A stretch of DNA of 64,000 nucleotides, from contig NZ_CALUWS010000005.1 of the NCBI RefSeq assembly GCF_944324525.1, positions 27,514 through 91,513 on the forward strand, given 5' to 3'. The DNA is from an uncultured Desulfovibrio sp. (lineage in GTDB: Bacteria; Desulfobacterota; Desulfovibrionia; Desulfovibrionales; Desulfovibrionaceae). Positions 1 through 64,000 of the stretch are shown here, piece after piece. The number at the start of each line of letters is the position of its first letter. The first letter of the stretch is position 1. The position numbers and the translations under genes are program-made. The notes beneath the pieces were generated by a model, which saw only the letters and a program-made list of their open reading frames with translations, did no database searches and was not told the origin of the DNA.

Positions 1-1381
1 GCAGGGCATGGCCGCGGATGGGCAGGATGCAGCTTTTGCCGTCCGTTTCGGCCAGGAAGCGCAGGCGTTCTTCCGCAGCGGCGCTTGCCGGAGCCGTGGC
101 GTGTTCCTCGCCGGAGAGGAGAGAGGCCAGACGGTCGGTGACCAGGCTGTCCAGAAAGGCCGAGAGATCCGTCCGGTGCAGGTTTTCCCGCGGCATCTGG
201 GCGTGTCCCAGTTCTTCGCTGCTGCGCATGATGGCCGAAAGGGTGTTGACGTCGGCCTCCAGCTTGCGGCGCAGGAGATCGTCGGGAACCTGTTCCACCC
301 GCAGGCGCAGCCGGGTCAGCGGCGTGCGCAGATCGTGGGCCACGGCGGCCAGCATGCGCTGATGCTGTTCCAGCGCGGCCTTGATGCGGCGGCTCATGCG
401 GTTGAAGGCGCGGGCCGCTTCGGCCACCTCCGGCGGGCCGCTTTCCGGCAGGGGGGGCGTATGGCGGTCCTGCCCCAGCGTGTCGCTGGCCTGCATGAGC
501 TGGCGCAGGGGCGCGATGAGCCGGTGCACCACGAAAACGGTCAGGATCAGCATGCCCAGCGCCTCCAGCCCCAGCAGCGCCAGCATGAGGGGCCACGACG
601 GCGCGAGACGGCTGATGCGGTGGATATCCAGCCAGGTGTCGTTGTCCAGCCGGACAAAGAGGCGGCTGATGTAGACGTCCGCCTGATTGGTGCCGGGCAG
701 CATGAGCAGGCGCGCCAGGCCTGTGGGGCCTTGCCGGGTGACGCGGGTCACGAAGACCCACGGCGGCACGGCGGTATAGGGCGCCACTTCCTTCAGGTCC
801 GTGAGCTGGGAGCCTTCGTCCGCCCAGAAGGATTCGCTGGGCGGGAAGTGCGGCGGCGCGGCGCTGTCCGGGCGGGAGGGCTGGCTCTCGCCTGGATGTC
901 GGGAGACCATGTCCTTGCTCCACGGCAGCAGTTCGGTCGCGCTCGGTTCCGGCGAGAGATCGTCCGTGGAATCCTCGGGCGGAAGGGGAGAGACGAAGCC
1001 TTTGAGGCTGTTGCTGATGCGTTGCCGCAGGAAGAGGGAGGCCGCGTCGCGATACTGGACGGGCTGCGAGGAAGGCCGCAGGATGCGGGCATTGACGGCA
1101 TCCAGACGGCGCAGGCGGAGGATGAGCTCCGGCAGGGGCGCGCCGCCCTCATGCAGGGGGTCGAGCATGAGCAGGCAGAGGGTGAGGCTGGAGGCATGGT
1201 CGGCCAGCACCATGCGCGCGGCCTGCTCGTCGTCCAGGCGGTGGGCCAGCAGGGCCGTCAGGCTGTGCAGCAGCAGGAAGGTCAGCCCCAGCAGGAACCA
1301 GAGCCGGGTCTGCAGGCCGATGCGGGCAAAGAAGGCGCGCAGCGGCGCGCGGCCTTTCGCAGCGGCGGGCGGCGTATTCAT
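1..1381 (-). CDS. sensor histidine kinase, C-terminus cut by window edge
   Basis: Membrane histidine kinase partner of the response regulator just upstream, with an ATGA start/stop overlap that implies translational coupling. About 460 codons are visible. A first membrane segment lies near residues 20-45 (LWFLLGLTFLLLHSLTALL), then a periplasmic sensor region, a second segment around residue 255-280, a HAMP-like stretch and the dimerisation box AHDLRTPLTRLR with the phospho-acceptor His near residue 349. The ATP-binding domain is mostly beyond the left edge. This layout is typical of EnvZ/PhoQ-like partners of OmpR regulators. The signal sensed cannot be read from the sequence. Confidence 0.85.
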   Translation of the reverse strand, partial: MNTPPAAAKGRAPLRAFFARIGLQTRLWFLLGLTFLLLHSLTALLAHRLDDEQAARMVLADHASSLTLCLLMLDPLHEGGAPLPELILRLRRLDAVNARILRPSSQPVQYRDAASLFLRQRISNSLKGFVSPLPPEDSTDDLSPEPSATELLPWSKDMVSRHPGESQPSRPDSAAPPHFPPSESFWADEGSQLTDLKEVAPYTAVPPWVFVTRVTRQGPTGLARLLMLPGTNQADVYISRLFVRLDNDTWLDIHRISRLAPSWPLMLALLGLEALGMLILTVFVVHRLIAPLRQLMQASDTLGQDRHTPPLPESGPPEVAEAARAFNRMSRRIKAALEQHQRMLAAVAHDLRTPLTRLRLRVEQVPDDLLRRKLEADVNTLSAIMRSSEELGHAQMPRENLHRTDLSAFLDSLVTDRLASLLSGEEHATAPASAAAEERLRFLAETDGKSCILPIRGHAL

Positions 1382-2115
1382 GCCCGGTCCTGCGGGCCGG
1401 CCTCTTCGCGGGTGACGTCCGTGGCCAGCACGTAGCCTTCGCCGCGCACGGTCTTGATGAGCGTGCCGTAACGGCCGTCGTCCTGCAGGCGGTTGCGCAG
1501 GCGGCTGATAAGCACGTCGATGCTGCGGTCATAGGGTTGGGCGTTGCGGCCCTGCGTCTGTTCCAGCAGGGTGTCCCGACTGAGCACCTGCCGGGGATGC
1601 TGGAGGAAGATGGTCAGCAGCCGGTACTCCGCGCCGCTCAACGGCATGATGACGTCATCGGCCGTCAGCAGGTGACGGGCGGTGGTGTCCAGCCGCCAGG
1701 AGGCAAAGCGCAGGATGCCGCCCTGCGGGGCGGGAGGCTCGCTTTCGCCGCTGCGGCGCAGCACCGTGCGGATGCGGGCCAGCAGCTCGCGCGGCTCGAA
1801 GGGTTTGCCGAGGTAATCGTCCGCTCCCAGCTCCAGCCCGACGATGCGGTCCGTGCTTCCGTCCAGCGCGGAGAGGAAGATGGTCGGCACGCGGGAAAGC
1901 TCCCGCAGGCGGCGCAGGACGGCGAAACCGTCATCGCCCGGAAGCATGATGTCCAGCACCACGAGGTCCGCCGGGCCGTCATTCCAGAGCGTGAAGAAGC
2001 CCGCCGCATTATGAGCCGTGCGTACCTGGAAGCCGTTATCGGAAAGATACTCCTGCAACAGTTCGCAGATTTCCACGTCATCGTCGAGAAGATAGATGCG
2101 TTTTGCCGTTTCCAT
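1378..2115 (-). CDS. OmpR-family response regulator
   Basis: Two-domain DNA-binding response regulator of 245 residues, the usual family length. The receiver domain shows the acidic pair DDD near residue 11, the phospho-acceptor Asp in LVVLDIMLPG and the conserved Lys in LGKPFEP. The C-terminal half is a winged-helix trans_reg_C domain ending in the typical TVRGEGYVL motif. A GGAG lies six bases before the ATG. It is co-transcribed with the histidine kinase that overlaps its stop codon. The regulon is unknown. Confidence 0.92.
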   Translation of the reverse strand: METAKRIYLLDDDVEICELLQEYLSDNGFQVRTAHNAAGFFTLWNDGPADLVVLDIMLPGDDGFAVLRRLRELSRVPTIFLSALDGSTDRIVGLELGADDYLGKPFEPRELLARIRTVLRRSGESEPPAPQGGILRFASWRLDTTARHLLTADDVIMPLSGAEYRLLTIFLQHPRQVLSRDTLLEQTQGRNAQPYDRSIDVLISRLRNRLQDDGRYGTLIKTVRGEGYVLATDVTREEAGPQDRA

Positions 2116-2308
2116 GCGTGGCTCCAGGTGGCTTGCGGGGTGCGGTACGGTACGCCCGTCGCCTCATGCGGCCCGCATGCGGGATCATGCGGCGCTTGCC
2201 GGCAGACCGCATCCCGAGAGAGATGTGGCGGGGCACAGGGCTGTTCCTTTTGTCACATGATAGCTCAAGACAGGGCTGGCGGCAAGCGGGCCCGCGTCCT
2301 GAGGACCG

Positions 2309-3508
2309 TCAGACGAGGCGCGCCTGCTCCGGCGCGGCGGCAGCCGCAAAGAGCCGGTCCGCCAGCTTGCGGTGAGCGGCGGGCATGGCCAGGGTCTGCA
2401 GTTCCTGCGGGCTTGCCCAACGGTAGGCGCTGGCGGCGGTCAGCACGGGCGGGACGGGCAGTCCCTCGGCATCCGTTGCCCACGCGCCCGCCGTCAGTGC
2501 GACGCTGAAGCAGTGCAGGGTCACGCGGTAGGTGGTGTAGCCGTGCCGGATGATGCCGTGATCGTCCGTCACCCGCACGGCGAAGCCCGTTTCCTCATGA
2601 TGTTCGCGCACTACGGCCTGCCGGGGTTCCTCTCCGGGTTCCACCCGGCCGCCCGGGAATTCCCAGAGCCCGCCCCAGGCCCCGCGGTCGCAACGTTTCT
2701 GCACGAAGATGCGCCCCTCATGCCGCAGCACGCCCGTCACCACATCCAGCAGCACCGTATCGGCCTTGCGGCCGGGCACGGGGCGCTCGTGCACGATGCC
2801 CAGATGGCGGGACAGGCAGAAGTCGGCCAGCGGGCAGGCTTCGCAACGGGGCTTGCGCCCGCAGACGAGCGCGCCAAGTTCCATCATGGCCTGGTTGTGC
2901 GCCCGGGCCTGTGCGGGCGGCAACAGCTGCTGCGCCAGGGCGGCGATGCGGGCGGCGGCCTCTTTTTCCTTGACCGGCGCATCCACGTCGAAGACCCGGG
3001 CGATGACCCGTTCCACATTGGCGTCCACGCAGGCCACGGGCTGCTCGAAGGCGATGCTGGCGATGGCGGCCGTGGTGTACGGCCCCACGCCGGGCAGGGC
3101 GGCGATATCCTCCCGCTTCCGGGGGAAGCGCCCGCCGTGCACGTCGCGGATGCGGCGGGCCGCCGCCAGCAGGTTGCGGGCCCGGGAATAGTAGCCCAGC
3201 CCCTCCCAGGCATGGAGGACCTCCTCCTCCGAGGCGGCCGCCAGGGCTTCCGGCGTGGGGAAGCGCTCCATCCAGCGCTGGAAATAGCTGACGCCCCTAT
3301 CCATCTGCGTCTGCTGGAGCATGATCTCCGAGATCCAGACCTCGTAGGGCGTGTAGGTCCTGCGCCAGGGCAGGTCGCGTCCGTGGGCGGCGAACCAGCG
3401 CAACAGGGCTTCCCGCATCTGCGGCAGATGCTCCAGGGGGGCAAGGTGGCCCGGCGGCGGCACGGCGCCGGTGACGGGCAGGGGCATTTGAGAAGTTTTT
3501 TTGCTCAT
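2309..3508 (-). CDS. mutY: A/G-specific adenine DNA glycosylase MutY
   Basis: Base-excision repair glycosylase that removes adenine mispaired with 8-oxoguanine. The N-terminal HhH-GPD domain has the catalytic Glu in SEIMLQQTQ, the LPGVGPYTT hairpin and the catalytic Asp in VDANVERV. A [4Fe-4S] cluster site C-X6-C-X2-C-X5-C follows (CGRKPRCEACPLADFC). The C-terminal part is the NUDIX-like 8-oxoG recognition domain with the GGRVEPGEEPRQAVVREHHEE stretch. Length 399 is slightly long for the family. Transcribed divergently from the cyclophilin gene. Confidence 0.95.
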   Translation of the reverse strand: MSKKTSQMPLPVTGAVPPPGHLAPLEHLPQMREALLRWFAAHGRDLPWRRTYTPYEVWISEIMLQQTQMDRGVSYFQRWMERFPTPEALAAASEEEVLHAWEGLGYYSRARNLLAAARRIRDVHGGRFPRKREDIAALPGVGPYTTAAIASIAFEQPVACVDANVERVIARVFDVDAPVKEKEAAARIAALAQQLLPPAQARAHNQAMMELGALVCGRKPRCEACPLADFCLSRHLGIVHERPVPGRKADTVLLDVVTGVLRHEGRIFVQKRCDRGAWGGLWEFPGGRVEPGEEPRQAVVREHHEETGFAVRVTDDHGIIRHGYTTYRVTLHCFSVALTAGAWATDAEGLPVPPVLTAASAYRWASPQELQTLAMPAAHRKLADRLFAAAAAPEQARLV

Positions 3509-3536
3509 GGACCCAGCCTACACCCCGGCAGGCGCA

Positions 3537-3565
3537 TTGTCATCAGGCGTCGCTTGGCATATACT
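3537..3565 (+). promoter_or_regulatory. sigma-70 type promoter for the cyclophilin gene
   Basis: TTGTCA and TATACT are separated by exactly 17 bases, 55 bases upstream of the cyclophilin start codon and in the divergent gap with mutY. Prediction from sequence only. Confidence 0.6.
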
Positions 3566-3619
3566 TCCCGGACTCGACGGCCGTCTGCGCCGCGGGCACA
3601 TCCATCGTAAGGAGATCCC

Positions 3620-4129
3620 ATGTCCGAGAATCCCACGGTGCTGCTGGAGACAACCTCCGGCGACATCCTCATCGAACTCTTTCCCGACAAGGCCCCTGAA
3701 ACCGTCGCCAACTTCCTGCAGTATGTGGATGACGGTTTTTACAACAATACCATTTTCCATCGCGTCATCCCCGGCTTCATGATCCAGGGCGGCGGCCTCG
3801 GCGCCCGTATGGACGAAAAGCCCACCCGCGAGCCGGTCAAGAACGAGGCCGACAACGGCCTGAAGAACGACCGCGGCACCATCGCCATGGCCCGTACCCG
3901 CGAGCCGCACAGCGCCACGGCCCAGTTCTTCATCAACCTCGTGGACAACGAGTTTCTTGATCACAGCGAACCCACGCTGGACGGCTGGGGGTACTGCGTG
4001 TTCGGCAAGGTGGTGGACGGCATGGACGCCGTGGACAAGATCGCCAAGGTCAAGACCAAGGCCGTGGGCGTGCACGAGGCCGTGCCCACCGATATGGTGC
4101 TCATTACCGGCGCAAGCCGCTTCGAATAG
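3620..4129 (+). CDS. cyclophilin-type peptidyl-prolyl isomerase
   Basis: Peptidyl-prolyl cis-trans isomerase of the cyclophilin fold, 169 residues, cytoplasmic since no signal peptide is present (PpiB-like). Family signatures are [23 protein letters not shown] and [13 protein letters not shown] strong AAGGAG sits five bases before the ATG. The DinB-like gene follows after 12 bases, so the two are probably co-transcribed. Confidence 0.95.
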
Positions 4130-4141
4130 GACGATCGCATC

Positions 4142-4618
4142 ATGTCCCGAACGTTGACGACGGCGGCGGCAGTGCCCTTTGCCCATGCCTGGAGCCTGCT
4201 GGAAGCCTATGTGGATGCCTGCCCGGACAGCATCTGGGAAGAGAAGCACGGCGGCTGGCCGGTGTGGCAGCAGGTGCTGCACGCGGTGACGGTGCTGGAT
4301 TTCTTTACCTGCGGGGAGCAGTCGCTGCTGCCCGCTCCGGCCCCGCAGGACGTGCTCATGCTCACCGTGCAGGGGACGGAAAGCGTGGACAAGAACGGCC
4401 TGCGCGCCTATATGGCGGCGGTGAAGGCCCGGGTGGACGCCTGGCTGGCGGCGCTGGACGATGCCGCGCTGCCCGTGAAGGATGCGCGCCTGAGCGCGGC
4501 CCTGGGCTTTGAGGTCAGCGCCATGTGGGTGCTGGTCATGCTGGCTTCGCATACGCAGTACCATCTGGGCTCGTGCGATGCGGCCCTGCGCGATCAGGGC
4601 CTGCCCGGCGTATTTTAG
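4142..4618 (+). CDS. DinB-superfamily four-helix protein
   Basis: Protein of 158 residues with the DinB/YfiT-like metal-binding helical bundle pattern: a histidine in the second helix (LHAVTVLDFF) and the paired histidines of SHTQYHLG near residue 141. Members bind a divalent metal through three His; many are thiol transferases or have unknown function. No specific substrate can be inferred. It follows the cyclophilin gene closely. Confidence 0.75.
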   Translation: MSRTLTTAAAVPFAHAWSLLEAYVDACPDSIWEEKHGGWPVWQQVLHAVTVLDFFTCGEQSLLPAPAPQDVLMLTVQGTESVDKNGLRAYMAAVKARVDAWLAALDDAALPVKDARLSAALGFEVSAMWVLVMLASHTQYHLGSCDAALRDQGLPGVF

Positions 4619-4726
4619 AGAACGTGAAGGCGACGTGTTTCGGGAGGAGGGGCGAGCTGCGGGCCTGATGCGTCAGGGCTGCCGCGCGCCCGGCCTTCCC
4701 GGTCAAGCGCGCTCCCGGAGAAAACT

Positions 4727-5281
4727 ATGAAGACCTATCTTGCCGGCTTCGTCCTTTCGCTGGTGGGGCTGTTCCTGCCCGCCGCCGTGCGGGCCGAGGA
4801 CGAGAAAATCGATCCGACCACCTATATCTGCGCGGAATATGTGGCGCTTGCTTCCACGCAGTCCGCGCCTCCGCTCTTCCAGAGCCTGCAGATCGACGGC
4901 TTTGTGAGTTCCAACATCGGCAAGACCGTGGCGGACCCGCGCATGGTCATGAGCCTCATGGCCCGGACCTACTCCGTGTGCCAGCGGGATCCCACGGCCG
5001 TGGCGGCCGATGTCTGGCAGGAAATGAAGCTGGAGCTTTCCGATCCGCTGGACGAGCACTGGAAGGCCGATACGGCCACCTGCCGCCAGTACAACGACAA
5101 TCCTGACGACGGCAGCGGCTTCGTCATCTGGTTGGACGGCTACAACCGACATTACAACGTGACCGAAAAGTCCGTTCTGGACAGCCAGAAGACGCTGGAC
5201 GCCTTTCTTGCCGCCTGCAAGAAGAAGCCCGACGCCCGCATGATCGACGTCATGCAGGAGACGCTCAAGAACAGCAAGTGA
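4727..5281 (+). CDS. secreted protein with two HdeA-like domains
   Basis: 184 residues with a clear signal peptide cleaved after AVRA (about residue 23). The mature protein appears to be two consecutive HdeA/HdeB-like halves. Each has one cysteine at the start and one before a C-X2-3-P/D-P-type turn: C35 and C85 (SVCQRDP) in the first, C119 and C164 (AACKKKPDA) in the second. The 45-50 residue spacing resembles the single disulfide of HdeA. HdeA is a periplasmic acid-stress chaperone; the family call comes from the cysteine pattern and motifs such as WLDGYNRHYN. GGAG precedes the ATG. A terminator follows the stop. Confidence 0.6.
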   Translation: MKTYLAGFVLSLVGLFLPAAVRAEDEKIDPTTYICAEYVALASTQSAPPLFQSLQIDGFVSSNIGKTVADPRMVMSLMARTYSVCQRDPTAVAADVWQEMKLELSDPLDEHWKADTATCRQYNDNPDDGSGFVIWLDGYNRHYNVTEKSVLDSQKTLDAFLAACKKKPDARMIDVMQETLKNSK

Positions 5282-5304
5282 GTCTCCCGTGCATCACGGA
5301 CAGG

Positions 5305-5337
5305 AACGGGGCTGCCGGAAACGGCGGCCCCGTTTTT
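5305..5337 (+). terminator. rho-independent terminator after HdeA-like gene
   Basis: Arms AACGGGGCTGCCG and CGGCGGCCCCGTT (one mismatch) with a GAAA loop, followed by T residues, 24 bases after the stop codon. Confidence 0.85.
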
Positions 5338-5348
5338 GGTTTTTCCTG

Positions 5349-5645
5349 GAGCAATTCCCCATAGAAAATGCGGATCGCTCTGGTAGTCGCGAGAGCGTCT
5401 ACCCGCAACCAAACACACGGAAAAACCACGCTTTTTTCGTAAGGTGAGGGCAGCCTCAGCAGGGGAATTGGACACAATTTCCCTACAAATCCGATCCACG
5501 AAAGCGTTTTCGGGCTGAAACGCTTTGCCTTTCCCACCAGATGACCTGTCGCGTCGCGAAAAAATGCGGCTTTTCCGCTTGTTTTCGGCCGGGCGGCGCT
5601 GGCCGCCGCCTCGCACGCTGTCTTTTTCAAAGGCAATGTCTTTTA
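5349..5645 (-). repeat. family A hairpin repeat, long degenerate copy
   Basis: Fills most of the gene-free stretch between two convergent genes. The right part (about 5515-5645) is an inverted family A unit ending in the TTTTTCAAAGGC arm. The left part carries the extension also seen in the copy at 19588-19823 (GGTAGTCGCGAGAG, CACGGAAAAACCACG, GTGAGGGCAGC). No credible gene lies here. Confidence 0.75.
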
Positions 5646-5720
5646 CCTGCCCCCAGTAGCGCGCCCAGGCGCGAAACGGGAGATCTCCCGCCATGCGGAC
5701 GGTTTGGGGCCCGCCGGAGC

Positions 5721-8552
5721 TCAGCGGCCAGGCGGCAGAGCGCGGGAGGCTTCGCCAAGGGACGCGCGTATGGTGTCGCAGCAGCGGCGGACGCCGTTCA
5801 AATCGAATTCGTTGACGGCCTGGAGCAGCTGGGCCAGCTGTTTCGCCAGGCAGGTGCCTCGGGCCCGCTCCAGCAGCTGGGAGGCGAGCGTTTCCGCCGT
5901 GCCCCAGTCCTTTTCCATGATATCGGGAAGGCCGGTCAGGGTGGCCGCCGCGGCGGAGCGGACACAGGGCGGGACCGGCGCGCAGCCCTGTTCCTGCAGG
6001 GGTTCCTCGCCGCCGCAGTACGCAAGGATGGCCTGACGGCTCTCGTCCAGCGCCTGCAGGAAATGGTGCGTCTTTTCCGCTTCGGGGGCCTGCCGCAGCA
6101 GGGTATTCTCCATGGCCGTGGCGTGGTCGGCAAAGCGGGCAAGCCCCAGATTGGTGGCGACGCCCCGCATGGCATGGATGAGCTGGAGCAGCTCCTCCAG
6201 CCGGTTATCCTGCAGCAGGCTGCGGATTTGTACCGTGCAGTCGGCATAGCGGTGGGCGAAGCGCTGCAGCAGGGAACGGTAAAGGCGTTCGTTGCCGGCC
6301 ACGGCGGCAAGGCCATCCGAGGGACTGAGCAGGGGCAGGCTTTCGCCGCCGGAGGGGGCGTCGTTTTCGCTGCCGTCCGTCTCATGCGAGTCGCTGGGCG
6401 TCTCCGCTGTGGAAGGCAGGCCGCAGGGCAGCCATTTTTCCAGCGTTTCCCTCAATTTTGCGGGGTCGACCGGTTTGGTCAGGTAGTCGTTCATGCCGGC
6501 GGCCAGCCCGGCGATGTGCGAGCCGGAATCCGTGTGCGCGCTCAGGGCGATGATGGGCAGGCTTTGCGGCGAATGTCCGTTGCCGCGGATGCGGCGGGTG
6601 GTCTCCATGCCGTCCATCACGGGCATCTGCATGTCCGTGATGATCAGGTCCGGCTGCTGCGCTTCGGTCTGCTGGATGGCCTCCTCGCCATTGGCGGCAA
6701 GGCTGACCCGGCAGCCCATCTGGGTGATGAGTTCCTGCAGGATCTCGCGGTTGATCTCGTTGTCGTCCACCACAAGGATATGGGGGCAGGACTTGCGAGA
6801 GGCCGCGGCGGGCTCTTCATCAAGCATCTCGGCAGGATCCTGCGACTGATGCTCACGGACCAGGAGGCGGCAGAAGGCCGGATGGGGCGCGGCCTTTTCC
6901 AGAACGGGGAAGGAAAGGCTGAAATGGAGGCAGCTCCCTCCGGGCTGGGTTTCCAGCTCGAGCTGTCCGCCCAGCAGGCGTACCAGCTGATGCGCCAGGG
7001 CAAGGCCCATGCCGATGCCGGTCTCAGTGCGGGTAAGGGAACTGTCGCCCGAGGTCAGCGGCTCGAAGATGTGCTTGCGTGCCGGCTCGCTGAAGCCGGG
7101 GCCGTTGTCCGTGACGGCGAACTCCACCAGAGCGTGGTCAGGCGGGGAGGCATCCGCCGAGGCCGGCAGGAGGCGGGCGGACAGGACGACGGTCCCCCGC
7201 TGGCTGTAGCGCAGGGCGTTGTCCAGCAGGCTTTCCAGCACCCGGCGCAGGCGCAGGGCATCGGTCAGTACCTGGACGGGCAGCTCGGGGGTCGCGTCCA
7301 GCGCCAGGCCAAGATGGCGCTGCCGGGCCACGGCGGCGAACGGACGGATGGTCCGCTCCAGCAGTTCCACGAGTTTTGCCGGCTGCTCGTCCGGGCGCTG
7401 CCTGTCGTCGGCCAGGCTGGAGAATTCGAGGATGCGGTCGATCATGGCGGTCAGGCGGCCGCCGGACTGCTGGATCTGCCGTACATAGCTCTGCTGCCGG
7501 GGCTGGAGCGGCGTCTTGAGCAGGAGGAAGCTCATGCCCAGAAGTTCGTTGATGGGCGTGCGCAGCTCGTGGCTCATGCGCCGCAGCAGATCCTCTCGTG
7601 CGGCCAGGGCCTGCCGGGAAAGGCGGGTGGCCTCCTCGGCCTCGCTGCGGGCGAGCTCCGCCTGCCGGCAGTTCTCGCGTGACTGCTTGTCCGCCATGTC
7701 CAGCGCGCGGATGCGGGCCTCGAGGTCGTCCTGCAGGCCGCAGAGGGCCCGAAAGATGTCGGAAAGCTCATCCCTGTGGGCCGGAAGAGGGCGGGGCGCC
7801 TTTTCTCCCCGGCGGGAGGCCAGCACATACTGGTGCATCTCGCGCAGGGGATTGATGAAGCGGCGTTCCCGCAGGCGCATGAACGTGAAGATCAGGATGC
7901 CGATAAGGGCAAGGGCCCCAGTGCAGGCCCAGGCCAGCATTTTGAGGCTGTGACGCAGCTCATCGGCGTGCAGGGTGATGTTGCGGCGCAGCAGGTGGCG
8001 GAAATCCCGGCACTGATCGATGATGATCTCGAACTGCCGCCGCATGTTGCGCGCCGCCAGGAAGTCCTGCATGGCCTGCCGGGAATCTTCGGGCATGACA
8101 TGCGGACGCGCATGGGTCGGCATATCGCCCGCCGCCTGCCGGGCGGCTTCGCCTATCTGGTCGGAAAATTCCTTGTACAGCGTGACGGTGCTGGTCAGCA
8201 GCGTACGCGGCGTGGGGGCAAGGGGGAGTTTTTCCACCGTGGACGGCAGCTGCGGCAGATCCTGCGTGGGGTCCTCGCGGCGGGGCAGCGCGCCCTGATC
8301 CTGGAGCCGGATCTCTTCCAGCATGGCCAGCATGGTTCGGTTGCCCGTACGGCCAAACTCCCGCGCCAGCGCATACTTGGTGCGTGCGCGGTATTCGATG
8401 TGGCTGGAGATGTCGTAGGCCTGACCCACCTCGTCAAGACGGCTGCCCCTGTTGTAGAGGTCCATGCCAAGGATGAAGATGGAGGCGCAGAAAAGGGTCG
8501 TTACCGTCAGAAGGAGGATGTTCCAGCTGCGGGTGAGAGCGCGGATCGTCAT
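5721..8552 (-). CDS. hybrid sensor histidine kinase with receiver and Hpt domains
   Basis: Tripartite phosphorelay kinase of 943 residues. A membrane segment at about 11-30 and a second near 210-230 enclose a helical periplasmic sensor region. A linker and coiled coil (about 250-320) lead to the dimerisation domain with His328 in MSHELRTPINELLGMS. An ATPase domain follows (DNGPGFSE; GIGMGLALAHQL). The receiver has LVVDDNEINRE, Asp640 in IITDMQMPVMDG and Lys in LTKPVDP. The C-terminal Hpt domain has His793 in LIHAMRG. The design is that of TorS/BarA-like kinases. No cognate response regulator is adjacent. Confidence 0.93.
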   Translation of the reverse strand: MTIRALTRSWNILLLTVTTLFCASIFILGMDLYNRGSRLDEVGQAYDISSHIEYRARTKYALAREFGRTGNRTMLAMLEEIRLQDQGALPRREDPTQDLPQLPSTVEKLPLAPTPRTLLTSTVTLYKEFSDQIGEAARQAAGDMPTHARPHVMPEDSRQAMQDFLAARNMRRQFEIIIDQCRDFRHLLRRNITLHADELRHSLKMLAWACTGALALIGILIFTFMRLRERRFINPLREMHQYVLASRRGEKAPRPLPAHRDELSDIFRALCGLQDDLEARIRALDMADKQSRENCRQAELARSEAEEATRLSRQALAAREDLLRRMSHELRTPINELLGMSFLLLKTPLQPRQQSYVRQIQQSGGRLTAMIDRILEFSSLADDRQRPDEQPAKLVELLERTIRPFAAVARQRHLGLALDATPELPVQVLTDALRLRRVLESLLDNALRYSQRGTVVLSARLLPASADASPPDHALVEFAVTDNGPGFSEPARKHIFEPLTSGDSSLTRTETGIGMGLALAHQLVRLLGGQLELETQPGGSCLHFSLSFPVLEKAAPHPAFCRLLVREHQSQDPAEMLDEEPAAASRKSCPHILVVDDNEINREILQELITQMGCRVSLAANGEEAIQQTEAQQPDLIITDMQMPVMDGMETTRRIRGNGHSPQSLPIIALSAHTDSGSHIAGLAAGMNDYLTKPVDPAKLRETLEKWLPCGLPSTAETPSDSHETDGSENDAPSGGESLPLLSPSDGLAAVAGNERLYRSLLQRFAHRYADCTVQIRSLLQDNRLEELLQLIHAMRGVATNLGLARFADHATAMENTLLRQAPEAEKTHHFLQALDESRQAILAYCGGEEPLQEQGCAPVPPCVRSAAAATLTGLPDIMEKDWGTAETLASQLLERARGTCLAKQLAQLLQAVNEFDLNGVRRCCDTIRASLGEASRALPPGR

Positions 8553-8663
8553 GGGGCGTACACCATACTTGAAGTCAGCGGCAATGTAGCATAGGCTCCG
8601 GCGAAAATCATCCGTCCCCCTGCAGGCCCATTTTCGTCAACCCTTCCGCCCCTTCCGTCCGTC

Positions 8664-9563
8664 ATGCCGCTTCTGCAACGAATCTGGCCGCATCTTGCCC
8701 TGCTGCTGGCCATGTGCTTCTGGAGCACATCCTATCTGGCCATGCGCATCGCCCTGACCGCTCTTGACCCTCACAGTCTCATGCTGGGGCGCATGGCCGT
8801 GGCCACGCTGGTGCTGGTTCCGCTCTGGCCGCATCTCTGGAAGGCGCTTCGCCGCTACGGGAAATGGCGCTGGCTCCTGTTCATGGGATTGTGCGAGCCG
8901 GGATGCTACTTCCTGTTGGAGACAAACGCCCTGCGCTTCACCACGGCCTCGCAGGCGGGCATGGTCATTGCCCTCATGCCGCTCTTCGTGGGTCTGCTGG
9001 CCTGGTTCGCCCTGCGTGAGCGCGTGGGCCTGCAGGGCTGGTGCGGCTTCGGCCTGGCCGTGGGCGGGGTGATCTGGCTGACGCTGGCGGCCGCGCCCCA
9101 GACGAGCGCCCCCAATCCCCTGCTGGGCAACATCCTTGAAGGGCTGGCCATCTTTTGCGGTTCCGTCTATACGGTGACGGCCCGCCACCTTTCCTCCTGC
9201 TATTCCCCCTTGCAGATCACGGCCGTGCAGTCGCTGGTGGGGCTTGTCTTCTTCGGGGCGCTGCATGTGCTCGTGCCGCTGGAAGTGACGCCGGTGCAGC
9301 TCGATATCGACCTGCCGTCCTGGGCCGCCTGGGCCGCGGTGCCCTATCTGGGCTGTGTGGTCTCGCTGGGGGGCTACGGCCTTTACAATGTGGGCGTGCA
9401 CCGTCTTTCGGCCGCGCAGGCCGCCGCCTACACCAATCTGATCCCGGTGCTGACGCTGCTGCTCGGCGTCTGGCTGCTGCGGGAGGTCTTTTTGCCTGCC
9501 CAGTACGCGGCCTCGGCGTTGATCATCGCCGGCGTGCTGCTCAGTCAATGGCGCAGGAGCTGA
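8664..9563 (+). CDS. EamA/DMT-family transporter
   Basis: Inner-membrane protein of 299 residues with about ten hydrophobic helices arranged as two EamA repeats. The first starts with FWSTSYLAMRIAL and the second near SVYTVTARHLSS. Drug/metabolite transporter family; substrates vary widely (metabolites, amino acids, purines) and cannot be assigned here. No clear ribosome-binding site is seen. Transcribed divergently from the hybrid kinase. Confidence 0.88.
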   Translation: MPLLQRIWPHLALLLAMCFWSTSYLAMRIALTALDPHSLMLGRMAVATLVLVPLWPHLWKALRRYGKWRWLLFMGLCEPGCYFLLETNALRFTTASQAGMVIALMPLFVGLLAWFALRERVGLQGWCGFGLAVGGVIWLTLAAAPQTSAPNPLLGNILEGLAIFCGSVYTVTARHLSSCYSPLQITAVQSLVGLVFFGALHVLVPLEVTPVQLDIDLPSWAAWAAVPYLGCVVSLGGYGLYNVGVHRLSAAQAAAYTNLIPVLTLLLGVWLLREVFLPAQYAASALIIAGVLLSQWRRS

Positions 9564-9737
9564 CGTCCGTCGGCCGGCAGCAAGCCCCGGCGGCCTGCCC
9601 GCAGCGTGGCAGCCGTCCACAGCAGGGCGTGCCGGAAAAGGGAGAAATCCCCCGGCGGTCGTGATGAAGGCCCTCCAGGGGCGGGGCGCATCATTTTGCC
9701 CACGGCAAAGCAGGCTTTTCCCGTTGGGGCTGCCAAT

Positions 9738-9947
9738 ATGAATTTTTTAAACAACTCCGGTAGATACGGCAAGTAGGCTGGACACGCTCCGCTTGCCTTT
9801 GGGGGTGGGTCGTCTCGTTCTCCGCATCTTCCTTTGGTAAAAGCGCGCTGGGGAAGGGATGGGGGGCTTGGGGAGAAGGGAGCGACCGCAAGGCGGCCGC
9901 TCCCCTGCCCTCCAAAATAAGCAGAGAATCGTGTCAACAGGCCCTAG
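9738..9947 (-). mobile_element. family B MITE-like element (copy 1)
   Basis: Inverted copy. The terminal repeat GTGTCAACAGGCCCTAG lies at 9931-9947 and supplies the TAG stop codon of the PHP gene. The conserved box GGGGAAGGGATGGGGGG and the GGTAAAAGCGCGCT motif are present. The hairpin here is short (GAGCGACCGCAAGGCGGCCGC region). The left end is degenerate. The rest of the gap from 9564 shows no gene. Confidence 0.7.
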
Positions 9948-10804
9948 CAGGGAAGTCCCTGTTCGCGGCGGCGGGCCTTGAGATCCTCCAGGATGTCCAG
10001 GGGGACGCGCAGGCCGCCGTACCCCGCGCCAAGACGGATGCGGGGCTTGTTGCGTCCGTGATAGTCGCTGCCGCCGCTCAGGCCCAGGCCCAGACGGCGG
10101 GCCAGATCCACGCAGGTGCGGATGTCGGCATCCGAATGCTCGCTGTGATAGGCTTCGATGGCGGTCAGGCCGCAGTCCTTCAGGCGCAGGACGAAGGCTT
10201 CCAGCCAGTCCGGCGGTAACGGCTTGAGGCAGGGATGGGCCAGACTGACCGTGGCCCCCAGCCCGGCCATGAGGCGCACGGCTTCTTCCGGCTCCAGCAC
10301 TTCCTTGGGCAGATAGGCCCGGCCGCCGCTGCCCAGATATTCCCGGAAGGCGGTCTCCATATCCGGCACCGCCCCTTTTTTGACGAGCAGGGCGGCGATA
10401 TGGGGCCGGCCGACGCTTTCCCCCTGCGCTTCGTGCAGGAGTTCATCCATGCTGATGTGGATGCCGAGCGCGGCGAGCTTTTCCAGGATGAGCGCGTTAC
10501 GGTTGTCGCGCTTGTGGCGCACGTCGGCCAGCCGGGCTTCCAGCGCGCCGGCCTCGCGGGGGAGCCAGAGACCGAGGATGTGCATTTCCCCGTGTTCCGT
10601 GCGGGTGGAGAGCTCGCAACCGCGTATGAATTCGATGTCGTGCTGTCGGGCAGCGTCCTCGGCTTCGTCGAGGCCGGAGATGGTGTCGTGGTCCGTCAGG
10701 GCTACGGCGGCCAGCCCGGCGGCCGCGGCGGCGGCGACCAGTTCCGCGGGACTGTCCGTGCCGTCCGAGGCCTGACTGTGGGTGTGAAGATCGATGAATT
10801 TCAT
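9944..10804 (-). CDS. PHP-domain phosphoesterase (YciV/RnaAM-like)
   Basis: 286-residue polymerase-and-histidinol-phosphatase fold enzyme. Metal-binding motifs appear in order: DLHTHSQASDGTDSP at the N-terminus, LTDHDTISG, RPHIAALL, LAHPCLK and GSDYHGRNK. This order matches 3',5'-nucleoside bisphosphate phosphatases such as E. coli YciV. The start chosen is the ATG of MKFIDLH, since AAAGGA lies nine bases upstream; an in-frame start nine codons further out has no such site. Its stop codon lies inside a family B repeat. Confidence 0.88.
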   Translation of the reverse strand: MKFIDLHTHSQASDGTDSPAELVAAAAAAGLAAVALTDHDTISGLDEAEDAARQHDIEFIRGCELSTRTEHGEMHILGLWLPREAGALEARLADVRHKRDNRNALILEKLAALGIHISMDELLHEAQGESVGRPHIAALLVKKGAVPDMETAFREYLGSGGRAYLPKEVLEPEEAVRLMAGLGATVSLAHPCLKPLPPDWLEAFVLRLKDCGLTAIEAYHSEHSDADIRTCVDLARRLGLGLSGGSDYHGRNKPRIRLGAGYGGLRVPLDILEDLKARRREQGLPC

Positions 10805-10933
10805 GTCGGGATCCTTTTCGACGCATTTCATCCGTTTTGCCGATAAATGGCAAGAGGCGCCGCCCCTTGAAGTGCGGGCGGTATGGGGCTATGTTCTGCC
10901 TCGATATTCCTGTTTCGGGAGGTTCTCTTACGC

Positions 10934-11137
10934 ATGCAGACCGAGGAACTTTTGCAGATACTGGCCTGTCCGCGCTGTCATGGCGAGCTGACGGCGGAAG
11001 GCCGGCCGGACGAACCGGCGGGTTTTTTTTGTGCCGCCTGCGCGGTGGTCTATCCCGTCCGGGACGGCATCCCCGTCATGCTGCTGGAAGAGGCCGTGCC
11101 GCTGGAGCGCTGGCGGGTCGAGCATCCCGCAGCCTGA
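10934..11137 (+). CDS. Trm112-family zinc-ribbon protein
   Basis: 67-residue protein of the Trm112p/UPF0434 family. It has ILACPRCHGELT at the N-terminus, a second pair FFCAACAVVYPV, and the family-typical ending YPVRDGIPVMLLEEA. Four cysteines could bind zinc. Eukaryotic Trm112 activates methyltransferases; the bacterial role is unclear. GGGAGG lies upstream of the chosen ATG. Confidence 0.85.
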   Translation: MQTEELLQILACPRCHGELTAEGRPDEPAGFFCAACAVVYPVRDGIPVMLLEEAVPLERWRVEHPAA

Positions 11138-11191
11138 CCGTGCCCGCACGCCGCATCCGCAGGCGTGACCGACCCTTTTTCAGGAGGTGCC

Positions 11192-11749
11192 ATGCGTCTT
11201 CTCATTGCTTCCGATCTGCACGGTTCGCTGGAAAGCCTGAATTTCCTGCGGGAGCGTGCCGAGGCCCTGCAGCCGGATTTGCTCGTGCTGTTGGGCGACC
11301 TTGTGTATCACGGGCCGCGCAATCCGCTGCCGTCGGGCTACGATACCCTCGGCGTGCTGGGTACCTTCGCCGCCGTGACGTGTCCGCTGCTGGCGGTGCG
11401 CGGCAATTGCGACGGCGAGGTGGACATGAACCTGCTGCCCTTCGCCACGGCGGAAAATGCCTGGCTGTCGGTGGACAACCTGCGCGTTTTCGCCTCCCAC
11501 GGGCATCTGTTGCCTGACGTGCCGCCCATGCCCGCCCGCTTCCCGCAGGGGACGGTCTTTTTGCGGGGACATACGCATATCCCGCGCGGCGAGACGCGGG
11601 ACGGCTACCATTTCTGGAATCCCGGTTCGCTCAGCCTGCCCAAGGGCGGCTCGCCCCGCAGTTATGCCGTGTATGAAGACGGCTGTTTCCGCGTGCTGGA
11701 CATGCAGGGGCGGGAAGTGCTGCGCCATTGGCCGCGGCAGAACGATTGA
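11192..11749 (+). CDS. YfcE/MJ0936-type metallophosphodiesterase
   Basis: 185-residue calcineurin-like phosphoesterase with all metal motifs: ASDLHGS, LLGDLVYHGP, RGNCDGE, ASHGHLLP and RGHTHIPRGE. Length and motif order fit the YfcE family, which hydrolyses phosphodiesters in vitro with unknown physiological substrate. The start is set by AGGAGG five bases before ATGCGTCTT. The Maf gene follows after 11 bases. Confidence 0.9.
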   Translation: MRLLIASDLHGSLESLNFLRERAEALQPDLLVLLGDLVYHGPRNPLPSGYDTLGVLGTFAAVTCPLLAVRGNCDGEVDMNLLPFATAENAWLSVDNLRVFASHGHLLPDVPPMPARFPQGTVFLRGHTHIPRGETRDGYHFWNPGSLSLPKGGSPRSYAVYEDGCFRVLDMQGREVLRHWPRQND

Positions 11750-11760
11750 GCGGGCGCGGC

Positions 11761-12417
11761 ATGACGGCTTCCGTAACGAAGTGGCCCCCGCTGTTCGCCC
11801 TGCCTGCCGGCTGGGATCTGGTGCTGGCCTCGCATTCGCCCCGGCGGCGGCAGTTCCTGGACGAGTGGGGGTTGACCTATCGGATCGTGACGGGCAGGGA
11901 CGAAGAGCCCCGGCCCGCAGCGGGCGAGGTCCCGGCGGATTATGCCCGGCGGGCGGCCCGGGCCAAGGCGCTGGCCGCCGCGGCGGCGGACGGCCGGACG
12001 GCGGGCCCGCGCGTGCTGCTGGCGGCGGACACCATCGTGGCGCTGGACGGGGATATCCTCGGCAAGCCCGCCAGTCGGGAGCACGCGTTGTCCATGCTGC
12101 GCCGCCTTGCCGGTCAGACGCACGAGGTGATCAGCGCCGTCTGCCTGCTGGGGCCGCAGGGGGAGGAGATCCTGTTCCATGACGTGAGCCGCGTTGGCTT
12201 TGCGCCCTGGCCGGATGCCGTACTGGCGGCCTACGCCGCCACCGGCGAGCCGGACGACAAGGCCGGGGCCTATGCCATCCAGGGGCAGGGCGCTGTGCTG
12301 GTGGAACGTGTGACCGGCTCCTGGAGCACCGTGGTCGGGCTGCCGGTGAGCCGTCTGGCGCAGGAGATGCTGCGGCGCGGCTGGCTGGTGCCGGTACGGC
12401 GGGAAGCTGCGATCTGA
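11761..12417 (+). CDS. Maf-family nucleoside triphosphate pyrophosphatase
   Basis: House-cleaning enzyme that hydrolyses non-canonical or excess nucleoside triphosphates (dTTP/UTP or m7GTP depending on subgroup) to monophosphates. Family motifs are LASHSPRRRQFLDEWGL, LAADTIVALDGDILGKP and AGAYAIQGQGAVLVERVTGSWSTVVGLP. The full protein has 218 residues from the ATG at this start; the ribosome site is weak. It is in an operon with the YfcE-like gene and is followed by a terminator. Confidence 0.92.
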   Translation: MTASVTKWPPLFALPAGWDLVLASHSPRRRQFLDEWGLTYRIVTGRDEEPRPAAGEVPADYARRAARAKALAAAAADGRTAGPRVLLAADTIVALDGDILGKPASREHALSMLRRLAGQTHEVISAVCLLGPQGEEILFHDVSRVGFAPWPDAVLAAYAATGEPDDKAGAYAIQGQGAVLVERVTGSWSTVVGLPVSRLAQEMLRRGWLVPVRREAAI

Positions 12418-12445
12418 CCGGGGGCCGGAGCGCCATACCGTCAAT

Positions 12446-12477
12446 GAAGGAGGGCCGTTGTCGCGGTCCTTTTTTTG
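12446..12477 (+). terminator. rho-independent terminator after maf
   Basis: AAGGAGGGCCG pairs with CGGTCCTTTTT (with G-T wobbles) around a six-base loop, followed by a run of seven T. Confidence 0.75.
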
Positions 12478-12869
12478 TCTCCGGCGTCTGGCGGATGGCA
12501 GGCGGACGGACGTTGTGCCGTACAGGAACAGGCTGCTTGCGCGAACAGTCAGCCGCCGGATGGGAAGAATAGGGATTGTTTGTATAAACAGTTAATATTT
12601 TCATAGGGTTGGCGATGGCATTGCAGCGGCATTCCAAAAAATTTTTTTGCGGAATCTTGTGAAAAAAAGTTCTTGATGCCTGTGCCGTGCAGGCCTTTAT
12701 CCGTCGTAAGAGGAGAGGGGAAAAAAAGCGCTTGTGCCAAAAGGCGCAACCATGATTGGAAGCACAAACAATTTCGGCCTCTTGACGCTCCCGAAAAATA
12801 CTCCTAGGCCCATATCATCGGCGAGTGCCCGTGTCTTTCACTCTTAACCATGCAGGGAGTATCAAGGCC
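12478..12869 (+). other. long AT-richer upstream region of acs
   Basis: About 390 bases without a credible gene, markedly richer in A/T than its surroundings (for example TTGTTTGTATAAACAG and AAAAAATTTTTTTGCGG near 12575-12650). It probably holds the acs promoter and operators, but no spaced -35/-10 pair or known operator is convincing. Confidence 0.5.
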
Positions 12870-14945
12870 ATGTCTCAAGAACGCATCACCACGCTGTTGA
12901 CCGAAAGCCGTAGCTATCTTCCGCCGGAGCACGGCAAGTCAAGCGCATGGATTTGCGGCCAGGATGAAGCTGAGGCCATTTGCCGGAGAGCGCTTGAAGA
13001 TCCCAACGACTTCTGGGGGGCGCGCGCCTCGCAGCTCATCCACTGGTACAAGCGATGGGACAAAGTGCTTGATGCGGACGAGGAAAAGCACAAGTACAGA
13101 TGGTTCACCAATGCCAAGCTCAATGCGTCCTTCAACTGCATCGACCGCCATATCTATTCCGGCCGCCGCAACAAGGCCGCGCTCATCTGGCAGGGTGAAA
13201 AAGAAATGGACGTGCGCTGCTTCACCTACCAGATGCTGTACACGGAAGTCTGCCGGGTGGCCCATGCCCTGAGTTCTCTGCGGGTGCGCAAGGGCGACCG
13301 CGTGGCCCTGTACATGCCCATGATTCCCGAACTGGTCATCGCCATGCTGGCTTGCGCGCGCATCGGCGCGGTGCATACGGCCATCTTTTCCGGCTATGCC
13401 GAGGGCGGGGTGCGCAGCCGCATCCAGGGCGCCAAGGCCAAGGTGGTCATCACGGCCGACGGCGTCATTCGCGCGGGCAGCGTCAAGCCGCTCAAGAGCA
13501 ATCTTGACCCCATTCTGGAAAAGTGCCCCTCGGTGGCTCATGTGGTGGTGGTCGGCCATGCCGGGCTGCAGGACGTGAAGATGATGCCCAACCGGGACAT
13601 CTGGTGGCATGACCTCATCGAGGACTTCACGCTGGACGTGGACTTCCCCTGCGAGACCATGGACGCCAACGATCCGCTCTTCCTCCTGCACACCAGCGGC
13701 AGCACCGGCAAGCCCACGGGCATCATGCACTCCACGGGCGGGTATCTGACCTATGCGGCGCACACCACGCAGTGGATCTTCGACATGCGTGACGACGACG
13801 TGTACTGGTGCACCGCCGACATGGGCTGGATCACCGGCCACACTTACGGCGTGTACGGCCCGTTGGCCCTGGGCGCGACGACCATGATGTTCGAGGGCGT
13901 GCCCAACTGGCCCAAGCCCGACCGCTACTGGCGCATCGTGGAAAAATTCCGCGTGAATATCCTCTATACCGCTCCCACGGTCATCCGCTCGCTCATGCGC
14001 ATGGGCGAAGCCTGGCCGGAACGCTATGACCTGCGCACGCTGCGCGTGCTGGGGTCGGTCGGGGAGCCCATCAATCCCGAAGCCTGGCAGTGGTACCACA
14101 AGAACATCGGCGGCGGGGAGCTGCCCATCGTGGATACCTGGTGGCAGACGGAGACCGGCGGCGCCATGATCAGCCCGCTGCCCTACGCCACCAAGCTCAA
14201 GCCCGGTTCGGCCACCTTCCCCCTGCCCGGCATCGACGCCACGGTCATGGGCTCGACCGGGCGGGACGGCGACGATCTGACCGAAGGCCGCCGCTCGGGA
14301 CATCTGGTCATCCGCAAGCCGTGGCCCGGCATGATGCTGGGCGTCTTCAACGACGAGGAGAAGTACCAGAGCTATTTCAGCCGCTTCGGCTGCTTTGACT
14401 CCGGCGACGGCGCGGAGATCGACGACGACGGCTATTTCTGGATCCTGGGCCGTATCGACGACTCCATCAACGTGTCCGGTCACCGGCTGTCCACGGCCGA
14501 GATCGAAGCCGTGCTCGCGGCCAGCCCCGATGTGGCGGAAGCCGCCGTGGTGCCCATGCCGCACGCCCTCAAGGGCGAAGCCATCTATGCCTATGTGGTG
14601 GTGCGGGACGAAGTGCCGTGGAGCGACGACGTACGCAAGAAACTGCGGGATACCGTCCGCCGGGATATCGGCGCGCTGGCCTCGCCTGAATATATCCAGT
14701 TCGTGGAGGCCATGCCCAAGACCTGCTCCGGCAAGATCATCCGCCGCATGCTGCGCAAGATCGCGGGCAACGTCTATGATGATCTGGGCGATACCACCTC
14801 GCTGGCCCATCCCGAAGTGCTGGACGCCATCATCACCGGGCATCAGAACCTGCTGCTCGGGCAGCACGAAACGGCGTCCTCCGTGCCGGCTCCCGAGGAC
14901 AAGGGCGCCGCGCCGCAGGACGAGTCCGGCAAGAAAGCAAGCTGA
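12870..14945 (+). CDS. acs: acetyl-CoA synthetase
   Basis: AMP-forming acetate-CoA ligase, which activates acetate through acetyl-adenylate. Motifs are the P-loop-like [10 protein letters not shown], the acetate-pocket region [10 protein letters not shown], the hinge [14 protein letters not shown] and the acetylation-site region [16 protein letters not shown], whose Lys is a conserved control site of Acs enzymes. The 691 residues include a longer than usual tail after that motif, rich in Ala/Pro/Glu. The ATG of MSQERITT was preferred over a GTG 15 codons upstream because it matches family length and follows GGGAG/AAGG. It sits alone behind a long regulatory gap. Confidence 0.95.
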
Positions 14946-15040
14946 CGCCGCCTCCCGGGCATGCCCGGCGCGCAGCGGTGACGATGGGCCAGTGACGCCA
15001 GCCGCTTTCCCGCAGGAAAGGGTCACGCCATCAACGCAGC

Positions 15041-15068
15041 GGGGGCTGCCTTCGGGCAGCCCCCTTTT
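15041..15068 (+). terminator. rho-independent terminator after acs
   Basis: Perfect ten-base arms GGGGGCTGCC and GGCAGCCCCC with a TTCG tetraloop, followed by TTTT. Confidence 0.85.
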
Positions 15069-15113
15069 GGTTCAGCCTGCGCGCTCAGGGGACGATCCTG
15101 ACGTGCGGCCCGG

Positions 15114-15338
15114 TTACAGCGCCTTGCGGCGTTTCCAGACGTGATCGGCCAGCAGGACGCTGAAGGCGATCCCGGTCAGCACATGGGCCTTGCTCTTGCC
15201 GGCAAAGCCCAGGGCCAGCGAGAGGCCCAGCGTCCCCAGCATGACGCGCATGGTCAGTTTGCGGGTGTTCACGGCCGGCCGTCGGGCGGGCGTCGCACAG
15301 TCGGGAGCGGACGTTTCCAGGGGAGCGATGGTGGACAT
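15114..15338 (-). CDS. small membrane protein divergent from feoA
   Basis: 74-residue protein with one or two hydrophobic stretches (MLGTLGLSLALGFAG and HVLTGIAFSVLLADHVW) and a basic tail. Histidines in KAHVLTG and LADHVWK recall small DUF4405-like haem or flavin-associated membrane proteins, but this is not a firm family call. The ATG of MSTIAPLE is chosen because GGAGG lies five bases before it. It shares a Fur-like operator with the divergent feoA gene, suggesting iron control. Confidence 0.55.
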   Translation of the reverse strand: MSTIAPLETSAPDCATPARRPAVNTRKLTMRVMLGTLGLSLALGFAGKSKAHVLTGIAFSVLLADHVWKRRKAL

Positions 15339-15367
15339 GGTTGCCTCCATTGAAAAGATGGGTTGAG

Positions 15368-15396
15368 GAAAAAATGAATTTAACTTTCATTTTTTC
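15368..15396. promoter_or_regulatory. Fur-like operator between divergent iron genes
   Basis: A perfect inverted repeat with 11-base arms, GAAAAAATGAA and TTCATTTTTTC, around seven bases. The central TGAATTTAACTTTCA agrees at most positions with the Desulfovibrio Fur motif TGAAAATnATTTTCA. It lies 29 bases from the minus-strand gene and upstream of feoA, so one site could repress both directions. Experimental binding is not known. Confidence 0.7.
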
Positions 15397-15442
15397 TTGA
15401 CGACCACGCTAAAGTAAGTCACTGTCCTTTGCAAGCCCGCAC

Positions 15443-15524
15443 GGGCAGCTTCCGGCACGACGATCCAGAACCGACCCCTACTGGCGTGCCGCAGGCACGT
15501 CAGCCAGCGTGCCGGAAGCTGCCC
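15443..15524 (+). promoter_or_regulatory. structured feoA leader, nested hairpins
   Basis: Outer arms GGGCAGCTTCCGGCACG (15443-15459) and CGTGCCGGAAGCTGCCC (15508-15524) are perfectly complementary over 17 bases. Inside the loop a second hairpin pairs CTGGCGTGCC with GGCACGTCAG (15481-15503). The structure ends 26 bases before the feoA ribosome-binding site. It could be a riboswitch-like leader, a protein-binding RNA or a DNA element; no known class is matched with confidence. Confidence 0.6.
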
Positions 15525-15557
15525 ATGCGATACACCGTGTTTTTACAGGAGGCGGTC

Positions 15558-15797
15558 ATGAGCAATATCATCAGTTTGCGTCAGATGGCAGTAGGGCAGC
15601 AGGGCAAGATCGCCGCTGTGGAGGCGCTCGGCGAAATGGGACGTCGCATCCGGGACATGGGGCTTATCCCCGGCACGACGGTTTCCGTGGTGGGGCGCGC
15701 GCCGCTCAAGGATCCGGTGGCCTTGCGGCTTTCCGGCGTGACGGTGACGCTGCGCAACAGCGAGGCCGATCATATCACCATCGATGTGGCAGGCTAA
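15558..15797 (+). CDS. feoA: FeoA-type SH3-like iron transport accessory protein
   Basis: 79-residue cytoplasmic FeoA domain: SLRQMAVGQQGKIAAVEALGEMGRRIRDMGLIPGTTVSVVGRAPLKDPVALRLSG. The conserved MGLIPGT and RDPV-like turns are present. FeoA normally assists the ferrous permease FeoB, yet no feoB is in the window; here the next genes encode the ferrosome ATPase and partners. AGGAGG precedes the ATG. Likely Fur-repressed from the operator upstream. Confidence 0.93.
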   Translation: MSNIISLRQMAVGQQGKIAAVEALGEMGRRIRDMGLIPGTTVSVVGRAPLKDPVALRLSGVTVTLRNSEADHITIDVAG

Positions 15798-15839
15798 CGT
15801 GCCGCCACTCCCCGGGCGAGCGGGGCGAAGTTGTTGATG

Positions 15840-15861
15840 AAGGGGGGCGACCCCCTTTTTT
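15840..15861 (+). terminator. possible terminator or attenuator inside the iron cluster
   Basis: GGGGG and CCCCC arms around GCGA, followed by six T, between feoA and the next co-directional gene. The stem is short, so partial read-through is likely. Confidence 0.55.
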
Positions 15862-15884
15862 CAAGTTGTAGCGATAAGGAGAAA

Positions 15885-16142
15885 ATGCCTGTGAATTCTG
15901 TATTCAAGTATGGTCTGGTTTTTCTGGGCGGTCTCGTAGTGGGCGCGCTGGGCGCGACGGCGGCCAAGCGGGGTTCGCTGAACCTCAAGCCGCTGGCCAC
16001 GGATCTCATCAGCCGCGGTATGGACGTGAAGGACGCGCTTATGAGCAAGATGGAAGCGGTCAAGGAAGACATGCAAGATTTGGCGGCGGAAGCCCGCGCC
16101 AAAGCCGAGGACCGCAAGGCCGCTCCGCAGCAGGACGCCTAG
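15885..16142 (+). CDS. DUF6110-like small membrane protein of ferrosome locus
   Basis: 85-residue protein with one N-terminal membrane segment containing glycine zippers (YGLVFLGGLVVGALGATAA) and a soluble helical tail with repeated acidic/basic residues (KMEAVKEDMQDLAAEARAKAEDRK). This shape matches small DUF6110-type proteins next to P1B-6 ATPases in ferrosome clusters, where glycine-zipper proteins are proposed to shape or fill the organelle membrane. The FezA-like role is inferred from position and topology. AAGGAG precedes the ATG. A terminator and a repeat separate it from the ATPase gene. Confidence 0.7.
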   Translation: MPVNSVFKYGLVFLGGLVVGALGATAAKRGSLNLKPLATDLISRGMDVKDALMSKMEAVKEDMQDLAAEARAKAEDRKAAPQQDA

Positions 16143-16213
16143 GGCGAAGGCTCTGCCGCGAGCTGTCAACGTGACTATTCCCGTCCGGCCGGGAGGCCGG
16201 GCGGGAGCAGTCT

Positions 16214-16240
16214 GCCGCCGCAAACCGCGGCGGCTTTTTT
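16214..16240 (+). terminator. rho-independent terminator before fezB
   Basis: Perfect GCCGCCGC and GCGGCGGC arms with a five-base loop and six T, 72 bases after the stop of the DUF6110-like gene. It should reduce or end transcription before the ATPase gene. Confidence 0.85.
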
Positions 16241-16267
16241 AGAGTCTTGCAAACAGAAGATGCTCTT

Positions 16268-16416
16268 GGAACGTTTCACCTTTGAAAAGGGTGGAACGCG
16301 AGGCGGCGGCACAGCGCCGTCCGGCCCAAAGTGGTTGGAAAAACAGCGCTTTTTCCGCGAAACGCCAGGTCGTATGGTTTGAAACGCAACGCGTTTCAAA
16401 CGGAAATTGCTCTAGG
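16268..16416 (+). repeat. family A hairpin repeat (copy 2)
   Basis: Full direct copy between the terminator and fezB. It has the CGTTTCACCTTT arm pair, the GGCGGCGGCACAGCGCC hairpin, GGAAAAACAGCGCTTTTTCC, and the GTTTGAAACGC/GCGTTTCAAAC hairpin. It ends in TTGCTCTAG. Confidence 0.9.
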
Positions 16417-16484
16417 GAACAGCCCCATCGCGCACGTCGGGCGGAATGGGCAAAACGTCGAAACGGTTCAGGGGAGTGGCGCGC

Positions 16485-18704
16485 ATGCGTTTTTATCTGG
16501 TTCATGAAGTGGTTTTGCCATCCGGCGGACGGATGCGCGTGCGCGCCTCCCAAACCTTTGACGCCGCCTTTGGAGAGGCGCTGGGCGAAGAGCTGGCGGC
16601 GCTTTCCGGCGTGACGGTGGCTGCCGTCAATCCGCGTGTGGGCAGTTTGCTGCTGTTGTATGCGGATGCGGCGGCCCGCGAGGCCTGCCTGCGCTGCCTG
16701 CTGGCGCTGTCCGGCCCGGAAGACGCGCCGGAGCGCTCCGATCAGGCTGCCGGGCCTGCCGTCTCGCTGTCCCCCGTGCATCAGGCCGGGGGCGAACTGC
16801 ACCTGCTGGAAGAGGGCGACGCCCCGCCGCTGGGGGGCTTCGGGCCGCTGTTGCGCTTCCTTTTCGTGCGGCCCTTCCTGCCTATGGCCGCCCGCATACT
16901 TTCCTCCGTCATGGGGGCGCTGCCCTTCCTGAAAAAAGGACTGGATGCGCTGCTGCAGGGCAAGCTCAATGTGGATGTGCTGGACGCGGCGGCCATCACC
17001 GTCTCGTTGATCCGGCGGGATTTCCGCACCGTGACCACGCTGACCCTGCTGCTGGGGTTGGGCGAGGCGCTGGAATACTGGACGCGCCGCCGCTCGCTGG
17101 ACAGCCTGACCGAAAGTCTGGCCCTCAATGTGGAACAGGTCTGGCTGGAGCGCGACGGTACGGAGATCTGCGTTCCCCTTGCCCAGGTGGCCCCGGGGGA
17201 CCGGGTGGTCGTGCGGGACGGCGGCTGCATCCCCGTGGACGGCGTGGTGGAAGAGGGCGAGGCCGTGGTCAATCAGGCCTCCATGACCGGCGAGCCGCTG
17301 GGCGTGCCGCGTGGCGTGGGAGCCTCCGTCTATTCCGGAACCGTGGTCGAACAGGGACGGCTGGTCATTCGCGCCGTGCATGTGGGCGACGGTACGCGCC
17401 TGCAGCAGGTCGTGCATTTCATCGAGGAATCCGAGGCCCTCAAGGCGGGCATCCAGGGAAAATACGAGCGCATGGCCGATATGGCCGTGCCCTTCACCTT
17501 CGGCCTTGCGGCGCTGGTCTGGCTCATCACCCGCAATCCCCTGCAGGCGGCATCCGTACTGCTGGTGGACTACTCCTGCGCCCTGCGGCTGGCCACGCCG
17601 CTGGCCGTGCTGGCGGCCATGCGCGAAGGGGCCCGGCACGGCGTGGTCATCAAGGGAGGGCGCTATCTTGAGGCCTTGTCCGAGGCGGATACCGTGGTGT
17701 TCGACAAGACGGGCACGCTGACCAATGCCACGCCGCGCGTGGCGGAGGTCTTTGCCGCCGAGGGACAGCAGCGGGACGAGGTCTTGCGGCTGGCCGCCTG
17801 CCTTGAGGAGCATTTCCCGCATCCCGTGGCGCGGGCCGTGGTGCACAAGGCGCAGGAAGAAGGCCTGCAGCACGAGGAAGAGCACGCCCATGTGGAGTAT
17901 GTGGTGGCGCACGGGGTGGCTTCCACCCTGTACGGGCAAAAGGTGCGCGTGGGCAGCCGTCATTACATCGAGCATGACGAAGGGGTGAGCGTCGAACCCA
18001 TGCGCGAGGTGCTGGAGGCCCAGACGCGGCTTGGACGTTCGCTGCTCTATCTGGCCATCGACGGCAGGCTGGCGGGCATCATCGCCATCGAGGATCCCTT
18101 GCGGCCCGAAGCCGCGGAGGTCCTGCACGGTCTGCGGGAGGCCGGCGTGCGTCGCATCCTCATGCTCACCGGCGATGACGAGCGCACGGCGCGTGCCGTG
18201 GCCGCCCGGCTGGGCATCGAGGAATTCCGGGCCCAAGTGCTGCCCACGGAAAAGTCCGACGTCATCCGCGAACTCAATGCCGAAGGCTGCAAGGTGCTCA
18301 TGGTCGGGGACGGCATCAACGATGCGCCGGCCCTTTCCGCCTCCCATGTGGGCGTAGCCATGTGCGACGGGGCGGATCTTGCCCGCGAGGTGGCCAATGT
18401 GCTGCTGACCCGCCCCAGCCTTGAGGGGCTGCTCACGGCCCGGCGGCTGGGCTGCGGCGCGCTTTCCCGCATCCGCTGCAATTTTGCGGCGGCTATGGGG
18501 CTGAACAGCCTCTTCCTGCTGGGCGGGCTCTTCATGCTGCTGACGCCGGGCGTCTCCGCCCTGCTGCATAATCTGACGACGCTGGGCATCACCCTCAACG
18601 CCATGCGGCCGCATCTGCCGTCCCCCGCTGAGCCGGAATGGCCGCTCGACGAGGACGGGCGTACTCTGGAACTGCTGGCGGACGACGGCGGGCAGGCCGC
18701 CTAG
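16485..18704 (+). CDS. fezB: P1B-6-type heavy-metal ATPase, ferrosome protein FezB
   Basis: 739-residue P1B-type ATPase. An N-terminal HMA-like domain (about 1-75; NPRVGSLLLLYAD) lacks the CxxC metal pair. Actuator TGEP is in ASMTGEPLG. The metal-site helix has Ser-Cys-Ala (residues 364-366, DYSCALRLATPLA) instead of CPC or SPC, the hallmark of the P1B-6 subgroup. Asp407 is the phosphorylated residue in FDKTGTLTN; HP is in EEHFPHPVAR and the hinge is GDGINDAPA. P1B-6 ATPases are the core of ferrosomes, iron-storing membrane organelles first described in Desulfovibrio magneticus. The start follows AGGGGAG nine bases upstream. The stop TAG lies inside a family B terminal repeat. Confidence 0.87.
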   Translation: MRFYLVHEVVLPSGGRMRVRASQTFDAAFGEALGEELAALSGVTVAAVNPRVGSLLLLYADAAAREACLRCLLALSGPEDAPERSDQAAGPAVSLSPVHQAGGELHLLEEGDAPPLGGFGPLLRFLFVRPFLPMAARILSSVMGALPFLKKGLDALLQGKLNVDVLDAAAITVSLIRRDFRTVTTLTLLLGLGEALEYWTRRRSLDSLTESLALNVEQVWLERDGTEICVPLAQVAPGDRVVVRDGGCIPVDGVVEEGEAVVNQASMTGEPLGVPRGVGASVYSGTVVEQGRLVIRAVHVGDGTRLQQVVHFIEESEALKAGIQGKYERMADMAVPFTFGLAALVWLITRNPLQAASVLLVDYSCALRLATPLAVLAAMREGARHGVVIKGGRYLEALSEADTVVFDKTGTLTNATPRVAEVFAAEGQQRDEVLRLAACLEEHFPHPVARAVVHKAQEEGLQHEEEHAHVEYVVAHGVASTLYGQKVRVGSRHYIEHDEGVSVEPMREVLEAQTRLGRSLLYLAIDGRLAGIIAIEDPLRPEAAEVLHGLREAGVRRILMLTGDDERTARAVAARLGIEEFRAQVLPTEKSDVIRELNAEGCKVLMVGDGINDAPALSASHVGVAMCDGADLAREVANVLLTRPSLEGLLTARRLGCGALSRIRCNFAAAMGLNSLFLLGGLFMLLTPGVSALLHNLTTLGITLNAMRPHLPSPAEPEWPLDEDGRTLELLADDGGQAA

Positions 18705-18929
18705 GGCTGTTGACACTATTTGCTGTCTGTTTGGGGGGAAGGGGAACCCCGCCGCCGGCGCGGGCGGTGTTCCCCTTCCCCCCAAGCCCCCCATCCCTTC
18801 CCCTGCGCGCTTTTACCGGGGGGAGGGTCAGGGACACGAGGCAACCCCGCCTCTGTGGTAAGCGGAGTGTGTACGGGGGGTGGCTTATATGTTGAAATTG
18901 TTTGTAAAATTAGTGTTGACGGGCCCTGG
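18701..18929 (+). mobile_element. family B MITE-like element (copy 2)
   Basis: Ends CTAGGGCTGTTGACAC and GTGTTGACGGGCCCTGG are near-perfect inverted repeats. Inside, TTGGGGGGAAGGGGAAC pairs with the GTTCCCCTTCCCCCCAA arm, followed by CCCCCCATCCCTTCCCC and GCGCGCTTTTACC. The left end overlaps the fezB stop codon and the right end abuts a family A copy. Confidence 0.85.
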
Positions 18930-19075
18930 GGCGTTTCACCTTTGAAAAAGAGAAAGCGCGAGGCGGCGGCACAGCGTCGCCAGACCGCAACCAGGTGAAA
19001 AAGCAGCGCTTTTTTCGCAAAACGCCAGGCCGTATGGTTGGAAACGCGAAGCGTTTCAAACGGAAAGTGCTTTAA
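18929..19075 (+). repeat. family A hairpin repeat (copy 3)
   Basis: Direct copy joined to the right end of the family B element. The first arm is imperfect (CTTTGAAAAAGAGAAAGC); the last hairpin GAAACGCGAAGCGTTTC is perfect. It ends 35 bases before the HMA-like gene. Confidence 0.88.
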
Positions 19076-19110
19076 GAACGACAGGTACGGAAAGTACGGA
19101 GCGGAACCCT

Positions 19111-19413
19111 ATGCTGGATACCCTGCGTTTTGTCAAATATGTACGGAGCTTCATGGATGGCCGGGTACGGCTGCGGCATCCCGCGCTGCAGGACCGGCAG
19201 GTGGCCGCGCTGGCCCAGCAGGGGATAGCCGCCATCCCCGGCGTGCGGCAGGTGGAGGTCAACCCGCTGAGCGGATCGGCCCTGTTGCTGTACGACAGCA
19301 GCCGTCTGAGCCGGGAGCGGCTCATGGAAATGGGCGTTGCCTGGGCCGTGTGGCTGGATGAGGCGCGTGCCGGCCGTATCGGTCCCCTGCCGCAGGCCGG
19401 AGGGCCGCAGTAA
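19111..19413 (+). CDS. HMA-like protein of ferrosome locus (FezC-like)
   Basis: 100-residue protein whose core RVRLRHPALQD...IPGVRQVEVNPLSGSALLLYD resembles a heavy-metal-associated fold without the CxxC pair. It parallels the N-terminal domain of the neighbouring ATPase (both have a NP-x-x-GS-x-LLLY stretch). Ferrosome loci carry such HMA-like partners beside FezB, so a FezC-like or assembly role is likely; this is context inference. Although 400 bases of repeats lie between it and fezB, direction and domain match argue that they belong together. Confidence 0.72.
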   Translation: MLDTLRFVKYVRSFMDGRVRLRHPALQDRQVAALAQQGIAAIPGVRQVEVNPLSGSALLLYDSSRLSRERLMEMGVAWAVWLDEARAGRIGPLPQAGGPQ

Positions 19414-19587
19414 ACGCGGATGCGCATGTCGGCGTCCGGCCTTTTCTCGCAGGAGGCGGATGGGCTTGTCGGGCAGCGCCTAAACGAATATCCCTCCTCC
19501 CCGGACCTGCCCTGTGGCCGTGCGCTATGGGGCAGGTTCCTTTTGGGGGATGTGGGCAAGGGAGGCCCTTTCTTTGCGGGACTCTGG

Positions 19588-19823
19588 CCGCGCGGGCGGC
19601 GGCACGGTGCCGCTCGGCCGAAACCAGGCGGAAAAACCGCGCTTTTTCCGCGAAACGACAGGCCGTATGGTTTGGAACGCGCAGCGTTTCAAACGGAAAT
19701 TGCTCTGGTAGTCGCGAGAGCGACTACTCGCAACCGAACACACGGAAAAACCACGTTTTTTCCGTAGGTGAGGGCAGCGTCAGCATGGAAATTGGACACA
19801 ATTTCAATGCGAATCCGCTCTAG
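19588..19823 (+). repeat. family A hairpin repeat, extended copy (copy 4)
   Basis: Contains the middle and last hairpins of family A, then an extension with its own hairpins: GTAGTCGC/GCGACTAC and ACGGAAAAA/TTTTTTCCGT, ending in GCGAATCCGCTCTAG. The right end provides the stop codon and last residues of the minus-strand transporter gene. Nothing else is seen between 19414 and 19587. Confidence 0.82.
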
Positions 19824-20715
19824 AAGAGGGGGGCTGCTTGAGGGAAAGGCGGCTCTCGGAGATGCCCAGCCCCAGCAGCACCAGGCCCATGCCCAGCGCG
19901 GCCAGCCAGGTCAGCGGTTCGTGCAATATGAGCATGGCGGTGATGACGGCCACCACCGGGACCAGATAGATATAGACGCTGGTCTTGACCGCGCCCAGGA
20001 TCTTGATGGAGTAATTCCAGGTAGCGAAGCAGAGGGCCGAGGCTCCCAGTCCCAGAAAGAGCAGATTGCCCAGCAGCACAGGGTCGGCAAAGCGGGAAAG
20101 ATCCCAGCGCACGCCGGTCAGCGGCAGTACGGGCAGCATGAAGAGCAGGCCCCAGCAGAAGATCCGGCGGGTGGCCTGTACCATATTGTAGCCGCACTGA
20201 CTGACCTTGCGCGTGAAGATGGAGTAAAACGCCCAGGTCAGCGCGGCCAGGAAGGCCAGCAGGTCCCCCAGCGGATTGAGGCGCAGCACCGCGCCGCTGT
20301 TGATGCTGATGCAGATGATGCCGCCCAGCGCGCAGGCGAAACCCAGAAAAAAGCGGGGCTGCAGGCTCTCCCCCAGCAGCAGGCGGGCCAGCAGGGCCGT
20401 GAGAAAGGGGGCCGTGGCCACGATGACGGCCGCATTGGCGGCCAGGGTGTGGGTGAGCGCCACATTCTCGCAGAGAAAATAGAGCGTCACGCCGCAGAGG
20501 CCCGCCAGCGCGAAGAGCCCTTCCTCCCGCAGGCTGCGGCTGCGCAGACGGTGCGGGCAGGCCAGCGCCAGCGCCACGGCCCCGAGGGCAAAGCGCAGAA
20601 AAAGTATCTCCACCGGAGAGAAGCCGCGCAACAGCACCTTGGTGGACACGAAGGTGGCCCCCCAGACAAGGATGGTCAGCACGGCGGCGATGTGCGCCGT
20701 TATACGAGGATCCAT
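19804..20715 (-). CDS. EamA/DMT-family transporter
   Basis: 303-residue inner-membrane protein with about ten helices in two EamA repeats, beginning VLTILVWGATFVSTKVLLRGF and, in the second half, LTWAFYSIFTRKV. The substrate cannot be told. It differs clearly from the first EamA gene of the window. GGAG lies seven bases before the chosen ATG (MDPRITA). The last residues (SSRADSH) and the stop codon are encoded inside a repeat, so the original C-terminus has probably been replaced. Confidence 0.87.
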   Translation of the reverse strand: MDPRITAHIAAVLTILVWGATFVSTKVLLRGFSPVEILFLRFALGAVALALACPHRLRSRSLREEGLFALAGLCGVTLYFLCENVALTHTLAANAAVIVATAPFLTALLARLLLGESLQPRFFLGFACALGGIICISINSGAVLRLNPLGDLLAFLAALTWAFYSIFTRKVSQCGYNMVQATRRIFCWGLLFMLPVLPLTGVRWDLSRFADPVLLGNLLFLGLGASALCFATWNYSIKILGAVKTSVYIYLVPVVAVITAMLILHEPLTWLAALGMGLVLLGLGISESRLSLKQPPSSRADSH

Positions 20716-20862
20716 GCCTGCTCTCCGTTGGCTGGACAAGGGACTGACAACGTGACTTTGCGATGCCTTCCAGGCAAATGAAACATACTCGCCATGTGTG
20801 CGCCGTCTCTCTTGTCCTTATTCTGCTCCGCCAGCGACCGAAAGGCAGCCCGAAGGGCGGGC

Positions 20863-21088
20863 CTAGGCGTGTTGACACAAATTTTACAAATAATTTGATA
20901 GATAGGTAAATGAACTGTAGACAATTCGCTTGCCTTTTGGGGCGGTAGTGCCCCGTATCCCCGACTCTTCCCTCGGTAAAAGCGCGCTGGGGAAGGGATG
21001 GGGGGCTTGGGGGGAAGGGGAACCCCTCTCGCGCCGGCGGAGGGGTTCCCCTTCCCCCCAAACAAGCAGCGAATACTGTTGGTGGTTA
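20863..21088 (-). mobile_element. family B MITE-like element (copy 3)
   Basis: One end CTAGGCGTGTTGACAC is clear and the other (ACTGTTGGTGGTTAG) is degenerate. The interior has GGTAAAAGCGCGCTGGGG, GGGATGGGGGG and a long hairpin pairing GGGGGGAAGGGGAACCCCT with its complement ending in TTCCCCCC. It covers most of the gap between the transporter and ddl and touches the ddl stop codon. Confidence 0.82.
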
Positions 21089-22012
21089 GCGGACGCGGGC
21101 CGTTGCGGCGTGGCGTTCCAGCCCCAGTTCGATGAGGCGTTCCAGCAGCTGGCCGAAGTCGAGCCCGGCCACGGCCGCTTCTTGAGGCACGAGGCTCGTG
21201 GGCGTCATGCCCGGCAGGGTATTGACTTCCAGCAGGTGGAGGCTGTCGTCCGCGCCGAGGATGAAGTCCGCCCGGCTGTACCCGGCAAGGCCCAGCGCCT
21301 TGTGCGCGGCCAGGGCGATGCGCCGCACTTCCGCGGTCACGTCCTCAGACAGGGGCGCGGGGCAGATCTCACGAGCGCCGCCCTTGGCGTACTTGCTGGT
21401 GAAGTCAAAGAATTCCCCGGCCACGGGCTCGATGAGGATGGGGGCAAGCGCCTCTTCGCCCAGCACGCCGCAGGTCACTTCCCGGCCGGTGAGCTGCGGC
21501 TCGATGATGGCGCATTCCCCGGCATTGAAGATCTCGTCAAGGATGGGCGCAAGCTCTTCCCGGCTGGCGGCCCGGCCCAGATGCAGGGAGGAGCCGCCGG
21601 TATTGCTCTTGGCGAAGACCGGCCAGCCGAAGGGCGGTTCCCAGTCGGGCGCGGGGCGCTGCGGCAACAGGGCCCAGTCGGCCGTGGGCAGTCCCGCCTG
21701 CCGGAAGATCTGTTTGGCGGCAGCCTTGTTGAGCGCCAGAAAGGAGCCTGCCGGGCCGGATCCCTGATAGGGGCAGCCCACACGCTCCAGCATGGCCTGG
21801 ACAAGGCCGTCCTCGCCCGGCGCGCCGTGCAGGTTGATGAGGGCAAAGTCATGCGCCTGGGCGCTCTCCAGCAGGTGGTCGAAGCCGCTCAGCAGGTCAA
21901 AGAAGGTGACGCTGTGGCCCCGCGCTTCCAGCGCCGTCTGCATGCCGCGCGCGCCGATGAGGGAGATCTCCCGTTCAGAGGACCAGCCGCCCGCAATCAA
22001 AAGTATCTTCAT
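21086..22012 (-). CDS. ddl: D-alanine--D-alanine ligase
   Basis: ATP-grasp enzyme that makes the D-Ala-D-Ala dipeptide for peptidoglycan. 308 residues, the usual Ddl length. Motifs are AGGWSSEREISLIGARG at the N-terminus, NLHGAPGEDG, AKSNTGGSSLHLG, GREVTCGVLGE and the C-terminal LEVNTLPGMTPTSLVPQE that binds magnesium and substrate. The start overlaps the end of the upstream HD-domain gene by 38 bases, so the two are coupled. Confidence 0.94.
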   Translation of the reverse strand: MKILLIAGGWSSEREISLIGARGMQTALEARGHSVTFFDLLSGFDHLLESAQAHDFALINLHGAPGEDGLVQAMLERVGCPYQGSGPAGSFLALNKAAAKQIFRQAGLPTADWALLPQRPAPDWEPPFGWPVFAKSNTGGSSLHLGRAASREELAPILDEIFNAGECAIIEPQLTGREVTCGVLGEEALAPILIEPVAGEFFDFTSKYAKGGAREICPAPLSEDVTAEVRRIALAAHKALGLAGYSRADFILGADDSLHLLEVNTLPGMTPTSLVPQEAAVAGLDFGQLLERLIELGLERHAATARVR

Positions 22013-22640
22013 GTAGTGAGCACCCCAAATGCGCCTCGAAGGCGCGTTCGATGATAAGTCCCTGCTGATGGGAGGCCTGTATGCCCGCCCGGGCGGCCTC
22101 GGTATGTCCGTAGCGTTCCTGCAGATCGGCAAAGCGCTCGTCCAGCGTGACGCACTGGTCGTGCCGGGTGCGCTTGTCGGCATACAGGATGAAAAAGGGC
22201 AGCGTGCACAGGCGTGCCCCGTCGTCCACGGGGATGCGCCACGGCCAGTGGACATGCAGCATGACGCCCTGCGCCACGGCATGATGGCGCGTTTCCGCCA
22301 CCACCCAGCTTGCGCCAAGGTGGGCATGGCCCGCGCCGTAATGGATGCTGTAGGCCTTGGCCAGATCATGCAGCAGGCCGGCGGCCCGCACCTGTGCCAC
22401 ATCCACCTCGAAGCCGTGAGCGAGCGCCCTGCCGGCCAGCGTGCAGGCGATGTGCGCCACCACCTTGCAGTGACGGCGGATGTGGGGCGGCATGGCGTAT
22501 TTTTCCCAGAGGGCCGTACAGCAGGTCTCGTCAGGCGCGGGCGGCTGCGGCCGTGCGGGCGCCAGCACCGGTTCCGGCAGCTGCGAGTACGGGTGGGCAA
22601 AAAGGGGGCCCTTGTCGCTGGGAGGCATGAGCACTGACAT
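21975..22640 (-). CDS. HD-domain putative phosphohydrolase
   Basis: 221-residue protein with an HD-type metal site: a His in IRRHCKVVAHIA, then the doublet LLHDLAKAYSIHYGAGHAHLG, further His in ETRHHAV, and Asp in LYADKRTRHD. Such domains hydrolyse phosphate esters of nucleotides or similar small molecules. The substrate is unknown. It overlaps ddl. The start at MSVLMPPS lacks a clear ribosome site and a shorter start four codons later is possible. Confidence 0.72.
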   Translation of the reverse strand: MSVLMPPSDKGPLFAHPYSQLPEPVLAPARPQPPAPDETCCTALWEKYAMPPHIRRHCKVVAHIACTLAGRALAHGFEVDVAQVRAAGLLHDLAKAYSIHYGAGHAHLGASWVVAETRHHAVAQGVMLHVHWPWRIPVDDGARLCTLPFFILYADKRTRHDQCVTLDERFADLQERYGHTEAARAGIQASHQQGLIIERAFEAHLGCSLHEDTFDCGRLVL

Positions 22641-22696
22641 GGAGCGGAGTATGCCACTGCCTTGCCGCCTTGGCAAGGAAGGGCGCAGGGCCGCAG

Positions 22697-22796
22697 CCGG
22701 CCGCCCCAAACCAAGCGGGAAAACCACGCTTTTCCCGTAGGGTGAGGGCAGCGTCAGCATTGAGACTGGACGCAATTTCCATGCGAATCCGCTCTC
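22697..22796 (+). repeat. family A hairpin repeat, partial (copy 5)
   Basis: Carries AGCGGGAAAACCACGCTTTTCCCG, split by one C-A loop, and the GTGAGGGCAGCGTCAGC...GCGAATCCGCTCT tail that also marks the extended copy at 19588-19823. Confidence 0.7.
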
Positions 22797-22803
22797 AAAG
22801 ACC

Positions 22804-22833
22804 AAGGCCGCCCCGTGTGATACGGGACGGCCT
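22804..22833. other. strong hairpin between flagellin and HD-domain genes
   Basis: AAGGCCG..CCCGT pairs with ACGGG.CGGCCTT around GTGAT. It may end flagellin transcription, but it sits 190 bases past that stop codon and lacks a good T run. The rest of 22834-23023 holds no gene; an AT-rich AAAAATTTTTTT stretch is at about 22970. Confidence 0.45.
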
Positions 22834-23023
22834 CGACGGGAAGTGACCGGAACATCCGCGGTCCGTGTCATTCCGGCGGGAGCTAGGCTTCTCCCGCTGA
22901 CAGGTGAACCGTCAAGATGCGGTAAACTGCCTTATCGGTCACTTAAAGGAGAACTTGAGGGAATCGCAAAAATTTTTTTCGCCCCTTCTTTCCTCAGCCC
23001 GTCAGATCTGCCTGTACGGCGGA

Positions 23024-24442
23024 TCAGCCGATAAGGCGGCTGATGACCATGCCCGGCAGGGAATTGGCCTGCGCCAGCATGGAGACCGCCGCCTGGGTCA
23101 GCACCTGATTGCGCACGAAGGTCTGCATTTCCTGCGCCACATCCACATCGGAGATGCGAGACTCGGCGGCGGCGGTATTCTCGCTCTGCACGGTCAGGTT
23201 GGTGACCGTGTTTTCCAGCCGGTTTTGCAGTCCCCCCAGGTAGGTGCGTATCTCGGCATGGCGTTCCAGCGCCCCGTTGATGCGGTTCAGGCTCGTCTGG
23301 GCATTGTTCTGGGTGGTGATGTCGGTATTGGCCAGCCCCAGCCCCGTCAGGGTGGCGTTGGACTTGTCGATGACATAATAGTCCTCGGCGGAATCGTTGC
23401 CCGTGCCAAAGTGGATGAGCACCTTGCCCGGCGCGGGGTCGCCGGGGATGGCGGTCTGGCCGCCGGCCTGCGCGCCCGCCGGGTTGTCCTTGACGCTGAC
23501 CGGGCCGAAAACGACCCCTACGCCCATATTGGACCAGCTCCCGATGACGAGAGCATTGTTGCCGCCCACGTTGGCATTGGCGATATTGCCCACATCGTTG
23601 CCGTTGAGGATGACGTGCAGGGCATTGTCCGCCTCTATGCGCACCTCAAGGGAGTTGTTGCCGCCGTCGGCCACGCCGCCCACAGGCCCCTGGACGCTCT
23701 GGCCGCCGAGGCTGACCTCCAATTCGCCCGTGGTGGTGACCCGCGCCGAAAGGTTGCCGAAACGGAAGAGCTCCGCATGGGCTCCCGCGCCCGCGGTCAG
23801 CGCGGGATTGAAGCTCATGGAGATGCTGAACCCGGCCCCGCCGTTGAGGTTCAGGTTGACCGAGGCGTTGCCCAGCAGGGAGTCCACCGTGGTCAGATTG
23901 CCGCCGCCGGCAAAGATGGTGCCGTTCTGGGCGAGGTTGTTGCCGTTGCCGCTGCTGTCGGAAAGGTCGTTGAAGTTCCATTCCCCCACGGTCTGCTGTG
24001 CAAAACCGCCTATGCCGCCGGCTCCGGCCAGCAGCTTGATGCCGTTGAAGTCCGTGGCCAGGGCGATGCGGGTGATCTCCGACCCCATGGCCTGGAACTC
24101 GCTGTCGATCATGAGACGTTGTACGGAATCGTAGGTGCCGGTGGCGGCCTGTTCGGCCAGCTCCTTCATGCGGATGAGCTTTTCTTCGATGACGCCCAGC
24201 GCCCCGTCCATGGTCTGGATCATGGAGATGGCGTCATTGGCGTTGCGCACGCCCTGATTCAGGGCGCTGATGTCGGCGCGCATGAGCTCACGCACGGCCA
24301 GGCCGGCGGGATCGTCAGCGGACTCCTCGATGCGCAGGCCGGACGAAAGACGGCGCGTCGAATCCGACAGCGCCTGGAAATGGGTTGTGAGCGTATTGGC
24401 CACATGGCTGGCCGCAAGGTTGTGCAACAGTGAAACAGGCAT
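23024..24442 (-). CDS. flagellin with LamG-like insertion domain
   Basis: 472-residue flagellin. The conserved N-terminal D0/D1 helices (about 1-145: RRLSSGLRIEESADDPAGLAV, ANDAISMIQT) and C-terminal helices (about 330-472: RISDVDVAQEMQTFVRNQVLTQAAVSMLAQANSLPG, split at these points) are present. Between them, about residues 148-310 look like a LamG/concanavalin-type beta sandwich, opening with WNFNDLSDSSGNGNNL. This surface-exposed insert may bind glycans. It ends in a hairpin (ATCAGCCG/CGGCTGAT) overlapping the stop codon. It lies 47 bases after the transglycosylase gene. No sigma-28 promoter was recognised. Confidence 0.9.
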   Translation of the reverse strand: MPVSLLHNLAASHVANTLTTHFQALSDSTRRLSSGLRIEESADDPAGLAVRELMRADISALNQGVRNANDAISMIQTMDGALGVIEEKLIRMKELAEQAATGTYDSVQRLMIDSEFQAMGSEITRIALATDFNGIKLLAGAGGIGGFAQQTVGEWNFNDLSDSSGNGNNLAQNGTIFAGGGNLTTVDSLLGNASVNLNLNGGAGFSISMSFNPALTAGAGAHAELFRFGNLSARVTTTGELEVSLGGQSVQGPVGGVADGGNNSLEVRIEADNALHVILNGNDVGNIANANVGGNNALVIGSWSNMGVGVVFGPVSVKDNPAGAQAGGQTAIPGDPAPGKVLIHFGTGNDSAEDYYVIDKSNATLTGLGLANTDITTQNNAQTSLNRINGALERHAEIRTYLGGLQNRLENTVTNLTVQSENTAAAESRISDVDVAQEMQTFVRNQVLTQAAVSMLAQANSLPGMVISRLIG

Positions 24443-24489
24443 ATCGCGCTCTCCCAGTCCGTCAAGCCGTGGGGGGAGAGGACGGCTTG

Positions 24490-25620
24490 CTAGAGCTGTT
24501 TGGCTACCAGATCTCCCAGAGCCAGGATGGTGTTGGCGTAGACGGTGGACTTGTTGTACCGCATGAGCAGGGCGTGCTGACGTTTGCGGTCTATCCCCGC
24601 TCTCCAGCCATGCTTGTACAGGTAACAGGAAAGACTTGCAACAGCGTCGGGGATGGTGAACAGATCGACCCGTCCGTCGCCGTCGCCGTCCGCGCCGTAG
24701 GTGGTGATGTTGGAGGGCATGAACTGGCACAGGCCCACCGCGCCGTAGATGGAGCCGGGCAGGTGCTCGGCGGGGACCTGGTCGCGCAGCATGTGCTCCA
24801 CAAGAGCGCGGGTTTCCTTATAGGCCCAGTCCGCCCGCTGGGGCATGGTCTCCTTGAGCCAGCCCAGATGCTTTTCGTAACCGGGAAGTTGCGGCAGCCA
24901 TTGGCGGATGTCGTCAGGGTCGCGGCTGACGGCCATGCTGGCGAGCGTGTAGAAGGCGTTTTCCTTGACGTCTCCCAGCACCCGGCCAAGGCGCGTCTCC
25001 ACAAAAAGCAGGGCCACGGCCACATGGCGCGGCACGCCGTAGCGGCGCTGCGCCTCGTCGAAGGCCGCCGCGTTTTCCTTGATGAAATCGGCGCAGGTGC
25101 GGGCGTTGGCTTCCGTCACGACGCCCTTGTAGTACTGCTGGCGGGGTTTGCCGCTGGGAGGGGGGGCCGGCAGGAAGCGGCGGCGGTAGAGCTCCTTCAT
25201 CTTGCGGCCCATGGGCGACTGGGTGGCCTCGGCGGGCAGCGCGGCAAAGAGGGCCGTCACCTGCGGGCCGGAGATGCCGTCGGCGGCCAGGCGCTGCAAA
25301 AGCGGCTCCCAGATGGCGGCGGGCCTTCCGTGGACAGGGGTCGCGGACGGCAGGGGATCGGGCATGGCCCCTGAGGGGACAGGCAGCGCGCCGCCCGGCA
25401 GACCGGAAACGGGGGTGGCCCCCGAAGGGGCCACCTGCTGGGAAGAAAGGTTCTTTTCTTCCAGACGATCCGTTTTGGTCGCCTTTTCCGGGGCTTCCAG
25501 CACCGGCGTCCCGATGGGCACGGAACCGTCGTCCGCAGCCTGCGTGCCGCCGCAGGCGGCAAGGGCCAGACTGCCCACGAGCATGAGGACCAGAAGCACA
25601 CGCCTGTACAGTCGCATCAT
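24490..25620 (-). CDS. MltB-type lytic murein transglycosylase, lipoprotein
   Basis: 376-residue enzyme that cleaves peptidoglycan to 1,6-anhydro products. A lipoprotein signal peptide ends in the lipobox LALAAC (Cys near residue 23). After a Pro-rich linker the catalytic domain shows the general acid Glu in LLFVETRLGRVLGD, then YGAVGLCQFMPSNITTYGADGDGDGRVDLF, the MltB-type signature (given here in overlapping pieces: YGAVGLCQFMPS and GADGDGDGRVDL). TGATG overlaps the stop of the S24-like gene. AGGAG lies five bases before the chosen ATG. Its position before flagellin hints at a role in wall penetration, which is inference. Confidence 0.88.
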   Translation of the reverse strand: MMRLYRRVLLVLMLVGSLALAACGGTQAADDGSVPIGTPVLEAPEKATKTDRLEEKNLSSQQVAPSGATPVSGLPGGALPVPSGAMPDPLPSATPVHGRPAAIWEPLLQRLAADGISGPQVTALFAALPAEATQSPMGRKMKELYRRRFLPAPPPSGKPRQQYYKGVVTEANARTCADFIKENAAAFDEAQRRYGVPRHVAVALLFVETRLGRVLGDVKENAFYTLASMAVSRDPDDIRQWLPQLPGYEKHLGWLKETMPQRADWAYKETRALVEHMLRDQVPAEHLPGSIYGAVGLCQFMPSNITTYGADGDGDGRVDLFTIPDAVASLSCYLYKHGWRAGIDRKRQHALLMRYNKSTVYANTILALGDLVAKQL

Positions 25621-26312
25621 CACAACTCCTGCATGATCCAGATCACGCGGCCCAGCAGGCGTTTCTTGAGCTGCTGGGGCGTGAGCCGGGTTTCGGGATA
25701 CTGGGCGGATTCGGAGCGCAGAAGGTAGCCCTCCTGTTCGCCGTCCAGAAAGATCTTGCGTACCGTCACGCCTTCATGCGGGGCGAAGACGGCATAGAGC
25801 TTGCCGGAAATTATCTCCTGATCGTCGCTGTCCACGCCGAAGTGGGCATTGGGCGGCAGCAGGGGCGCCATGTTGCCGGCGCTCATGCGGAAGACCATGA
25901 GGCCGTCCCGCTGCAGGGAGCCGGGGATGGCCAGGCGGCCGGCCGGCGAGAAGGCGGGGCGGGCTTTGCCGTCGCTGTAGGGACAGGACATGAGGAAAAC
26001 GGGGCAGATGACGCAGCGGGATTGCGGATCGCCGAAGTGGGCCGGGTCTTCGGCCAGCCCTTCCGGCTTCTCGCTGGGCACGTAGCCCTTGTCCGTCCGC
26101 AGGTACATGGGGCCGGATCCCTGCTTGAGCCAGTCGGGGTTGAGGCCGAATCGTTCAAAAAGCTTCATGAACCAGTCGCCCGGCACGGTGTTGCGTCGCT
26201 TGGCATCGGAAATGCTGGACTGTCGGATATCCAGCACGGCGGCAAGCTCCATCTGGGTGCGGCAGTTGGTGGCCAGCTTGATGCGTTCGTAAACATCTGC
26301 AAAGGCAGGCAT
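25620..26312 (-). CDS. phage CI-like regulator with degenerate S24 domain
   Basis: 230-residue protein. The N-terminal part (1-70) is a CI-repressor-type helix-turn-helix (MELAAVLDIRQSSISDAKRR). The C-terminal part resembles the LexA/CI peptidase S24 fold; the place of the catalytic Ser (usually GDSM) reads AGNM, while a Lys remains in VRKIFL. It is thus unlikely to cleave itself. GGAG is six bases before the ATG. It is placed between hflC and the transglycosylase in one transcription unit and may regulate that unit. Confidence 0.8.
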   Translation of the reverse strand: MPAFADVYERIKLATNCRTQMELAAVLDIRQSSISDAKRRNTVPGDWFMKLFERFGLNPDWLKQGSGPMYLRTDKGYVPSEKPEGLAEDPAHFGDPQSRCVICPVFLMSCPYSDGKARPAFSPAGRLAIPGSLQRDGLMVFRMSAGNMAPLLPPNAHFGVDSDDQEIISGKLYAVFAPHEGVTVRKIFLDGEQEGYLLRSESAQYPETRLTPQQLKKRLLGRVIWIMQEL

Positions 26313-26343
26313 GGCTATCTCCGTGGCACGCGCGCCGCGCGTG

Positions 26344-27192
26344 CTATCGTTGCAGGTTGAGCAAGGGCGCGGAGTTGGAAAGAATCAGTGAGCTGTTCTT
26401 CTCGAGGCCCTTGCGCAAGGTTTCCAGCCATCGCTGGTAACTGTAGAATTCCGGGGACTTGCCGTAGGCGTCGGCAAAGATGGCGGCGGCGCGGGCGTCC
26501 CCCTCGCCACGGACGATCTGGGCGTCGCGGGCGGCTTCGGCAAGGATGAGCGCTTTCTGACGGTCCGCATCCGAGCGGATGCGGGTGGACTCCTCCTCAC
26601 CTTCCGAGCGGTACTGTTTGGCCTGGCGTTCACGTTCGGCACGCATGCGGTCGAAGATGGCGCGCTGGTTGGCTTCGGGCAGGTCGGCCCGCTTGATGCG
26701 CACGTCCAGCACATCGACCCCGTAGGGGCGCATGAGTTCCGAGGCCTTGGCCGTGACGCGTTCCATGATGGTGGCCCTGTCGGAAGAGACGACCTGCGTC
26801 AGGGTATAAAGGCCGACCAGCGCCCGCAGCTGCGAGTAGACCACGTCGTCCAGACGCGCCTGCGCGCCCTGGATGGTGCGCATGGTGCGGTAGAATTGCA
26901 GGGGATCGCTGATGCGCCAGCGCGCGAAGTTGTCGAGCACGATGGTCTTCTTGTCCACGGTATAGGCTTCGCGGGAAGATGCCGTGTAGTCCAGCACGCG
27001 GGCGTCGAAAAGAAGGACCTTCTGGATGAAGGGCAGCTTGAAGTGCAGGCCCGGGCCGTAGACCTCCGGCAGGGGTTCGCCGAGCTGGAGCACCAGCGCC
27101 TTCTGGGACTGCTGCACCGTGAAGCAGCTCTGGGAGCCGAAGATGGCCACGAGCGCCAGCGCCACGAGCCAGATCAGGGGATTGTTCTTCAT
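26344..27192 (-). CDS. hflC: HflC, SPFH-domain modulator of FtsH
   Basis: 282-residue inner-membrane protein with one N-terminal anchor (LIWLVALALVAIFGSQ) and a periplasmic SPFH/Band 7 domain (TVDKKTIVLDNFARWRI). A long helical stretch rich in Arg, Glu and Ala follows (about 170-230). HflC pairs with HflK to cage the protease FtsH. Its ATG overlaps the hflK stop (ATGA). Confidence 0.93.
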   Translation of the reverse strand: MKNNPLIWLVALALVAIFGSQSCFTVQQSQKALVLQLGEPLPEVYGPGLHFKLPFIQKVLLFDARVLDYTASSREAYTVDKKTIVLDNFARWRISDPLQFYRTMRTIQGAQARLDDVVYSQLRALVGLYTLTQVVSSDRATIMERVTAKASELMRPYGVDVLDVRIKRADLPEANQRAIFDRMRAERERQAKQYRSEGEEESTRIRSDADRQKALILAEAARDAQIVRGEGDARAAAIFADAYGKSPEFYSYQRWLETLRKGLEKNSSLILSNSAPLLNLQR

Positions 27193-28343
27193 CAGCGTTT
27201 CTCCGTCGTGCCCGCCGCGGGAGCGGCCGTCAGGCCGGACAGCGGCAGGTAGGGGAGGATGCGTTCCGGGGACTTGCCGTCCAGCAACACCTTTTCGCGG
27301 GCGTTCTTGAGCAGCTCCTCCAGCGTTTCGTAATAGAGGCGGTGTTCCATGACCCTGGGCGAGCGTTCATGCTCGGCGCTGAGCGCGGCGAAGCGGGCCG
27401 CCTCGCCCTCGGCATTCTGGACGCGCGTAGCCCGGTAGGCCTCGGCCTTGTTGCGGATGGCCGCCGCCTCGCCGCGTGCCCGGGGCAACAGTTCGTTGCG
27501 GTAGGCCTCGGCTTCGTTGATGATGCGTATCTTGTCTTCGCGGGCGCTGGCCACATCCTTGAAGGCGTTGCGCACTTCGTCCGGCGGATGCACGTCCTGC
27601 AGCTGCACGGCGATGACCTGCAGCCCGGCGTGATAGCGGTCAAGGATGTTCTGGAGCAGGCGGGTGGCGTCAGCCTGGATCTGCAGCTTGCCGTCGGTGA
27701 GGGCCGCATCGATGAGGCTGTTGCCGATGACTTCGCGCATGGCCGCCTCGGCCGCGCTGCGCACCAGCGCGTCCGGCTCGTAGATATCGAAAAGATAGGC
27801 TACCGGGTCGGCGATGCGGTACTGCACGCTGAACTGCACGTTGACGATGTTCTCATCGCCGGTCAGCATGGACGCCTCGGCGGGGATAGGCTTCACCTGT
27901 CCTTTCTGGTAGGTGCGGCTTTCGCCGGGCGAGCGGTAGCCCACCTCGCTGCGCAGCACGCGCGTCACCTGGGGCTTGTAGACGGTCTCGATGGGCGCGG
28001 GCAGGGCGTAGTGCGGGCCGGGGCCGACGGTGCGGTCGTACTTGCCGAAGCGCAGCACCACCCCCTCCTCGCCGGGATTGACGATATAAATGCCCGACAG
28101 GAGCCAGATGACCAGCACGGCGAGCACGCCGCCGCCGACGATCAGGCCGTTGGGCAACTGCCACCTGGGCAGCTTGGGCAGGCCGCCGCGCGGCTCGCCG
28201 CCAAAGGGGGAGCGCCGGTGGGGGCGCTCATCACGGTCGTCATCGTAGTCGTCGCGTTCATCCTGACGCGGTTCAGGGAAGACGGGGCGCTGCCGTTGCT
28301 GGCGCTCGCGCTTTTCCTGCAGTTTGTCCCAGTCCCAATTCAT
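27192..28343 (-). CDS. hflK: HflK, SPFH-domain modulator of FtsH
   Basis: 383-residue partner of HflC. The N-terminus is cytoplasmic, charged and Pro/Arg-rich (about 1-60). One membrane segment (LIVGGGVLAVLVIWLLSGIY, about 65-85) precedes an SPFH domain (NPGEEGVVLRFGKYDRTV; GDENIVNVQFSVQYRI) and a long coiled region. Together with HflC it modulates membrane protein quality control by FtsH. First gene of a co-directional run that continues to flagellin. Confidence 0.94.
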   Translation of the reverse strand: MNWDWDKLQEKRERQQRQRPVFPEPRQDERDDYDDDRDERPHRRSPFGGEPRGGLPKLPRWQLPNGLIVGGGVLAVLVIWLLSGIYIVNPGEEGVVLRFGKYDRTVGPGPHYALPAPIETVYKPQVTRVLRSEVGYRSPGESRTYQKGQVKPIPAEASMLTGDENIVNVQFSVQYRIADPVAYLFDIYEPDALVRSAAEAAMREVIGNSLIDAALTDGKLQIQADATRLLQNILDRYHAGLQVIAVQLQDVHPPDEVRNAFKDVASAREDKIRIINEAEAYRNELLPRARGEAAAIRNKAEAYRATRVQNAEGEAARFAALSAEHERSPRVMEHRLYYETLEELLKNAREKVLLDGKSPERILPYLPLSGLTAAPAAGTTEKR

Positions 28344-28429
28344 CTGTATGCAGTCTCGCTGGTTGGAGGTGAGGGTAACCGTTACGCGGGAACACAATTT
28401 GTTTACACATAGGCACGATATGCCGAAGG

Positions 28430-28720
28430 TCAAGGGGTCTGGCGGGCCTCCCGCGCACTGTGCGCCGGACGCCGCGGACGCTCCCCGCCGGGATCGGGCG
28501 CAGCCGTGCTGCGCAGCCGGGCCCCGGCCAGCGGGACGACGCGCATGTCCGCCCCTTCGGGGTCTTCCAGCGTGAAGCCCGGCGCGGCGAGCGGCAGCGG
28601 GGAAACGATGCGTACGGCCTGCCGCGTCCGCCACAGGTGGGCCGTCAGGCAGCCCCCCAGCCCGAGCAGGACAAGCAGGGCAAGCAGCGCGGGGCGGGGC
28701 AATTTCATGGCGGGGATCAT
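28430..28720 (-). CDS. small membrane-anchored protein downstream of RNase J
   Basis: 96-residue unidentified protein. One hydrophobic segment (LLALLVLLGLGGCLTAHLW) near residues 12-30 ends with a Cys, so a lipoprotein is possible. The rest is Pro/Arg-rich without motifs. It starts 15 bases after the RNase J stop, with GGGAG ten bases before the ATG, so it is probably translated from the same transcript. Confidence 0.5.
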   Translation of the reverse strand: MIPAMKLPRPALLALLVLLGLGGCLTAHLWRTRQAVRIVSPLPLAAPGFTLEDPEGADMRVVPLAGARLRSTAAPDPGGERPRRPAHSAREARQTP

Positions 28721-28735
28721 GTCGCCCGGGCTCCC

Positions 28736-30400
28736 TCAGATCTCGCTGACGATGGCGACCACCACGGGGTCGCGCTCCAGCACCCGCCGGAAAAAGCGGC
28801 GCAGCGAGGCGCGGATGCCGTCCTGGAGCCGTGTGAGCTGGCCGGGGCGGATGGCCTCGATCTCATCCAGCACAAGGCACTTGGCGTCTTCCAGCAGATG
28901 GCTGTACTGCTGCTCGAACACGAAGCCCTTGGAGAACATCTCCGGCCCGTGCAGCACCATGCCGGTCTCCGCGTCCAGCACCAGCAGGACGATGACCAGC
29001 CCCTCGTCGCCGAGGATGCGCCGCTCCCGCAGGACGGCCGTTCCCACGTCCCCGACGCCCTTCCCGTCCACGAGCGTGCACTCCATGGGGATGGGGGCCT
29101 CCTGCCGGAAGCCGTCGGGCAGCAGGGTAAGGGCGCGGCCGTCTTCCAGCAGCACGGTCTTCTCCTCGGCCACGCCGCAGGCGCGCGCGAGCCGCGCGTG
29201 TTTGACCAGATGGCGGTATTCGCCGTGGATGGGAACGAAGATCTCCGGCCGCACGGCCTCCAGCATGTCCCGCAGCTCTTCCACATAGCCGTGGCCTGAG
29301 GCGTGGATGGTGTGCATGCTCTCGTAGAGCACTTCCGCTCCCAGCCGGTACATCTCATTGATGAGGCGGGAAACGGCCTTGGCGTTGCCGGGGATCATGC
29401 GCGAACTCATGACCACGGTGTCGCCCTTGCGCACGCGCAGCTGCCGGTGGCCGCCCAGCACCATGCGGGAAAGGGCGGACAGCGGCTCGCCCTGCGCGCC
29501 GGTGACGATGAGGACCAGCTTTTCGTCGGGCAGGTCCGGCACGCCGTTATGGGCGTTGAAGAAGCTGGGCGGCAGTTTGGCGAAGCCGAGATCCCGGGCC
29601 ATCTCGATGTTGTTGGCCAGGGATTTGCCGCTGATGACCACGGTGCGGCCGTATTCGCGCGCAAGGTCGAACACTTCCTGGATGCGCTGGATGTGGCTGG
29701 AAAAAAGCGTGATGACGATGCGCCCCTCGGCGGAGGCAAAGACCTTGCCCAGCGATTCCTTGACCTGCCGTTCGTTGATGGAGCGGCCCGGACGTTCCAC
29801 GTTGGTGGAGTCGGAGAGCAGCAGCCTTGCCCCGTCCGGCCCGGCGAAGGCGCGGAAGACGTTGAGATCCGTGCCCGTGCCGTGCAGAGGGTCGGGATCT
29901 ATCTTGAAATCGCCGCTGTGCACGATGCGGCCCACCGGCGTCTCGACGCCCAGGCCGAAGCCTTCGGGGATGGAGTGGCAGACCGGCAGGAAGTGGAAGC
30001 GAAAGTCCCCGAGTTCCACCACGCTGTTCCGGGTGACGGGGCAGAGCTCCACCCAGTCGAGCAGCTCATGCTCGCGCAGCTTGTGCTCCACCAGCGCGAG
30101 GGTGAAGGCCGAGCCATAGATGCGGATGCCGCGCAGCAGGGGCACCAGCCAGGGCAGGGCCCCGATATGATCCTCATGGCCGTGAGTGAGCACGATGCCG
30201 AGCAGCTTGTCCCGCACGGCCTGCACCGCGCCGAAGTGGGGGATGATGACGTCCACGCCCAGATGGAAGTCGTCCGGGAACATGAGCCCGCAATCGACCA
30301 TGACGACGCCGGCCGGGCTTTCCCAGAGCTGGCAGTTGAGGCCGATTTCGCCCAGCCCCCCCAGAGGCGTGATGGTCACAAAGGCATCGCTGGTCTGCAT
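28736..30400 (-). CDS. rnj: ribonuclease J
   Basis: 554-residue metallo-beta-lactamase/beta-CASP ribonuclease involved in mRNA decay and RNA maturation, typical length. Motifs are the zinc site LTHGHEDHIGALPW, HSGDFKIDPDP, the beta-CASP parts SDSTNVERPG and TGAQGEPLSALSRM, and the HASGHGY His. The C-terminal region after residue 440 is the oligomerisation domain. AAAGGA lies six bases before the ATG chosen; a much longer reading upstream has no support. Confidence 0.94.
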   Translation of the reverse strand: MQTSDAFVTITPLGGLGEIGLNCQLWESPAGVVMVDCGLMFPDDFHLGVDVIIPHFGAVQAVRDKLLGIVLTHGHEDHIGALPWLVPLLRGIRIYGSAFTLALVEHKLREHELLDWVELCPVTRNSVVELGDFRFHFLPVCHSIPEGFGLGVETPVGRIVHSGDFKIDPDPLHGTGTDLNVFRAFAGPDGARLLLSDSTNVERPGRSINERQVKESLGKVFASAEGRIVITLFSSHIQRIQEVFDLAREYGRTVVISGKSLANNIEMARDLGFAKLPPSFFNAHNGVPDLPDEKLVLIVTGAQGEPLSALSRMVLGGHRQLRVRKGDTVVMSSRMIPGNAKAVSRLINEMYRLGAEVLYESMHTIHASGHGYVEELRDMLEAVRPEIFVPIHGEYRHLVKHARLARACGVAEEKTVLLEDGRALTLLPDGFRQEAPIPMECTLVDGKGVGDVGTAVLRERRILGDEGLVIVLLVLDAETGMVLHGPEMFSKGFVFEQQYSHLLEDAKCLVLDEIEAIRPGQLTRLQDGIRASLRRFFRRVLERDPVVVAIVSEI

Positions 30401-30410
30401 GGCATATCCT

Positions 30411-31976
30411 TTAGGGCTGGGTGCGGGGGGCGGGGGAGGTCGCCCGCCCGGCCTTCGGCGCTCCTCCCTTCGGCGTCCCGGCCGCCGAGGGCGGCGTCGC
30501 GGGCGCGGCTTCCGGACGCATGAGATCGGGGCGGTATTCGCCCATGGCCACATAGAGCTGCGAGAGCGCGGTCAGGTAGTCGGCCTTGGCGCCGGTCAGC
30601 GAGGCCTGCGCGGCGGTGAGGTTGGCGGAGGCGTTGAGCACGTCGAAGTTGGTGCCGACCTGTTCCTGATACTGGGCAAGGGCCACATGATAGGCTTCCG
30701 TCGCCTGGGCCACGCTCTTGCTGGCCACGGCGATGCGCTTTTCGGCCTCGCGCACGTCCAGCAGGCGGGTCTTGATCTCATAGCCCACGTCCAGTTTGAG
30801 CTGTTCTTCCTCATACCGGGTCTTGGTGACCAGCCAGCCGTATTGCTTGTCGGCATAATAGGTCGTCCCCCACTGGAAGACGTCCCAGGTGGCGCTGACG
30901 CCCACTTCCCAGACCTGCGTGCTGGAGCCGTTCTCGCCGGAGCGCCGCAGGTCGAAGGTGTTCCCCTGCCGGCTGACGTTGTAATAGGCCTCCACCTTCG
31001 GATAGTATTCGCTCCGCACTTCCTGCCGGCTCTTGCCGGCGATGGCCACGGTCTTGGCCGCTATGTAGAGGTCGGGCCGCTGGCGGTAGGCCGCGGCAAG
31101 GCACTGCTCCAGACTGCGGGAAAAGGACACATGCTCCAGCTTGCCGCTGTACGGCACGCGGGCCGTCACCGGCAGGCCCACAAGGGTGTTGAGCTGGGCC
31201 TGAGCCGTGTCGCGGGTGTTTTCCGCCTGGATGAGCAGGTTCTCGGCATTGCTGACGTCCACCTCGGCCTGGAGCACGTCCAGCCGCGGGCGCAGGCCTA
31301 CATCATAAAAGGCCTGCGTGATGCGCAGCTGATCCCGCAGGCGGGCCAGCGAGTCCTGCTCGCTGCGGACGTTCTCCTCGGCCTGCAGATAGGCAAGGAA
31401 GGCCTTCTGCACGTCGCCGGTCATGGTGAGTTCGGCCTGCCGCAGGGAGGCCCGGTCGCTCTCGGCCTGCAGGGCGGCCTTCTGATACTGGGCCAGCAGG
31501 CGGAAGCCCTGGAAGAGGGGCTGGGAGATGTCCACGCCCATGCTCCAGGTGCCCAGGCGCGGCGTGCGGGCGGAACTGGTGGAGGGCGAGCTCTCCCGTT
31601 CCTGCTTGTAGGCCTGATAGCTCAGGCTCAGTTTGGGGCCGAACTGGCCGCGGGCGGACTTGCGGCCTTCTTCCGATGCGCGGCTCGCCGCTTCCTGCGC
31701 GCCGAGGCTGGGGTTATGCGCCAGCGCGCGCTGCACGGCGTCGGCCATGGTCATGGCCCGACCGGGCGCATGGCCGTCGGGGCGCGGTTCCGGACGTCGT
31801 TCGCCGCGAAAAAGAGGCGTCTGCAGGGCTTCATTGACCCGTTCTCGCGCCGAAGCCGCCAGGGCCGGGGAGAACTCGCCGGCCAGAAGGAGGAGGCAGG
31901 CCACGAGGACGGGGAAACAGCAGCGGGATGCCCCGCGTGTCCGCGAGGCGGGATGAACGGATGGAAATGCACACAT
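30411..31976 (-). CDS. TolC-family outer-membrane efflux protein
   Basis: 521-residue precursor with a signal peptide ending near LAASA. It has two OEP repeats of long coiled-coil helices; examples are AQYQKAALQAESDRASLRQAEL in the first half and AYHVALAQYQEQVGTNFDVLNA in the second. It forms the trimeric outer-membrane channel of type I secretion or efflux pumps. No inner-membrane partner is adjacent. The C-terminal tail is Ala/Pro-rich. The start is uncertain between two ATGs four codons apart, neither with a ribosome site. It ends ten bases before RNase J. Confidence 0.88.
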   Translation of the reverse strand: MCAFPSVHPASRTRGASRCCFPVLVACLLLLAGEFSPALAASARERVNEALQTPLFRGERRPEPRPDGHAPGRAMTMADAVQRALAHNPSLGAQEAASRASEEGRKSARGQFGPKLSLSYQAYKQERESSPSTSSARTPRLGTWSMGVDISQPLFQGFRLLAQYQKAALQAESDRASLRQAELTMTGDVQKAFLAYLQAEENVRSEQDSLARLRDQLRITQAFYDVGLRPRLDVLQAEVDVSNAENLLIQAENTRDTAQAQLNTLVGLPVTARVPYSGKLEHVSFSRSLEQCLAAAYRQRPDLYIAAKTVAIAGKSRQEVRSEYYPKVEAYYNVSRQGNTFDLRRSGENGSSTQVWEVGVSATWDVFQWGTTYYADKQYGWLVTKTRYEEEQLKLDVGYEIKTRLLDVREAEKRIAVASKSVAQATEAYHVALAQYQEQVGTNFDVLNASANLTAAQASLTGAKADYLTALSQLYVAMGEYRPDLMRPEAAPATPPSAAGTPKGGAPKAGRATSPAPRTQP

Positions 31977-32293
31977 GGCTGTCAGCATAGCGGTAACGCA
32001 AGCCCTTGGCAATGCGATTTTTCCGCGGGAAAAAATCCCGGGCGGGCCGTCTTCCCGGCCCTGGCGCAGAAAAATTCCTTGAAAATTCCCGGGCCCCGTT
32101 GCATGCTGCTGCGGCATACGGCGCTGCAACAGCGAACAGGCCGGAAACGCGGGAACGCTTTTCCCCCCGGGGGAAAGCGGTCTCTTGCGCTATGGCGTGT
32201 TTTTCGGCGGCAGGCCGCCTGTGCCCTATGTTCCCGGCCGGCAGGCCGGCCGCCGCGTGCAGGCGCGGCCTTCATCCCATTACGGAGTCAGGC
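31977..32293. other. divergent promoter region between tolC-like gene and tolQ
   Basis: About 300 bases with several short G/C palindromes (CCGCGGG, CCCGGG, CCCCCGGGGG) and GGCCGGCAGGCCGGCC near 32236. No confident promoter or gene is seen. Confidence 0.4.
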
Positions 32294-32989
32294 ATGGAAT
32301 TCAGTTTCATCAATATGATCGCGCAGGCGAGCCTGGTGGCCAAACTTGTGCTCGTCCTGCTCCTGTTCATGTCCATCAGCAGTTGGGCGCTCATGATCCA
32401 GAAGGCGCTGGCCCTTTCGGCGGCCTACAAGAAGAGCCGCATCGGGACGGAAAATTTCGAGCGGGCGGGCAACCTGCGCGAAGCCGTACAGTCGCTGGGG
32501 GCCGATCCCGCCTCGCCGCTGTATTTCGTGGCCCATCAGGGCGTGCTGGAGTTCAACCGCTCCAAGGAAATGGGCAATACCAGCGACGTGGTGGTGGACA
32601 ACGTGCGCCGCGCCCTGCGGCAGGGCGTCGCCAGCGAGGAGGCCCGGCTCGAGCGCTCCCTCTCCATCCTGGCCACCACCGCCAATACGGCGCCCTTCAT
32701 CGGCCTGTTCGGGACGGTCTGGGGGATCATGAGCTCCTTCCATTCCATCGGCATGCTCAAGTCCGCCTCTCTCGCCACGGTGGCTCCCGGCATCTCCGAA
32801 GCCCTCGTGGCCACGGCCATCGGTCTTGCCGTGGCCGTGCCGGCCACTGTCGGCTTCAATATCTTCATGGGCAAGATCTCTCAGGTGGACACCCTGCTGG
32901 TGAACTTTGCCGGCGTCTTCCTCAACCGGGTGCAGCGCGAGCTGAACGCCCATCGTCCCGTGCAGCGCACGGGCGCCACGGAGATGTAG
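32294..32989 (+). CDS. tolQ: TolQ proton-channel subunit
   Basis: 231-residue inner-membrane protein of the TolQ/ExbB/MotA family. Three membrane segments: about 12-35, 130-155 (TANTAPFIGLFGTVWGIMSS) and 165-195 (GISEALVATAIGLAVAVPATVG, contiguous in the protein). It uses proton motive force with TolR to energise TolA and keep the outer membrane tied to the dividing wall. GGAG precedes the ATG. First gene of the tol-pal operon. Confidence 0.95.
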   Translation: MEFSFINMIAQASLVAKLVLVLLLFMSISSWALMIQKALALSAAYKKSRIGTENFERAGNLREAVQSLGADPASPLYFVAHQGVLEFNRSKEMGNTSDVVVDNVRRALRQGVASEEARLERSLSILATTANTAPFIGLFGTVWGIMSSFHSIGMLKSASLATVAPGISEALVATAIGLAVAVPATVGFNIFMGKISQVDTLLVNFAGVFLNRVQRELNAHRPVQRTGATEM

Positions 32990-32990
32990 C

Positions 32991-33428
32991 ATGGGCGCCA
33001 ATGTCGGAGGCGGCGGGAAATTCGTTTCCGAGATCAACGTCACGCCCTTCGTGGACGTGATGCTCGTCCTGCTCATCATCTTCATGGTGGCCACGCCCAT
33101 GATGAGCCAGGGATTGGATGTGGACCTGCCGCAGACCAAGCAGGTGGAGACCCTGCCGACGGAAAGCGAGAGCATGGTGCTCACCGTGCGCGTGGACGGC
33201 AGCGTGTATCTGGATACCTATGCCGTGGAGAACATGGACGATCTGGAAGGCTATCTGCAGAAGCTCGTCAAGGAAAAGAACAAGACGCTCTTCCTGCAGG
33301 CCGACAAGAACGTCCCTTACGGCGTCGTCGTGGACGTCATGGGCCGCATCAAGGCCGTGGGCATCGAAAAGCTGGGCGTGGTGGCCGACAAGCCGGATAC
33401 CGAACCGGCCGCTTCCGGCAGGAAGTAA
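32991..33428 (+). CDS. tolR: TolR/ExbD-family protein
   Basis: 145-residue partner of TolQ, one base after its stop codon. It has a single membrane helix with the essential Asp (TPFVDVMLVLLIIFMVATPM, Asp near residue 24), then a periplasmic domain with the PKTK-like QTKQVETLP and the ending YGVVVDVMGRIKAVGIEKLGVV. Confidence 0.95.
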   Translation: MGANVGGGGKFVSEINVTPFVDVMLVLLIIFMVATPMMSQGLDVDLPQTKQVETLPTESESMVLTVRVDGSVYLDTYAVENMDDLEGYLQKLVKEKNKTLFLQADKNVPYGVVVDVMGRIKAVGIEKLGVVADKPDTEPAASGRK

Positions 33429-33434
33429 CGTTCT

Positions 33435-34430
33435 ATGAACTGGTCGTCGTACCTTCTGTCCCTGTGCCTGCATGCGGCATTCATCCTGCTGGTGCTGTTC
33501 TGGCCCACGTCGCCGCCGGTCAGGCTGGATTCGCCGCCGGTGATGATCAGCCTTGTGGACGGCGCGCCGGGCGGCAACCGGACCCCCTCCAACATCCTCG
33601 GCAAAATGGGCGAACCGACCAATGGGCCCCAGGACATCTCGCCGCCGGCCAAGAAGGACGAAGTGGCCCGCCGGGCCCGTCCCGAACGGGCCGAGGCCGT
33701 GCCCGTGGCCGAGGAGAAGGCCCCGCAGCCCAAGATCCCCGAGCCGCGCCAGCAGCCCAAGGAAGAAGCCGTGCCCCTGGCCCAGAAGAAGGAGCCGGAA
33801 AAGCCCAAGGAGAAACCCAGGGAAGAACCCAGGGAAAAACCGAAAGAGCCGCCCAAGGAAAAGCCCAAGGAGCAGCCTAAGGAAAAGCCGAAGGAAGAAC
33901 CCAAGGAGAAGCCCAAGGACAAGGACGCGGGCAAGGACAAGCCCAAGGAAAAGCCCAAGACCAAGCCCAAGGGCGATCCGGTCAAGGACGCGCTGGCGCA
34001 GGCCCGCCGTTCGGCTTCCTCGCGCGTGGAATCCGGCGACCGCGGCAACGCCGTGGAGCAGGCCCTGGCGCAGGCCCGCCGCAATGCGGGCGGCACGGGC
34101 GGTGGCGGCGGCGGTGAAGGCGACGGCCCCGGCGGCGGCGGACTCAACGAAGCCTATCTGGGCACGGTCATGCTGTCCGTTCGTCCCAACTGGAGCTTTG
34201 CCTCGGCCAGCCGGGCCAATATGAGCTGCGTCGTGCATATCGTCGTCAACATGCAGGGCGAAGTGCAGCAGGCCACCGTGACCCAGAGTTCCGGCAATGC
34301 CCAGTATGATGCCTCGGCGGTGAACGCCATCTGGCGCACGAGCCGCGGCGGGGAATTCCCGCCTCCGCCGTCCGCCGAGTTCACCGAGCTGGACCTTGTC
34401 TTTACGCTCAATGAAATGATGGGGCGCTGA
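33435..34430 (+). CDS. tolA: TolA-like energy transducer with Lys/Glu/Pro linker
   Basis: 331 residues. One N-terminal anchor (LLSLCLHAAFILLVLFW) is followed by a very long charged linker (about 95-185) built from KPKEKPREEP-type repeats, a Gly-rich hinge, and a TonB/TolA C-terminal domain (about 240-331; SVRPNWSFASASRANMSC, VTQSSGNAQYDASAVNAI). The linker spans the periplasm to reach Pal and TolB. The Lys-Pro-Glu linker replaces the helical Ala/Lys linker of enteric TolA and makes it TonB-like in style; operon position supports TolA. Confidence 0.9.
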   Translation: MNWSSYLLSLCLHAAFILLVLFWPTSPPVRLDSPPVMISLVDGAPGGNRTPSNILGKMGEPTNGPQDISPPAKKDEVARRARPERAEAVPVAEEKAPQPKIPEPRQQPKEEAVPLAQKKEPEKPKEKPREEPREKPKEPPKEKPKEQPKEKPKEEPKEKPKDKDAGKDKPKEKPKTKPKGDPVKDALAQARRSASSRVESGDRGNAVEQALAQARRNAGGTGGGGGGEGDGPGGGGLNEAYLGTVMLSVRPNWSFASASRANMSCVVHIVVNMQGEVQQATVTQSSGNAQYDASAVNAIWRTSRGGEFPPPPSAEFTELDLVFTLNEMMGR

Positions 34431-34476
34431 GTCGGGGCCGATCGACCGCCATGCCCCCACATCCCCCGGAGGAGAC

Positions 34477-35310
34477 ATGACACGAAATCTTCCCTTTCGC
34501 GAAAGGACGCATCCCTTCAGGCGGCGGGCCCTGGCCGGCATGTGCTTTCTGGCCCTCACGCTGACCGCGCCGCTGACGGCCGACGCGGCCGCCATCGCGG
34601 CCGCCGACCATCAGGAAGGCTATGCCGGGGTGGTGCTCGGCAAGCTCTGCGAGATCTGGACGCCGCCCGCCGATACCGGCAGCCGCATGGTGCGCGTGCG
34701 CATCAGCGTGAACGGTGACGGGAGCGTGCTGGGCTGTACGCCGACGCAGCGTTCCGGGGTCCCCGCGCTGGACAACAGCGTGTGCGAGGCGGCCAAAAAG
34801 CTCGGCAAGCTGGAGACGCCGCCCTATGCCATGCCCATCGACGTGCATCTGGCCTTCTGGAGCGGCACGCCGCGCCGCGCGCCGGCCCAGCAGGGCACCA
34901 TAATCGTCAGCCCGTCCGGGCAGGCTGTCGTGCAGACGGCCGCGCCCGCGGCTCCCGCTCCGGTGGTGGAGCCGCCCGCCGCGCCGTCCCCCGCCGCAAC
35001 GGCCGGCGGCAGCCGTATGGCGCAGGATGCCTACGCCATCCAGTTCCACGGCTATCTCAACAAGGTGGCCCGCCAGCTGCGCGAGGCCAGCTTCGTGCCG
35101 ATGGAAGCGCCGCGCGGCAGGTATTATGTGACCGTGCGGCTGACCGTCGCCAAGAACGGGGCCATCACCAATTATGAGATCGTGCAGTCCAGCGGCAATG
35201 ACCGCATCGATACCTATGTGCGTCAGGGCGTCAAGCGCGCGGGCAAGGTGACGCCGCCGCCCGCCGGGCTGGCCTCGCCCTTTGACGTGACCTTAACAAT
35301 GGTGCGTTAG
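34477..35310 (+). CDS. secreted protein with two TonB/TolA C-terminal domains
   Basis: 277 residues with a cleavable signal peptide (LAGMCFLALTLTAPLTADAAA), not a membrane anchor. Two TonB_C/TolA-III-like domains follow, at about 50-125 (RVRISVNGDGSVLGCTPTQRSG, ALDNSVCEAAKKLG) and 180-277 (VRLTVAKNGAITNYEIVQSSGN), joined by an Ala/Pro linker. It lies between tolA and tolB and would be free in the periplasm. It may compete with or bridge TolA to its partners; this role is unproven. Two extra cysteines in the first domain could form a disulfide. Confidence 0.78.
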   Translation: MTRNLPFRERTHPFRRRALAGMCFLALTLTAPLTADAAAIAAADHQEGYAGVVLGKLCEIWTPPADTGSRMVRVRISVNGDGSVLGCTPTQRSGVPALDNSVCEAAKKLGKLETPPYAMPIDVHLAFWSGTPRRAPAQQGTIIVSPSGQAVVQTAAPAAPAPVVEPPAAPSPAATAGGSRMAQDAYAIQFHGYLNKVARQLREASFVPMEAPRGRYYVTVRLTVAKNGAITNYEIVQSSGNDRIDTYVRQGVKRAGKVTPPPAGLASPFDVTLTMVR

Positions 35311-35334
35311 CCGCACCCGGAGGAAATGGCTGAT

Positions 35335-36642
35335 ATGAAACGTCTTGTTCTTCTTCTGGTTGCCCTGAGCCTGCTCACCTGGAGCGTGCCGGCCCAGGCC
35401 GCCATGCGTGTGGACATCTACGGTCCCGGTCAGAACAGCGTCAATCTGGCGCTGGCCGATCCGCTGACCGGCCCCAGCCAGCCCGCCGGCAGCATGGGGC
35501 GCGAGCTGCAGAAGCTCATCCAGCAGAACCTGAGCTTTCTGCCCTTCATGCGTCTGACCGACCCCAAGGCCGTGCTGGGGGGAACGCTGCTGCCGGGCTA
35601 TGAACCGCCGAACGTGGACTTCAAGCGCTTCCAGCTGGCGGGCTCCGACGTGGTCGTCACCACGGTCTGGCCCAATGGCGACAGCGGCACCAAGGCCGTG
35701 CAGATCCGCGCCTTCGAGACCAATACCGGCGGCCGGCTGTTCGGCAAGGAATATCCCCGCGTCTCCAGCCGCGATCTGCCGGAAGTGGCGGACCGTTTCT
35801 GCGCCGATCTGCTGGAAGTGCTGACCGGCAGCGGGGCCTTCTTCCGCTCCACGCTCGCCTTTGTGAAGAAGAGCGGCAAGCTCACCGCCGACGTCTGGAC
35901 CGTGCGTCCCACGGGCCGGGATCTGCGCAAGATCACCAATATCGGCGGCGAAGCCATGTCCCCCGCCTGGTCGCCGGACGGGCGCTTCATCGTCTTCACG
36001 CTCATCGACAAGAAGTCTCACTCCCTCGGCGTCTGGGACCGCAAGAGCGGCAAGACCCAGCGCGTGCGCTTCCCCGGCAATGTGGTCATCGGCCCCGCCT
36101 TCACGCCGGACAACAAGGTGGCCGTGGCCCTGTCCAAGGGCAAGTATCCGGTCATCTACCTCCTCAACCATTCCTTCCAGAAGGAACGGGTGCTGGAAGA
36201 GCATAACTCCATCAACGTCTCCCCGACCTTCGACAGCACGGGGACCAAGATGGCCTTCACGTCCTCGCGCATGGGCGGCCCGCAGATCTTCATGAAGGAT
36301 CTGACCTCCGGTTCCACCGTGCGCGTCAGCAAGAACGGCGGTTACAATACCGAAGCCAACCTCTCGCCCGACGGGACGCTGGTGACCTTCAGCCGCATGA
36401 CCGACTACGGCCACCGCATCTTCGTGCAGGACATGGTGACCGGCCTTGAGCGTCAGGTGACCTTCGGCCCCGGCAGCGACGAGCAGCCGTCCTTCTGCGG
36501 CGACAGCTACTTCATCGCCTTCAGTTCCAGCCGCGGCGGCACGCGCGGCATCTATCTGACCACCCGCCACGGCGGGGACGCCAAGCAGGTGCCCACCGGC
36601 GGCGGAGCCTGCTACTTCCCGCGCTGGGGCATGCCGCAATAG
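35335..36642 (+). CDS. tolB: TolB periplasmic beta-propeller protein
   Basis: 435-residue precursor with a signal peptide cleaved after PAQA. The N-terminal TolB domain (about 25-160) is followed by a six-bladed WD40-like propeller with repeats such as AMSPAWSPDGRFIVFTL, NVSPTFDSTGTKMAFTS and ANLSPDGTLVTFSR. TolB binds Pal and TolA at the outer membrane. The ATG of MKRLVLL is preferred since GGAGG is 11 bases away, whereas the ATG three codons earlier is only two bases from it. Confidence 0.94.
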   Translation: MKRLVLLLVALSLLTWSVPAQAAMRVDIYGPGQNSVNLALADPLTGPSQPAGSMGRELQKLIQQNLSFLPFMRLTDPKAVLGGTLLPGYEPPNVDFKRFQLAGSDVVVTTVWPNGDSGTKAVQIRAFETNTGGRLFGKEYPRVSSRDLPEVADRFCADLLEVLTGSGAFFRSTLAFVKKSGKLTADVWTVRPTGRDLRKITNIGGEAMSPAWSPDGRFIVFTLIDKKSHSLGVWDRKSGKTQRVRFPGNVVIGPAFTPDNKVAVALSKGKYPVIYLLNHSFQKERVLEEHNSINVSPTFDSTGTKMAFTSSRMGGPQIFMKDLTSGSTVRVSKNGGYNTEANLSPDGTLVTFSRMTDYGHRIFVQDMVTGLERQVTFGPGSDEQPSFCGDSYFIAFSSSRGGTRGIYLTTRHGGDAKQVPTGGGACYFPRWGMPQ

Positions 36643-36671
36643 CGCATCCCGGTTCGGCGTCGTACACATAT

Positions 36672-36708
36672 GCCCGGCGGCCCTGCGGCTGCCGGGCAAA
36701 ATTTTTTT
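36672..36708 (+). terminator. rho-independent terminator after tolB
   Basis: GCCCGGC.GC pairs with GC.GCCGGGC, followed by AAAATTTTTTT. pal then has its own promoter. Confidence 0.75.
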
Positions 36709-36740
36709 ACCAAAAACGGGCCCGAGGCCTGTCCCGCATC

Positions 36741-36768
36741 TTGACAAAAATCGCGCCGCATATACCAT
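36741..36768 (+). promoter_or_regulatory. sigma-70 type promoter for pal
   Basis: TTGACA followed 16 bases later by TACCAT (with an overlapping TATACC) upstream of pal and after the tolB terminator. The leader of about 80 bases ends in AGGAGG. Confidence 0.5.
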
Positions 36769-36853
36769 CCCAAAGCGAGGTCAAGGTGACCTCGTTGTGT
36801 TCAGAAAGGAAAGGTACCTTTTTTGAGTTAGAGCTGTTCAGGAGGAAAACACA

Positions 36854-37321
36854 ATGAAACGCTACGCTCTTATCCTTGCCCTGGTCATGGCCCTCGCCGC
36901 CGGTTTCGGTTGCGCCAAGAAGACGTCCGACGAAGGCGCCCTCACCGATGACATGAGCCCCGAAATGCGTGCTGCCATCCAGCAGATCACCGACGGGCGC
37001 GTGCTCTTTGCCTTCGACAAGTTTGACATCAAGCCCGAATACAAGGACATGCTGAAGGCCAAGGCCGACCTCATGAAGCAGTTCCCCTCCGTGCGCGTGC
37101 GCATCGAAGGCAACTGCGACGAACGCGGCACCCAGGAATACAACCTCGCCCTTGGCGAACGCCGCGCCCGCGCTGCTTACGAATATCTCGTGATGCTGGG
37201 CGTGAGCCCCTCTCAGCTTGAAATGATCAGCTACGGCAAGGAAAATCCGGCCGTCCAGGGCACCGGCGAAGCCGTGTGGTCCCAGAACCGCCGCGACGAC
37301 TTCACCGTGGTCGCTCACTAG
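36854..37321 (+). CDS. pal: Pal, peptidoglycan-associated OmpA-like lipoprotein
   Basis: 155-residue lipoprotein with lipobox LAAGFGC (Cys near residue 20). The OmpA-like peptidoglycan-binding domain has VLFAFDKFDIKPEYKDML, the meso-diaminopimelate-binding region EGNCDERGTQEYNLALGERRA, and ends RRDDFTVV. It anchors the outer membrane to the wall and binds TolB. It is separately terminated and promoted, so it may be expressed above the rest of the operon. Confidence 0.96.
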   Translation: MKRYALILALVMALAAGFGCAKKTSDEGALTDDMSPEMRAAIQQITDGRVLFAFDKFDIKPEYKDMLKAKADLMKQFPSVRVRIEGNCDERGTQEYNLALGERRARAAYEYLVMLGVSPSQLEMISYGKENPAVQGTGEAVWSQNRRDDFTVVAH

Positions 37322-37341
37322 GATCTGAAGCCGTAAGGCAC

Positions 37342-37371
37342 AAGGCCGTCCGCAAGGGCGGCCTTTTTTTT
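37342..37371 (+). terminator. rho-independent terminator after pal
   Basis: AAGGCCGTCC pairs with GGGCGGCCTT around GCAA, followed by eight T. Confidence 0.9.
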
Positions 37372-37466
37372 CGGCCGCGGCAAAGCCCGCTCCGGCCGCG
37401 ACATCGCGCCGTTGCGCTCTTGCATCCCGTCGCGCCGCAGGCTACATTTCGCCAGCGAGGTACGCC

Positions 37467-38435
37467 ATGAACATAGTCATCCTTGACGGCAAGCTGCTCA
37501 ATCCCGGCGACGTGGACTGGGGTCCGATCGAAGCGCTGGGCAATCTCAAAGTCTATGACGACAGCACGGTGGAGCAGGTCCCCCAGCGGGCCGCCGGGGC
37601 CGATGTCGTGCTCATCAACAAGGTTCCGCTGCGCCGTGAGACGCTGGAGCGCCTCCCCGACGTGAAGATGGTCGGCGTGGTGGCCACGGGCTATGACGTG
37701 GTGGATATAGATGCCTTCGCCGAACGCAATATCCCGGTGTGCAACGTGGTGGCCTACGGCGTCAACGATGTGGCGCAGCATGTCATGGCCCTCCTGCTGG
37801 AGCTCTGCCATCGGACGAGCGCGCACACCCGCAGCATCTGCAGCGGCGAATGGACCGACGGCGGCGAATGGTGCTACTGGATGCACACGCCCGTCTGCCT
37901 CGAAGGCATGACGCTGGGCCTTGTGGGGTACGGCAACATCGGGCGGCGCGTGGGCGAGCTGGGGCACGCCTTCGGCATGAAGGTGCTGGCCAACCGGCGC
38001 AATCCCAAGAACCCGCCGTCCTACGCCCCCTTCTCCTTCGCGACGCTGGATCAGGTGCTGAGCCAGTCGGATGTGGTGTCCCTGCACTGCCCGCTGACCG
38101 AGACCACGCGGGGCCTCATCAACAAGAAGAGCCTCGCGAAGATGAAGCGCGGCGCCATCCTGCTCAACGCCGCCCGCGGGCCGCTGGTCAACGAGGATGA
38201 CGTGGCCGCCGCCCTGCATTCGGGCCAGCTTGGCGGCTACGGCGCGGACGTCATGGTCAGCGAGCCGCCTGTCCGGGACAACCCCCTCTTTTCCACGCCC
38301 AATACCCTGCTGACGCCGCATATGGCCTGGGCAACGGTGCGGGCCCGTCAGAACATCATCAATCTGACCGCGGAAAATATCCTGCGCTGGAAGGAAGGCA
38401 CGCCCATCAACGTGGTCAACGCCGTAAAAGGCTAG
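37467..38435 (+). CDS. D-2-hydroxyacid dehydrogenase, hydroxypyruvate-reductase type
   Basis: 322-residue NAD(P)-dependent dehydrogenase. The nucleotide-binding motif is GLVGYGNIGRRVGEL (about 150-165). Catalytic residues are Arg in LLNAARGPLVNE, Glu in DVMVSEPP and His in LLTPHMAW. The sequence resembles glycerate dehydrogenases (HprA), which interconvert hydroxypyruvate and D-glycerate, but exact substrate is not certain. It precedes an amidohydrolase gene on the same strand. Confidence 0.88.
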   Translation: MNIVILDGKLLNPGDVDWGPIEALGNLKVYDDSTVEQVPQRAAGADVVLINKVPLRRETLERLPDVKMVGVVATGYDVVDIDAFAERNIPVCNVVAYGVNDVAQHVMALLLELCHRTSAHTRSICSGEWTDGGEWCYWMHTPVCLEGMTLGLVGYGNIGRRVGELGHAFGMKVLANRRNPKNPPSYAPFSFATLDQVLSQSDVVSLHCPLTETTRGLINKKSLAKMKRGAILLNAARGPLVNEDDVAAALHSGQLGGYGADVMVSEPPVRDNPLFSTPNTLLTPHMAWATVRARQNIINLTAENILRWKEGTPINVVNAVKG

Positions 38436-38517
38436 CAGCCTCCTCCCGCCGCGCCCGGAAGACGCCCGCCGGCATGCTCCGGCGGGCCAGGGCGGCGTCC
38501 GTCCCCGGTGACAGCCC

Positions 38518-39312
38518 ATGCGTATCGACATCCATACCCACGCCTTCCATCCGAAGATCGCGGCAAAGGCCGTGGCGCATCTCAACGAAGCCTATGACCT
38601 CCGCTGCGAGGGCGACGGCACGGTGGAACACCTGCTGGCCTGCGAGCGGGCCGCGGGCATGGATCGCTGTGTGGTGCTCTGCGCCGCCACCACGCCCGCG
38701 CAGGTCATCCCCGCCAACAACTACGCCCGCGAACTCCAGCGTACCCACCCCGAGATCATCGGTTTCGGCACCCTGCATCCCGCCTACGCCCGCTGGGAGG
38801 AAGAACTCCACAGCATGGAGCGCGGCGGTTTGCGCGGCATCAAGCTGCATCCCGATTTCCAGGGGTTCCGGCTGGACGACCCGCGCCTGCTGCCCATGTT
38901 CGAGGCCGCCCAGGGCCGCTTCCTTTTCGAGCTGCATATCGGCAGCGCCCAGCCCGCAAGCTCCGCCCCCTCCAGCCCGCAGCAGCTCGCGGCCATCGCC
39001 CGCGCCTTCCCCGGCCTGACGCTCATCGCCGGGCACTTCGGCGGCTATCTCATGTGGGATATGGCCATAGATGCGCTGGCCGGGCTTGATAACGTCTGGT
39101 TCGATACCTCAAGCACCAGTCCCTTCGTCACGCCCCATCTGTTGCGGCGGCTGCTGGACGCCCACCCGCTGGAGCGCTTCCTCTTCGGCAGCGACTGGCC
39201 CCTTTACGATCCCGCCGAGGAACAACGGCGGCTGCAACGCATCGGCGGCCTCTCCGACAACGCCCTGGAACGCATCCTTACCAACGCCGAACAACTGCCC
39301 GGCCTGCTTTGA
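38518..39312 (+). CDS. amidohydrolase-2 family metal-dependent hydrolase
   Basis: 264-residue TIM-barrel hydrolase of the amidohydrolase_2 (decarboxylase-like) group. Motifs are RIDIHTHAFHP at the N-terminus, GIKLHPDFQGF, TLIAGHFGG and FLFGSDWPLYDP. Members hydrolyse or decarboxylate aromatic or lactone substrates; the substrate here is unknown. The family B-like palindrome begins 26 bases after the stop. Confidence 0.82.
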   Translation: MRIDIHTHAFHPKIAAKAVAHLNEAYDLRCEGDGTVEHLLACERAAGMDRCVVLCAATTPAQVIPANNYARELQRTHPEIIGFGTLHPAYARWEEELHSMERGGLRGIKLHPDFQGFRLDDPRLLPMFEAAQGRFLFELHIGSAQPASSAPSSPQQLAAIARAFPGLTLIAGHFGGYLMWDMAIDALAGLDNVWFDTSSTSPFVTPHLLRRLLDAHPLERFLFGSDWPLYDPAEEQRRLQRIGGLSDNALERILTNAEQLPGLL

Positions 39313-39338
39313 TGCTGCCGTGTCCATGTATTTTTTTG

Positions 39339-39420
39339 TTGAGGGGGGAAGGAAGGGGATTTGCTAGCGCCCAAATCCCCTTCCTTCCCCCCTCAATCTC
39401 CCCCCATCCTTCCCCAAACG
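39339..39420 (+). repeat. G-rich perfect palindrome with C-rich box
   Basis: Perfect 25-base arms (39339-39363 and 39372-39396; core GGGGGGAAGGAAGGGGATTTG) with an eight-base loop. The family B box CCCCCCATCCTTCCCC and ACGCGCTTT follow. There are no terminal repeats. A family A copy is attached directly. Confidence 0.85.
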
Positions 39421-39425
39421 CGCTT

Positions 39426-39516
39426 TAGAGCGTTTCACCTTTGAAAAAGGTGAAACGCGAGGCGTCGACACAACGCCGTCCGGCCGAAACCAAGTGGAAA
39501 AACAGCATTTTTTCAT
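39426..39516 (+). repeat. family A hairpin repeat (copy 6)
   Basis: Opens with TAGAGCGTTTCACCTTTG and the full complementary arm AAGGTGAAACGC. The second hairpin is altered (GGCGTCGACACAACGCC) and the third reads TGGAAAAACAGCATTTTTTCA. The last hairpin is missing. Confidence 0.85.
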
Positions 39517-39584
39517 GCCGGGGAGGGCGTGACAGGCGCGCGATGCCTTGCGGGGCCGCGTCGCCATGCGCTGACCCAAGCAAA

Positions 39585-39665
39585 AGTTTTGGGAAGGGAG
39601 TGGGGGAGCGCGAGGGGGCGAGGGAGAACCGTTTTGCAAAACGGTTTCCCTCGCCCCCTCGCAAT
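39585..39665 (-). repeat. G-rich near-perfect palindrome with C-rich box (inverted)
   Basis: Arms of about 27 bases at 39610-39637 and 39637-39662 (core GCGAGGGGGCGAGGGA and GAACCGTTTTGC) differ by one inserted base. The inverted box AAGTTTTGGGAAGGGAGTGG precedes it. It lies just upstream of the SRP RNA gene. Confidence 0.8.
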
Positions 39666-39675
39666 ATCTCCCGGC

Positions 39676-39704
39676 TTGACGAGGGGCGTTTTTCCGGCTA
39701 GAGA
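39676..39704 (+). promoter_or_regulatory. possible promoter of the SRP RNA gene
   Basis: TTGACG and TAGAGA are 17 bases apart directly before the RNA. The -10 is weak and the start would fall at about 39711. Confidence 0.4.
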
Positions 39705-39797
39705 GGGGACAGGTCGGACGGCGGCAGCACTGCCAACCCCGTCAGGTTCGAAAGAAAGCAGCGGTAACAGATGTTGCCGGGTGTCCGGCCCCTTTTT
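39705..39797 (+). ncRNA. ffs: bacterial small signal recognition particle RNA (4.5S)
   Basis: The diagnostic domain IV core GTCAGGTTCGAAAGAAAGCAGC is present; it differs from the E. coli GTCAGGTCCGGAAGGAAGCAGC at few positions and keeps both internal loops (GTCAGG and AGCAGC sides). Flanking arms GGGGACAGGTCGGAC and GTCCGGCCCC pair to close a single rod. The RNA forms, with Ffh, the particle that brings ribosomes to the membrane. The ends are estimated from pairing. A T run and a terminator follow. Confidence 0.88.
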
Positions 39798-39800
39798 CCG

Positions 39801-39834
39801 AAGCCGTCAGCGAAGCGCGTTGACGGCTTTTTTT
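39801..39834 (+). terminator. rho-independent terminator after SRP RNA
   Basis: Perfect nine-base arms AAGCCGTCA and TGACGGCTT with an 11-base loop, followed by seven T in total. Confidence 0.85.
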
Positions 39835-39902
39835 GTAAGGATGACAGGCCGGGCGTCGCGGGGCAAGCGTTTCAGGCGCGATGGGCTGGAGGAGAAGAGT
39901 TG

Positions 39903-40745
39903 GTGTATCATCTGGCCCTGGCCTTTCGGGATGAAAACAGGAGTTATTCCCTGCATGCGGCGGCAACGCTGCTGACGGTCTGCGCGCATACGTCGGCGGC
40001 GCTGTGCGTGCATATCCTGCATGATGAGGATCTGCCGCCGCAGGGGCGGAAGGTCTTGCAGGTCGTAGCGCGGCGGAGCGGGCAGGAGATCCTTTTTCAT
40101 CCGCTGCCGCCGCTGCCGCCGGAGCTGCGTGAAAACATGCCGCCGGCCTTTGGGCCGGGGGCCTTTTACCGCTACTGGCTGCCGGAATTGCCGGAGCTGG
40201 CCGATGTGGAGCGCCTGCTCTATCTGGACTGCGACATCTGCGCCCTTATGGACGTGACGGACTTCTGGCGGGCGGCGGATGAAGCGGCGGCCGGAAATCA
40301 GGATATCGCCCTGTGGGGCGTGCGGGATGCCGCCATGTCCCTGCATCCCGACTATGCCCGGCGTATGGGCCTGCGCCCGTCGGCCTGCCTTAATTCCGGG
40401 GTGCTCCTGCTGCACCTGCCGCGCCTGCGGCGTCTGCTGCCGTCCTGGATGCAGGCCATGCGGCAGGCGCTGCTTTCCTTGCCTGCTCCGTCCCTTTATC
40501 CTGATCAGGATGCCCTCAATGTGCTGTGCCGCAGGCTGCCCCATGCTCTATTGCCGGAGCGCTTCAATTATCAGATGCATGTGGCTGCCCGCTGGGAGCG
40601 GGAGCCGGGCGCGCTTGCGGGCAGGCTGCTGCATTACTGCGGCCGCAAGCCGTGGTGCGAACCGCCCTATCGTGCGGCCCAGCCTTTTCTGGCGCAGTAC
40701 GCAAGGCTTGGCGCGTGGCTGCTGGAAGAGGGGGAGGGCCGGTGA
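39903..40745 (+). CDS. family 8 glycosyltransferase
   Basis: 280-residue GT8-type sugar transferase (LPS glucosyl/galactosyltransferase-like). The metal-binding DxD is DCD in RLLYLDCDICALMDV. Other family features are AFYRYWLPELP, ACLNSGVLLLHLPRLR and LYPDQDALNVL. A GTG start is chosen because GGAGGAG is nine bases upstream; reading further upstream would run into the SRP RNA terminator. First gene of a surface-sugar island. Confidence 0.87.
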   Translation: MYHLALAFRDENRSYSLHAAATLLTVCAHTSAALCVHILHDEDLPPQGRKVLQVVARRSGQEILFHPLPPLPPELRENMPPAFGPGAFYRYWLPELPELADVERLLYLDCDICALMDVTDFWRAADEAAAGNQDIALWGVRDAAMSLHPDYARRMGLRPSACLNSGVLLLHLPRLRRLLPSWMQAMRQALLSLPAPSLYPDQDALNVLCRRLPHALLPERFNYQMHVAARWEREPGALAGRLLHYCGRKPWCEPPYRAAQPFLAQYARLGAWLLEEGEGR

Positions 40746-40823
40746 TTGCGCTTCGGCGCGTGAGGGGGTATGTTCGGCGTATCGCATGACCCTCAACCCT
40801 GCGGCGGCAAGCCGTCGGAGACC

Positions 40824-41612
40824 ATGAACATTGACAGCATTCGCGCCGCGCTGGCGCAGGACAAACCGACCATAGGCACCTGGCTGCAATTCCCTTCCTC
40901 GGAAGTGGCCGAACTGCTGGCCCGCGCGGGCTATGACTGGGTGGCCGCGGACATGGAGCACGGCACTTTCGGGCGTACCGGTCTTACGGACATTTTCCGG
41001 GCCATCGAGTGCGGCGGGGCAGCGCCCTTTGCCCGGCTGGCCGAGGCTACGCGCCTGCAGATCAAGAGCGCGCTGGAGGCCGGCGCGCAGGGCCTCATCT
41101 TTCCCATGATCGAAAGCCGTGCGCAGCTCAATGCGGCCATCAGCTGGGCGACGTATCCCGGCTATGACGACGGGCGGCTGCCCGAAGAGCCGTTGCGGGA
41201 GAACCGCGGCGTGGGCTTCTGTCGGGCCAATGCCTTCGGCACGCAAATGGAAAGCTATATGAAGGAGCGCGCCTCCCGGGTGTTCCTGGTGGCGCAGATC
41301 GAGCATATCCGCGCGGTGGAGCATCTGGAGGACATCCTGTCGCATCCGCGTCTGGACGCCATCATGGTGGGCCCCTATGACCTTTCCGGCTCCATGGGAC
41401 TGACGGCGCAGTTCGACCATCCCGATTTTCAGGCCGCCATGCGGCGCATCCATGAGGTCTGCCGCAAATATCGTCCGCTTATGGGCCTGCATATCGTGCA
41501 GCCTGATCCGGCGGAGCTGGCGCGGCAGGTGGAGCAGGGCAGCCGCTTCATCGCCTACGGCATCGATTCCGTCTTTCTCTGGAACGGGGCCAGGCGTCCC
41601 GAGGTGGCCTAG
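40824..41612 (+). CDS. HpcH/HpaI-type 2-keto-3-deoxy-sugar acid aldolase
   Basis: 262-residue class II aldolase fold that cleaves or forms 2-keto-3-deoxy acids from pyruvate and an aldehyde. Conserved parts are DWVAADMEHGTFG with the catalytic His, FARLAEATRLQIKSALEAGAQGLIFPMIES (in two halves), and metal ligands Glu in VAQIEHIRAV and Asp in MVGPYDLSGSMG. The substrate is unknown. The company of a KdsB-like gene suggests a role in sugar-acid synthesis rather than aromatic catabolism. The TAG stop lies in a family B end. Confidence 0.85.
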   Translation: MNIDSIRAALAQDKPTIGTWLQFPSSEVAELLARAGYDWVAADMEHGTFGRTGLTDIFRAIECGGAAPFARLAEATRLQIKSALEAGAQGLIFPMIESRAQLNAAISWATYPGYDDGRLPEEPLRENRGVGFCRANAFGTQMESYMKERASRVFLVAQIEHIRAVEHLEDILSHPRLDAIMVGPYDLSGSMGLTAQFDHPDFQAAMRRIHEVCRKYRPLMGLHIVQPDPAELARQVEQGSRFIAYGIDSVFLWNGARRPEVA

Positions 41613-41944
41613 GGCGTGTTAATACAAATTTTACAAGTAATTTCAATAGATAAAACAAGCAAGCTGAACATGTTCCGCATGCCTTCGGAGGGGGGCCTCG
41701 TGTCCCTACTCTTCTCCCGGTAAAAGCGCGCTGGGGAAGGGATGGGGGGCTTGGGGGGAAGGATTACGGGAACGCCTTTTTTCGCTTCGCTGCAAAAAGG
41801 CTGGGCCTCTCGCGCCGGCGGCGATCCAACGGGCGGCCCGCAGGGCCGTGCCTGTTAGGCCGTAAGGCCTTACAGGCATCGACAGCAGAGCGAGGGGTTC
41901 CCCTTCCCCCCAAACAAGTAACGAATAGTGTTAACAGGCCCTAG
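41609..41944 (+). mobile_element. family B MITE-like element (copy 4)
   Basis: Best complete copy: ends CTAGGGCGTGTTAATAC and GTGTTAACAGGCCCTAG, 336 bases. Inside are the box GCGCTGGGGAAGGGATGGGG, and a long hairpin starting GGGGGGAAGG and ending CCTTCCCCCC whose middle holds extra palindromes (GCCTTTTTTCGC..GCAAAAAGGC; GGCCGTAAGGCC). The left end forms the aldolase stop and the right CTAG is shared with family A copy 7. Confidence 0.88.
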
Positions 41945-42090
41945 AGCGTTTTAGCTTTGAAAAAGGTAAAACGCGAGGCGGCGGCACAGCGCCGCCCGGC
42001 CCAAAGTGAGCGGAAAAACCGCGTTTTTTCCGCGAAACGACAGGCCGTATGGTTTGAAACGCAACGCGTTTCAAACTGAAAATGCTTTAG
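41942..42090 (+). repeat. family A hairpin repeat (copy 7)
   Basis: Full four-hairpin copy. Perfect features are GGCGGC-ACAGC-GCCGCC, GCGGAAAAA-CCGCG-TTTTTTCCGC and GTTTGAAACGC-AAC-GCGTTTCAAAC. The first hairpin is GCGTTTTAGCTTTG with AAGGTAAAACGC. It ends AATGCTTTAG, 27 bases before the epimerase ATG. Confidence 0.92.
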
Positions 42091-42117
42091 TTCGTGGATA
42101 TCCCGCGGGAGAACAGC

Positions 42118-43032
42118 ATGAAGATAACCGTATTCGGCGGCTCCGGATTCCTGGGGTCGCACATTTGCGACAAACTTTCCGAAGCCGGGCATGACGTCAC
42201 CATCGTGGACGTGCATCCCTCGCCCTGGCTGCGGCCGGATCAGCGCATGCTCACCGGCAGCATCCTGGACGAGGCGCTGGTGGAGCAGGCGGTCTCCGGG
42301 GCGGACGTGGTATTCAACTACGCCGGCATAGCGGACATAGGGGAGGCCAACCGCCGCCCGGTGGACACGGCCCGGCTCAACGTGCTGGGCAACGTCATGG
42401 CCTTGGAGGCCTGCCGCAAGGCCGGAGTGCGGCGTTACGTCTTTGCCAGTTCGCTCTATGTCTACGGCAAGTCGGGCGGTTTTTACCGTTGCAGCAAGCA
42501 GGCCTGCGAGATCTACATCGAGAATTACCAGGCCATGCACGGCCTGCCGTATACCATCCTGCGGTATGGCTCTTTGTACGGGCCGCGCGCCGACGCCCGT
42601 AACGCCATCCACCGTTTCGTGCAGGAGGCCCTGACCACGGGCAGCATCACCTATTACGGCGCGCCCACGGCCCTGCGCGAATATGTGCATGTGGACGACG
42701 CCTCCACGGCCACCGTGATGGTGCTGGAACCGGAGTTCGCCAATCAGAACATCATCATTTCGGGCAACCAGCCCATGCGCGTGGGCGATCTCTTCAAGAT
42801 GATCGGCGAGATGCTCGGTAAGGAGCTGACCATCAATTACCAGAACGACCCCAACAGCGGACATTACCAGATCACGCCGTACGCCTTCATGCCCAAGGTG
42901 GGACGCAAGCTGGTGCCGCCGCTGACCGTCGACCTGGGGCAGGGCATCCTGCGTGTGATGGAGGCCGTGCACCGCGACGCGCATCCCGAACTGCAAAGCG
43001 AAGGCGGCTATCTGGTCGCCACCGACGACTAG
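42118..43032 (+). CDS. NAD-dependent sugar epimerase/dehydratase
   Basis: 304-residue extended short-chain dehydrogenase. The Rossmann motif is FGGSGFLGSH (residues 5-14). The active site is Ser in FASSLYVYG and Tyr/Lys in FYRCSKQACEIY (YxxxK). The sugar-binding half has LREYVHVDDAS. It modifies a nucleotide sugar; which one is unknown. GGGAG precedes the ATG. It is the first of four closely packed genes. Confidence 0.9.
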   Translation: MKITVFGGSGFLGSHICDKLSEAGHDVTIVDVHPSPWLRPDQRMLTGSILDEALVEQAVSGADVVFNYAGIADIGEANRRPVDTARLNVLGNVMALEACRKAGVRRYVFASSLYVYGKSGGFYRCSKQACEIYIENYQAMHGLPYTILRYGSLYGPRADARNAIHRFVQEALTTGSITYYGAPTALREYVHVDDASTATVMVLEPEFANQNIIISGNQPMRVGDLFKMIGEMLGKELTINYQNDPNSGHYQITPYAFMPKVGRKLVPPLTVDLGQGILRVMEAVHRDAHPELQSEGGYLVATDD

Positions 43033-43055
43033 CCCGCACGGGCAAAGGAGCAGAC

Positions 43056-43826
43056 ATGAACATCATTGCCATCATTCCCGCCCGCATGGGGTCGAGCCGC
43101 TATCCCGGCAAACCGCTGGCCCTCATCCACGGCACGCCCATGGTGGGGCATGTGGCCTTCCGCACGGCCATGAGCGGCATCCTTTCCGACACCTATGTGG
43201 CGACATGCGACGAGATCATTGAAAATTACTGCCGTGACGCGGGGCTCAAATGCGTCATGACCGGCGACCATCATGTGCGCTGCTCCACGCGGACGGCCGA
43301 GGCCCTGCTCAAGATCGAAGCGCAGACCGGCAAGAAGGTGGACATCGTGGTCATGGTGCAGGGGGATGAACCCATGATCACCCCGGACATGATCGACGCC
43401 GCCGTGCAGCCCATGCTGGACGACCCGTCCATCAACGTGGTCAACCTCATGGCCGAGATGGAGACGGTGGAGGAATTCGAGGATCCCAACGAGGTCAAGG
43501 TGGTGGTGGACTGCCACAATGACGCCCTTTATTTCTCCCGCGAACCCATCCCGTCCCGCAAGAAGGGCGCGGACAAGGTGCCCATGCGCAAGCAGGTCTG
43601 CATCATCCCCTTCCGCCGGGACTATCTCATCCGCTTCAACGAGATGCGGGAAATGCCGCTGGAGATCTATGAGTCCGTGGACATGATGCGCATCCTGGAG
43701 CACGGCGAAAAGGTGCGCATGGTGCCGACGGACAAGCGCACGTTCAGCGTGGACACGCCGGAAGATCTGGCGCGCGTCACCCGGCTCATGGAAGGCGACA
43801 CCCTGATGCAGGAGTACGGCAAATAG
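43056..43826 (+). CDS. KdsB-like CMP-sugar-acid cytidylyltransferase
   Basis: 256-residue nucleotidyltransferase resembling CMP-Kdo synthetase. Motifs are IIPARMGSSRYPGKPLALI at the N-terminus, the VMVQGDEPMI metal site and VDTPEDLARV near the C-terminus. It activates a 2-keto-3-deoxy sugar acid with CTP. It probably belongs to a capsule or special LPS sugar rather than core Kdo, judged from the neighbouring epimerase and acyltransferases. AAAGGAG precedes the ATG. Confidence 0.86.
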   Translation: MNIIAIIPARMGSSRYPGKPLALIHGTPMVGHVAFRTAMSGILSDTYVATCDEIIENYCRDAGLKCVMTGDHHVRCSTRTAEALLKIEAQTGKKVDIVVMVQGDEPMITPDMIDAAVQPMLDDPSINVVNLMAEMETVEEFEDPNEVKVVVDCHNDALYFSREPIPSRKKGADKVPMRKQVCIIPFRRDYLIRFNEMREMPLEIYESVDMMRILEHGEKVRMVPTDKRTFSVDTPEDLARVTRLMEGDTLMQEYGK

Positions 43827-44456
43827 ATGAAGGGCCATCAACGCCTTTTGCTGGCCCTTGAGGAGCTGTGGGTATTCGCCTTCGGGTGGATACCCACCCC
43901 CCTGGGCCGTCTGGTGCGCCTCATCATGTGGCGCTGGATGTTCGCCCGCTGCGGTTCCGTGCGTTTCAACACGGGCATCGGCATGGTCGGCTGCCACAAT
44001 ATGCGGCTGGGCAATCAGGTGCGCGTCGGCCGTAACTGCATCCTGACGGCGGGCAACGGCAAGCTGGAGCTGGCCGATCATGTCTCCCTCTCGCCCGGGG
44101 TGCACCTCTGCGCCGACGGCGGGAGCATCTTCATCGGCGTCAAGACGGCCATAGGGCCCGGCACCGTCATCCGTTCGGCCAATCACTGCTTCACCCGGCA
44201 GGATGTCCCCATCATGGAACAGGGGCACGAGCCGGGTGTCGTCGTTATTGAGGATGACGTCTGGATCGCCGCCAACTGCACGGTGACGCCCAATGTGCAC
44301 ATCGGGCGCGGCGCGGTGGTGGGCGCGGGCGCGGTGGTGACCCGCGACGTGCAGCCGTACGACATCGTGGCCGGCGTGCCTGCCCGGCCCATCGGCAAGC
44401 GCGGCAAGGACGACTGTCTCAATCAGGTCGGCGAGATGGACGACGACATGTATTGA
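43827..44456 (+). CDS. hexapeptide-repeat acyltransferase
   Basis: 209-residue left-handed beta-helix transferase starting right after the preceding stop codon. The N-terminal helical part (about 1-45) is followed by hexapeptide repeats ([40 protein letters not shown], in one run) and the typical end [12 protein letters not shown]. Catalytic His is likely in RSANHCFTR. It is thought to acetylate a sugar. Confidence 0.88.
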
Positions 44457-44500
44457 CGGTAGTCCGACATATTCCAACCTGTCCGACAAGAGGAAGATCC

Positions 44501-45055
44501 ATGGAAGAAGTGCGTCTGGATACACGCAACATGCCGCCGGAACGGGTGGCCGAGGTGCGGCGCTGCGCGGAACTCTGCTTCAAAATCAATCATACGCCGC
44601 CCACCAGCCCGGAATGCCGGAAACTCATCGACGAGCTTTTCCAGCATACGCTGGGCGAGGGGACGGTCATCCATCCGCCGGTGTTCACCATCCTGGGCGA
44701 CACGGTGCGCATCGGGCGGAACGTAACCATCATGAACGGCTTCCACTGCATGTCCGCCGGGGGCCTGACCATCGAGGACGGCGTGATGATCGCCCTGAAT
44801 TGTACGGTGCTGACCAACAATCATGATGTGTACGAGCGGGCGGTCATCACCTGCAAGCCGGTGCGCATCAAGCGAAACGTCTGGATCGGGGCCAATGCCA
44901 CCATCCTGCCGGGCGTGACCATCGGGGAAAATGCCGTGGTCGGGGCCGGATCGGTGGTGACCAAGGATGTGCCGGACAATGCCGTGGTGGCGGGGAACCC
45001 CGCGCGCCTCATCCGCTTTCTGGATGCGGAACGGCTGGCCTCCCCTCAAGAATAG
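44501..45055 (+). CDS. hexapeptide-repeat O-acetyltransferase (LacA/Maa-like)
   Basis: 184-residue left-handed beta-helix acetyltransferase of the galactoside/maltose acetyltransferase type. An N-terminal Mac domain-like part ([16 protein letters not shown]) precedes the repeats, with catalytic His in [10 protein letters not shown], then [20 protein letters not shown] and [11 protein letters not shown]. The ATG follows AGAGGAAG. Its TAG stop begins family A copy 8. Confidence 0.9.
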
Positions 45056-45200
45056 AGCATTTTACCTTTGAAAAAGGTAAAACGCGAGGCGGCGGCACAG
45101 CGCCGTCCGGCCCGAAGTGAGCGGAAAAACCGCCCCTTTTCCGCGAAACGACAGGCCGCATGGTTTGAAACGCAGAGCGCTCAAACAGAAATTGCGCTAA
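45053..45200 (+). repeat. family A hairpin repeat (copy 8)
   Basis: Starts on the acetyltransferase stop codon (TAGAGCATTTTACC). All four hairpins are visible; the third arm is changed to CCGCCCCTTTTCCGC and the last is degenerate (GTTTGAAACGCAGAGCGCTC). Confidence 0.9.
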
Positions 45201-45284
45201 TCCCGCTGCCGCGCGGAGCGGTTCTCTTTCCCGCGCCTGCCCCTCCGCCGCCCGGCAGGGGGATATTTTACCTATGGAGAACCT

Positions 45285-45920
45285 ATGCCCCTGCAAGCTA
45301 TCGTTTTTGACTGTGACGGCGTCATCCTGGACAGCGTGCCGGTCAAGACCCGCGCTTTTGCCCGCCTGGCCGAGCCTTTCGGAGAAGAAGCGCGCGACCG
45401 TTTCGTCATGTACCACACGGTTCACGGCGGCGTGAGCCGTTACCGGAAATTCGAGTGGTTTTTCCGGGAAGTGCTGGGCCGGGAGATCACGCCGGAGGAA
45501 TCGAAAGAGTGGGGTGAGCGCTTTGCCGCCTATGCGCTGGATGAAGTGCGCCGCTGCGCCCTCATCCCGGGCATCGCCGGGGTGCTGGAAGACTGGCGGG
45601 AGCGTCTGCCGCTCTATGTCTGCTCCGGCGCGCCGCAGGAGGAGGTCCGCCTCGTCCTCGAAGAGCGGGGCCTTTCCGGCAATTTTCGCGGCATCTTCGG
45701 TTCGCCGCCGGCCAAGGCCACGCTGCTGGCGCGCATCGTCAACGAGGCGGCGCTTGATCCGGCGGACGTGCTCATGGTGGGCGATGCCGTCACCGACCGC
45801 AACGCCGCCGAAGAGGTCGGCACCCTCTTTTACGGCATAGGTCAGGAACTGCGCGGGGGCGACTTCCCGTGGGGCATGGATGCCACGGGCCTCTCCGCCT
45901 GGATCGCGGAGCGTGCCTAG
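45285..45920 (+). CDS. HAD-superfamily phosphatase
   Basis: 211-residue haloacid dehalogenase-like hydrolase with cap domain. Nucleophile and acid Asp are in IVFDCDGVILDSVP, motif II is VCSGAP, Lys is in SPPAKATLL and the acidic motif IV is MVGDAVTDRNAAEE. It resembles beta-phosphoglucomutase/Gph-type phosphatases. In this island it might dephosphorylate a sugar-acid phosphate, which is inference. GGAG precedes the ATG. Confidence 0.88.
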   Translation: MPLQAIVFDCDGVILDSVPVKTRAFARLAEPFGEEARDRFVMYHTVHGGVSRYRKFEWFFREVLGREITPEESKEWGERFAAYALDEVRRCALIPGIAGVLEDWRERLPLYVCSGAPQEEVRLVLEERGLSGNFRGIFGSPPAKATLLARIVNEAALDPADVLMVGDAVTDRNAAEEVGTLFYGIGQELRGGDFPWGMDATGLSAWIAERA

Positions 45921-45921
45921 C

Positions 45922-46956
45922 ATGTGGCGGACAGGATACACGCGGCGCGGTCTGCTGCCGGCCGTCTGTCTCTGCGCGGCGCTGCTGTTGAGCGCCTGCG
46001 GGGATGACGCCGCAACGGACGCGCAATCTTCTGCGGACAAGGCCGTTTCCGCCGCACAGGACGCGCCCTCCAGCTCTTCCACAGGAAAAAAGGCTGCCGC
46101 CACCACGCCGAAGAGCTATCTGCCCGCCTCCCTGAAGGAGATCCGGCAAGACGCCCCGGCAACGGAGGAGGAATTGCAGGCGGCCAATGCCCAGCTGGCC
46201 TATGCCAACGGCGTCATGGACTGGCAGCTCGACAAGGACGCCGGTTATGCGCTGTGGCTCTATCTGGGGGCGGATTTCTACCTCCGGGAGGCGGCCTTGC
46301 CCAAGCTGGCCAAGCGTCCGCCGCGTTTTGCGCGGGACAAGGCGCTGCTGCCGCCCGCCGCATGGCCGAAGGAGTCGGCCGAAGCCATCCGCCAGGCCCT
46401 GCGCGAGATGGATGCCGCCGTGGATGCCGAGCGGGAACAGTACGAAAAGCTCGTGAAATATGCGCTGGACGAGACCATCGTGGACGACGGCAAGCAGGGA
46501 CGGCAATACCTGAACGTCATTCGGCGGCAGTGGGAAGCCTACGAAGCCGCCCGTCGGGTGCTGCGCGGCGAGGTGGAGAGCGGCGCCATCGCCGCGGAAG
46601 CCGTGACCCTGAAAGGACATCCCCTGCGGCCGCAGATCCTGGCGGTACGCATCCTTTTTCGCCGCATGAAGGAAGCCCGCGCCCTGCTGGGCGAACGGGA
46701 AGCCGACAAGCAGACCATCAGCGCCTGGCGCGATGAGCTGGAAGGCATTCTGTCGGAAGCGGCCTTTCTGCCTTTCGGCGTGGCAGGCGAACCGGAACGG
46801 CTCTGGCGCGCCTTCCTGCGCACGGCCCAGCGATTCCCCGCCGCCGTGGCCCTGGGCGAGGCGCAAGGCTTCCATCCAGAAGTCCGCAAGCAACTCAACG
46901 CCGCCTACACCAACGCCGAAAAAGCCTACAACGACTTCGTAGACAGCGTGCGCTGA
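45922..46956 (+). CDS. lipoprotein, DUF3829/YiiG-like
   Basis: 344-residue predicted lipoprotein with lipobox ALLLSAC (Cys near residue 26). After a Ser/Ala-rich linker the body is mostly helical, with patterns such as QLAYANGVMDWQLDKDAGYA and EREQYEKLVKYALDE and a C-terminal LNAAYTNAEKAYNDFVDSV. This resembles the DUF3829/YiiG lipoproteins of unknown function. It starts one base after the HAD gene stop. Confidence 0.65.
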   Translation: MWRTGYTRRGLLPAVCLCAALLLSACGDDAATDAQSSADKAVSAAQDAPSSSSTGKKAAATTPKSYLPASLKEIRQDAPATEEELQAANAQLAYANGVMDWQLDKDAGYALWLYLGADFYLREAALPKLAKRPPRFARDKALLPPAAWPKESAEAIRQALREMDAAVDAEREQYEKLVKYALDETIVDDGKQGRQYLNVIRRQWEAYEAARRVLRGEVESGAIAAEAVTLKGHPLRPQILAVRILFRRMKEARALLGEREADKQTISAWRDELEGILSEAAFLPFGVAGEPERLWRAFLRTAQRFPAAVALGEAQGFHPEVRKQLNAAYTNAEKAYNDFVDSVR

Positions 46957-46976
46957 CGATAAGAGGGAGCTTTTTT

Positions 46977-47070
46977 GTGGGGGAAGGGGGACCCCCCGCC
47001 TCGCGCGGGCGGGGTCCCCCTTCCCCCCACACCCCCCATCCCCTCCCCGGCGCGCTTTATTGGGGAGGAT
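46977..47070 (+). repeat. G-rich long hairpin with C-rich box
   Basis: Arms GTGGGGGAAGGGGGACCCC and GGGGTCCCCCTTCCCCCCAC differ by one base; the loop is CCGCCTCGCGCGGGC-like. The box ACCCCCCATCCCCTCCCC and GCGCGCTTTAT follow. There are no terminal repeats. Confidence 0.82.
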
Positions 47071-47145
47071 GGAAGGGGTCGGGCTTGTGGCGGCTTTCCT
47101 GCGATGACTGCCCTTTGGACATATGGATGAAAAAGGGCAACGGCA

Positions 47146-47275
47146 AGAGCGTTTCACCTTTGAAAAAGGTGAAACGCGAGGCGGCAGCACAGCGCCGCCC
47201 GGCCCAACGTGAGCGGAAAACCGCGTTTTTTCCGCGAAACGCCAGGCCGTATGGTTTGAAATGCGGAGCGTTTCC
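47146..47275 (+). repeat. family A hairpin repeat (copy 9)
   Basis: First hairpin perfect (AGAGCGTTTCACCTTTG / AAGGTGAAACGC). Second GGCGGCAGCACAGCGCCGCC. Third GCGGAAAACCGCGTTTTTTCCGC. The last hairpin is broken (TTTGAAATGCGGAGCGTTTC). Confidence 0.9.
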
Positions 47276-47361
47276 CGACGAGGGGAGACGCTTTTTTTTC
47301 ATGCTGCCGGGAGACTGGCGGGCAGGGGAGAGATACGGGGGAACAGATCCTTGCCATCCTT

Positions 47362-47455
47362 CCGGCAAGAGTTTTTGCGGGAGGAAAGGGGGCGCGGGGG
47401 AAAGGAGGGGGCTTTTTGCAAAAAGCCCCCTCCTTTCCCCCGCAAAAAAACACCT
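47362..47455 (-). repeat. perfect 50-base palindrome with C-rich box (inverted)
   Basis: Positions 47394-47443 are a perfect palindrome with no loop (halves meet at CTTTTTG/CAAAAAG; outer part GCGGGGGAAAGGAGGGGG). The inverted box-like GCAAGAGTTTTTGCGGGAGG precedes it. It ends 35 bases from the stop of the minus-strand gene. Confidence 0.85.
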
Positions 47456-47477
47456 CCGCAAGTAAAGCCCGCTGCGG

Positions 47478-48146
47478 CTATTCTTCCAGAGCGGCGGCTT
47501 CGGCGGCGATGCGGGTGAAGAGTTCGTTCAGGTTGTCGATGCCGGTGAGCATCACGCGGCCATCCTTGCGGGCAAAGCGGCCGACGACGTGATAGTCGTT
47601 GCCGTTGCCCGCATCGAAGACGCGGAAGGGGAGGGACCAGCCGCCGTCTTTGTGGGCGCGGGCCTTGCCGATGCCGTGGATCTCCTTTCGGCCCAGGGAC
47701 GCGTTGGCAAAGAGCGGCGCAATGAGGCCTTCGGCGCGATAGTCCTGCCCCGGGGCGCGCCCGGCAAAGGCGCCGGAGGCGATGCCGTTGCGGACGAAGG
47801 CCTTGGCTTCGCCGCGCAGCATCTTGCGTACGCGCCCGCCGCCGTCGGCCAGGGCCGCCCCGGAAAACATGATGCTGAGCATGGGGGGCAGCTTGCCCGC
47901 ATTTTCCGGGCGGCTGGCTTCCACAAAGAATTTGTCCACGACGACTTGCAGGATGCCGTCTACGTCCACGTGCTTCTCGAAGGCCGCCATGTCCGCGTCG
48001 GCAATGGCCTGCGCAACGGCTTCCAGGCAGGCCTGGGGGCTGTCGGCCGCAGCGGCCGTGTGCGGCGGCAGACTGACGAGCGCGCAAAGCACGAGCGACA
48101 GGAGGCAGCGCGGCAGGGCGGCAAGGGGCGTGAGACGAAGATGCAT
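47478..48146 (-). CDS. secreted protein of unknown function
   Basis: 222 residues with a signal peptide (LLSLVLCALVSLPPHTAAA). The mature part begins with a helix pattern (ACLEAVAQAIADADMAAFEKHVDVDGIL) like NTF2/DUF2939-type periplasmic domains; no catalytic motif is seen. GAGG lies seven bases before the ATG. It starts a few bases after the stop of the upstream membrane protein, so the two are co-transcribed. Confidence 0.72.
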   Translation of the reverse strand: MHLRLTPLAALPRCLLSLVLCALVSLPPHTAAAADSPQACLEAVAQAIADADMAAFEKHVDVDGILQVVVDKFFVEASRPENAGKLPPMLSIMFSGAALADGGGRVRKMLRGEAKAFVRNGIASGAFAGRAPGQDYRAEGLIAPLFANASLGRKEIHGIGKARAHKDGGWSLPFRVFDAGNGNDYHVVGRFARKDGRVMLTGIDNLNELFTRIAAEAAALEE

Positions 48147-48150
48147 GGCG

Positions 48151-49638
48151 TCACCTCGGCTGGCCGTCGGGAGCGGAGACGGCGGGCGGCACGCGCAGCG
48201 GCGGCGTGGAAGAGGCTTCGGCGGGCGGCAGGGGCGGCGTCTGCGGGGGGGCTGCCGGTGTGGGCTGCGGCGGCCGGTAATCGGGAGAGCCCAGCGGGGC
48301 GCGGCGTGCCGGGCGGGCGGGCGTCTGCGGAGCGGCGGACGGGGCCGGCGCCCCCGGGACGGCCTGCGGGGGAGCGGTAGCGGCAGGCGTCGCGCCGGCG
48401 GGGGCCTGTGCGGGCTGGGCGGGCGGCTGGGGAGTTGCCGGGCGGGGCTGCACCAGTACGCCGCTGGCGCCGCCCTGGGCAAAACGCCGGCCCAGATCGC
48501 GCAGGATGCCGATGCCGGCCTGCACCGCGGCCCGGGCGTCAGGATTTTGCCGCAGGCGTCTGTCGACCCAGCGGGCCACGAACAGCACGGTATCCTCGTC
48601 CATGCCCTGCGCGCCGTGGGTGCGTACGCTGTTGACGAGGTTGCGCCGCACGGCGTCCTGCTCATCCACGGCTTTGCGGTAGCGGGTGCCGAGACTGTCC
48701 ACCGCCAGCTGGGCGGCCGCCAATTCGGTCTCCGTGGCTCCCTGCTGACGCTGGTTGTCGAGTTCGTACACGGCGTTGGTCATCTGGCCGCCGATATCGC
48801 GCACCGCATCTCCCTTTGCCTGCAGATCGTCAAGCTGAGCGCGCAGGTCAGGCACTTTCAGCACCGCATCGAGGGCCGCGGCCGTGGTCACCAGACGGCC
48901 GGCAAAGACCATGTACATCTGCCGCGCCTGAGCCTGGGTGAGCGTCCGGCCCTTGTGGGGCAGCTGGCTTTCCAGCGTGACGGCCTCCAGGAAGCGTTCG
49001 ACATACAGATTGTACAGGCCGTGCAGCATGGTGGGATGGAAGGCGTAGTGCAGCACGCCTTCCCGGCCGCCCTGCGCGCCGCCGTCCAGGCCCGTGAGGT
49101 TGACGCCGTAGCGGCTGTTGAGGCTTTGCGGGCTGATGGACAGGCTGCCTCCCCGCGCTCCGGGGGTGTAGCTTTCCACAAGGTAGGCGGCCAGGTCATC
49201 CACGAAGCCGAAACGGACCCGGGTATCCTCCACCACCTTGGGGGCGACGACCTGCGGGCCGCCATCCTGCGGCGCTCCCGGCATCATGGACGTGTCCACC
49301 GGCGTGCCGACGCTGCCCTGCACCGTCGGGCCCGAGAGCGTGCCCGGCGCGGTGGGCGGATTGAGCACGGAGGGCGGAGGCGGCGGGGGAGGGGGCGTCA
49401 GCACCTTGCTGACGCCGGCCAGCGGCGTGCCTTCCGTCACTTTGTCGATGGCGGTGGCGGCCTGCTGCCGCAGTGCCTCCCGCGTTTGGTCATCGCGCGT
49501 CAGCCAGTAGGCGGCGGCCGACACGACGAGCAGCGCCAGCACGGCCAGGAGACCCAGGCGGAGACCGCCGCGGCCGGGCCTGGGCCTGGGCAGTTCGCTG
49601 ATGTCGGTTGCGGGGGGCGTTCGGCGTTCCGTTTTCAT
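48151..49638 (-). CDS. membrane-anchored protein with Pro-rich tails, unknown function
   Basis: 495 residues. A charged N-terminus and a single membrane segment (LRLGLLAVLALLVVSAAAYW, about 28-47) suggest a periplasmic body. A Pro run (eight Pro, near residue 85) and a Gly/Pro linker lead to a helical domain (about 140-370; VRFGFVDDLAAYLVESYTPG, LDAVLKVPDLRAQLDDLQ). The last 120 residues are Ala/Pro/Gln-rich. No family was recognised. AAGGATCT precedes the ATG. Its operon partner is a secreted protein. Confidence 0.75.
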   Translation of the reverse strand: MKTERRTPPATDISELPRPRPGRGGLRLGLLAVLALLVVSAAAYWLTRDDQTREALRQQAATAIDKVTEGTPLAGVSKVLTPPPPPPPPSVLNPPTAPGTLSGPTVQGSVGTPVDTSMMPGAPQDGGPQVVAPKVVEDTRVRFGFVDDLAAYLVESYTPGARGGSLSISPQSLNSRYGVNLTGLDGGAQGGREGVLHYAFHPTMLHGLYNLYVERFLEAVTLESQLPHKGRTLTQAQARQMYMVFAGRLVTTAAALDAVLKVPDLRAQLDDLQAKGDAVRDIGGQMTNAVYELDNQRQQGATETELAAAQLAVDSLGTRYRKAVDEQDAVRRNLVNSVRTHGAQGMDEDTVLFVARWVDRRLRQNPDARAAVQAGIGILRDLGRRFAQGGASGVLVQPRPATPQPPAQPAQAPAGATPAATAPPQAVPGAPAPSAAPQTPARPARRAPLGSPDYRPPQPTPAAPPQTPPLPPAEASSTPPLRVPPAVSAPDGQPR

Positions 49639-49989
49639 GGGGAGATCCTTGCTGTAGGGAGGCGGGCGTGGAGATGCCCGGACAGGTGCCGCCGTCGGCA
49701 GGCGGCGAAGCGCATGCCGGAGGGGAGAGCGGCTGTGCCGCTTCTGGCCGGCAGGAAAAGGCATGCGCCTTTCCCGGACTGATGGCCCGGACATGCGTTC
49801 AGCACCCTAGCACTGCTCCCGAACGCTGTGAAGAGATTTTCCGGGGGCGACGCCGGCAAGCGGAGGATGATTGCACAGCCCTCGTCTTGACGGAGGCGGG
49901 GGGGCATGCTACGGGAGAACCGTTCTCGATAGGCCGCAAACGGCGATTTTTCGACGTGTTGCGGCAAAATACTGTTCCAGGAGGCTCGT
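49639..49989. other. divergent regulatory region upstream of cstA
   Basis: Gene-free 350 bases between divergent genes. TTGACG at 49887 is the best -35 candidate toward cstA, but no good -10 follows at proper spacing. No repeats of family A or B are present. Confidence 0.4.
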
Positions 49990-51432
49990 ATGCCTACATA
50001 TTTGTACTTTATTCTTGCCGTGGTGGCGCTCCTTGCCGGATACGCCATCTACGGGACGCTGGTCACCAAGATCTTCGGGGCCGATCCCAAACGCCCCACG
50101 CCGGCCCAGACCATGGCCGACGGCGTGGACTATGTGGAAATGCCCATGTGGAAAGTCTGGCTCATCCAGTTGTTGAACATTGCGGGCGTGGGGCCGGTGT
50201 TCGGGCCCATCCTGGGGGCGCTCTACGGGCCGTCCGCGCTGATCTGGATCGTTATCGGCACCATTTTTGCCGGCGCCGTGCATGACTATTTTTCCGGCAT
50301 GCTGTCGCTGCGCTACGGCGGGGCCAACGTGCCCACCATCGTGGGGTACAACCTCGGCAACATCGCCAAGAACATCATGCGCGTCTTTTCCGTGGTGCTG
50401 CTCCTGCTGGTGGGGGTGGTCTTCGTGGCGGCCCCGGCCGGCCTGCTGGCCAAGCTGACGCCGGAATCCCTCAATCTCACTTTCTGGATCGCGGTGATCT
50501 TCGTGTACTACTTCCTGGCCACCATCCTGCCCATCGACAAGATCATCGGGCGTCTCTACCCCATTTTCGGGGCGGTGCTCATTATCATGGCCGTGGGCAT
50601 GACCGTGGGCATGTTCGTCTCCGGCAAGGAATTCTACAGCTGGCTGGAATGGCGCAACCCCAATCCTGACGGCCTGCCGATCTATCCGCTGGTCTTCATC
50701 ACCATCGCCTGCGGCGCGCTTTCCGGCTTCCATGCCACGCAGTCGCCGCTTATGGCGCGCTGCCTCGCCAACGAACGGCAGGGCCGGGCCGTCTTCTACG
50801 GCGGCATGGTGGCCGAAGGGCTCATCGGCCTTGTCTGGGCCACGGTGGGCATGACCTTCTACCAGAGTCCCGATCTGCTCAATGCCGCCATCAAGGCCGG
50901 TGGTCCCGGCAACGTGGTGACCGAGACCTCCCTTGCCCTCATGGGTTCCTTTGGCGGCGTGCTGGCCATCCTCGGCGTGGTGGCCCTGCCCGTGACCTCC
51001 GGCGACACGGCTTTCCGCGCCGCGCGTCTGACCATTGCGGAAGTGTTCAACTTCTCGCAGCGTTCCGTCGCTTCGCGTCTGATCATCGCCGTGCCCATCT
51101 TCGTCATCGGCATCATCCTGGCCAACGTGGACTTCAACATCATCTGGCGCTACTTCGGTTTCGCCAACCAGGCGCTGGCGGCCATCGTGCTCTGGGCGGC
51201 GGCGGGCTACCTCTACCGCAAGCACCTTCTGCACTGGATCTGCACCGTGCCCGCGGTCTTTATGACCTCGGTCTGCATCTCCTATATCTGCTTCGAGCCG
51301 AACATGGGCTTCGGCATGTCCATCGGCACGGCCGATGCCATCGGCATCATCTGCGCCGCCGTGGCGCTGGTGGCGTTCTTGGCGCTGGGCCGCAAGCCCA
51401 TCGCCGGCGCGCCGGATATCGACAGCGTCTAG
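49990..51432 (+). CDS. cstA: CstA-family carbon starvation/pyruvate transporter
   Basis: 480-residue polytopic membrane protein of the CstA family, shorter than E. coli CstA (701). Signatures are [54 protein letters not shown] and [13 protein letters not shown]. Family members import pyruvate or peptides at starvation. AGGAGG precedes the ATG. A terminator follows it before thiD. Confidence 0.93.
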
Positions 51433-51465
51433 TTTCCGCCTGCGGCGGGATTGCGCATCGACAAC

Positions 51466-51493
51466 GGGCGGGCTATAGTTGGCCCGCCTTTTT
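51466..51493 (+). terminator. rho-independent terminator after cstA
   Basis: GGCGGGC and GCCCGCC arms around an eight-base loop, with a T run after. Confidence 0.82.
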
Positions 51494-51555
51494 CCGTTAG
51501 TAACGGCAGGAGCCCGCGAAACGGGCGAGACAGCCGAAGACAAGGAGTCCTTCTC

Positions 51556-52365
51556 ATGTTGCAGCCACCGAACATCCTTACCATCGCCGGATCGGATTCC
51601 GGCGGCGGGGCCGGCATCCAGGCCGACCTCAAGACCATCATGGCCCTCGGCGGCTACGGCATGAGCGTCATCACCGCACTGACGGCCCAGAACGGGCTTG
51701 GCGTGCGGGGCATCCATGCGCCGGAGCCGGAATTCGCCGTCCTGCAGCTGCGCACCGTGCTGGAGGGCTTTCCCGTGGCGGCGGCCAAGACGGGCATGCT
51801 TTTTTCGGCGGGGATCATCCGCGCCCTGGCTGCCGAATTGCGCCAGGTGTCCTTCCCGCTGGTGGTGGATCCCGTGTCCATCAGCCAGAGCGGCAGCCCG
51901 CTGCTGCAGGAGGACGCCATCGCCGCCCTCAAGGAGGAGATGATCCCTCTGAGCACCCTGTTGACGCCCAACCGGCCCGAGGCCGAAGCCCTGACCGGCA
52001 TGAGCATCCATTCCATCGACGACGCCTTCGCGGCGGGAGAGCGGCTCCTTGAGATGGGGGCGCGCGCCGTCCTCATCAAGGGGGGGCACATGGAAAGCTC
52101 CGTCGTGGTGACGGACTGTCTGCTCGTCAAGGGAGAAGCCCCCAGGACGCTGCCGCAGCCCAAGGTCGAGACGGAGAACAACCACGGCACCGGCTGCAGC
52201 CTTTCGGCGGCCATCGCGACGGGACTGGGCAAGGGCGAACCGCTGCCCGTCGCCGTGAAGCATGCGCAGGAGTTCCTCAATCTGGCCCTGCGCAAAAGCT
52301 ATGCCCCGGGCAAGGGCTGCGGGCCGGTCAACCACGCCGCGCCCTTTCTGTCCGCCGGCTGCTGA
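51556..52365 (+). CDS. thiD: hydroxymethylpyrimidine (phosphate) kinase ThiD
   Basis: 269-residue ribokinase-fold enzyme phosphorylating HMP and HMP-P for thiamine synthesis. Motifs are [20 protein letters not shown], the substrate loop [24 protein letters not shown] and the anion-hole [20 protein letters not shown] lies eight bases before the ATG. No thiamine riboswitch is evident upstream and no other thi gene is near. Confidence 0.94.
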
Positions 52366-52494
52366 ATCCGGCCGGGAGGCGCGCCGCATATGCCGTTCGC
52401 GTGGCGGCAGCGGGGCTTATGATGTCTTTTTAGTTTTGCACGCATTTTGCATGTGGTATGGACGTGCTTTGATACCGTCAAAAAGAAGGCGCCC

Positions 52495-52932
52495 ATGCCC
52501 TTTCATTTCAGCATGCAGAAGGTGCTCGACTACCGCGAGCAACTGGAAGAAGAGGCCAAGGTCAGACTGGCCAAGGCCGAACAGCAGCGCAATGAACTGC
52601 GCTCCCGGTTGGAGATCATCCGCAAGGATCTGATGGAGCAGGAAGAACGCCTGTATACCCATCCTCCGAGCAATGCGGGCGAGCGCTGGCTGCTGGAGCA
52701 CTTCGTCAAGGGGCTCAAGGCCGACATGGCCGCCACGGCGGTGCAGCTTCGCGCTGCGGAAAACATGGTGGAAGAATCCCGCAGGATACTGGCGCAGCGG
52801 GCCATGGATCGCAAGATCCTGGACAAGCTCAAGGAACGCCAGAAGCAAAATTACATGCACGATGAGCGCATGAAGGAGCAGCGCTTCAATGACGAAATCG
52901 CCACACTCCGTTACAAGGCTCCGACTTTTTAA
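52495..52932 (+). CDS. fliJ: FliJ-like flagellar export chaperone
   Basis: 145 residues, nearly all coiled coil, beginning FHFSMQKVLDYREQLEEEAK, which matches the start of FliJ proteins, and continuing with heptad-rich helices. FliJ links the FliI ATPase to the export gate. The next gene, MotE-like, overlaps its end by 44 bases, as in other flagellar operons. Confidence 0.85.
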   Translation: MPFHFSMQKVLDYREQLEEEAKVRLAKAEQQRNELRSRLEIIRKDLMEQEERLYTHPPSNAGERWLLEHFVKGLKADMAATAVQLRAAENMVEESRRILAQRAMDRKILDKLKERQKQNYMHDERMKEQRFNDEIATLRYKAPTF

Positions 52933-54124
52933 GCTGTACCGCCTGCTGGCGCTCTTGTGCGTCTTCAAGCTCTGTCTCTTCGGCGCGCTGCTGCTGGATG
53001 TGGACTGGGGCAAGGTCCATGAGGACGTCAGGGAAGTCGCCGAGGCGGACATCCGTCCGGATGATGCCGGCGGACAGGAGATGACCGCTTCCGGCGAGGA
53101 AGCGGAAACGGTCGCCGCCTCCGAAGAGGCGGTGCCTGAAGCGCTCGCCGCGGCGAAGCAAAAAGCCGCCGAGACCGCCGAAGGCTCGCCGGAAAAGGGC
53201 AAGGAGCCGCAGGGAGCGGAAGCCGCCCGGCTGGCCGCCGAGGCTCGTCCCGCCGCGCGTCCTTCCACTATTTCCTCCGGCCTGGACGACAGCGCGGCCA
53301 CGGCCACGTCCGTGGCGTCGGCGCAGGAAAACGGCGGGAAGATCATCCCCGATGCGGACAGCCCCTTCGTGCGCGCGCCCCAGCTGGCCGAGCCGCCGCT
53401 GCTGGAAGCCGGGCTGGCCCGGAATGCGCGTCCCCGGGAAGAAGGCATCATGGATATGCTGGGCCTGAGCAATCTGCCCATTCCCCGGCTGGGCAGCGTG
53501 AAGGCGGCGCATGCCGCGGCACAGGATATGCCCGTGCCGTCCGTGGCTGACCGGGTGGGCAATACCACCTTTGCGCCCGCGGCGCAGCAGAATGCCACCG
53601 TCATGCCGGGTGCGCCGGCCATTCCGGCCAATATCCCCCGCGGGGAGGACATCGCGTCCGGGCGGGCCCAGGCTCAGCGTCCCAATGCGGGGAACCTGCC
53701 GCCCCTGCCCGAGGCTTCCTCGGACATCGCGCGTGCGCCCGCGCCCACCATCCGTCCCATGACGCTGCCGGACGATCCCAACGAAAAGGCGCAGGATCTG
53801 GCGCGCCAGGAGCAGGATATGCTCGTGCTGCGCCAGCAGATGGATCAGCGCCTCAAGGAGTTGGAAGGCGCCGAGAAGCGCATGCAGGAACTCATCCGCG
53901 ACGCCCGCTCCCTTGAGGATCAGAAAGTCCGTTCGCTTATCCAGATGTACGCCAACATGAAGCCCCGCGTGGCCGCCAAGGCGCTGGAAAACATGGATGA
54001 GCGCGTGGCCGTGCGCATCCTCTCCGGTATGGCGCCCAAGCAGTCCGGCGAGATCCTGACCTATACCAATCCGGAAAAGACGGCCAAGTTCACGGAGATC
54101 ATCACCCGCATGAGGACGCCCTAG
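52889..54124 (+). CDS. MotE-like flagellar protein with MgtE-type C-domain
   Basis: 411 residues. A membrane segment near the N-terminus (LALLCVFKLCLFGALLL) is followed by a long low-complexity Ala/Pro/Glu region (about 45-290), a coiled coil (about 300-345) and a MotE/MgtE_N-type helical end: YANMKPRVAAKALENMDERVAVRILSGM, given here in two parts. MotE proteins stabilise flagellar structures such as the MotC/FliL level in other bacteria. Position after fliJ supports the flagellar call. truA follows after two bases. Confidence 0.82.
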   Translation: MTKSPHSVTRLRLFKLYRLLALLCVFKLCLFGALLLDVDWGKVHEDVREVAEADIRPDDAGGQEMTASGEEAETVAASEEAVPEALAAAKQKAAETAEGSPEKGKEPQGAEAARLAAEARPAARPSTISSGLDDSAATATSVASAQENGGKIIPDADSPFVRAPQLAEPPLLEAGLARNARPREEGIMDMLGLSNLPIPRLGSVKAAHAAAQDMPVPSVADRVGNTTFAPAAQQNATVMPGAPAIPANIPRGEDIASGRAQAQRPNAGNLPPLPEASSDIARAPAPTIRPMTLPDDPNEKAQDLARQEQDMLVLRQQMDQRLKELEGAEKRMQELIRDARSLEDQKVRSLIQMYANMKPRVAAKALENMDERVAVRILSGMAPKQSGEILTYTNPEKTAKFTEIITRMRTP

Positions 54125-54126
54125 CG

Positions 54127-54930
54127 ATGCGTCTGCGGCTTCTGCTGGCTTACGACGGCAGTCGCTACAGCGGATGGCAGATTCAGGAGGCGGCCAAGGC
54201 CCCGCTCACCATTCAGGCGGAAGGTGAGAAGGCGCTTGGCCGCCTTTGCGCCTGTCCGGTGCGGCTGTTTGGTTCCGGCCGTACGGATGCGGGCGTGCAT
54301 GCCCACGGACAGGTGGCGCATGTGGATGTGCCCGACAGCCGGGCCGGGTTGCCGTGGCGGCATGCCCTCAACTGTCTTTTGCCGCCGGATATCCGCGTGC
54401 TGTCGGCCGAGGTGGCGCATCCGCGCTTCCACGCGCGGCTGGATGCCCTGCACAAGACCTATGTGTATGATTTCTGGCAGGATCGCGCCTTCGTGCCGCC
54501 GCGCCTTGCCCCATACGTCTGGGCCTGCGGACCTGTCTCCCTGCCGTCCATGCGCGAGGCGCTGGCATGCCTGCTGGGCGAACATGACTTTGCCAGCCTG
54601 CAGAATGCCGGTACCCCGCTGGAGGGGACCGTGCGCCGGGTGATCGCGGCGAGCCTGGAAGAATGTCCGGCCGAGGAATTCCTGCCGCCGCATCTGCCGC
54701 GTCTGCGTCTGCGCATCACGGCCAACGGCTTTCTCAAGCAGATGGTCAGGAACGTTGCCGGGTTGCTGTTTGCCTGCGGTACCGGCAAATTGACGCCGGA
54801 CGCCATCCCCGCCATCCTGGCCGCCTGCGACAGGCAGACCCTGCCTTCTCCCACAGCGCCGCCGCAGGGTCTGGCGCTGGCATCCGTCGCCTATTCTGCT
54901 GACGCCGGCTTGCCGGACCAACGCTGCTAG
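54127..54930 (+). CDS. truA: tRNA pseudouridine(38-40) synthase TruA
   Basis: 267-residue synthase that makes pseudouridine at positions 38-40 of tRNA anticodon arms. It begins LLLAYDGSRYSGWQ. The catalytic Asp is in FGSGRTDAGVHAHGQ. Other motifs are YVYDFWQDRAF and LRLRITANGFLKQMVRN. Co-directional and nearly touching the MotE-like gene. The stop TAG is part of a family B end. Confidence 0.95.
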   Translation: MRLRLLLAYDGSRYSGWQIQEAAKAPLTIQAEGEKALGRLCACPVRLFGSGRTDAGVHAHGQVAHVDVPDSRAGLPWRHALNCLLPPDIRVLSAEVAHPRFHARLDALHKTYVYDFWQDRAFVPPRLAPYVWACGPVSLPSMREALACLLGEHDFASLQNAGTPLEGTVRRVIAASLEECPAEEFLPPHLPRLRLRITANGFLKQMVRNVAGLLFACGTGKLTPDAIPAILAACDRQTLPSPTAPPQGLALASVAYSADAGLPDQRC

Positions 54931-55208
54931 GGCAACACTATTTACTGCTTGTTTGGGGGGAAGAGGCCCCCCTCGCGCTGCTGTCGATGCCCGTAAGGCT
55001 CCTGCGTCGCCTAACGGGCACGGCCCTGCGGGCCGCCATTCGGTCGCTCGCTTCCCCCCAAGGTCCCCATCGCTTCCCCAGCGCGCTTTTACCGTGGGAA
55101 GAGTCGGAACACGCGGCAAGCCCGCCCCAAAAGGCAGGCGGGGCATGTACAGCTTTCTTTTGCTTATCCAGCGAAATTGTTTATAAAATTTGTTTTAACA
55201 GGCCCTAG
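54927..55208 (+). mobile_element. family B MITE-like element (copy 5)
   Basis: Ends CTAGGGCAACACTA and TTTTAACAGGCCCTAG. The left end has lost several bases (TGTTG). Interior: TTTGGGGGGAAG opens and CTTCCCCCCAAG closes the long hairpin, whose middle holds GCCCGTAAGGC; then CCCATCGCTTCCCC and GCGCGCTTTTACC. The last CTAG is shared with family A copy 10. Confidence 0.85.
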
Positions 55209-55355
55209 AGGGTGTTGTCTTTGAAAAAGGCAACCACGCGAGGCGGCGGCACTGCTGTGTCGCCGGCCAAAGCCAGGCGGAAAATCTGCCTTTTTCCGCG
55301 AGACCAGAGGATTTATGTTTTGAAGCGCACAGCGTGGCAAACTGAAAATGCTCTG
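55206..55355 (+). repeat. family A hairpin repeat (copy 10)
   Basis: A diverged direct copy: TAGAGGGTGTTGTCTTTG with AAAAAGGCAACCACGC, then the GGCGGCGGCAC hairpin, GGCGGAAAATCTGCCTTTTTCCGC and TTTTGAAGCGCACAGCGTGGCAAAC (split by mutations). Confidence 0.82.
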
Positions 55356-55536
55356 AGAAGTAGGGTTGGGGCTGTAGGCCGGTTGTGCGCCGGCAGGGGA
55401 GAAGGGCGGCATGCGGGGAGTCCGCTGGAAATCAAAGGAATCGACACCCTAGCGTAGCTTACGGACGGCTCTTTGCGTGCTTTGGCGGGATCTTGGGAAG
55501 GTCCTGCGCGACAGGAGCGTGGCGGGGAGCGGACAG

Positions 55537-55653
55537 GAAAAAACCCCGCCGAAGCGGGGTTTTCCGATGTGTTGGGCCGTATAATGGGAGGGAAACCCAG
55601 CTCCGCCAATCGGAGCCCACATCAAGATAGGGGAGTGGCGTTATCACTCCTTG
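55537..55653 (-). ncRNA. candidate small RNA with three hairpins
   Basis: Read on the minus strand: hairpin GGAGTG/CACTCC, hairpin GCTCCG-ATTGG-CGGAGC, a C/T-rich single-stranded part, and the terminator ACCCCGC-TTCG-GCGGGGT followed by six T. A promoter-like pair lies just upstream. The length of about 115 bases and lack of a likely protein suggest an sRNA. It does not match 6S, tmRNA or SRP RNA by eye. The alternative is just a terminator with chance hairpins. Confidence 0.5.
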
Positions 55654-55658
55654 GATTT

Positions 55659-55687
55659 AAGCTAGCGCAAAAATATTTTTTTGGCAA
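55659..55687 (-). promoter_or_regulatory. possible promoter of the small RNA
   Basis: TTGCCA, a 17-base A/T-rich spacer, then TAGCTT with TTAAAT overlapping just downstream. It points toward the hairpin RNA. Confidence 0.4.
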
Positions 55688-55800
55688 GCGAAAAGATCAG
55701 ACGTGCGGAACATGCGTCAGTAAACGTTTTGGGGGGCGTTCTGACCTATGCTGCCCGAAATGCTTTCCGGGCAGCATGGTTGCCTATCGTCTGTCCAAAA

Positions 55801-55943
55801 GATTTTCGTTTGAAACGCTTAGCGTTCCAAATCATACGGCCTGACGTTTCGCGGAAAAAGCGCGATTTTGCCGCTCACGTTTGGCCGGGCGGCTCTGTGC
55901 CGCCGCCTCGCCTGTTGCCTTTTTCAAAGGCAAAAGGCTCTAG
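55801..55943 (-). repeat. family A hairpin repeat (copy 11, inverted)
   Basis: Inverted copy with GTTTGAAACGC near its left end, CGCGGAAAAAGCGCG, GGCGGCTCTGTGCCGCC and TTGCCTTTTTCAAAGGCAA at the right. The terminal CTAG holds the stop codon of the YbjQ-like gene. Confidence 0.88.
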
Positions 55944-56374
55944 AGGATGTCCTCTCCCAGGCGTCCTTCTTCCTGCAGGGAGCGGAAACGCTGCTGCAGC
56001 ATGAGCGGCAGGCCGTCGCGATCGTTGGGATCGTATTCGAACATGACCGCCGTCCCGTAGCAGGAGAAATATTTGCTGCCGTCCGGGTGGAAGGCCACAT
56101 TCTCGTTGTAGCCCACGATGGCCTGAGCGCCCTTGTTCATGGCCCGGCAGGCCATGCCGAAAAAAGCTTCTTCGGAATCAAAGCCGCGGCAGCAGACAAG
56201 GCCAAGCACTTTGGCGATGCGGCGACCTTCCACTTCGTCCGTCGTCACCACAGGGAAGCGCCCTGCCATGAAAATCTCACGGGCCCGATCCGTCATTTCG
56301 CCCATCTTGCGATGCTGCTTCCGTTCAGCCTTGCGGGCCTTCTTTTCACTGTTGCCACCAAGCAGAAAAAACAT
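55940..56374 (-). CDS. YbjQ/UPF0145-like protein
   Basis: 144 residues. The central part VVTTDEVEGRRIAKVLGLV and AMNKGAQAIVGYNENVAF plus GTAVMFE fits the YbjQ-like (UPF0145) fold, a small pentameric protein of unknown function sometimes called putative heavy-metal-binding. An N-terminal basic helix (KKARKAERKQHRK) is extra. GGGAGG lies five bases before the ATG. The stop lies in a family A repeat. Confidence 0.7.
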   Translation of the reverse strand: MFFLLGGNSEKKARKAERKQHRKMGEMTDRAREIFMAGRFPVVTTDEVEGRRIAKVLGLVCCRGFDSEEAFFGMACRAMNKGAQAIVGYNENVAFHPDGSKYFSCYGTAVMFEYDPNDRDGLPLMLQQRFRSLQEEGRLGEDIL

Positions 56375-56427
56375 GGACACCTCCCTCGGGCACGTGCTGC
56401 GTGCCATCTTGTTGCCATTTTTAATGC

Positions 56428-56455
56428 AATATGGAGGCCAAATTTATTTTGTCAA
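56428..56455 (-). promoter_or_regulatory. sigma-70 type promoter of the YbjQ-like gene
   Basis: On the minus strand, TTGACA and CATATT are 16 bases apart in an A/T-rich patch, about 55 bases before the start codon. Confidence 0.55.
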
Positions 56456-56572
56456 GTAAAAACAGCTTGTTGATTGTATATTGTGCAAGAATGCCAAAAG
56501 CCTGACGGCAGGTTGGGCGTCAAGACCGTTCGAGGAAGGTCGAGGCGGATAGCCCGCCGGACAGCGGGCCGT

Positions 56573-56607
56573 CAAAAGCCCGCCGGTCACCATGTCCCGG
56601 CGGGCTT
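56573..56607 (-). terminator. rho-independent terminator after the MFS gene
   Basis: AAGCCCGCCGG and CCGGCGGGCTT arms (11 bases, perfect) around a ten-base loop, followed on the minus strand by TTTT. It is 158 bases past the stop codon. The 56608-56764 gap shows no gene. Confidence 0.75.
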
Positions 56608-56764
56608 GTCGCATTGAAGGGGGATACTGGACGCCCCGATGCGGGGCTGGCTGGTCTCTGGCTTGCCGGGGGCTTTGTGGCGGCTTTGTGCTACGGAGGT
56701 CCCTTGCGGCGCTTCGTCCCGCGCACGCGTCCGTCAGGCCGGCACGGATGGACGAATCCTTTGG

Positions 56765-58030
56765 TCAGCGCTCCCAGGAGCGCAGGCGCTGGCGCTTGTC
56801 CTTGTGTTCCCACCAGGCAAGGCGCAGTCTGTCCAGCACCATGCAGACGCCGCAGGCCGCAACGAGCAGCGCGGCCGTGCTGAAGACGCCCCGGTAGCCC
56901 CAGCCCGCATTGACCACGGCCCCGCCCAGCAGGGGGCCGATCATGCCGCTGGCGTCAAAGGTCAGCATCATCACGTTGGAATTGATGGAGCGGGTCTCCG
57001 GGGTGGAGCGGTCGTAGACGGTGGCGGCCAGCAGCGGGTAGAGCAGGCCCAGGCTGATGCCGTAGAAGCAGGCGCAGACGAAGAAGAGGCTGCGCGGGGC
57101 CCAGGCAAAGCCCAGCAAGCAGCAGACGAGCGTCAGCGCGCAGATGGGCACCACCCGGTAGCGGGGCAGGGTATCCAGCAGATGACCGCCGAACAGGCGG
57201 ATGAGGATCATGGTGATGGTGTAGGTCAGGAAGAACCATTCCGGGCGTGCGCCCGTTTCCACGCACAGGCCCTTGATGAAGTAGATGGCCAGGCTCACCA
57301 TGATGCTGAAGGCCAGGCAGCCCAGATAGATGAAGGCCAGTCCCGAATGGCTGGCCGCATGGATGAGCTTGCGGGGCGTGAGTTGATCGGCCTCGGCGGC
57401 GGGGAGCTCCGAGGCGCGCAGCTTGGGGGCCAGCGGCAGCAGCATGCACAGCGCGGGCACGCCCAGCATGGCCGTGGCCGCAAAGAGGTAGGGCTCCCCG
57501 CCCAGCAGGGGGAGGATGCGCTCGCCCACGGCGGGGATGATGGAATACGGCAGAAGCGTGGTCAGGGAAAAGAGGGCGAAACCGCGGGCGCTCTGGCCCT
57601 TGGGGATGCAGCTCACCATGACGGTCACCAGACAGCAGGAATAGACGGCCAGGGAGATGCCCTGCACGATGCGCAGCGTCCAGATCATGCCGACCACATG
57701 GTCCTTGGGCACCAGCGGGTAGGCCAGCATGACGCAGCTGGAGAGGATGATGGTGCAGAGCAGCGGCGGCAGCTTGTTGCGCTTGAGGAAGATCACGCTG
57801 GCCAGCGGCCGGAACAGCAGCACCATGGCCGCCAGGCTGGCAAGCAGGATGCCGCGCCAGTTGGGGCTGACGGCGAGGCCTTCCAGCCATTGTTCAAAGC
57901 AGTAGAACACGGCCAGATAGCTGTTGCAGCACATGGCCATGCAGAAGAGCAGGATAAAATCCCGGCTGAGCAGTTTTTCCTGGGGGTGCTGGCCGGAAAA
58001 GTCTCGTGGGCGATTCGGGCGAAAGGGCAT
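56765..58030 (-). CDS. major facilitator superfamily transporter
   Basis: 421-residue inner-membrane protein with about 12 helices. The first helix is FILLFCMAMCCNSYLAVFYCF; other features are RPLASVIFLKRN between helices 2 and 3 and the central loop near residue 200. It belongs to MFS sugar/drug exporter types; the substrate is unknown. GAGGT lies four bases before the chosen ATG. It stands alone between terminator and a divergent gene. Confidence 0.88.
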   Translation of the reverse strand: MPFRPNRPRDFSGQHPQEKLLSRDFILLFCMAMCCNSYLAVFYCFEQWLEGLAVSPNWRGILLASLAAMVLLFRPLASVIFLKRNKLPPLLCTIILSSCVMLAYPLVPKDHVVGMIWTLRIVQGISLAVYSCCLVTVMVSCIPKGQSARGFALFSLTTLLPYSIIPAVGERILPLLGGEPYLFAATAMLGVPALCMLLPLAPKLRASELPAAEADQLTPRKLIHAASHSGLAFIYLGCLAFSIMVSLAIYFIKGLCVETGARPEWFFLTYTITMILIRLFGGHLLDTLPRYRVVPICALTLVCCLLGFAWAPRSLFFVCACFYGISLGLLYPLLAATVYDRSTPETRSINSNVMMLTFDASGMIGPLLGGAVVNAGWGYRGVFSTAALLVAACGVCMVLDRLRLAWWEHKDKRQRLRSWER

Positions 58031-58278
58031 GGCTACCTCTGTCAACCGTCGGGCCCCGCGCCGGGGGCGGGCGGCATGCGGAGCGAAACGAGACGTCGCC
58101 GCATGTTGTTGGGGGTGAAAAAGGGTTTAACAGCCTAGCACCAGCCCTCAACAAGGTAAAGTCCGGGAAAATGGGCTTTCCGGGACCTCTGTCCGCAGAT
58201 CGCTTGCGGGATAAGGCGCTCTGGGCTAACATGCCCTAACTGGAAGATTCTGTGGTTACCTCAGCAAAGGATACTGGC

Positions 58279-58788
<510 letters not shown>

Positions 58789-59077
58789 ATTCCCGGGGGC
58801 TGGATGGATGCGCGTGCCGCCCGCGAAAGGCTGTCCGCCGCAGGGCGGGAAGCCTTGGCTGCGGCGGCATGTCGTGCGGGCCGTCCTCCCCGGCCGTGCG
58901 GCAGGGAAGGCGCTGCTTCGCGGCGGCGGGATACGATCCCTGACCCTGTCCGGGTCGGGGATCTGTCGGGAAGGCCGGGCTGTTTTTTGCCGGAGATGAT
59001 CGCGCGTCCGGCGGCGCGGGCGGGATGTCCGGCGCTTCCGGTCCTCGGAGCGGCGCGGCGGCAGGAAAGGGGAAAGC

Positions 59078-59434
59078 ATGGCAGGCGGCGGCAGCATCGC
59101 GTCCATCAGACGTTTTTGTCTTGAGTGTCAAGGGGATTCGCCCAAGGGCGTGCGGGAATGTGCGGACACGCTCTGCCCGCTGTGGCAGTGGCGCATGGCC
59201 GCGGCCCAGCCCGGCACGCAGGAACTGTGGTGCGGCCCGGACGCGCCCCGGCGCGCCATGCGCGAGATCCGGCGGCAGTGTCTGGCCTGTGCGGGCGGCA
59301 GGCGGGAGGTTCGGCAGTGTGCCGCACGCGAGGCCTGCCCGCTGTGGCGCTGGCGTTTTGGCGTCCATCCCCGCACCTACCGGGACGTCCGGCAGCGTTT
59401 TTTCGCTCCCAGACCGCTGAGTCTTTTTGATTGA
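59078..59434 (+). CDS. Cys-rich protein with duplicated CPLW zinc-ribbon-like unit
   Basis: 118 residues with two copies of one unit: RRFCLECQGDSPKGVRECAD-TLCPLWQWRM (residues 12-40) and RRQCLACAGGRREVRQCAAREACPLWRWRFG (66-95, given in parts). Each has C-X2-C, then a Val-Arg-X-Cys and a Cys-Pro-Leu-Trp, so each may bind one zinc. Similar single units occur in small phage-linked proteins. Its function is unknown. GGGG lies five bases before the ATG. It sits between the YchJ-like gene and pgi on the same strand. Confidence 0.72.
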   Translation: MAGGGSIASIRRFCLECQGDSPKGVRECADTLCPLWQWRMAAAQPGTQELWCGPDAPRRAMREIRRQCLACAGGRREVRQCAAREACPLWRWRFGVHPRTYRDVRQRFFAPRPLSLFD

Positions 59435-59521
59435 GGGAGCATCCGCGTGAGGCGGCGTGTCCCGCATGTCCGTCCGGCGTCCGTCCGGCGGCTCACGGCG
59501 GGAAGAGCAGGAGAGATGCAC

Positions 59522-60886
59522 ATGACTCATTATCTGGACTGGTCACATGCGGCGGCCGGCCGGCTGACGGCGGAGATGCTGCGGCGGCCGAGCGCCCGGG
59601 CCGGGGCCCTGGCCTCCCGCCTTGCCGCGGAGGTGGAGCAGGGACGCCTGCCGTTCCTCGATCTGCCGTTCCGGCAGCGGCTGGAGCGGGAGCTGCCGCC
59701 CCTGTTGCCCCGGCTGAAGGCCCGGCGGCACATGCTCCTGCTGGGCATCGGCGGTTCGGCGCTTGGCGCGCGTGCCCTGCAGCGTGCCTTTGCGCCGCAG
59801 CAGGATGAACCCGGGCATGACGGCCCCTGTCTCTGGATAGCCGACAACGTGTGCGAGGCGACCCTGACCCGCTGGCTCGACCGCCTCCCTCCCGCTGATA
59901 CCGTCGTCGTCTGCGTGAGCAAGTCCGGCGGCACCATCGAGACCGTAGCCCAGTACCTGCTGGTGCGGGATTGGCTGCGCGCCGCCCTGGGGGATGGCTG
60001 GCGGGAGCATGTCCTGCTCGTGACGGACGACCGGCGGGGCTTCCTGCGTGAGGAGGCCGCGCGGCATGCTCTGCCCTCGCTGGAAGTGCCGGACCATCTG
60101 GGAGGCCGCTATTCCGCCCTGTCCGCCGTGGGCCTCGTGCCCGCCGCCTTCCTGGGCATCGACTGGCGGGCTCTGCTGGACGGCGCGGCCGCGCAGGGAG
60201 CAAGCCTCATCCGGGCGGCGCATGCCGGAGAGCTGGCGGATCATCCGGCCTTCCGGCTGGCGGGCTGGGCGCATGAGCTGGAAGGCTGCGGCTATGACCA
60301 GCTGATCTTTTTCTGCTATCTGCCGCAATGGGCCGCCTTCGGGGCGTGGTTCGCCCAGCTCTGGGCCGAGAGCCTCGGCAAGGACGGCACGGGCAGCCAG
60401 CCGCTGCCGGCCGTGGGCGTGACGGATCAGCACTCCATCAATCAGATGTTCCTTGACGGGCCGCGCAACAAGGCCTGCCTTTTCCTGAGCGGGCCGGAAG
60501 CCGATGTGCGGCAGGCGGGCGGCGCGGGGCCGCATTTTTCGGCGGACATGCCGGAACGCTGGCAGTGGCTGGCGGGACGCCCCTTCGGCTGTCTGCTGGA
60601 CGCCGAGGCGCTGGGCACGCGCATGGCCCTCTGCCGGAGCGGGCTGCCCCTGACCCATGTGCAGATGGAGGACGCTTCGCCCAGGGCTGCGGGCGCTCTG
60701 ATGGGCCTGCTGGAAGGGGCGACCCTGCTGACCGGCTGGCTCAACGGCATCGATCCGCTGGATCAGCCCGCCGTGGAGCTGGGCAAGCGGCTGGCCAACG
60801 CCCGTCTGGGCGCGCCGGGGCTGGCTGAGGACGCGGCGGCCATGCGGGACTTTCTGGCGCGGAGCGCCGACCGGCAGCCGTTTTGA
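59522..60886 (+). CDS. pgi: glucose-6-phosphate isomerase
   Basis: 454-residue SIS-fold enzyme interconverting glucose-6-phosphate and fructose-6-phosphate. Motifs are LLLGIGGSALGARAL, VVCVSKSGGTIET, GGRYSALSAVGL, GTGSQPLPAVGVTDQHS and the C-terminal His/Lys region with AVELGKRLAN. It is of the shorter Pgi type. AGGAG lies eight bases before the chosen ATG. Confidence 0.93.
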   Translation: MTHYLDWSHAAAGRLTAEMLRRPSARAGALASRLAAEVEQGRLPFLDLPFRQRLERELPPLLPRLKARRHMLLLGIGGSALGARALQRAFAPQQDEPGHDGPCLWIADNVCEATLTRWLDRLPPADTVVVCVSKSGGTIETVAQYLLVRDWLRAALGDGWREHVLLVTDDRRGFLREEAARHALPSLEVPDHLGGRYSALSAVGLVPAAFLGIDWRALLDGAAAQGASLIRAAHAGELADHPAFRLAGWAHELEGCGYDQLIFFCYLPQWAAFGAWFAQLWAESLGKDGTGSQPLPAVGVTDQHSINQMFLDGPRNKACLFLSGPEADVRQAGGAGPHFSADMPERWQWLAGRPFGCLLDAEALGTRMALCRSGLPLTHVQMEDASPRAAGALMGLLEGATLLTGWLNGIDPLDQPAVELGKRLANARLGAPGLAEDAAAMRDFLARSADRQPF

Positions 60887-60906
60887 GTCCGGCGGGGCAC
60901 GAGGGT

Positions 60907-62433
60907 ATGCGCAGCATTCGTGAATGGCTGGGAAGGTCCCGGCCGGAGACCCGCGAGACCGCCGGAGCGCCGGCGGCGGACCTGCCGCTCAGCTATGCGC
61001 GGACGCTTTCCTGGCTCTCGCTCGTGATCATTTTGCTGACGAGTCTGGGCTTGTCCTTCTTCATATCCAATTCGGCGCGGCAGACCCTGCTCACCAAGCA
61101 GGAGGAATTCGCCCGCCTGCTGGCGGACAACCTCAATCACCAGATCTTCCGGCGTTTTGCCCTGCCCACCATCCTCGCCCACGGGCGCATCGCCCTGCGC
61201 CAGCCCTCGCAGTACGAGCACCTCAACGAGGTGGTCGGTTCGGTCATCCACGGCCTGCCGGTGGAGCGGCTGCGCATCTATGATTTTTCCCGCTTGGTGG
61301 CCTTTTCCACCAACAAGGAGGATCTGGGACGTACGGGGCTGGCCCCGGAAGGACTGGAAGAGGTCTTGCGCGGCGGCCCGGCGCAGGTGGAGATCATTTC
61401 CGCCATCCCCGACTGGCAAGCCCCGTTCAACATCCCGCTCCAGCGCGGGACCTTCGTCCTGCGCCTGCTTTGTCCCTTGCGGGGCGAGGCGCTGGAGGCC
61501 GGGGGCGATCCGCCGCTCATGGGGGCGCTGGAGCTGACGCAGGACATCACCGGGGACTACGAACAGGTGCTGGCCTTTCAGGGCATCATTGTGGTCATGT
61601 GCCTTTTGTCGTCGGTGATCCTCTTCGCCTTGCTGCTCATGCTCATCCATCGGGCCGAACGGGTATTGGCCGAGCGCATGAACCGCAACCGTCAGCTGGA
61701 GAACGAGCTGCACAGCAACGAGAAGCTGGCCAGCATGGGCCGGGTCATCGCCAGCATCGCCCACGAGATCCGCAATCCGCTGGGCATCATACGCTCCAGC
61801 GCCGAGCTTTTGCAGCGCCGGACGGACAAGACCGATGCGGGGACCCGCCGCATCCTGGACGCCATTTATGACGAGTCCGTGCGTCTTTCGCAGACCGTCA
61901 ACGATTTTCTGGACTACGCCCGTCCCCGGCAGCCCCGGCAGGATCTGGTGGACGTCAACCTGGTGCTGGATCAGGCGCTGGCCTTCCTGGAAGGGGAGTG
62001 GAGCCGCTGCGGCGTGCGCCTTGAGCGGGACACGCCGGCCGGCCTCCTGATACTGGGCGACAAGGACCTGCTCTACCGCGCCTTCTACAATATCCTGACC
62101 AACGGCCAGCAGGCCATGGACGGCCCCGGCGTCATGCGGGTATGCGCCCGTCACGAGCAGGAGGAGATCATCCTCGAGTTCCGCGACAGCGGCCCCGGCA
62201 TCGACGAGGCCATCCTGCCCAATCTGCTGGATCCCTTCTTCACCACCAAGGATGACGGGACGGGCCTCGGGCTGCCCATCGTGCAGTCCATCATCGCCAG
62301 CCACGGCGGCCAGCTCCATCTGGCCAACGCCGCGGAAGGCGGCGCGGTGGTGACCGTCAGCCTGCCGGCGGCCCCGTGTCCGCCGCAACGCGGCGAAGGC
62401 CCGGCGGATGCGGCAAGCAAGGAGAACGCATGA
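60907..62433 (+). CDS. NtrB-type sensor histidine kinase
   Basis: 508-residue membrane kinase. Two membrane helices (about 35-55 and 215-240) enclose a Cache-like periplasmic domain. The dimerisation box is VIASIAHEIRNPLGIIRSS with the phosphorylated His, and the ATPase motifs are DSGPGIDE and GTGLGLPIVQSI. Its stop overlaps the start of the NtrC-type regulator (ATGA). Such pairs respond to small-molecule or redox signals and drive sigma-54 promoters. Confidence 0.92.
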   Translation: MRSIREWLGRSRPETRETAGAPAADLPLSYARTLSWLSLVIILLTSLGLSFFISNSARQTLLTKQEEFARLLADNLNHQIFRRFALPTILAHGRIALRQPSQYEHLNEVVGSVIHGLPVERLRIYDFSRLVAFSTNKEDLGRTGLAPEGLEEVLRGGPAQVEIISAIPDWQAPFNIPLQRGTFVLRLLCPLRGEALEAGGDPPLMGALELTQDITGDYEQVLAFQGIIVVMCLLSSVILFALLLMLIHRAERVLAERMNRNRQLENELHSNEKLASMGRVIASIAHEIRNPLGIIRSSAELLQRRTDKTDAGTRRILDAIYDESVRLSQTVNDFLDYARPRQPRQDLVDVNLVLDQALAFLEGEWSRCGVRLERDTPAGLLILGDKDLLYRAFYNILTNGQQAMDGPGVMRVCARHEQEEIILEFRDSGPGIDEAILPNLLDPFFTTKDDGTGLGLPIVQSIIASHGGQLHLANAAEGGAVVTVSLPAAPCPPQRGEGPADAASKENA

Positions 62434-63809
62434 GCGAAAAATCGCATATCCTGATCATAGATGACGAAAAGAACTACCTGCTGGTGCTGCAAACGCTGCT
62501 GGAGGATGAAGGTTATGCCGTGACCGCCATCAGCGACCCGGAGACCGCGCTTGCCTTTCTGGGCGAAAGCGAGGTGGACGTGGTGGTGACGGACATGAAG
62601 ATGCCGCGCGTCACCGGCCGGGAGGTGCTGCAACGGGTCAAGAAGAGCTGGCCCTACATCCCGGTGCTGATCATGACGGCCTTCGGTTCCATCGAAAGCG
62701 CCGTGGAAGTCATGAAGTACGGGGCCTTCGACTACATCACCAAGCCCTTTTCCAATGACGAGCTCCTGCTCTCCCTGCATAACGCCACGGAGCTGGCCCG
62801 GACGCACCGGCAGTACCGCCTGCTGCAGGAAGCTATGGAAGACCGCTACGGCGTCCACAAGATCGTGGGGCGCAGCCGGGCCATACGCGACGTGCTGGCC
62901 ATGGTGGACAGGGCCGCCCCCAGCCGCTCCACGGTGCTCATCACCGGGGAGTCGGGAACCGGCAAGGAACTGGTGGCCCGCGCCATCCACTACTCCAGCC
63001 CGCGCAAGGAAAAGCCCTTTGTTTCCGTCAATTGCATGGCGCTCAATCCCGGCGTGCTGGAAAGCGAGCTTTTCGGGCATGAGAAGGGGTCCTTCACCGG
63101 GGCCGTGGCCATGCGGCGCGGCCGCTTCGAGCAGGCGGACGGGGGCACGCTCTTCCTGGACGAGATCGCGGAACTCACGCCGGAGCTGCAGGTCAAGCTT
63201 TTGCGCGTCCTGCAGGAACGGCGCTTCGAGCGTGTGGGCGGCAGCGAAGAAGTGGAGGTGGATATCCGCGTGGTGGCCGCCACCAACAAGGATCTGGCGA
63301 GCATGGTGGAGGCCGGTACCTTCCGCGACGACCTGTATTACCGCCTCAATGTGGTGCAGATCCCTCTGCCGCCCCTGCGGGAACGGCGGGAGGACATCCC
63401 GCTGCTGGTGGCCCACTTTGTGGAAAAGGTGGCGGCGGACAACAACATGGCTCCCAAGACCTTCAGCACCGAAGCCCTCAACTACCTGACGGGCTACGAG
63501 TGGCCCGGCAATATCCGCCAACTGGAAAACGTGGTGGAAAGCTGCATCGTGCTGGTGCCCGGCTCGGTCATCGAGGTGGACAATCTGCCCGCCGAGATCC
63601 GTGATGAAGACGCGCAGTTCAAAAGCGCCGTGGATCTGCTGCCCGTCCAGCTCGATCTGGCGGACACGCTGGAAAAGATCGAGGCCGCCCTCATCCGCCG
63701 TGCGCTGGTACGGGCGGATCTGGTGCAGGTCAAGGCCGCCGAGCTGCTCGGTATCTCCAAAAGCCTCCTGCAATACAAGCTCAAGAAATACGCCATCACC
63801 GGACATTAG
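62430..63809 (+). CDS. sigma-54-dependent NtrC-family response regulator
   Basis: 459 residues in three parts. Receiver (1-120): DDEKNYLL, Asp in VVVTDMKMP, Lys in YITKPFSN. AAA+ domain (about 145-380): Walker A GESGTGKELVARAI, the sigma-54 loop KGSFTGAVAMR (GSFTGA in place of the usual GAFTGA), Walker B GGTLFLDEIAEL. A C-terminal Fis-type helix-turn-helix follows (AAELLGISKSLLQYKLKKY). AAGGAG precedes the ATG. Its stop TAG starts a family A copy. The target genes are unknown. Confidence 0.94.
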   Translation: MSEKSHILIIDDEKNYLLVLQTLLEDEGYAVTAISDPETALAFLGESEVDVVVTDMKMPRVTGREVLQRVKKSWPYIPVLIMTAFGSIESAVEVMKYGAFDYITKPFSNDELLLSLHNATELARTHRQYRLLQEAMEDRYGVHKIVGRSRAIRDVLAMVDRAAPSRSTVLITGESGTGKELVARAIHYSSPRKEKPFVSVNCMALNPGVLESELFGHEKGSFTGAVAMRRGRFEQADGGTLFLDEIAELTPELQVKLLRVLQERRFERVGGSEEVEVDIRVVAATNKDLASMVEAGTFRDDLYYRLNVVQIPLPPLRERREDIPLLVAHFVEKVAADNNMAPKTFSTEALNYLTGYEWPGNIRQLENVVESCIVLVPGSVIEVDNLPAEIRDEDAQFKSAVDLLPVQLDLADTLEKIEAALIRRALVRADLVQVKAAELLGISKSLLQYKLKKYAITGH

Positions 63810-63927
63810 CGCATTTTCAGTACAGCCTGTCGTTTTGCGGGAAAAAACGCGGTTTTTCCGTTCACGAAAGGCCGGGCGGCACAGCGCCGACCGGCCTTTC
63901 GTCTTTTTTAAAGGCAAAAGGCTCTAG
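63807..63927 (-). repeat. family A hairpin repeat (copy 12, inverted)
   Basis: Inverted copy from the NtrC-type stop codon (TAGCGCATTTTC) to CTAG. It contains GCGGGAAAAAACGCGGTTTTTCCG, GGCCGGGCGGCACAGCGCCGACCGGCC (in two arms) and GTCTTTTTTAAAGGCAAAAGG. The last hairpin is missing. Confidence 0.85.
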
Positions 63928-64000
63928 CTGTAGAGTGTCAACACGTTGTTCACCCTCCGTTCAGACATGAAGCTGGAGGTTTTCTGCCAAGAGCCGAATG

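Follow-up and report, generated by a model that had tools for sequence, protein, structure and literature searches.

Ferrosomes are tiny compartments in which bacteria store iron. P1B-6 is the named group of Fez ATPases, and the fez locus of Desulfovibrio (Solidesulfovibrio) magneticus RS-1, a relative of the organism studied here, is our main point of comparison. RS-1 was identified through its 58,704-base contig, of which 6000 bases match the plasmid NC_012797.1 at 100%. Its three fez genes were read directly, and the Fez gene names used here rest on this reading and on passages of the secondary literature. RS-1 was not among the matches listed in a scan of genome contigs with two general P-type motifs. 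Passages of a published study describe FezA and FezB of Clostridioides difficile, whose genes are Fur-repressed (PMC12574912), and passages of another predict Fur boxes for a P-type ATPase of D. vulgaris (208856; PMC545781). By title and abstract start, no link between feoA and fez was found in print among the matches listed, and a term search of an article on Feo evolution found no mention of P-type, ATPase or Desulfovibrio (PMC8749426).

We analysed a window of 64 kb, the whole stretch of DNA considered here, from an uncultured Desulfovibrio. That it contains a ferrosome-type (fez) locus is well supported by homology. A fezC-like gene is divergent, and feoA, fezA, fezB and an HMA gene follow one another rightward. 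We consider it likely that this is a ferrosome-type locus under putative Fur control, and that its FeoA is mainly the partner of a FeoB encoded elsewhere, with feoA a remnant in the fez locus. This explanation is based on observed homology, gene order, a Fur-like site, selection, and the co-occurrence of FeoA and FeoB. The features are as follows.

15114-15350, minus strand: fezC-like gene, a two-histidine DUF4405-type half without HMA domain (H56/H70 alignment, hhalign)
15374-15390, no strand: Fur-like operator ATGAATTTAACTTTCAT, in the gap that separates feoA from the divergent fezC-like gene (matrix scan)
15558-15797, plus strand: feoA (PF04023, E 2e-18)
15885-16142, plus strand: fezA-like glycine-zipper membrane protein, 85 aa (profile from relatives, alignment)
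16214-16240, plus strand: terminator-like hairpin in the fezA-fezB gap (8 G-C pairs, then TTTTTT)
16347-16400, plus strand: dispersed repeat copy in the fezA-fezB gap
16446-18704, plus strand: fezB-like P1B ATPase, 752 aa (TIGR01525, E 6e-154; tree; motif survey)
19007-19060, plus strand: second copy of the dispersed repeat, located after fezB and before the HMA gene
19111-19413, plus strand: small cysteine-free HMA_2 protein, 100 aa (PF19991, E 1.3e-12)

The ATPase falls in a 42-row clade with RS-1 FezB (SH-aLRT 100), with E. coli CopA and ZntA outside, in a tree of 85 chosen rows that were pre-grouped by the analyst and placed by a quick search, with SH-aLRT as support and without bootstrap. 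This position leads us to reject a CopA- or ZntA-clade exporter. The initial annotation had named membership of groups P1B-1 to P1B-4 as one outcome that would refute its reading; the tree places the protein away from P1B-1 and P1B-2, and contains no named P1B-3 or P1B-4 protein. The metal motifs of P1B-3 and P1B-4 ATPases are CPH or SPC. Neither occurs in the window ATPase in our motif survey, and the one SPC row (L138) lies outside the FezB clade. The tie to P1B-6 runs solely through RS-1 FezB. In place of CPC, the ATPase has Ser-Cys-Ala at codons 17574-17582, a motif shared by RS-1 FezB and the surveyed FezB-type frames, with the exceptions of L042 (ACA) and L201 (SCS). The initial description of a P1B ATPase combining this motif with a CxxC-less HMA domain is upheld: GRxRxR replaces the usual CxxC in the HMA domains of both the ATPase and the HMA gene product. 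In the ATPase, the domain scores a weak 15.7 bits in Pfam, below the cut-off of 30, but a profile made from relatives detects it. A CLRC sequence at residues 81-84 of the ATPase, away from the GRxRxR loop, is absent from 14 other aligned rows. The true start is likely 16485, which gives a protein of 739 aa.

Could the ATPase, with no organelle involved, simply pump iron or some other metal out across the cell membrane? NCBIfam places the cadmium-family model TIGR01512 above its cut-off (360 bits) and the copper model TIGR01511 below, and metal export is typical of P1B pumps as a class. The cadmium-family match and the habit of the class speak for an exporter, but we regard this reading as quite improbable, given that the ATPase groups with RS-1 FezB rather than with CopA or ZntA and is accompanied by counterparts of FezA and FezC. 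A plasmid protein search (best 40 of at least 5000 records) returned many SilP proteins and, from a megaplasmid of Azospirillum, a match at 44%.

The homology of the neighbouring genes bears out the proposal of a Fez locus that had been made from the sequence. Pfam and NCBIfam returned no Fez family for the locus proteins; the profile search and ATPase phylogeny suggested at that stage gave a match to FezA and a place in the clade of RS-1 FezB. For the fezA-like protein, a profile made from relatives finds RS-1 FezA at E 3e-29, and Pfam gives weak matches below cut-off (DUF6110, LEA_1, DUF5132). The protein had been described as a glycine-zipper membrane protein, and its GxxxGxxG motif is indeed conserved: across 13 aligned rows, G16 and G23 do not vary and G20 hardly does.

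The minus-strand fezC-like gene was unremarked in the initial annotation. We rejected a spurious ORF on three grounds: its conservation, the two histidines H56 and H70, which are invariant in 19 rows, and its match to FezC. An hhalign comparison of 18 genus rows with 11 RS-1-type FezC rows gave a probability of 99.4; for the last 58 residues against RS-1-type FezC it was 97.8 (E 7e-13). Against DUF4405 proper, the probability was 34-73 over a short match of about 20 columns, with an alignment from 12 of 24 fetched loci picked by eye for a clean frame. Pfam gave no match for the window protein itself, and DUF4405 matches to single FezC-like proteins are below cut-off. The true start is likely 15338, and GGAGG precedes the second ATG. 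The N-terminal HMA domain of RS-1 FezC is absent from the 78-aa window protein, and a separate HMA gene lies at 19111. The product of that gene, a second CxxC-less HMA-like protein as first described, matches HMA_2 above the family cut-off and has no cysteine; GRxRxRH is invariant in 12 HMA rows that include RS-1 FezC. The locus shows FezC to be made of separable parts, a two-histidine membrane half and a cysteine-free HMA half. A FezC-like match was not found in the genus fez loci L052-L054, L065, L075 and L197; this, like the missing HMA domain of the window FezC, counts against the explanation we favour.

Of the 62 listed genomes of the genus, 53 have a match to the ATPase with an E-value of 1e-100 or lower, a cut that can also admit a sister P1B subfamily. 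Ferrosome-type genes are thus found in most listed members of one genus of the family of RS-1.

Selection differs across the locus. Against five relatives, dN/dS is 0-0.06 for feoA, which is under the strongest selection, 0.11-0.18 for fezA, 0.13-0.31 for fezB, 0.14-0.31 for the HMA gene, and 0.31-0.69 for the minus-strand fezC-like gene, which is under the weakest. The hairpin and dispersed repeat between fezA and fezB went unremarked in the initial annotation. Terminator-like hairpins number 10 in the region against a shuffle mean of 5.1, and among 26 loci scanned only the window and L047 have one in the fezA-fezB gap. A strong hairpin in this position argues against one simple transcript. 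Together with the shortened FezC, which lacks its HMA domain, the separation of fezA from fezB by hairpin and repeat could be taken to mean that the locus is decaying in this lineage. We consider decay very unlikely: fezA, fezB and the HMA gene keep open frames with dN/dS of 0.11-0.31, and the fezA-fezB gap is at least 130 bases in 15 of 26 loci.

The Fur-like operator first reported is the best match in the 64 kb, scoring 17.7 bits against 14.4 for the next best; the maximum over ten block shuffles of the sequence was 12.0 bits. The matrix was made from 31 of the published sites printed, mostly the stronger ones, and since these score 17.1-24.6 bits themselves, the window site is at the low end of these. 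A Fur-like site of at least 14 bits lies upstream of feoA in 23 of the 26 loci scanned, the window included (fez loci with feoA; L044 was left out). Upstream of fezA, scores in 30 loci range from -5.5 to 19.3 bits and reach at least 16 in 10; RS-1 has only a 12.8-bit site before fezA, and in the genus g21 such sites precede fezA in two of three loci (L176 and L177, not L178). The locus may be under Fur control through this predicted site.

What is the role of FeoA in a fez locus? The claim that feoA occurs here without feoB stands: FeoA (PF04023) was identified, and no feoB match was found in the 16 kb of the window scanned. The matching FeoB, which does not adjoin feoA here, is on another contig, C27, where its gene follows one for a DUF2325 protein and has a Fur-like site of its own; upstream of C27-type FeoB, Fur-like sites of at least 19.1 bits occur in all seven loci scanned. 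With thresholds of at least 59% identity for FeoA and at least 60% for C27-type FeoB, 42 of 49 genus genomes have both proteins, six have neither, one has FeoA only and none has FeoB only; these are raw counts, uncorrected for kinship, so the genomes are not independent events. The genome with FeoA only is 78% complete. The FeoB match in G189 consists of a fragment of 158 residues. The initial annotation had FeoA serving Fez rather than FeoB. This part of it is not supported, as FeoA tracks one FeoB type with or without FezB in these 49 genomes, and feoA, feoB, fezA, fezB and fezC lie together on one strand in L203 and L193, from other genera. FeoA as a Fez-only part is rejected by this co-occurrence. 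In this window, FeoA has the look of a partner of FeoB that stayed behind among the fez genes.

The distribution of feoA bears on several other readings. Of 40 fez-bearing genomes of the genus (those of 60 found whose fez loci were fetched in usable length), 27 carry feoA inside the fez locus, which is more than a mere leftover might show and counts against the remnant reading. This frequency, the strong selection on feoA, and the FeoA-domain protein found next to the ATPase in all 23 loci of the sister subfamily would fit a dedicated Fez part, one that binds FezB or FezA at their cytosolic domains and controls how iron enters. Such a part seems improbable. FeoA is kept (63-84% identical) in five of nine genus genomes without FezB, exactly the five with C27-type FeoB; the two of 40 FezB-bearing genomes without FeoA (G001, G223) also lack that FeoB type; FeoA is beside C27-type FeoB or elsewhere in eleven fez-bearing genomes (ten and G274); and RS-1 fez has no feoA.

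Alternatively, FeoA could do both jobs, coupling uptake by FeoB to storage by FezB and passing on Fe(II) or a signal. The feo and fez genes are together in L203, L193, L053, L050, L198 and L200, with C27-type FeoB adjoining fez in L053 and L050; Fur-like sites precede both feoA in fez loci and C27-type FeoB at the frequencies given above; and 27 of 40 genomes have FeoA, though mostly not FeoB, beside fez. We hold this dual role to be rather doubtful, since shared regulation alone suffices to explain the neighbourhood, and FeoA is away from fez in those eleven genomes. It is unlikely, to a slightly greater degree, that FeoA is a shared adaptor that physically couples import to storage by regulating both FeoB in the cell membrane and FezB in the organelle; if true, sister clusters with a two- or three-FeoA-domain protein beside a related ATPase would be the adaptor idea made permanent. 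The FeoA tree has few columns, is poorly resolved and has little support; it left out L073, L074, L181-L185, L243, L016 and matches above E 1e-15.

We propose that, when iron is low, Fur would leave its site and both directions would be transcribed. FezA and FezB may form or populate small membrane compartments, into which FezB, as a P1B pump whose metal site is Ser-Cys-Ala, would move Fe(II). FezC would be a two-histidine membrane cytochrome, pairing to hold haem, that sets the redox state of iron, and the cysteine-free HMA protein may work beside FezB or replace the HMA domain missing from FezC. FeoA would be mainly the cytosolic partner of the FeoB encoded on another contig, and its gene in the fez locus would be left over from an older order in which feoA, feoB and fez lay together. 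What we infer in this scheme is transport, organelles, haem, regulation, contact of FeoA with FeoB and the direction of rearrangement, and likewise that the host organism may produce ferrosomes. The locus ties ferrosomes genetically to Fe(II) uptake (feoAB) in a way that can be tested.

Comparison with known systems places the locus as follows. Like the window organism, D. vulgaris is a Desulfovibrio with a P-type ATPase gene (208856, at most a candidate orthologue of the window gene) behind predicted Fur-like sites, but the passages available from that study make no link to storage organelles (PMC545781). In nine Bacillota loci other than that of C. difficile (L080-L086, L088, L089), fezA is beside fezB, and no FezC-like match was found. 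The window FeoA is close to the FeoA that adjoins FeoB in L203, L193 and L208-L210, whereas window feoA has no feoB with it, the matching FeoB being on contig C27. With RS-1 fezABC, the locus shares a FezA-like zipper protein, a FezB of the same clade with the SCA metal site and 50% identity, and a FezC with the same two histidines in a helix pair. In RS-1, the three fez genes share a strand, and FezC has HMA as well as helices; the window, by contrast, has a divergent FezC that is HMA-less, an HMA gene after fezB, and feoA before fezA.

The locus lies in a genome of 2.9 Mb in 93 contigs, whose family also includes Desulfovibrio magneticus RS-1, and comprises the following features:

15114–15350, minus strand: FezC-like gene of 78 codons, the leftmost of the stretch
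15374–15390: Fur-like palindrome
15558–15797: feoA
15885–16142: gene for a glycine-zipper protein (fezA-like)
16446–18704: gene for a P1B ATPase (fezB-like)
19111–19413: gene for a cysteine-free HMA_2 protein

Every feature named in the initial annotation is present and its list is correct, although the minus-strand gene, within its range, went unnamed. Our reference was the fez locus of RS-1 (L166), from genome G195, in which 6000 plasmid bases are 100% identical to NC_012797.1 (Solidesulfovibrio magneticus RS-1):

5456–5716: fezA
5732–7963: fezB
7944–8384: third gene, whose product has an HMA domain plus two helices that carry histidines

We read these genes as the published fezABC from their order and from passages of PMC11334425 and PMC12574912.

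Phylogeny places the ATPase with RS-1 FezB, apart from E. coli CopA and ZntA. In a tree of 85 chosen rows (quick search, LG+G4, without bootstrap, and with no named P1B-3 or P1B-4 protein), a branch of SH-aLRT 100 sets 42 FezB-type rows from Desulfovibrionales and Bacillota, including both proteins, apart from CopA, ZntA and the remaining P1B rows. The metal motif of the surveyed FezB-type frames is SCA, except for ACA in L042 (2885–5062) and SCS in L201 (4209–6371), and SCA is not confined to this type, being found in a sister P1B subfamily too. The best NCBIfam fit of the window ATPase is the heavy-metal model TIGR01525; it also passes the cut-off of the cadmium-family model TIGR01512, and among solved structures copper and zinc pumps come closest to it. 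An ATPase on an Azospirillum megaplasmid (NZ_CP022367.1, 1073277–1075022) is 44% identical.

The partner proteins also have counterparts in RS-1. A profile of the zipper protein matches RS-1 FezA (E 3e-29), and across its 13-row alignment Gly16 and Gly23 are invariant and Gly20 nearly so. The minus-strand protein carries two histidines, spaced 14 residues apart and invariant in 19 rows. An alignment of 18 FezC-like rows from the genus, 10 of which include the HMA part or longer N-termini, matches 11 RS-1-type FezC rows with probability 99.4 (E 3e-21); restricted to the final 58 residues, the comparison gives 97.8 (E 7e-13). DUF4405 domains match over ~20 columns, in which the two histidines align, at probability 34–73 (FezA control, 0.2). 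The divergent gene and an HMA domain share one frame in 17 genus loci (L045–L051, L055–L058, L063, L076, L077, L196, L204, L205). The HMA match is absent from that frame in 14 (the window, L041–L044, L059–L061, L186–L191), and a FezC-like match was not found in the genus fez loci L052–L054, L065, L075 and L197.

Which transporter does FeoA serve? The initial annotation assigned it to Fez rather than FeoB, and the distribution of FeoA and FeoB leaves this unsupported. The window genome encodes two FeoA and two full-length FeoB proteins. The FeoB on contig C34 has its own FeoA; that on contig C27 has none within the surrounding 12 kb, and is preceded by a DUF2325 gene (the pair at 7423–10014 of L079) and a strong upstream Fur-like site (22.7 bits). 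Among 40 of the 60 fez-bearing genus genomes found, 38 encode a FeoA that shares 59% identity or more with that of the window and 37 a C27-type FeoB at 60% or more, the G189 match being a 158-residue piece only. G001 and G223 have neither, and G023 (78% complete) has FeoA without this FeoB. Of nine genus genomes that gave no FezB match, five have both FeoA (63–84%) and this FeoB, and four lack both. Within the 40, the fez locus itself includes feoA in 27 genomes; three have FeoA beside C27-type FeoB (G014, G019, G032) and eight have it elsewhere, G274 among them. The order feoA-feoB-fezA-fezB-fezC occurs on one strand in other genera (L203, L193), and C27-type FeoB still adjoins fez in L053 and L050. 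The simplest reading of this distribution, in which genomes are non-independent events, is that feoAB and fez would once have been neighbours, FeoB then moving off and feoA staying. A Clostridiales fez-type locus has a FeoA-like gene (L080, 3636–3914; E 6e-8) ~1.1 kb ahead of fezB.

A bolder, less likely reading is that FeoA would be a shared adaptor, regulating FeoB in the cell membrane and FezB in the organelle. In the sister subfamily, from other Desulfovibrionales, all 23 loci examined (L073, L074, L181–L185, L256–L271) pair the SCA ATPase with an adjoining protein that has two or three FeoA domains; seven of these loci came from context searches and sixteen were retrieved for this test, and in two (L184, L266) the fetched stretch includes a FeoB match. 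FeoA-like domains can thus accompany such pumps, which keeps the shared-adaptor reading alive. These clusters often hold two or three P1B ATPases (motifs MACPC, D(Y/F)SCA and D(Y/F)ACA), along with HMA proteins, small zipper proteins and a DUF4405-like protein.

With a Fur matrix built from 31 sites in passages of PMC545781, the palindrome at 15374–15390 is the top-ranked site of the window. In 23 of 26 loci a site scoring at least 14 lies upstream of feoA (L041, L042 and L060 stay below this); upstream of fezA, 10 of 30 other loci reach at least 16, and RS-1 scores 12.8. Among the genes that PMC545781 lists behind Fur sites is one of D. vulgaris whose product has P-type ATPase domains. In the window, 351 bases separate fezA from the point where the FezB profile match begins, and this gap contains a dispersed repeat as well as a strong terminator-like hairpin; across 26 loci, the fezA-fezB gap measures at most 54 bases in 11 and 130–492 in 15, with a hairpin in two. 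Copies of the repeat lie at 16347–16400, 19007–19060, 19640–19693, 42022–42075, 45133–45167, 47224–47258 and 55809–55862. It includes a palindrome, GAAACGC...GCGTTTC; its left part matches seven times in the 64 kb and the palindrome six, with none in shuffles. Against five relatives, dN/dS is 0–0.06 for feoA, 0.11–0.18 for fezA, 0.13–0.31 for fezB, 0.14–0.31 for the HMA gene and 0.31–0.69 for the FezC-like gene.

In C. difficile, ferrosomes require FezA and FezB, which are Fur-repressed, according to passages of PMC12574912. Those of PMC11334425 describe FezB as the putative ferrous iron transporter of ferrosomes and D. magneticus FezC as resembling DUF4405 proteins; the recombinant FezC has the properties of a haem b cytochrome, whose haem site would form by dimerization. 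The window genome has one ferritin-family gene, so ferrosomes need not be its sole iron store. Compared with RS-1, sequence homology indicates a ferrosome-type locus, as initially proposed, that is a variant in gene order and in its split FezC.
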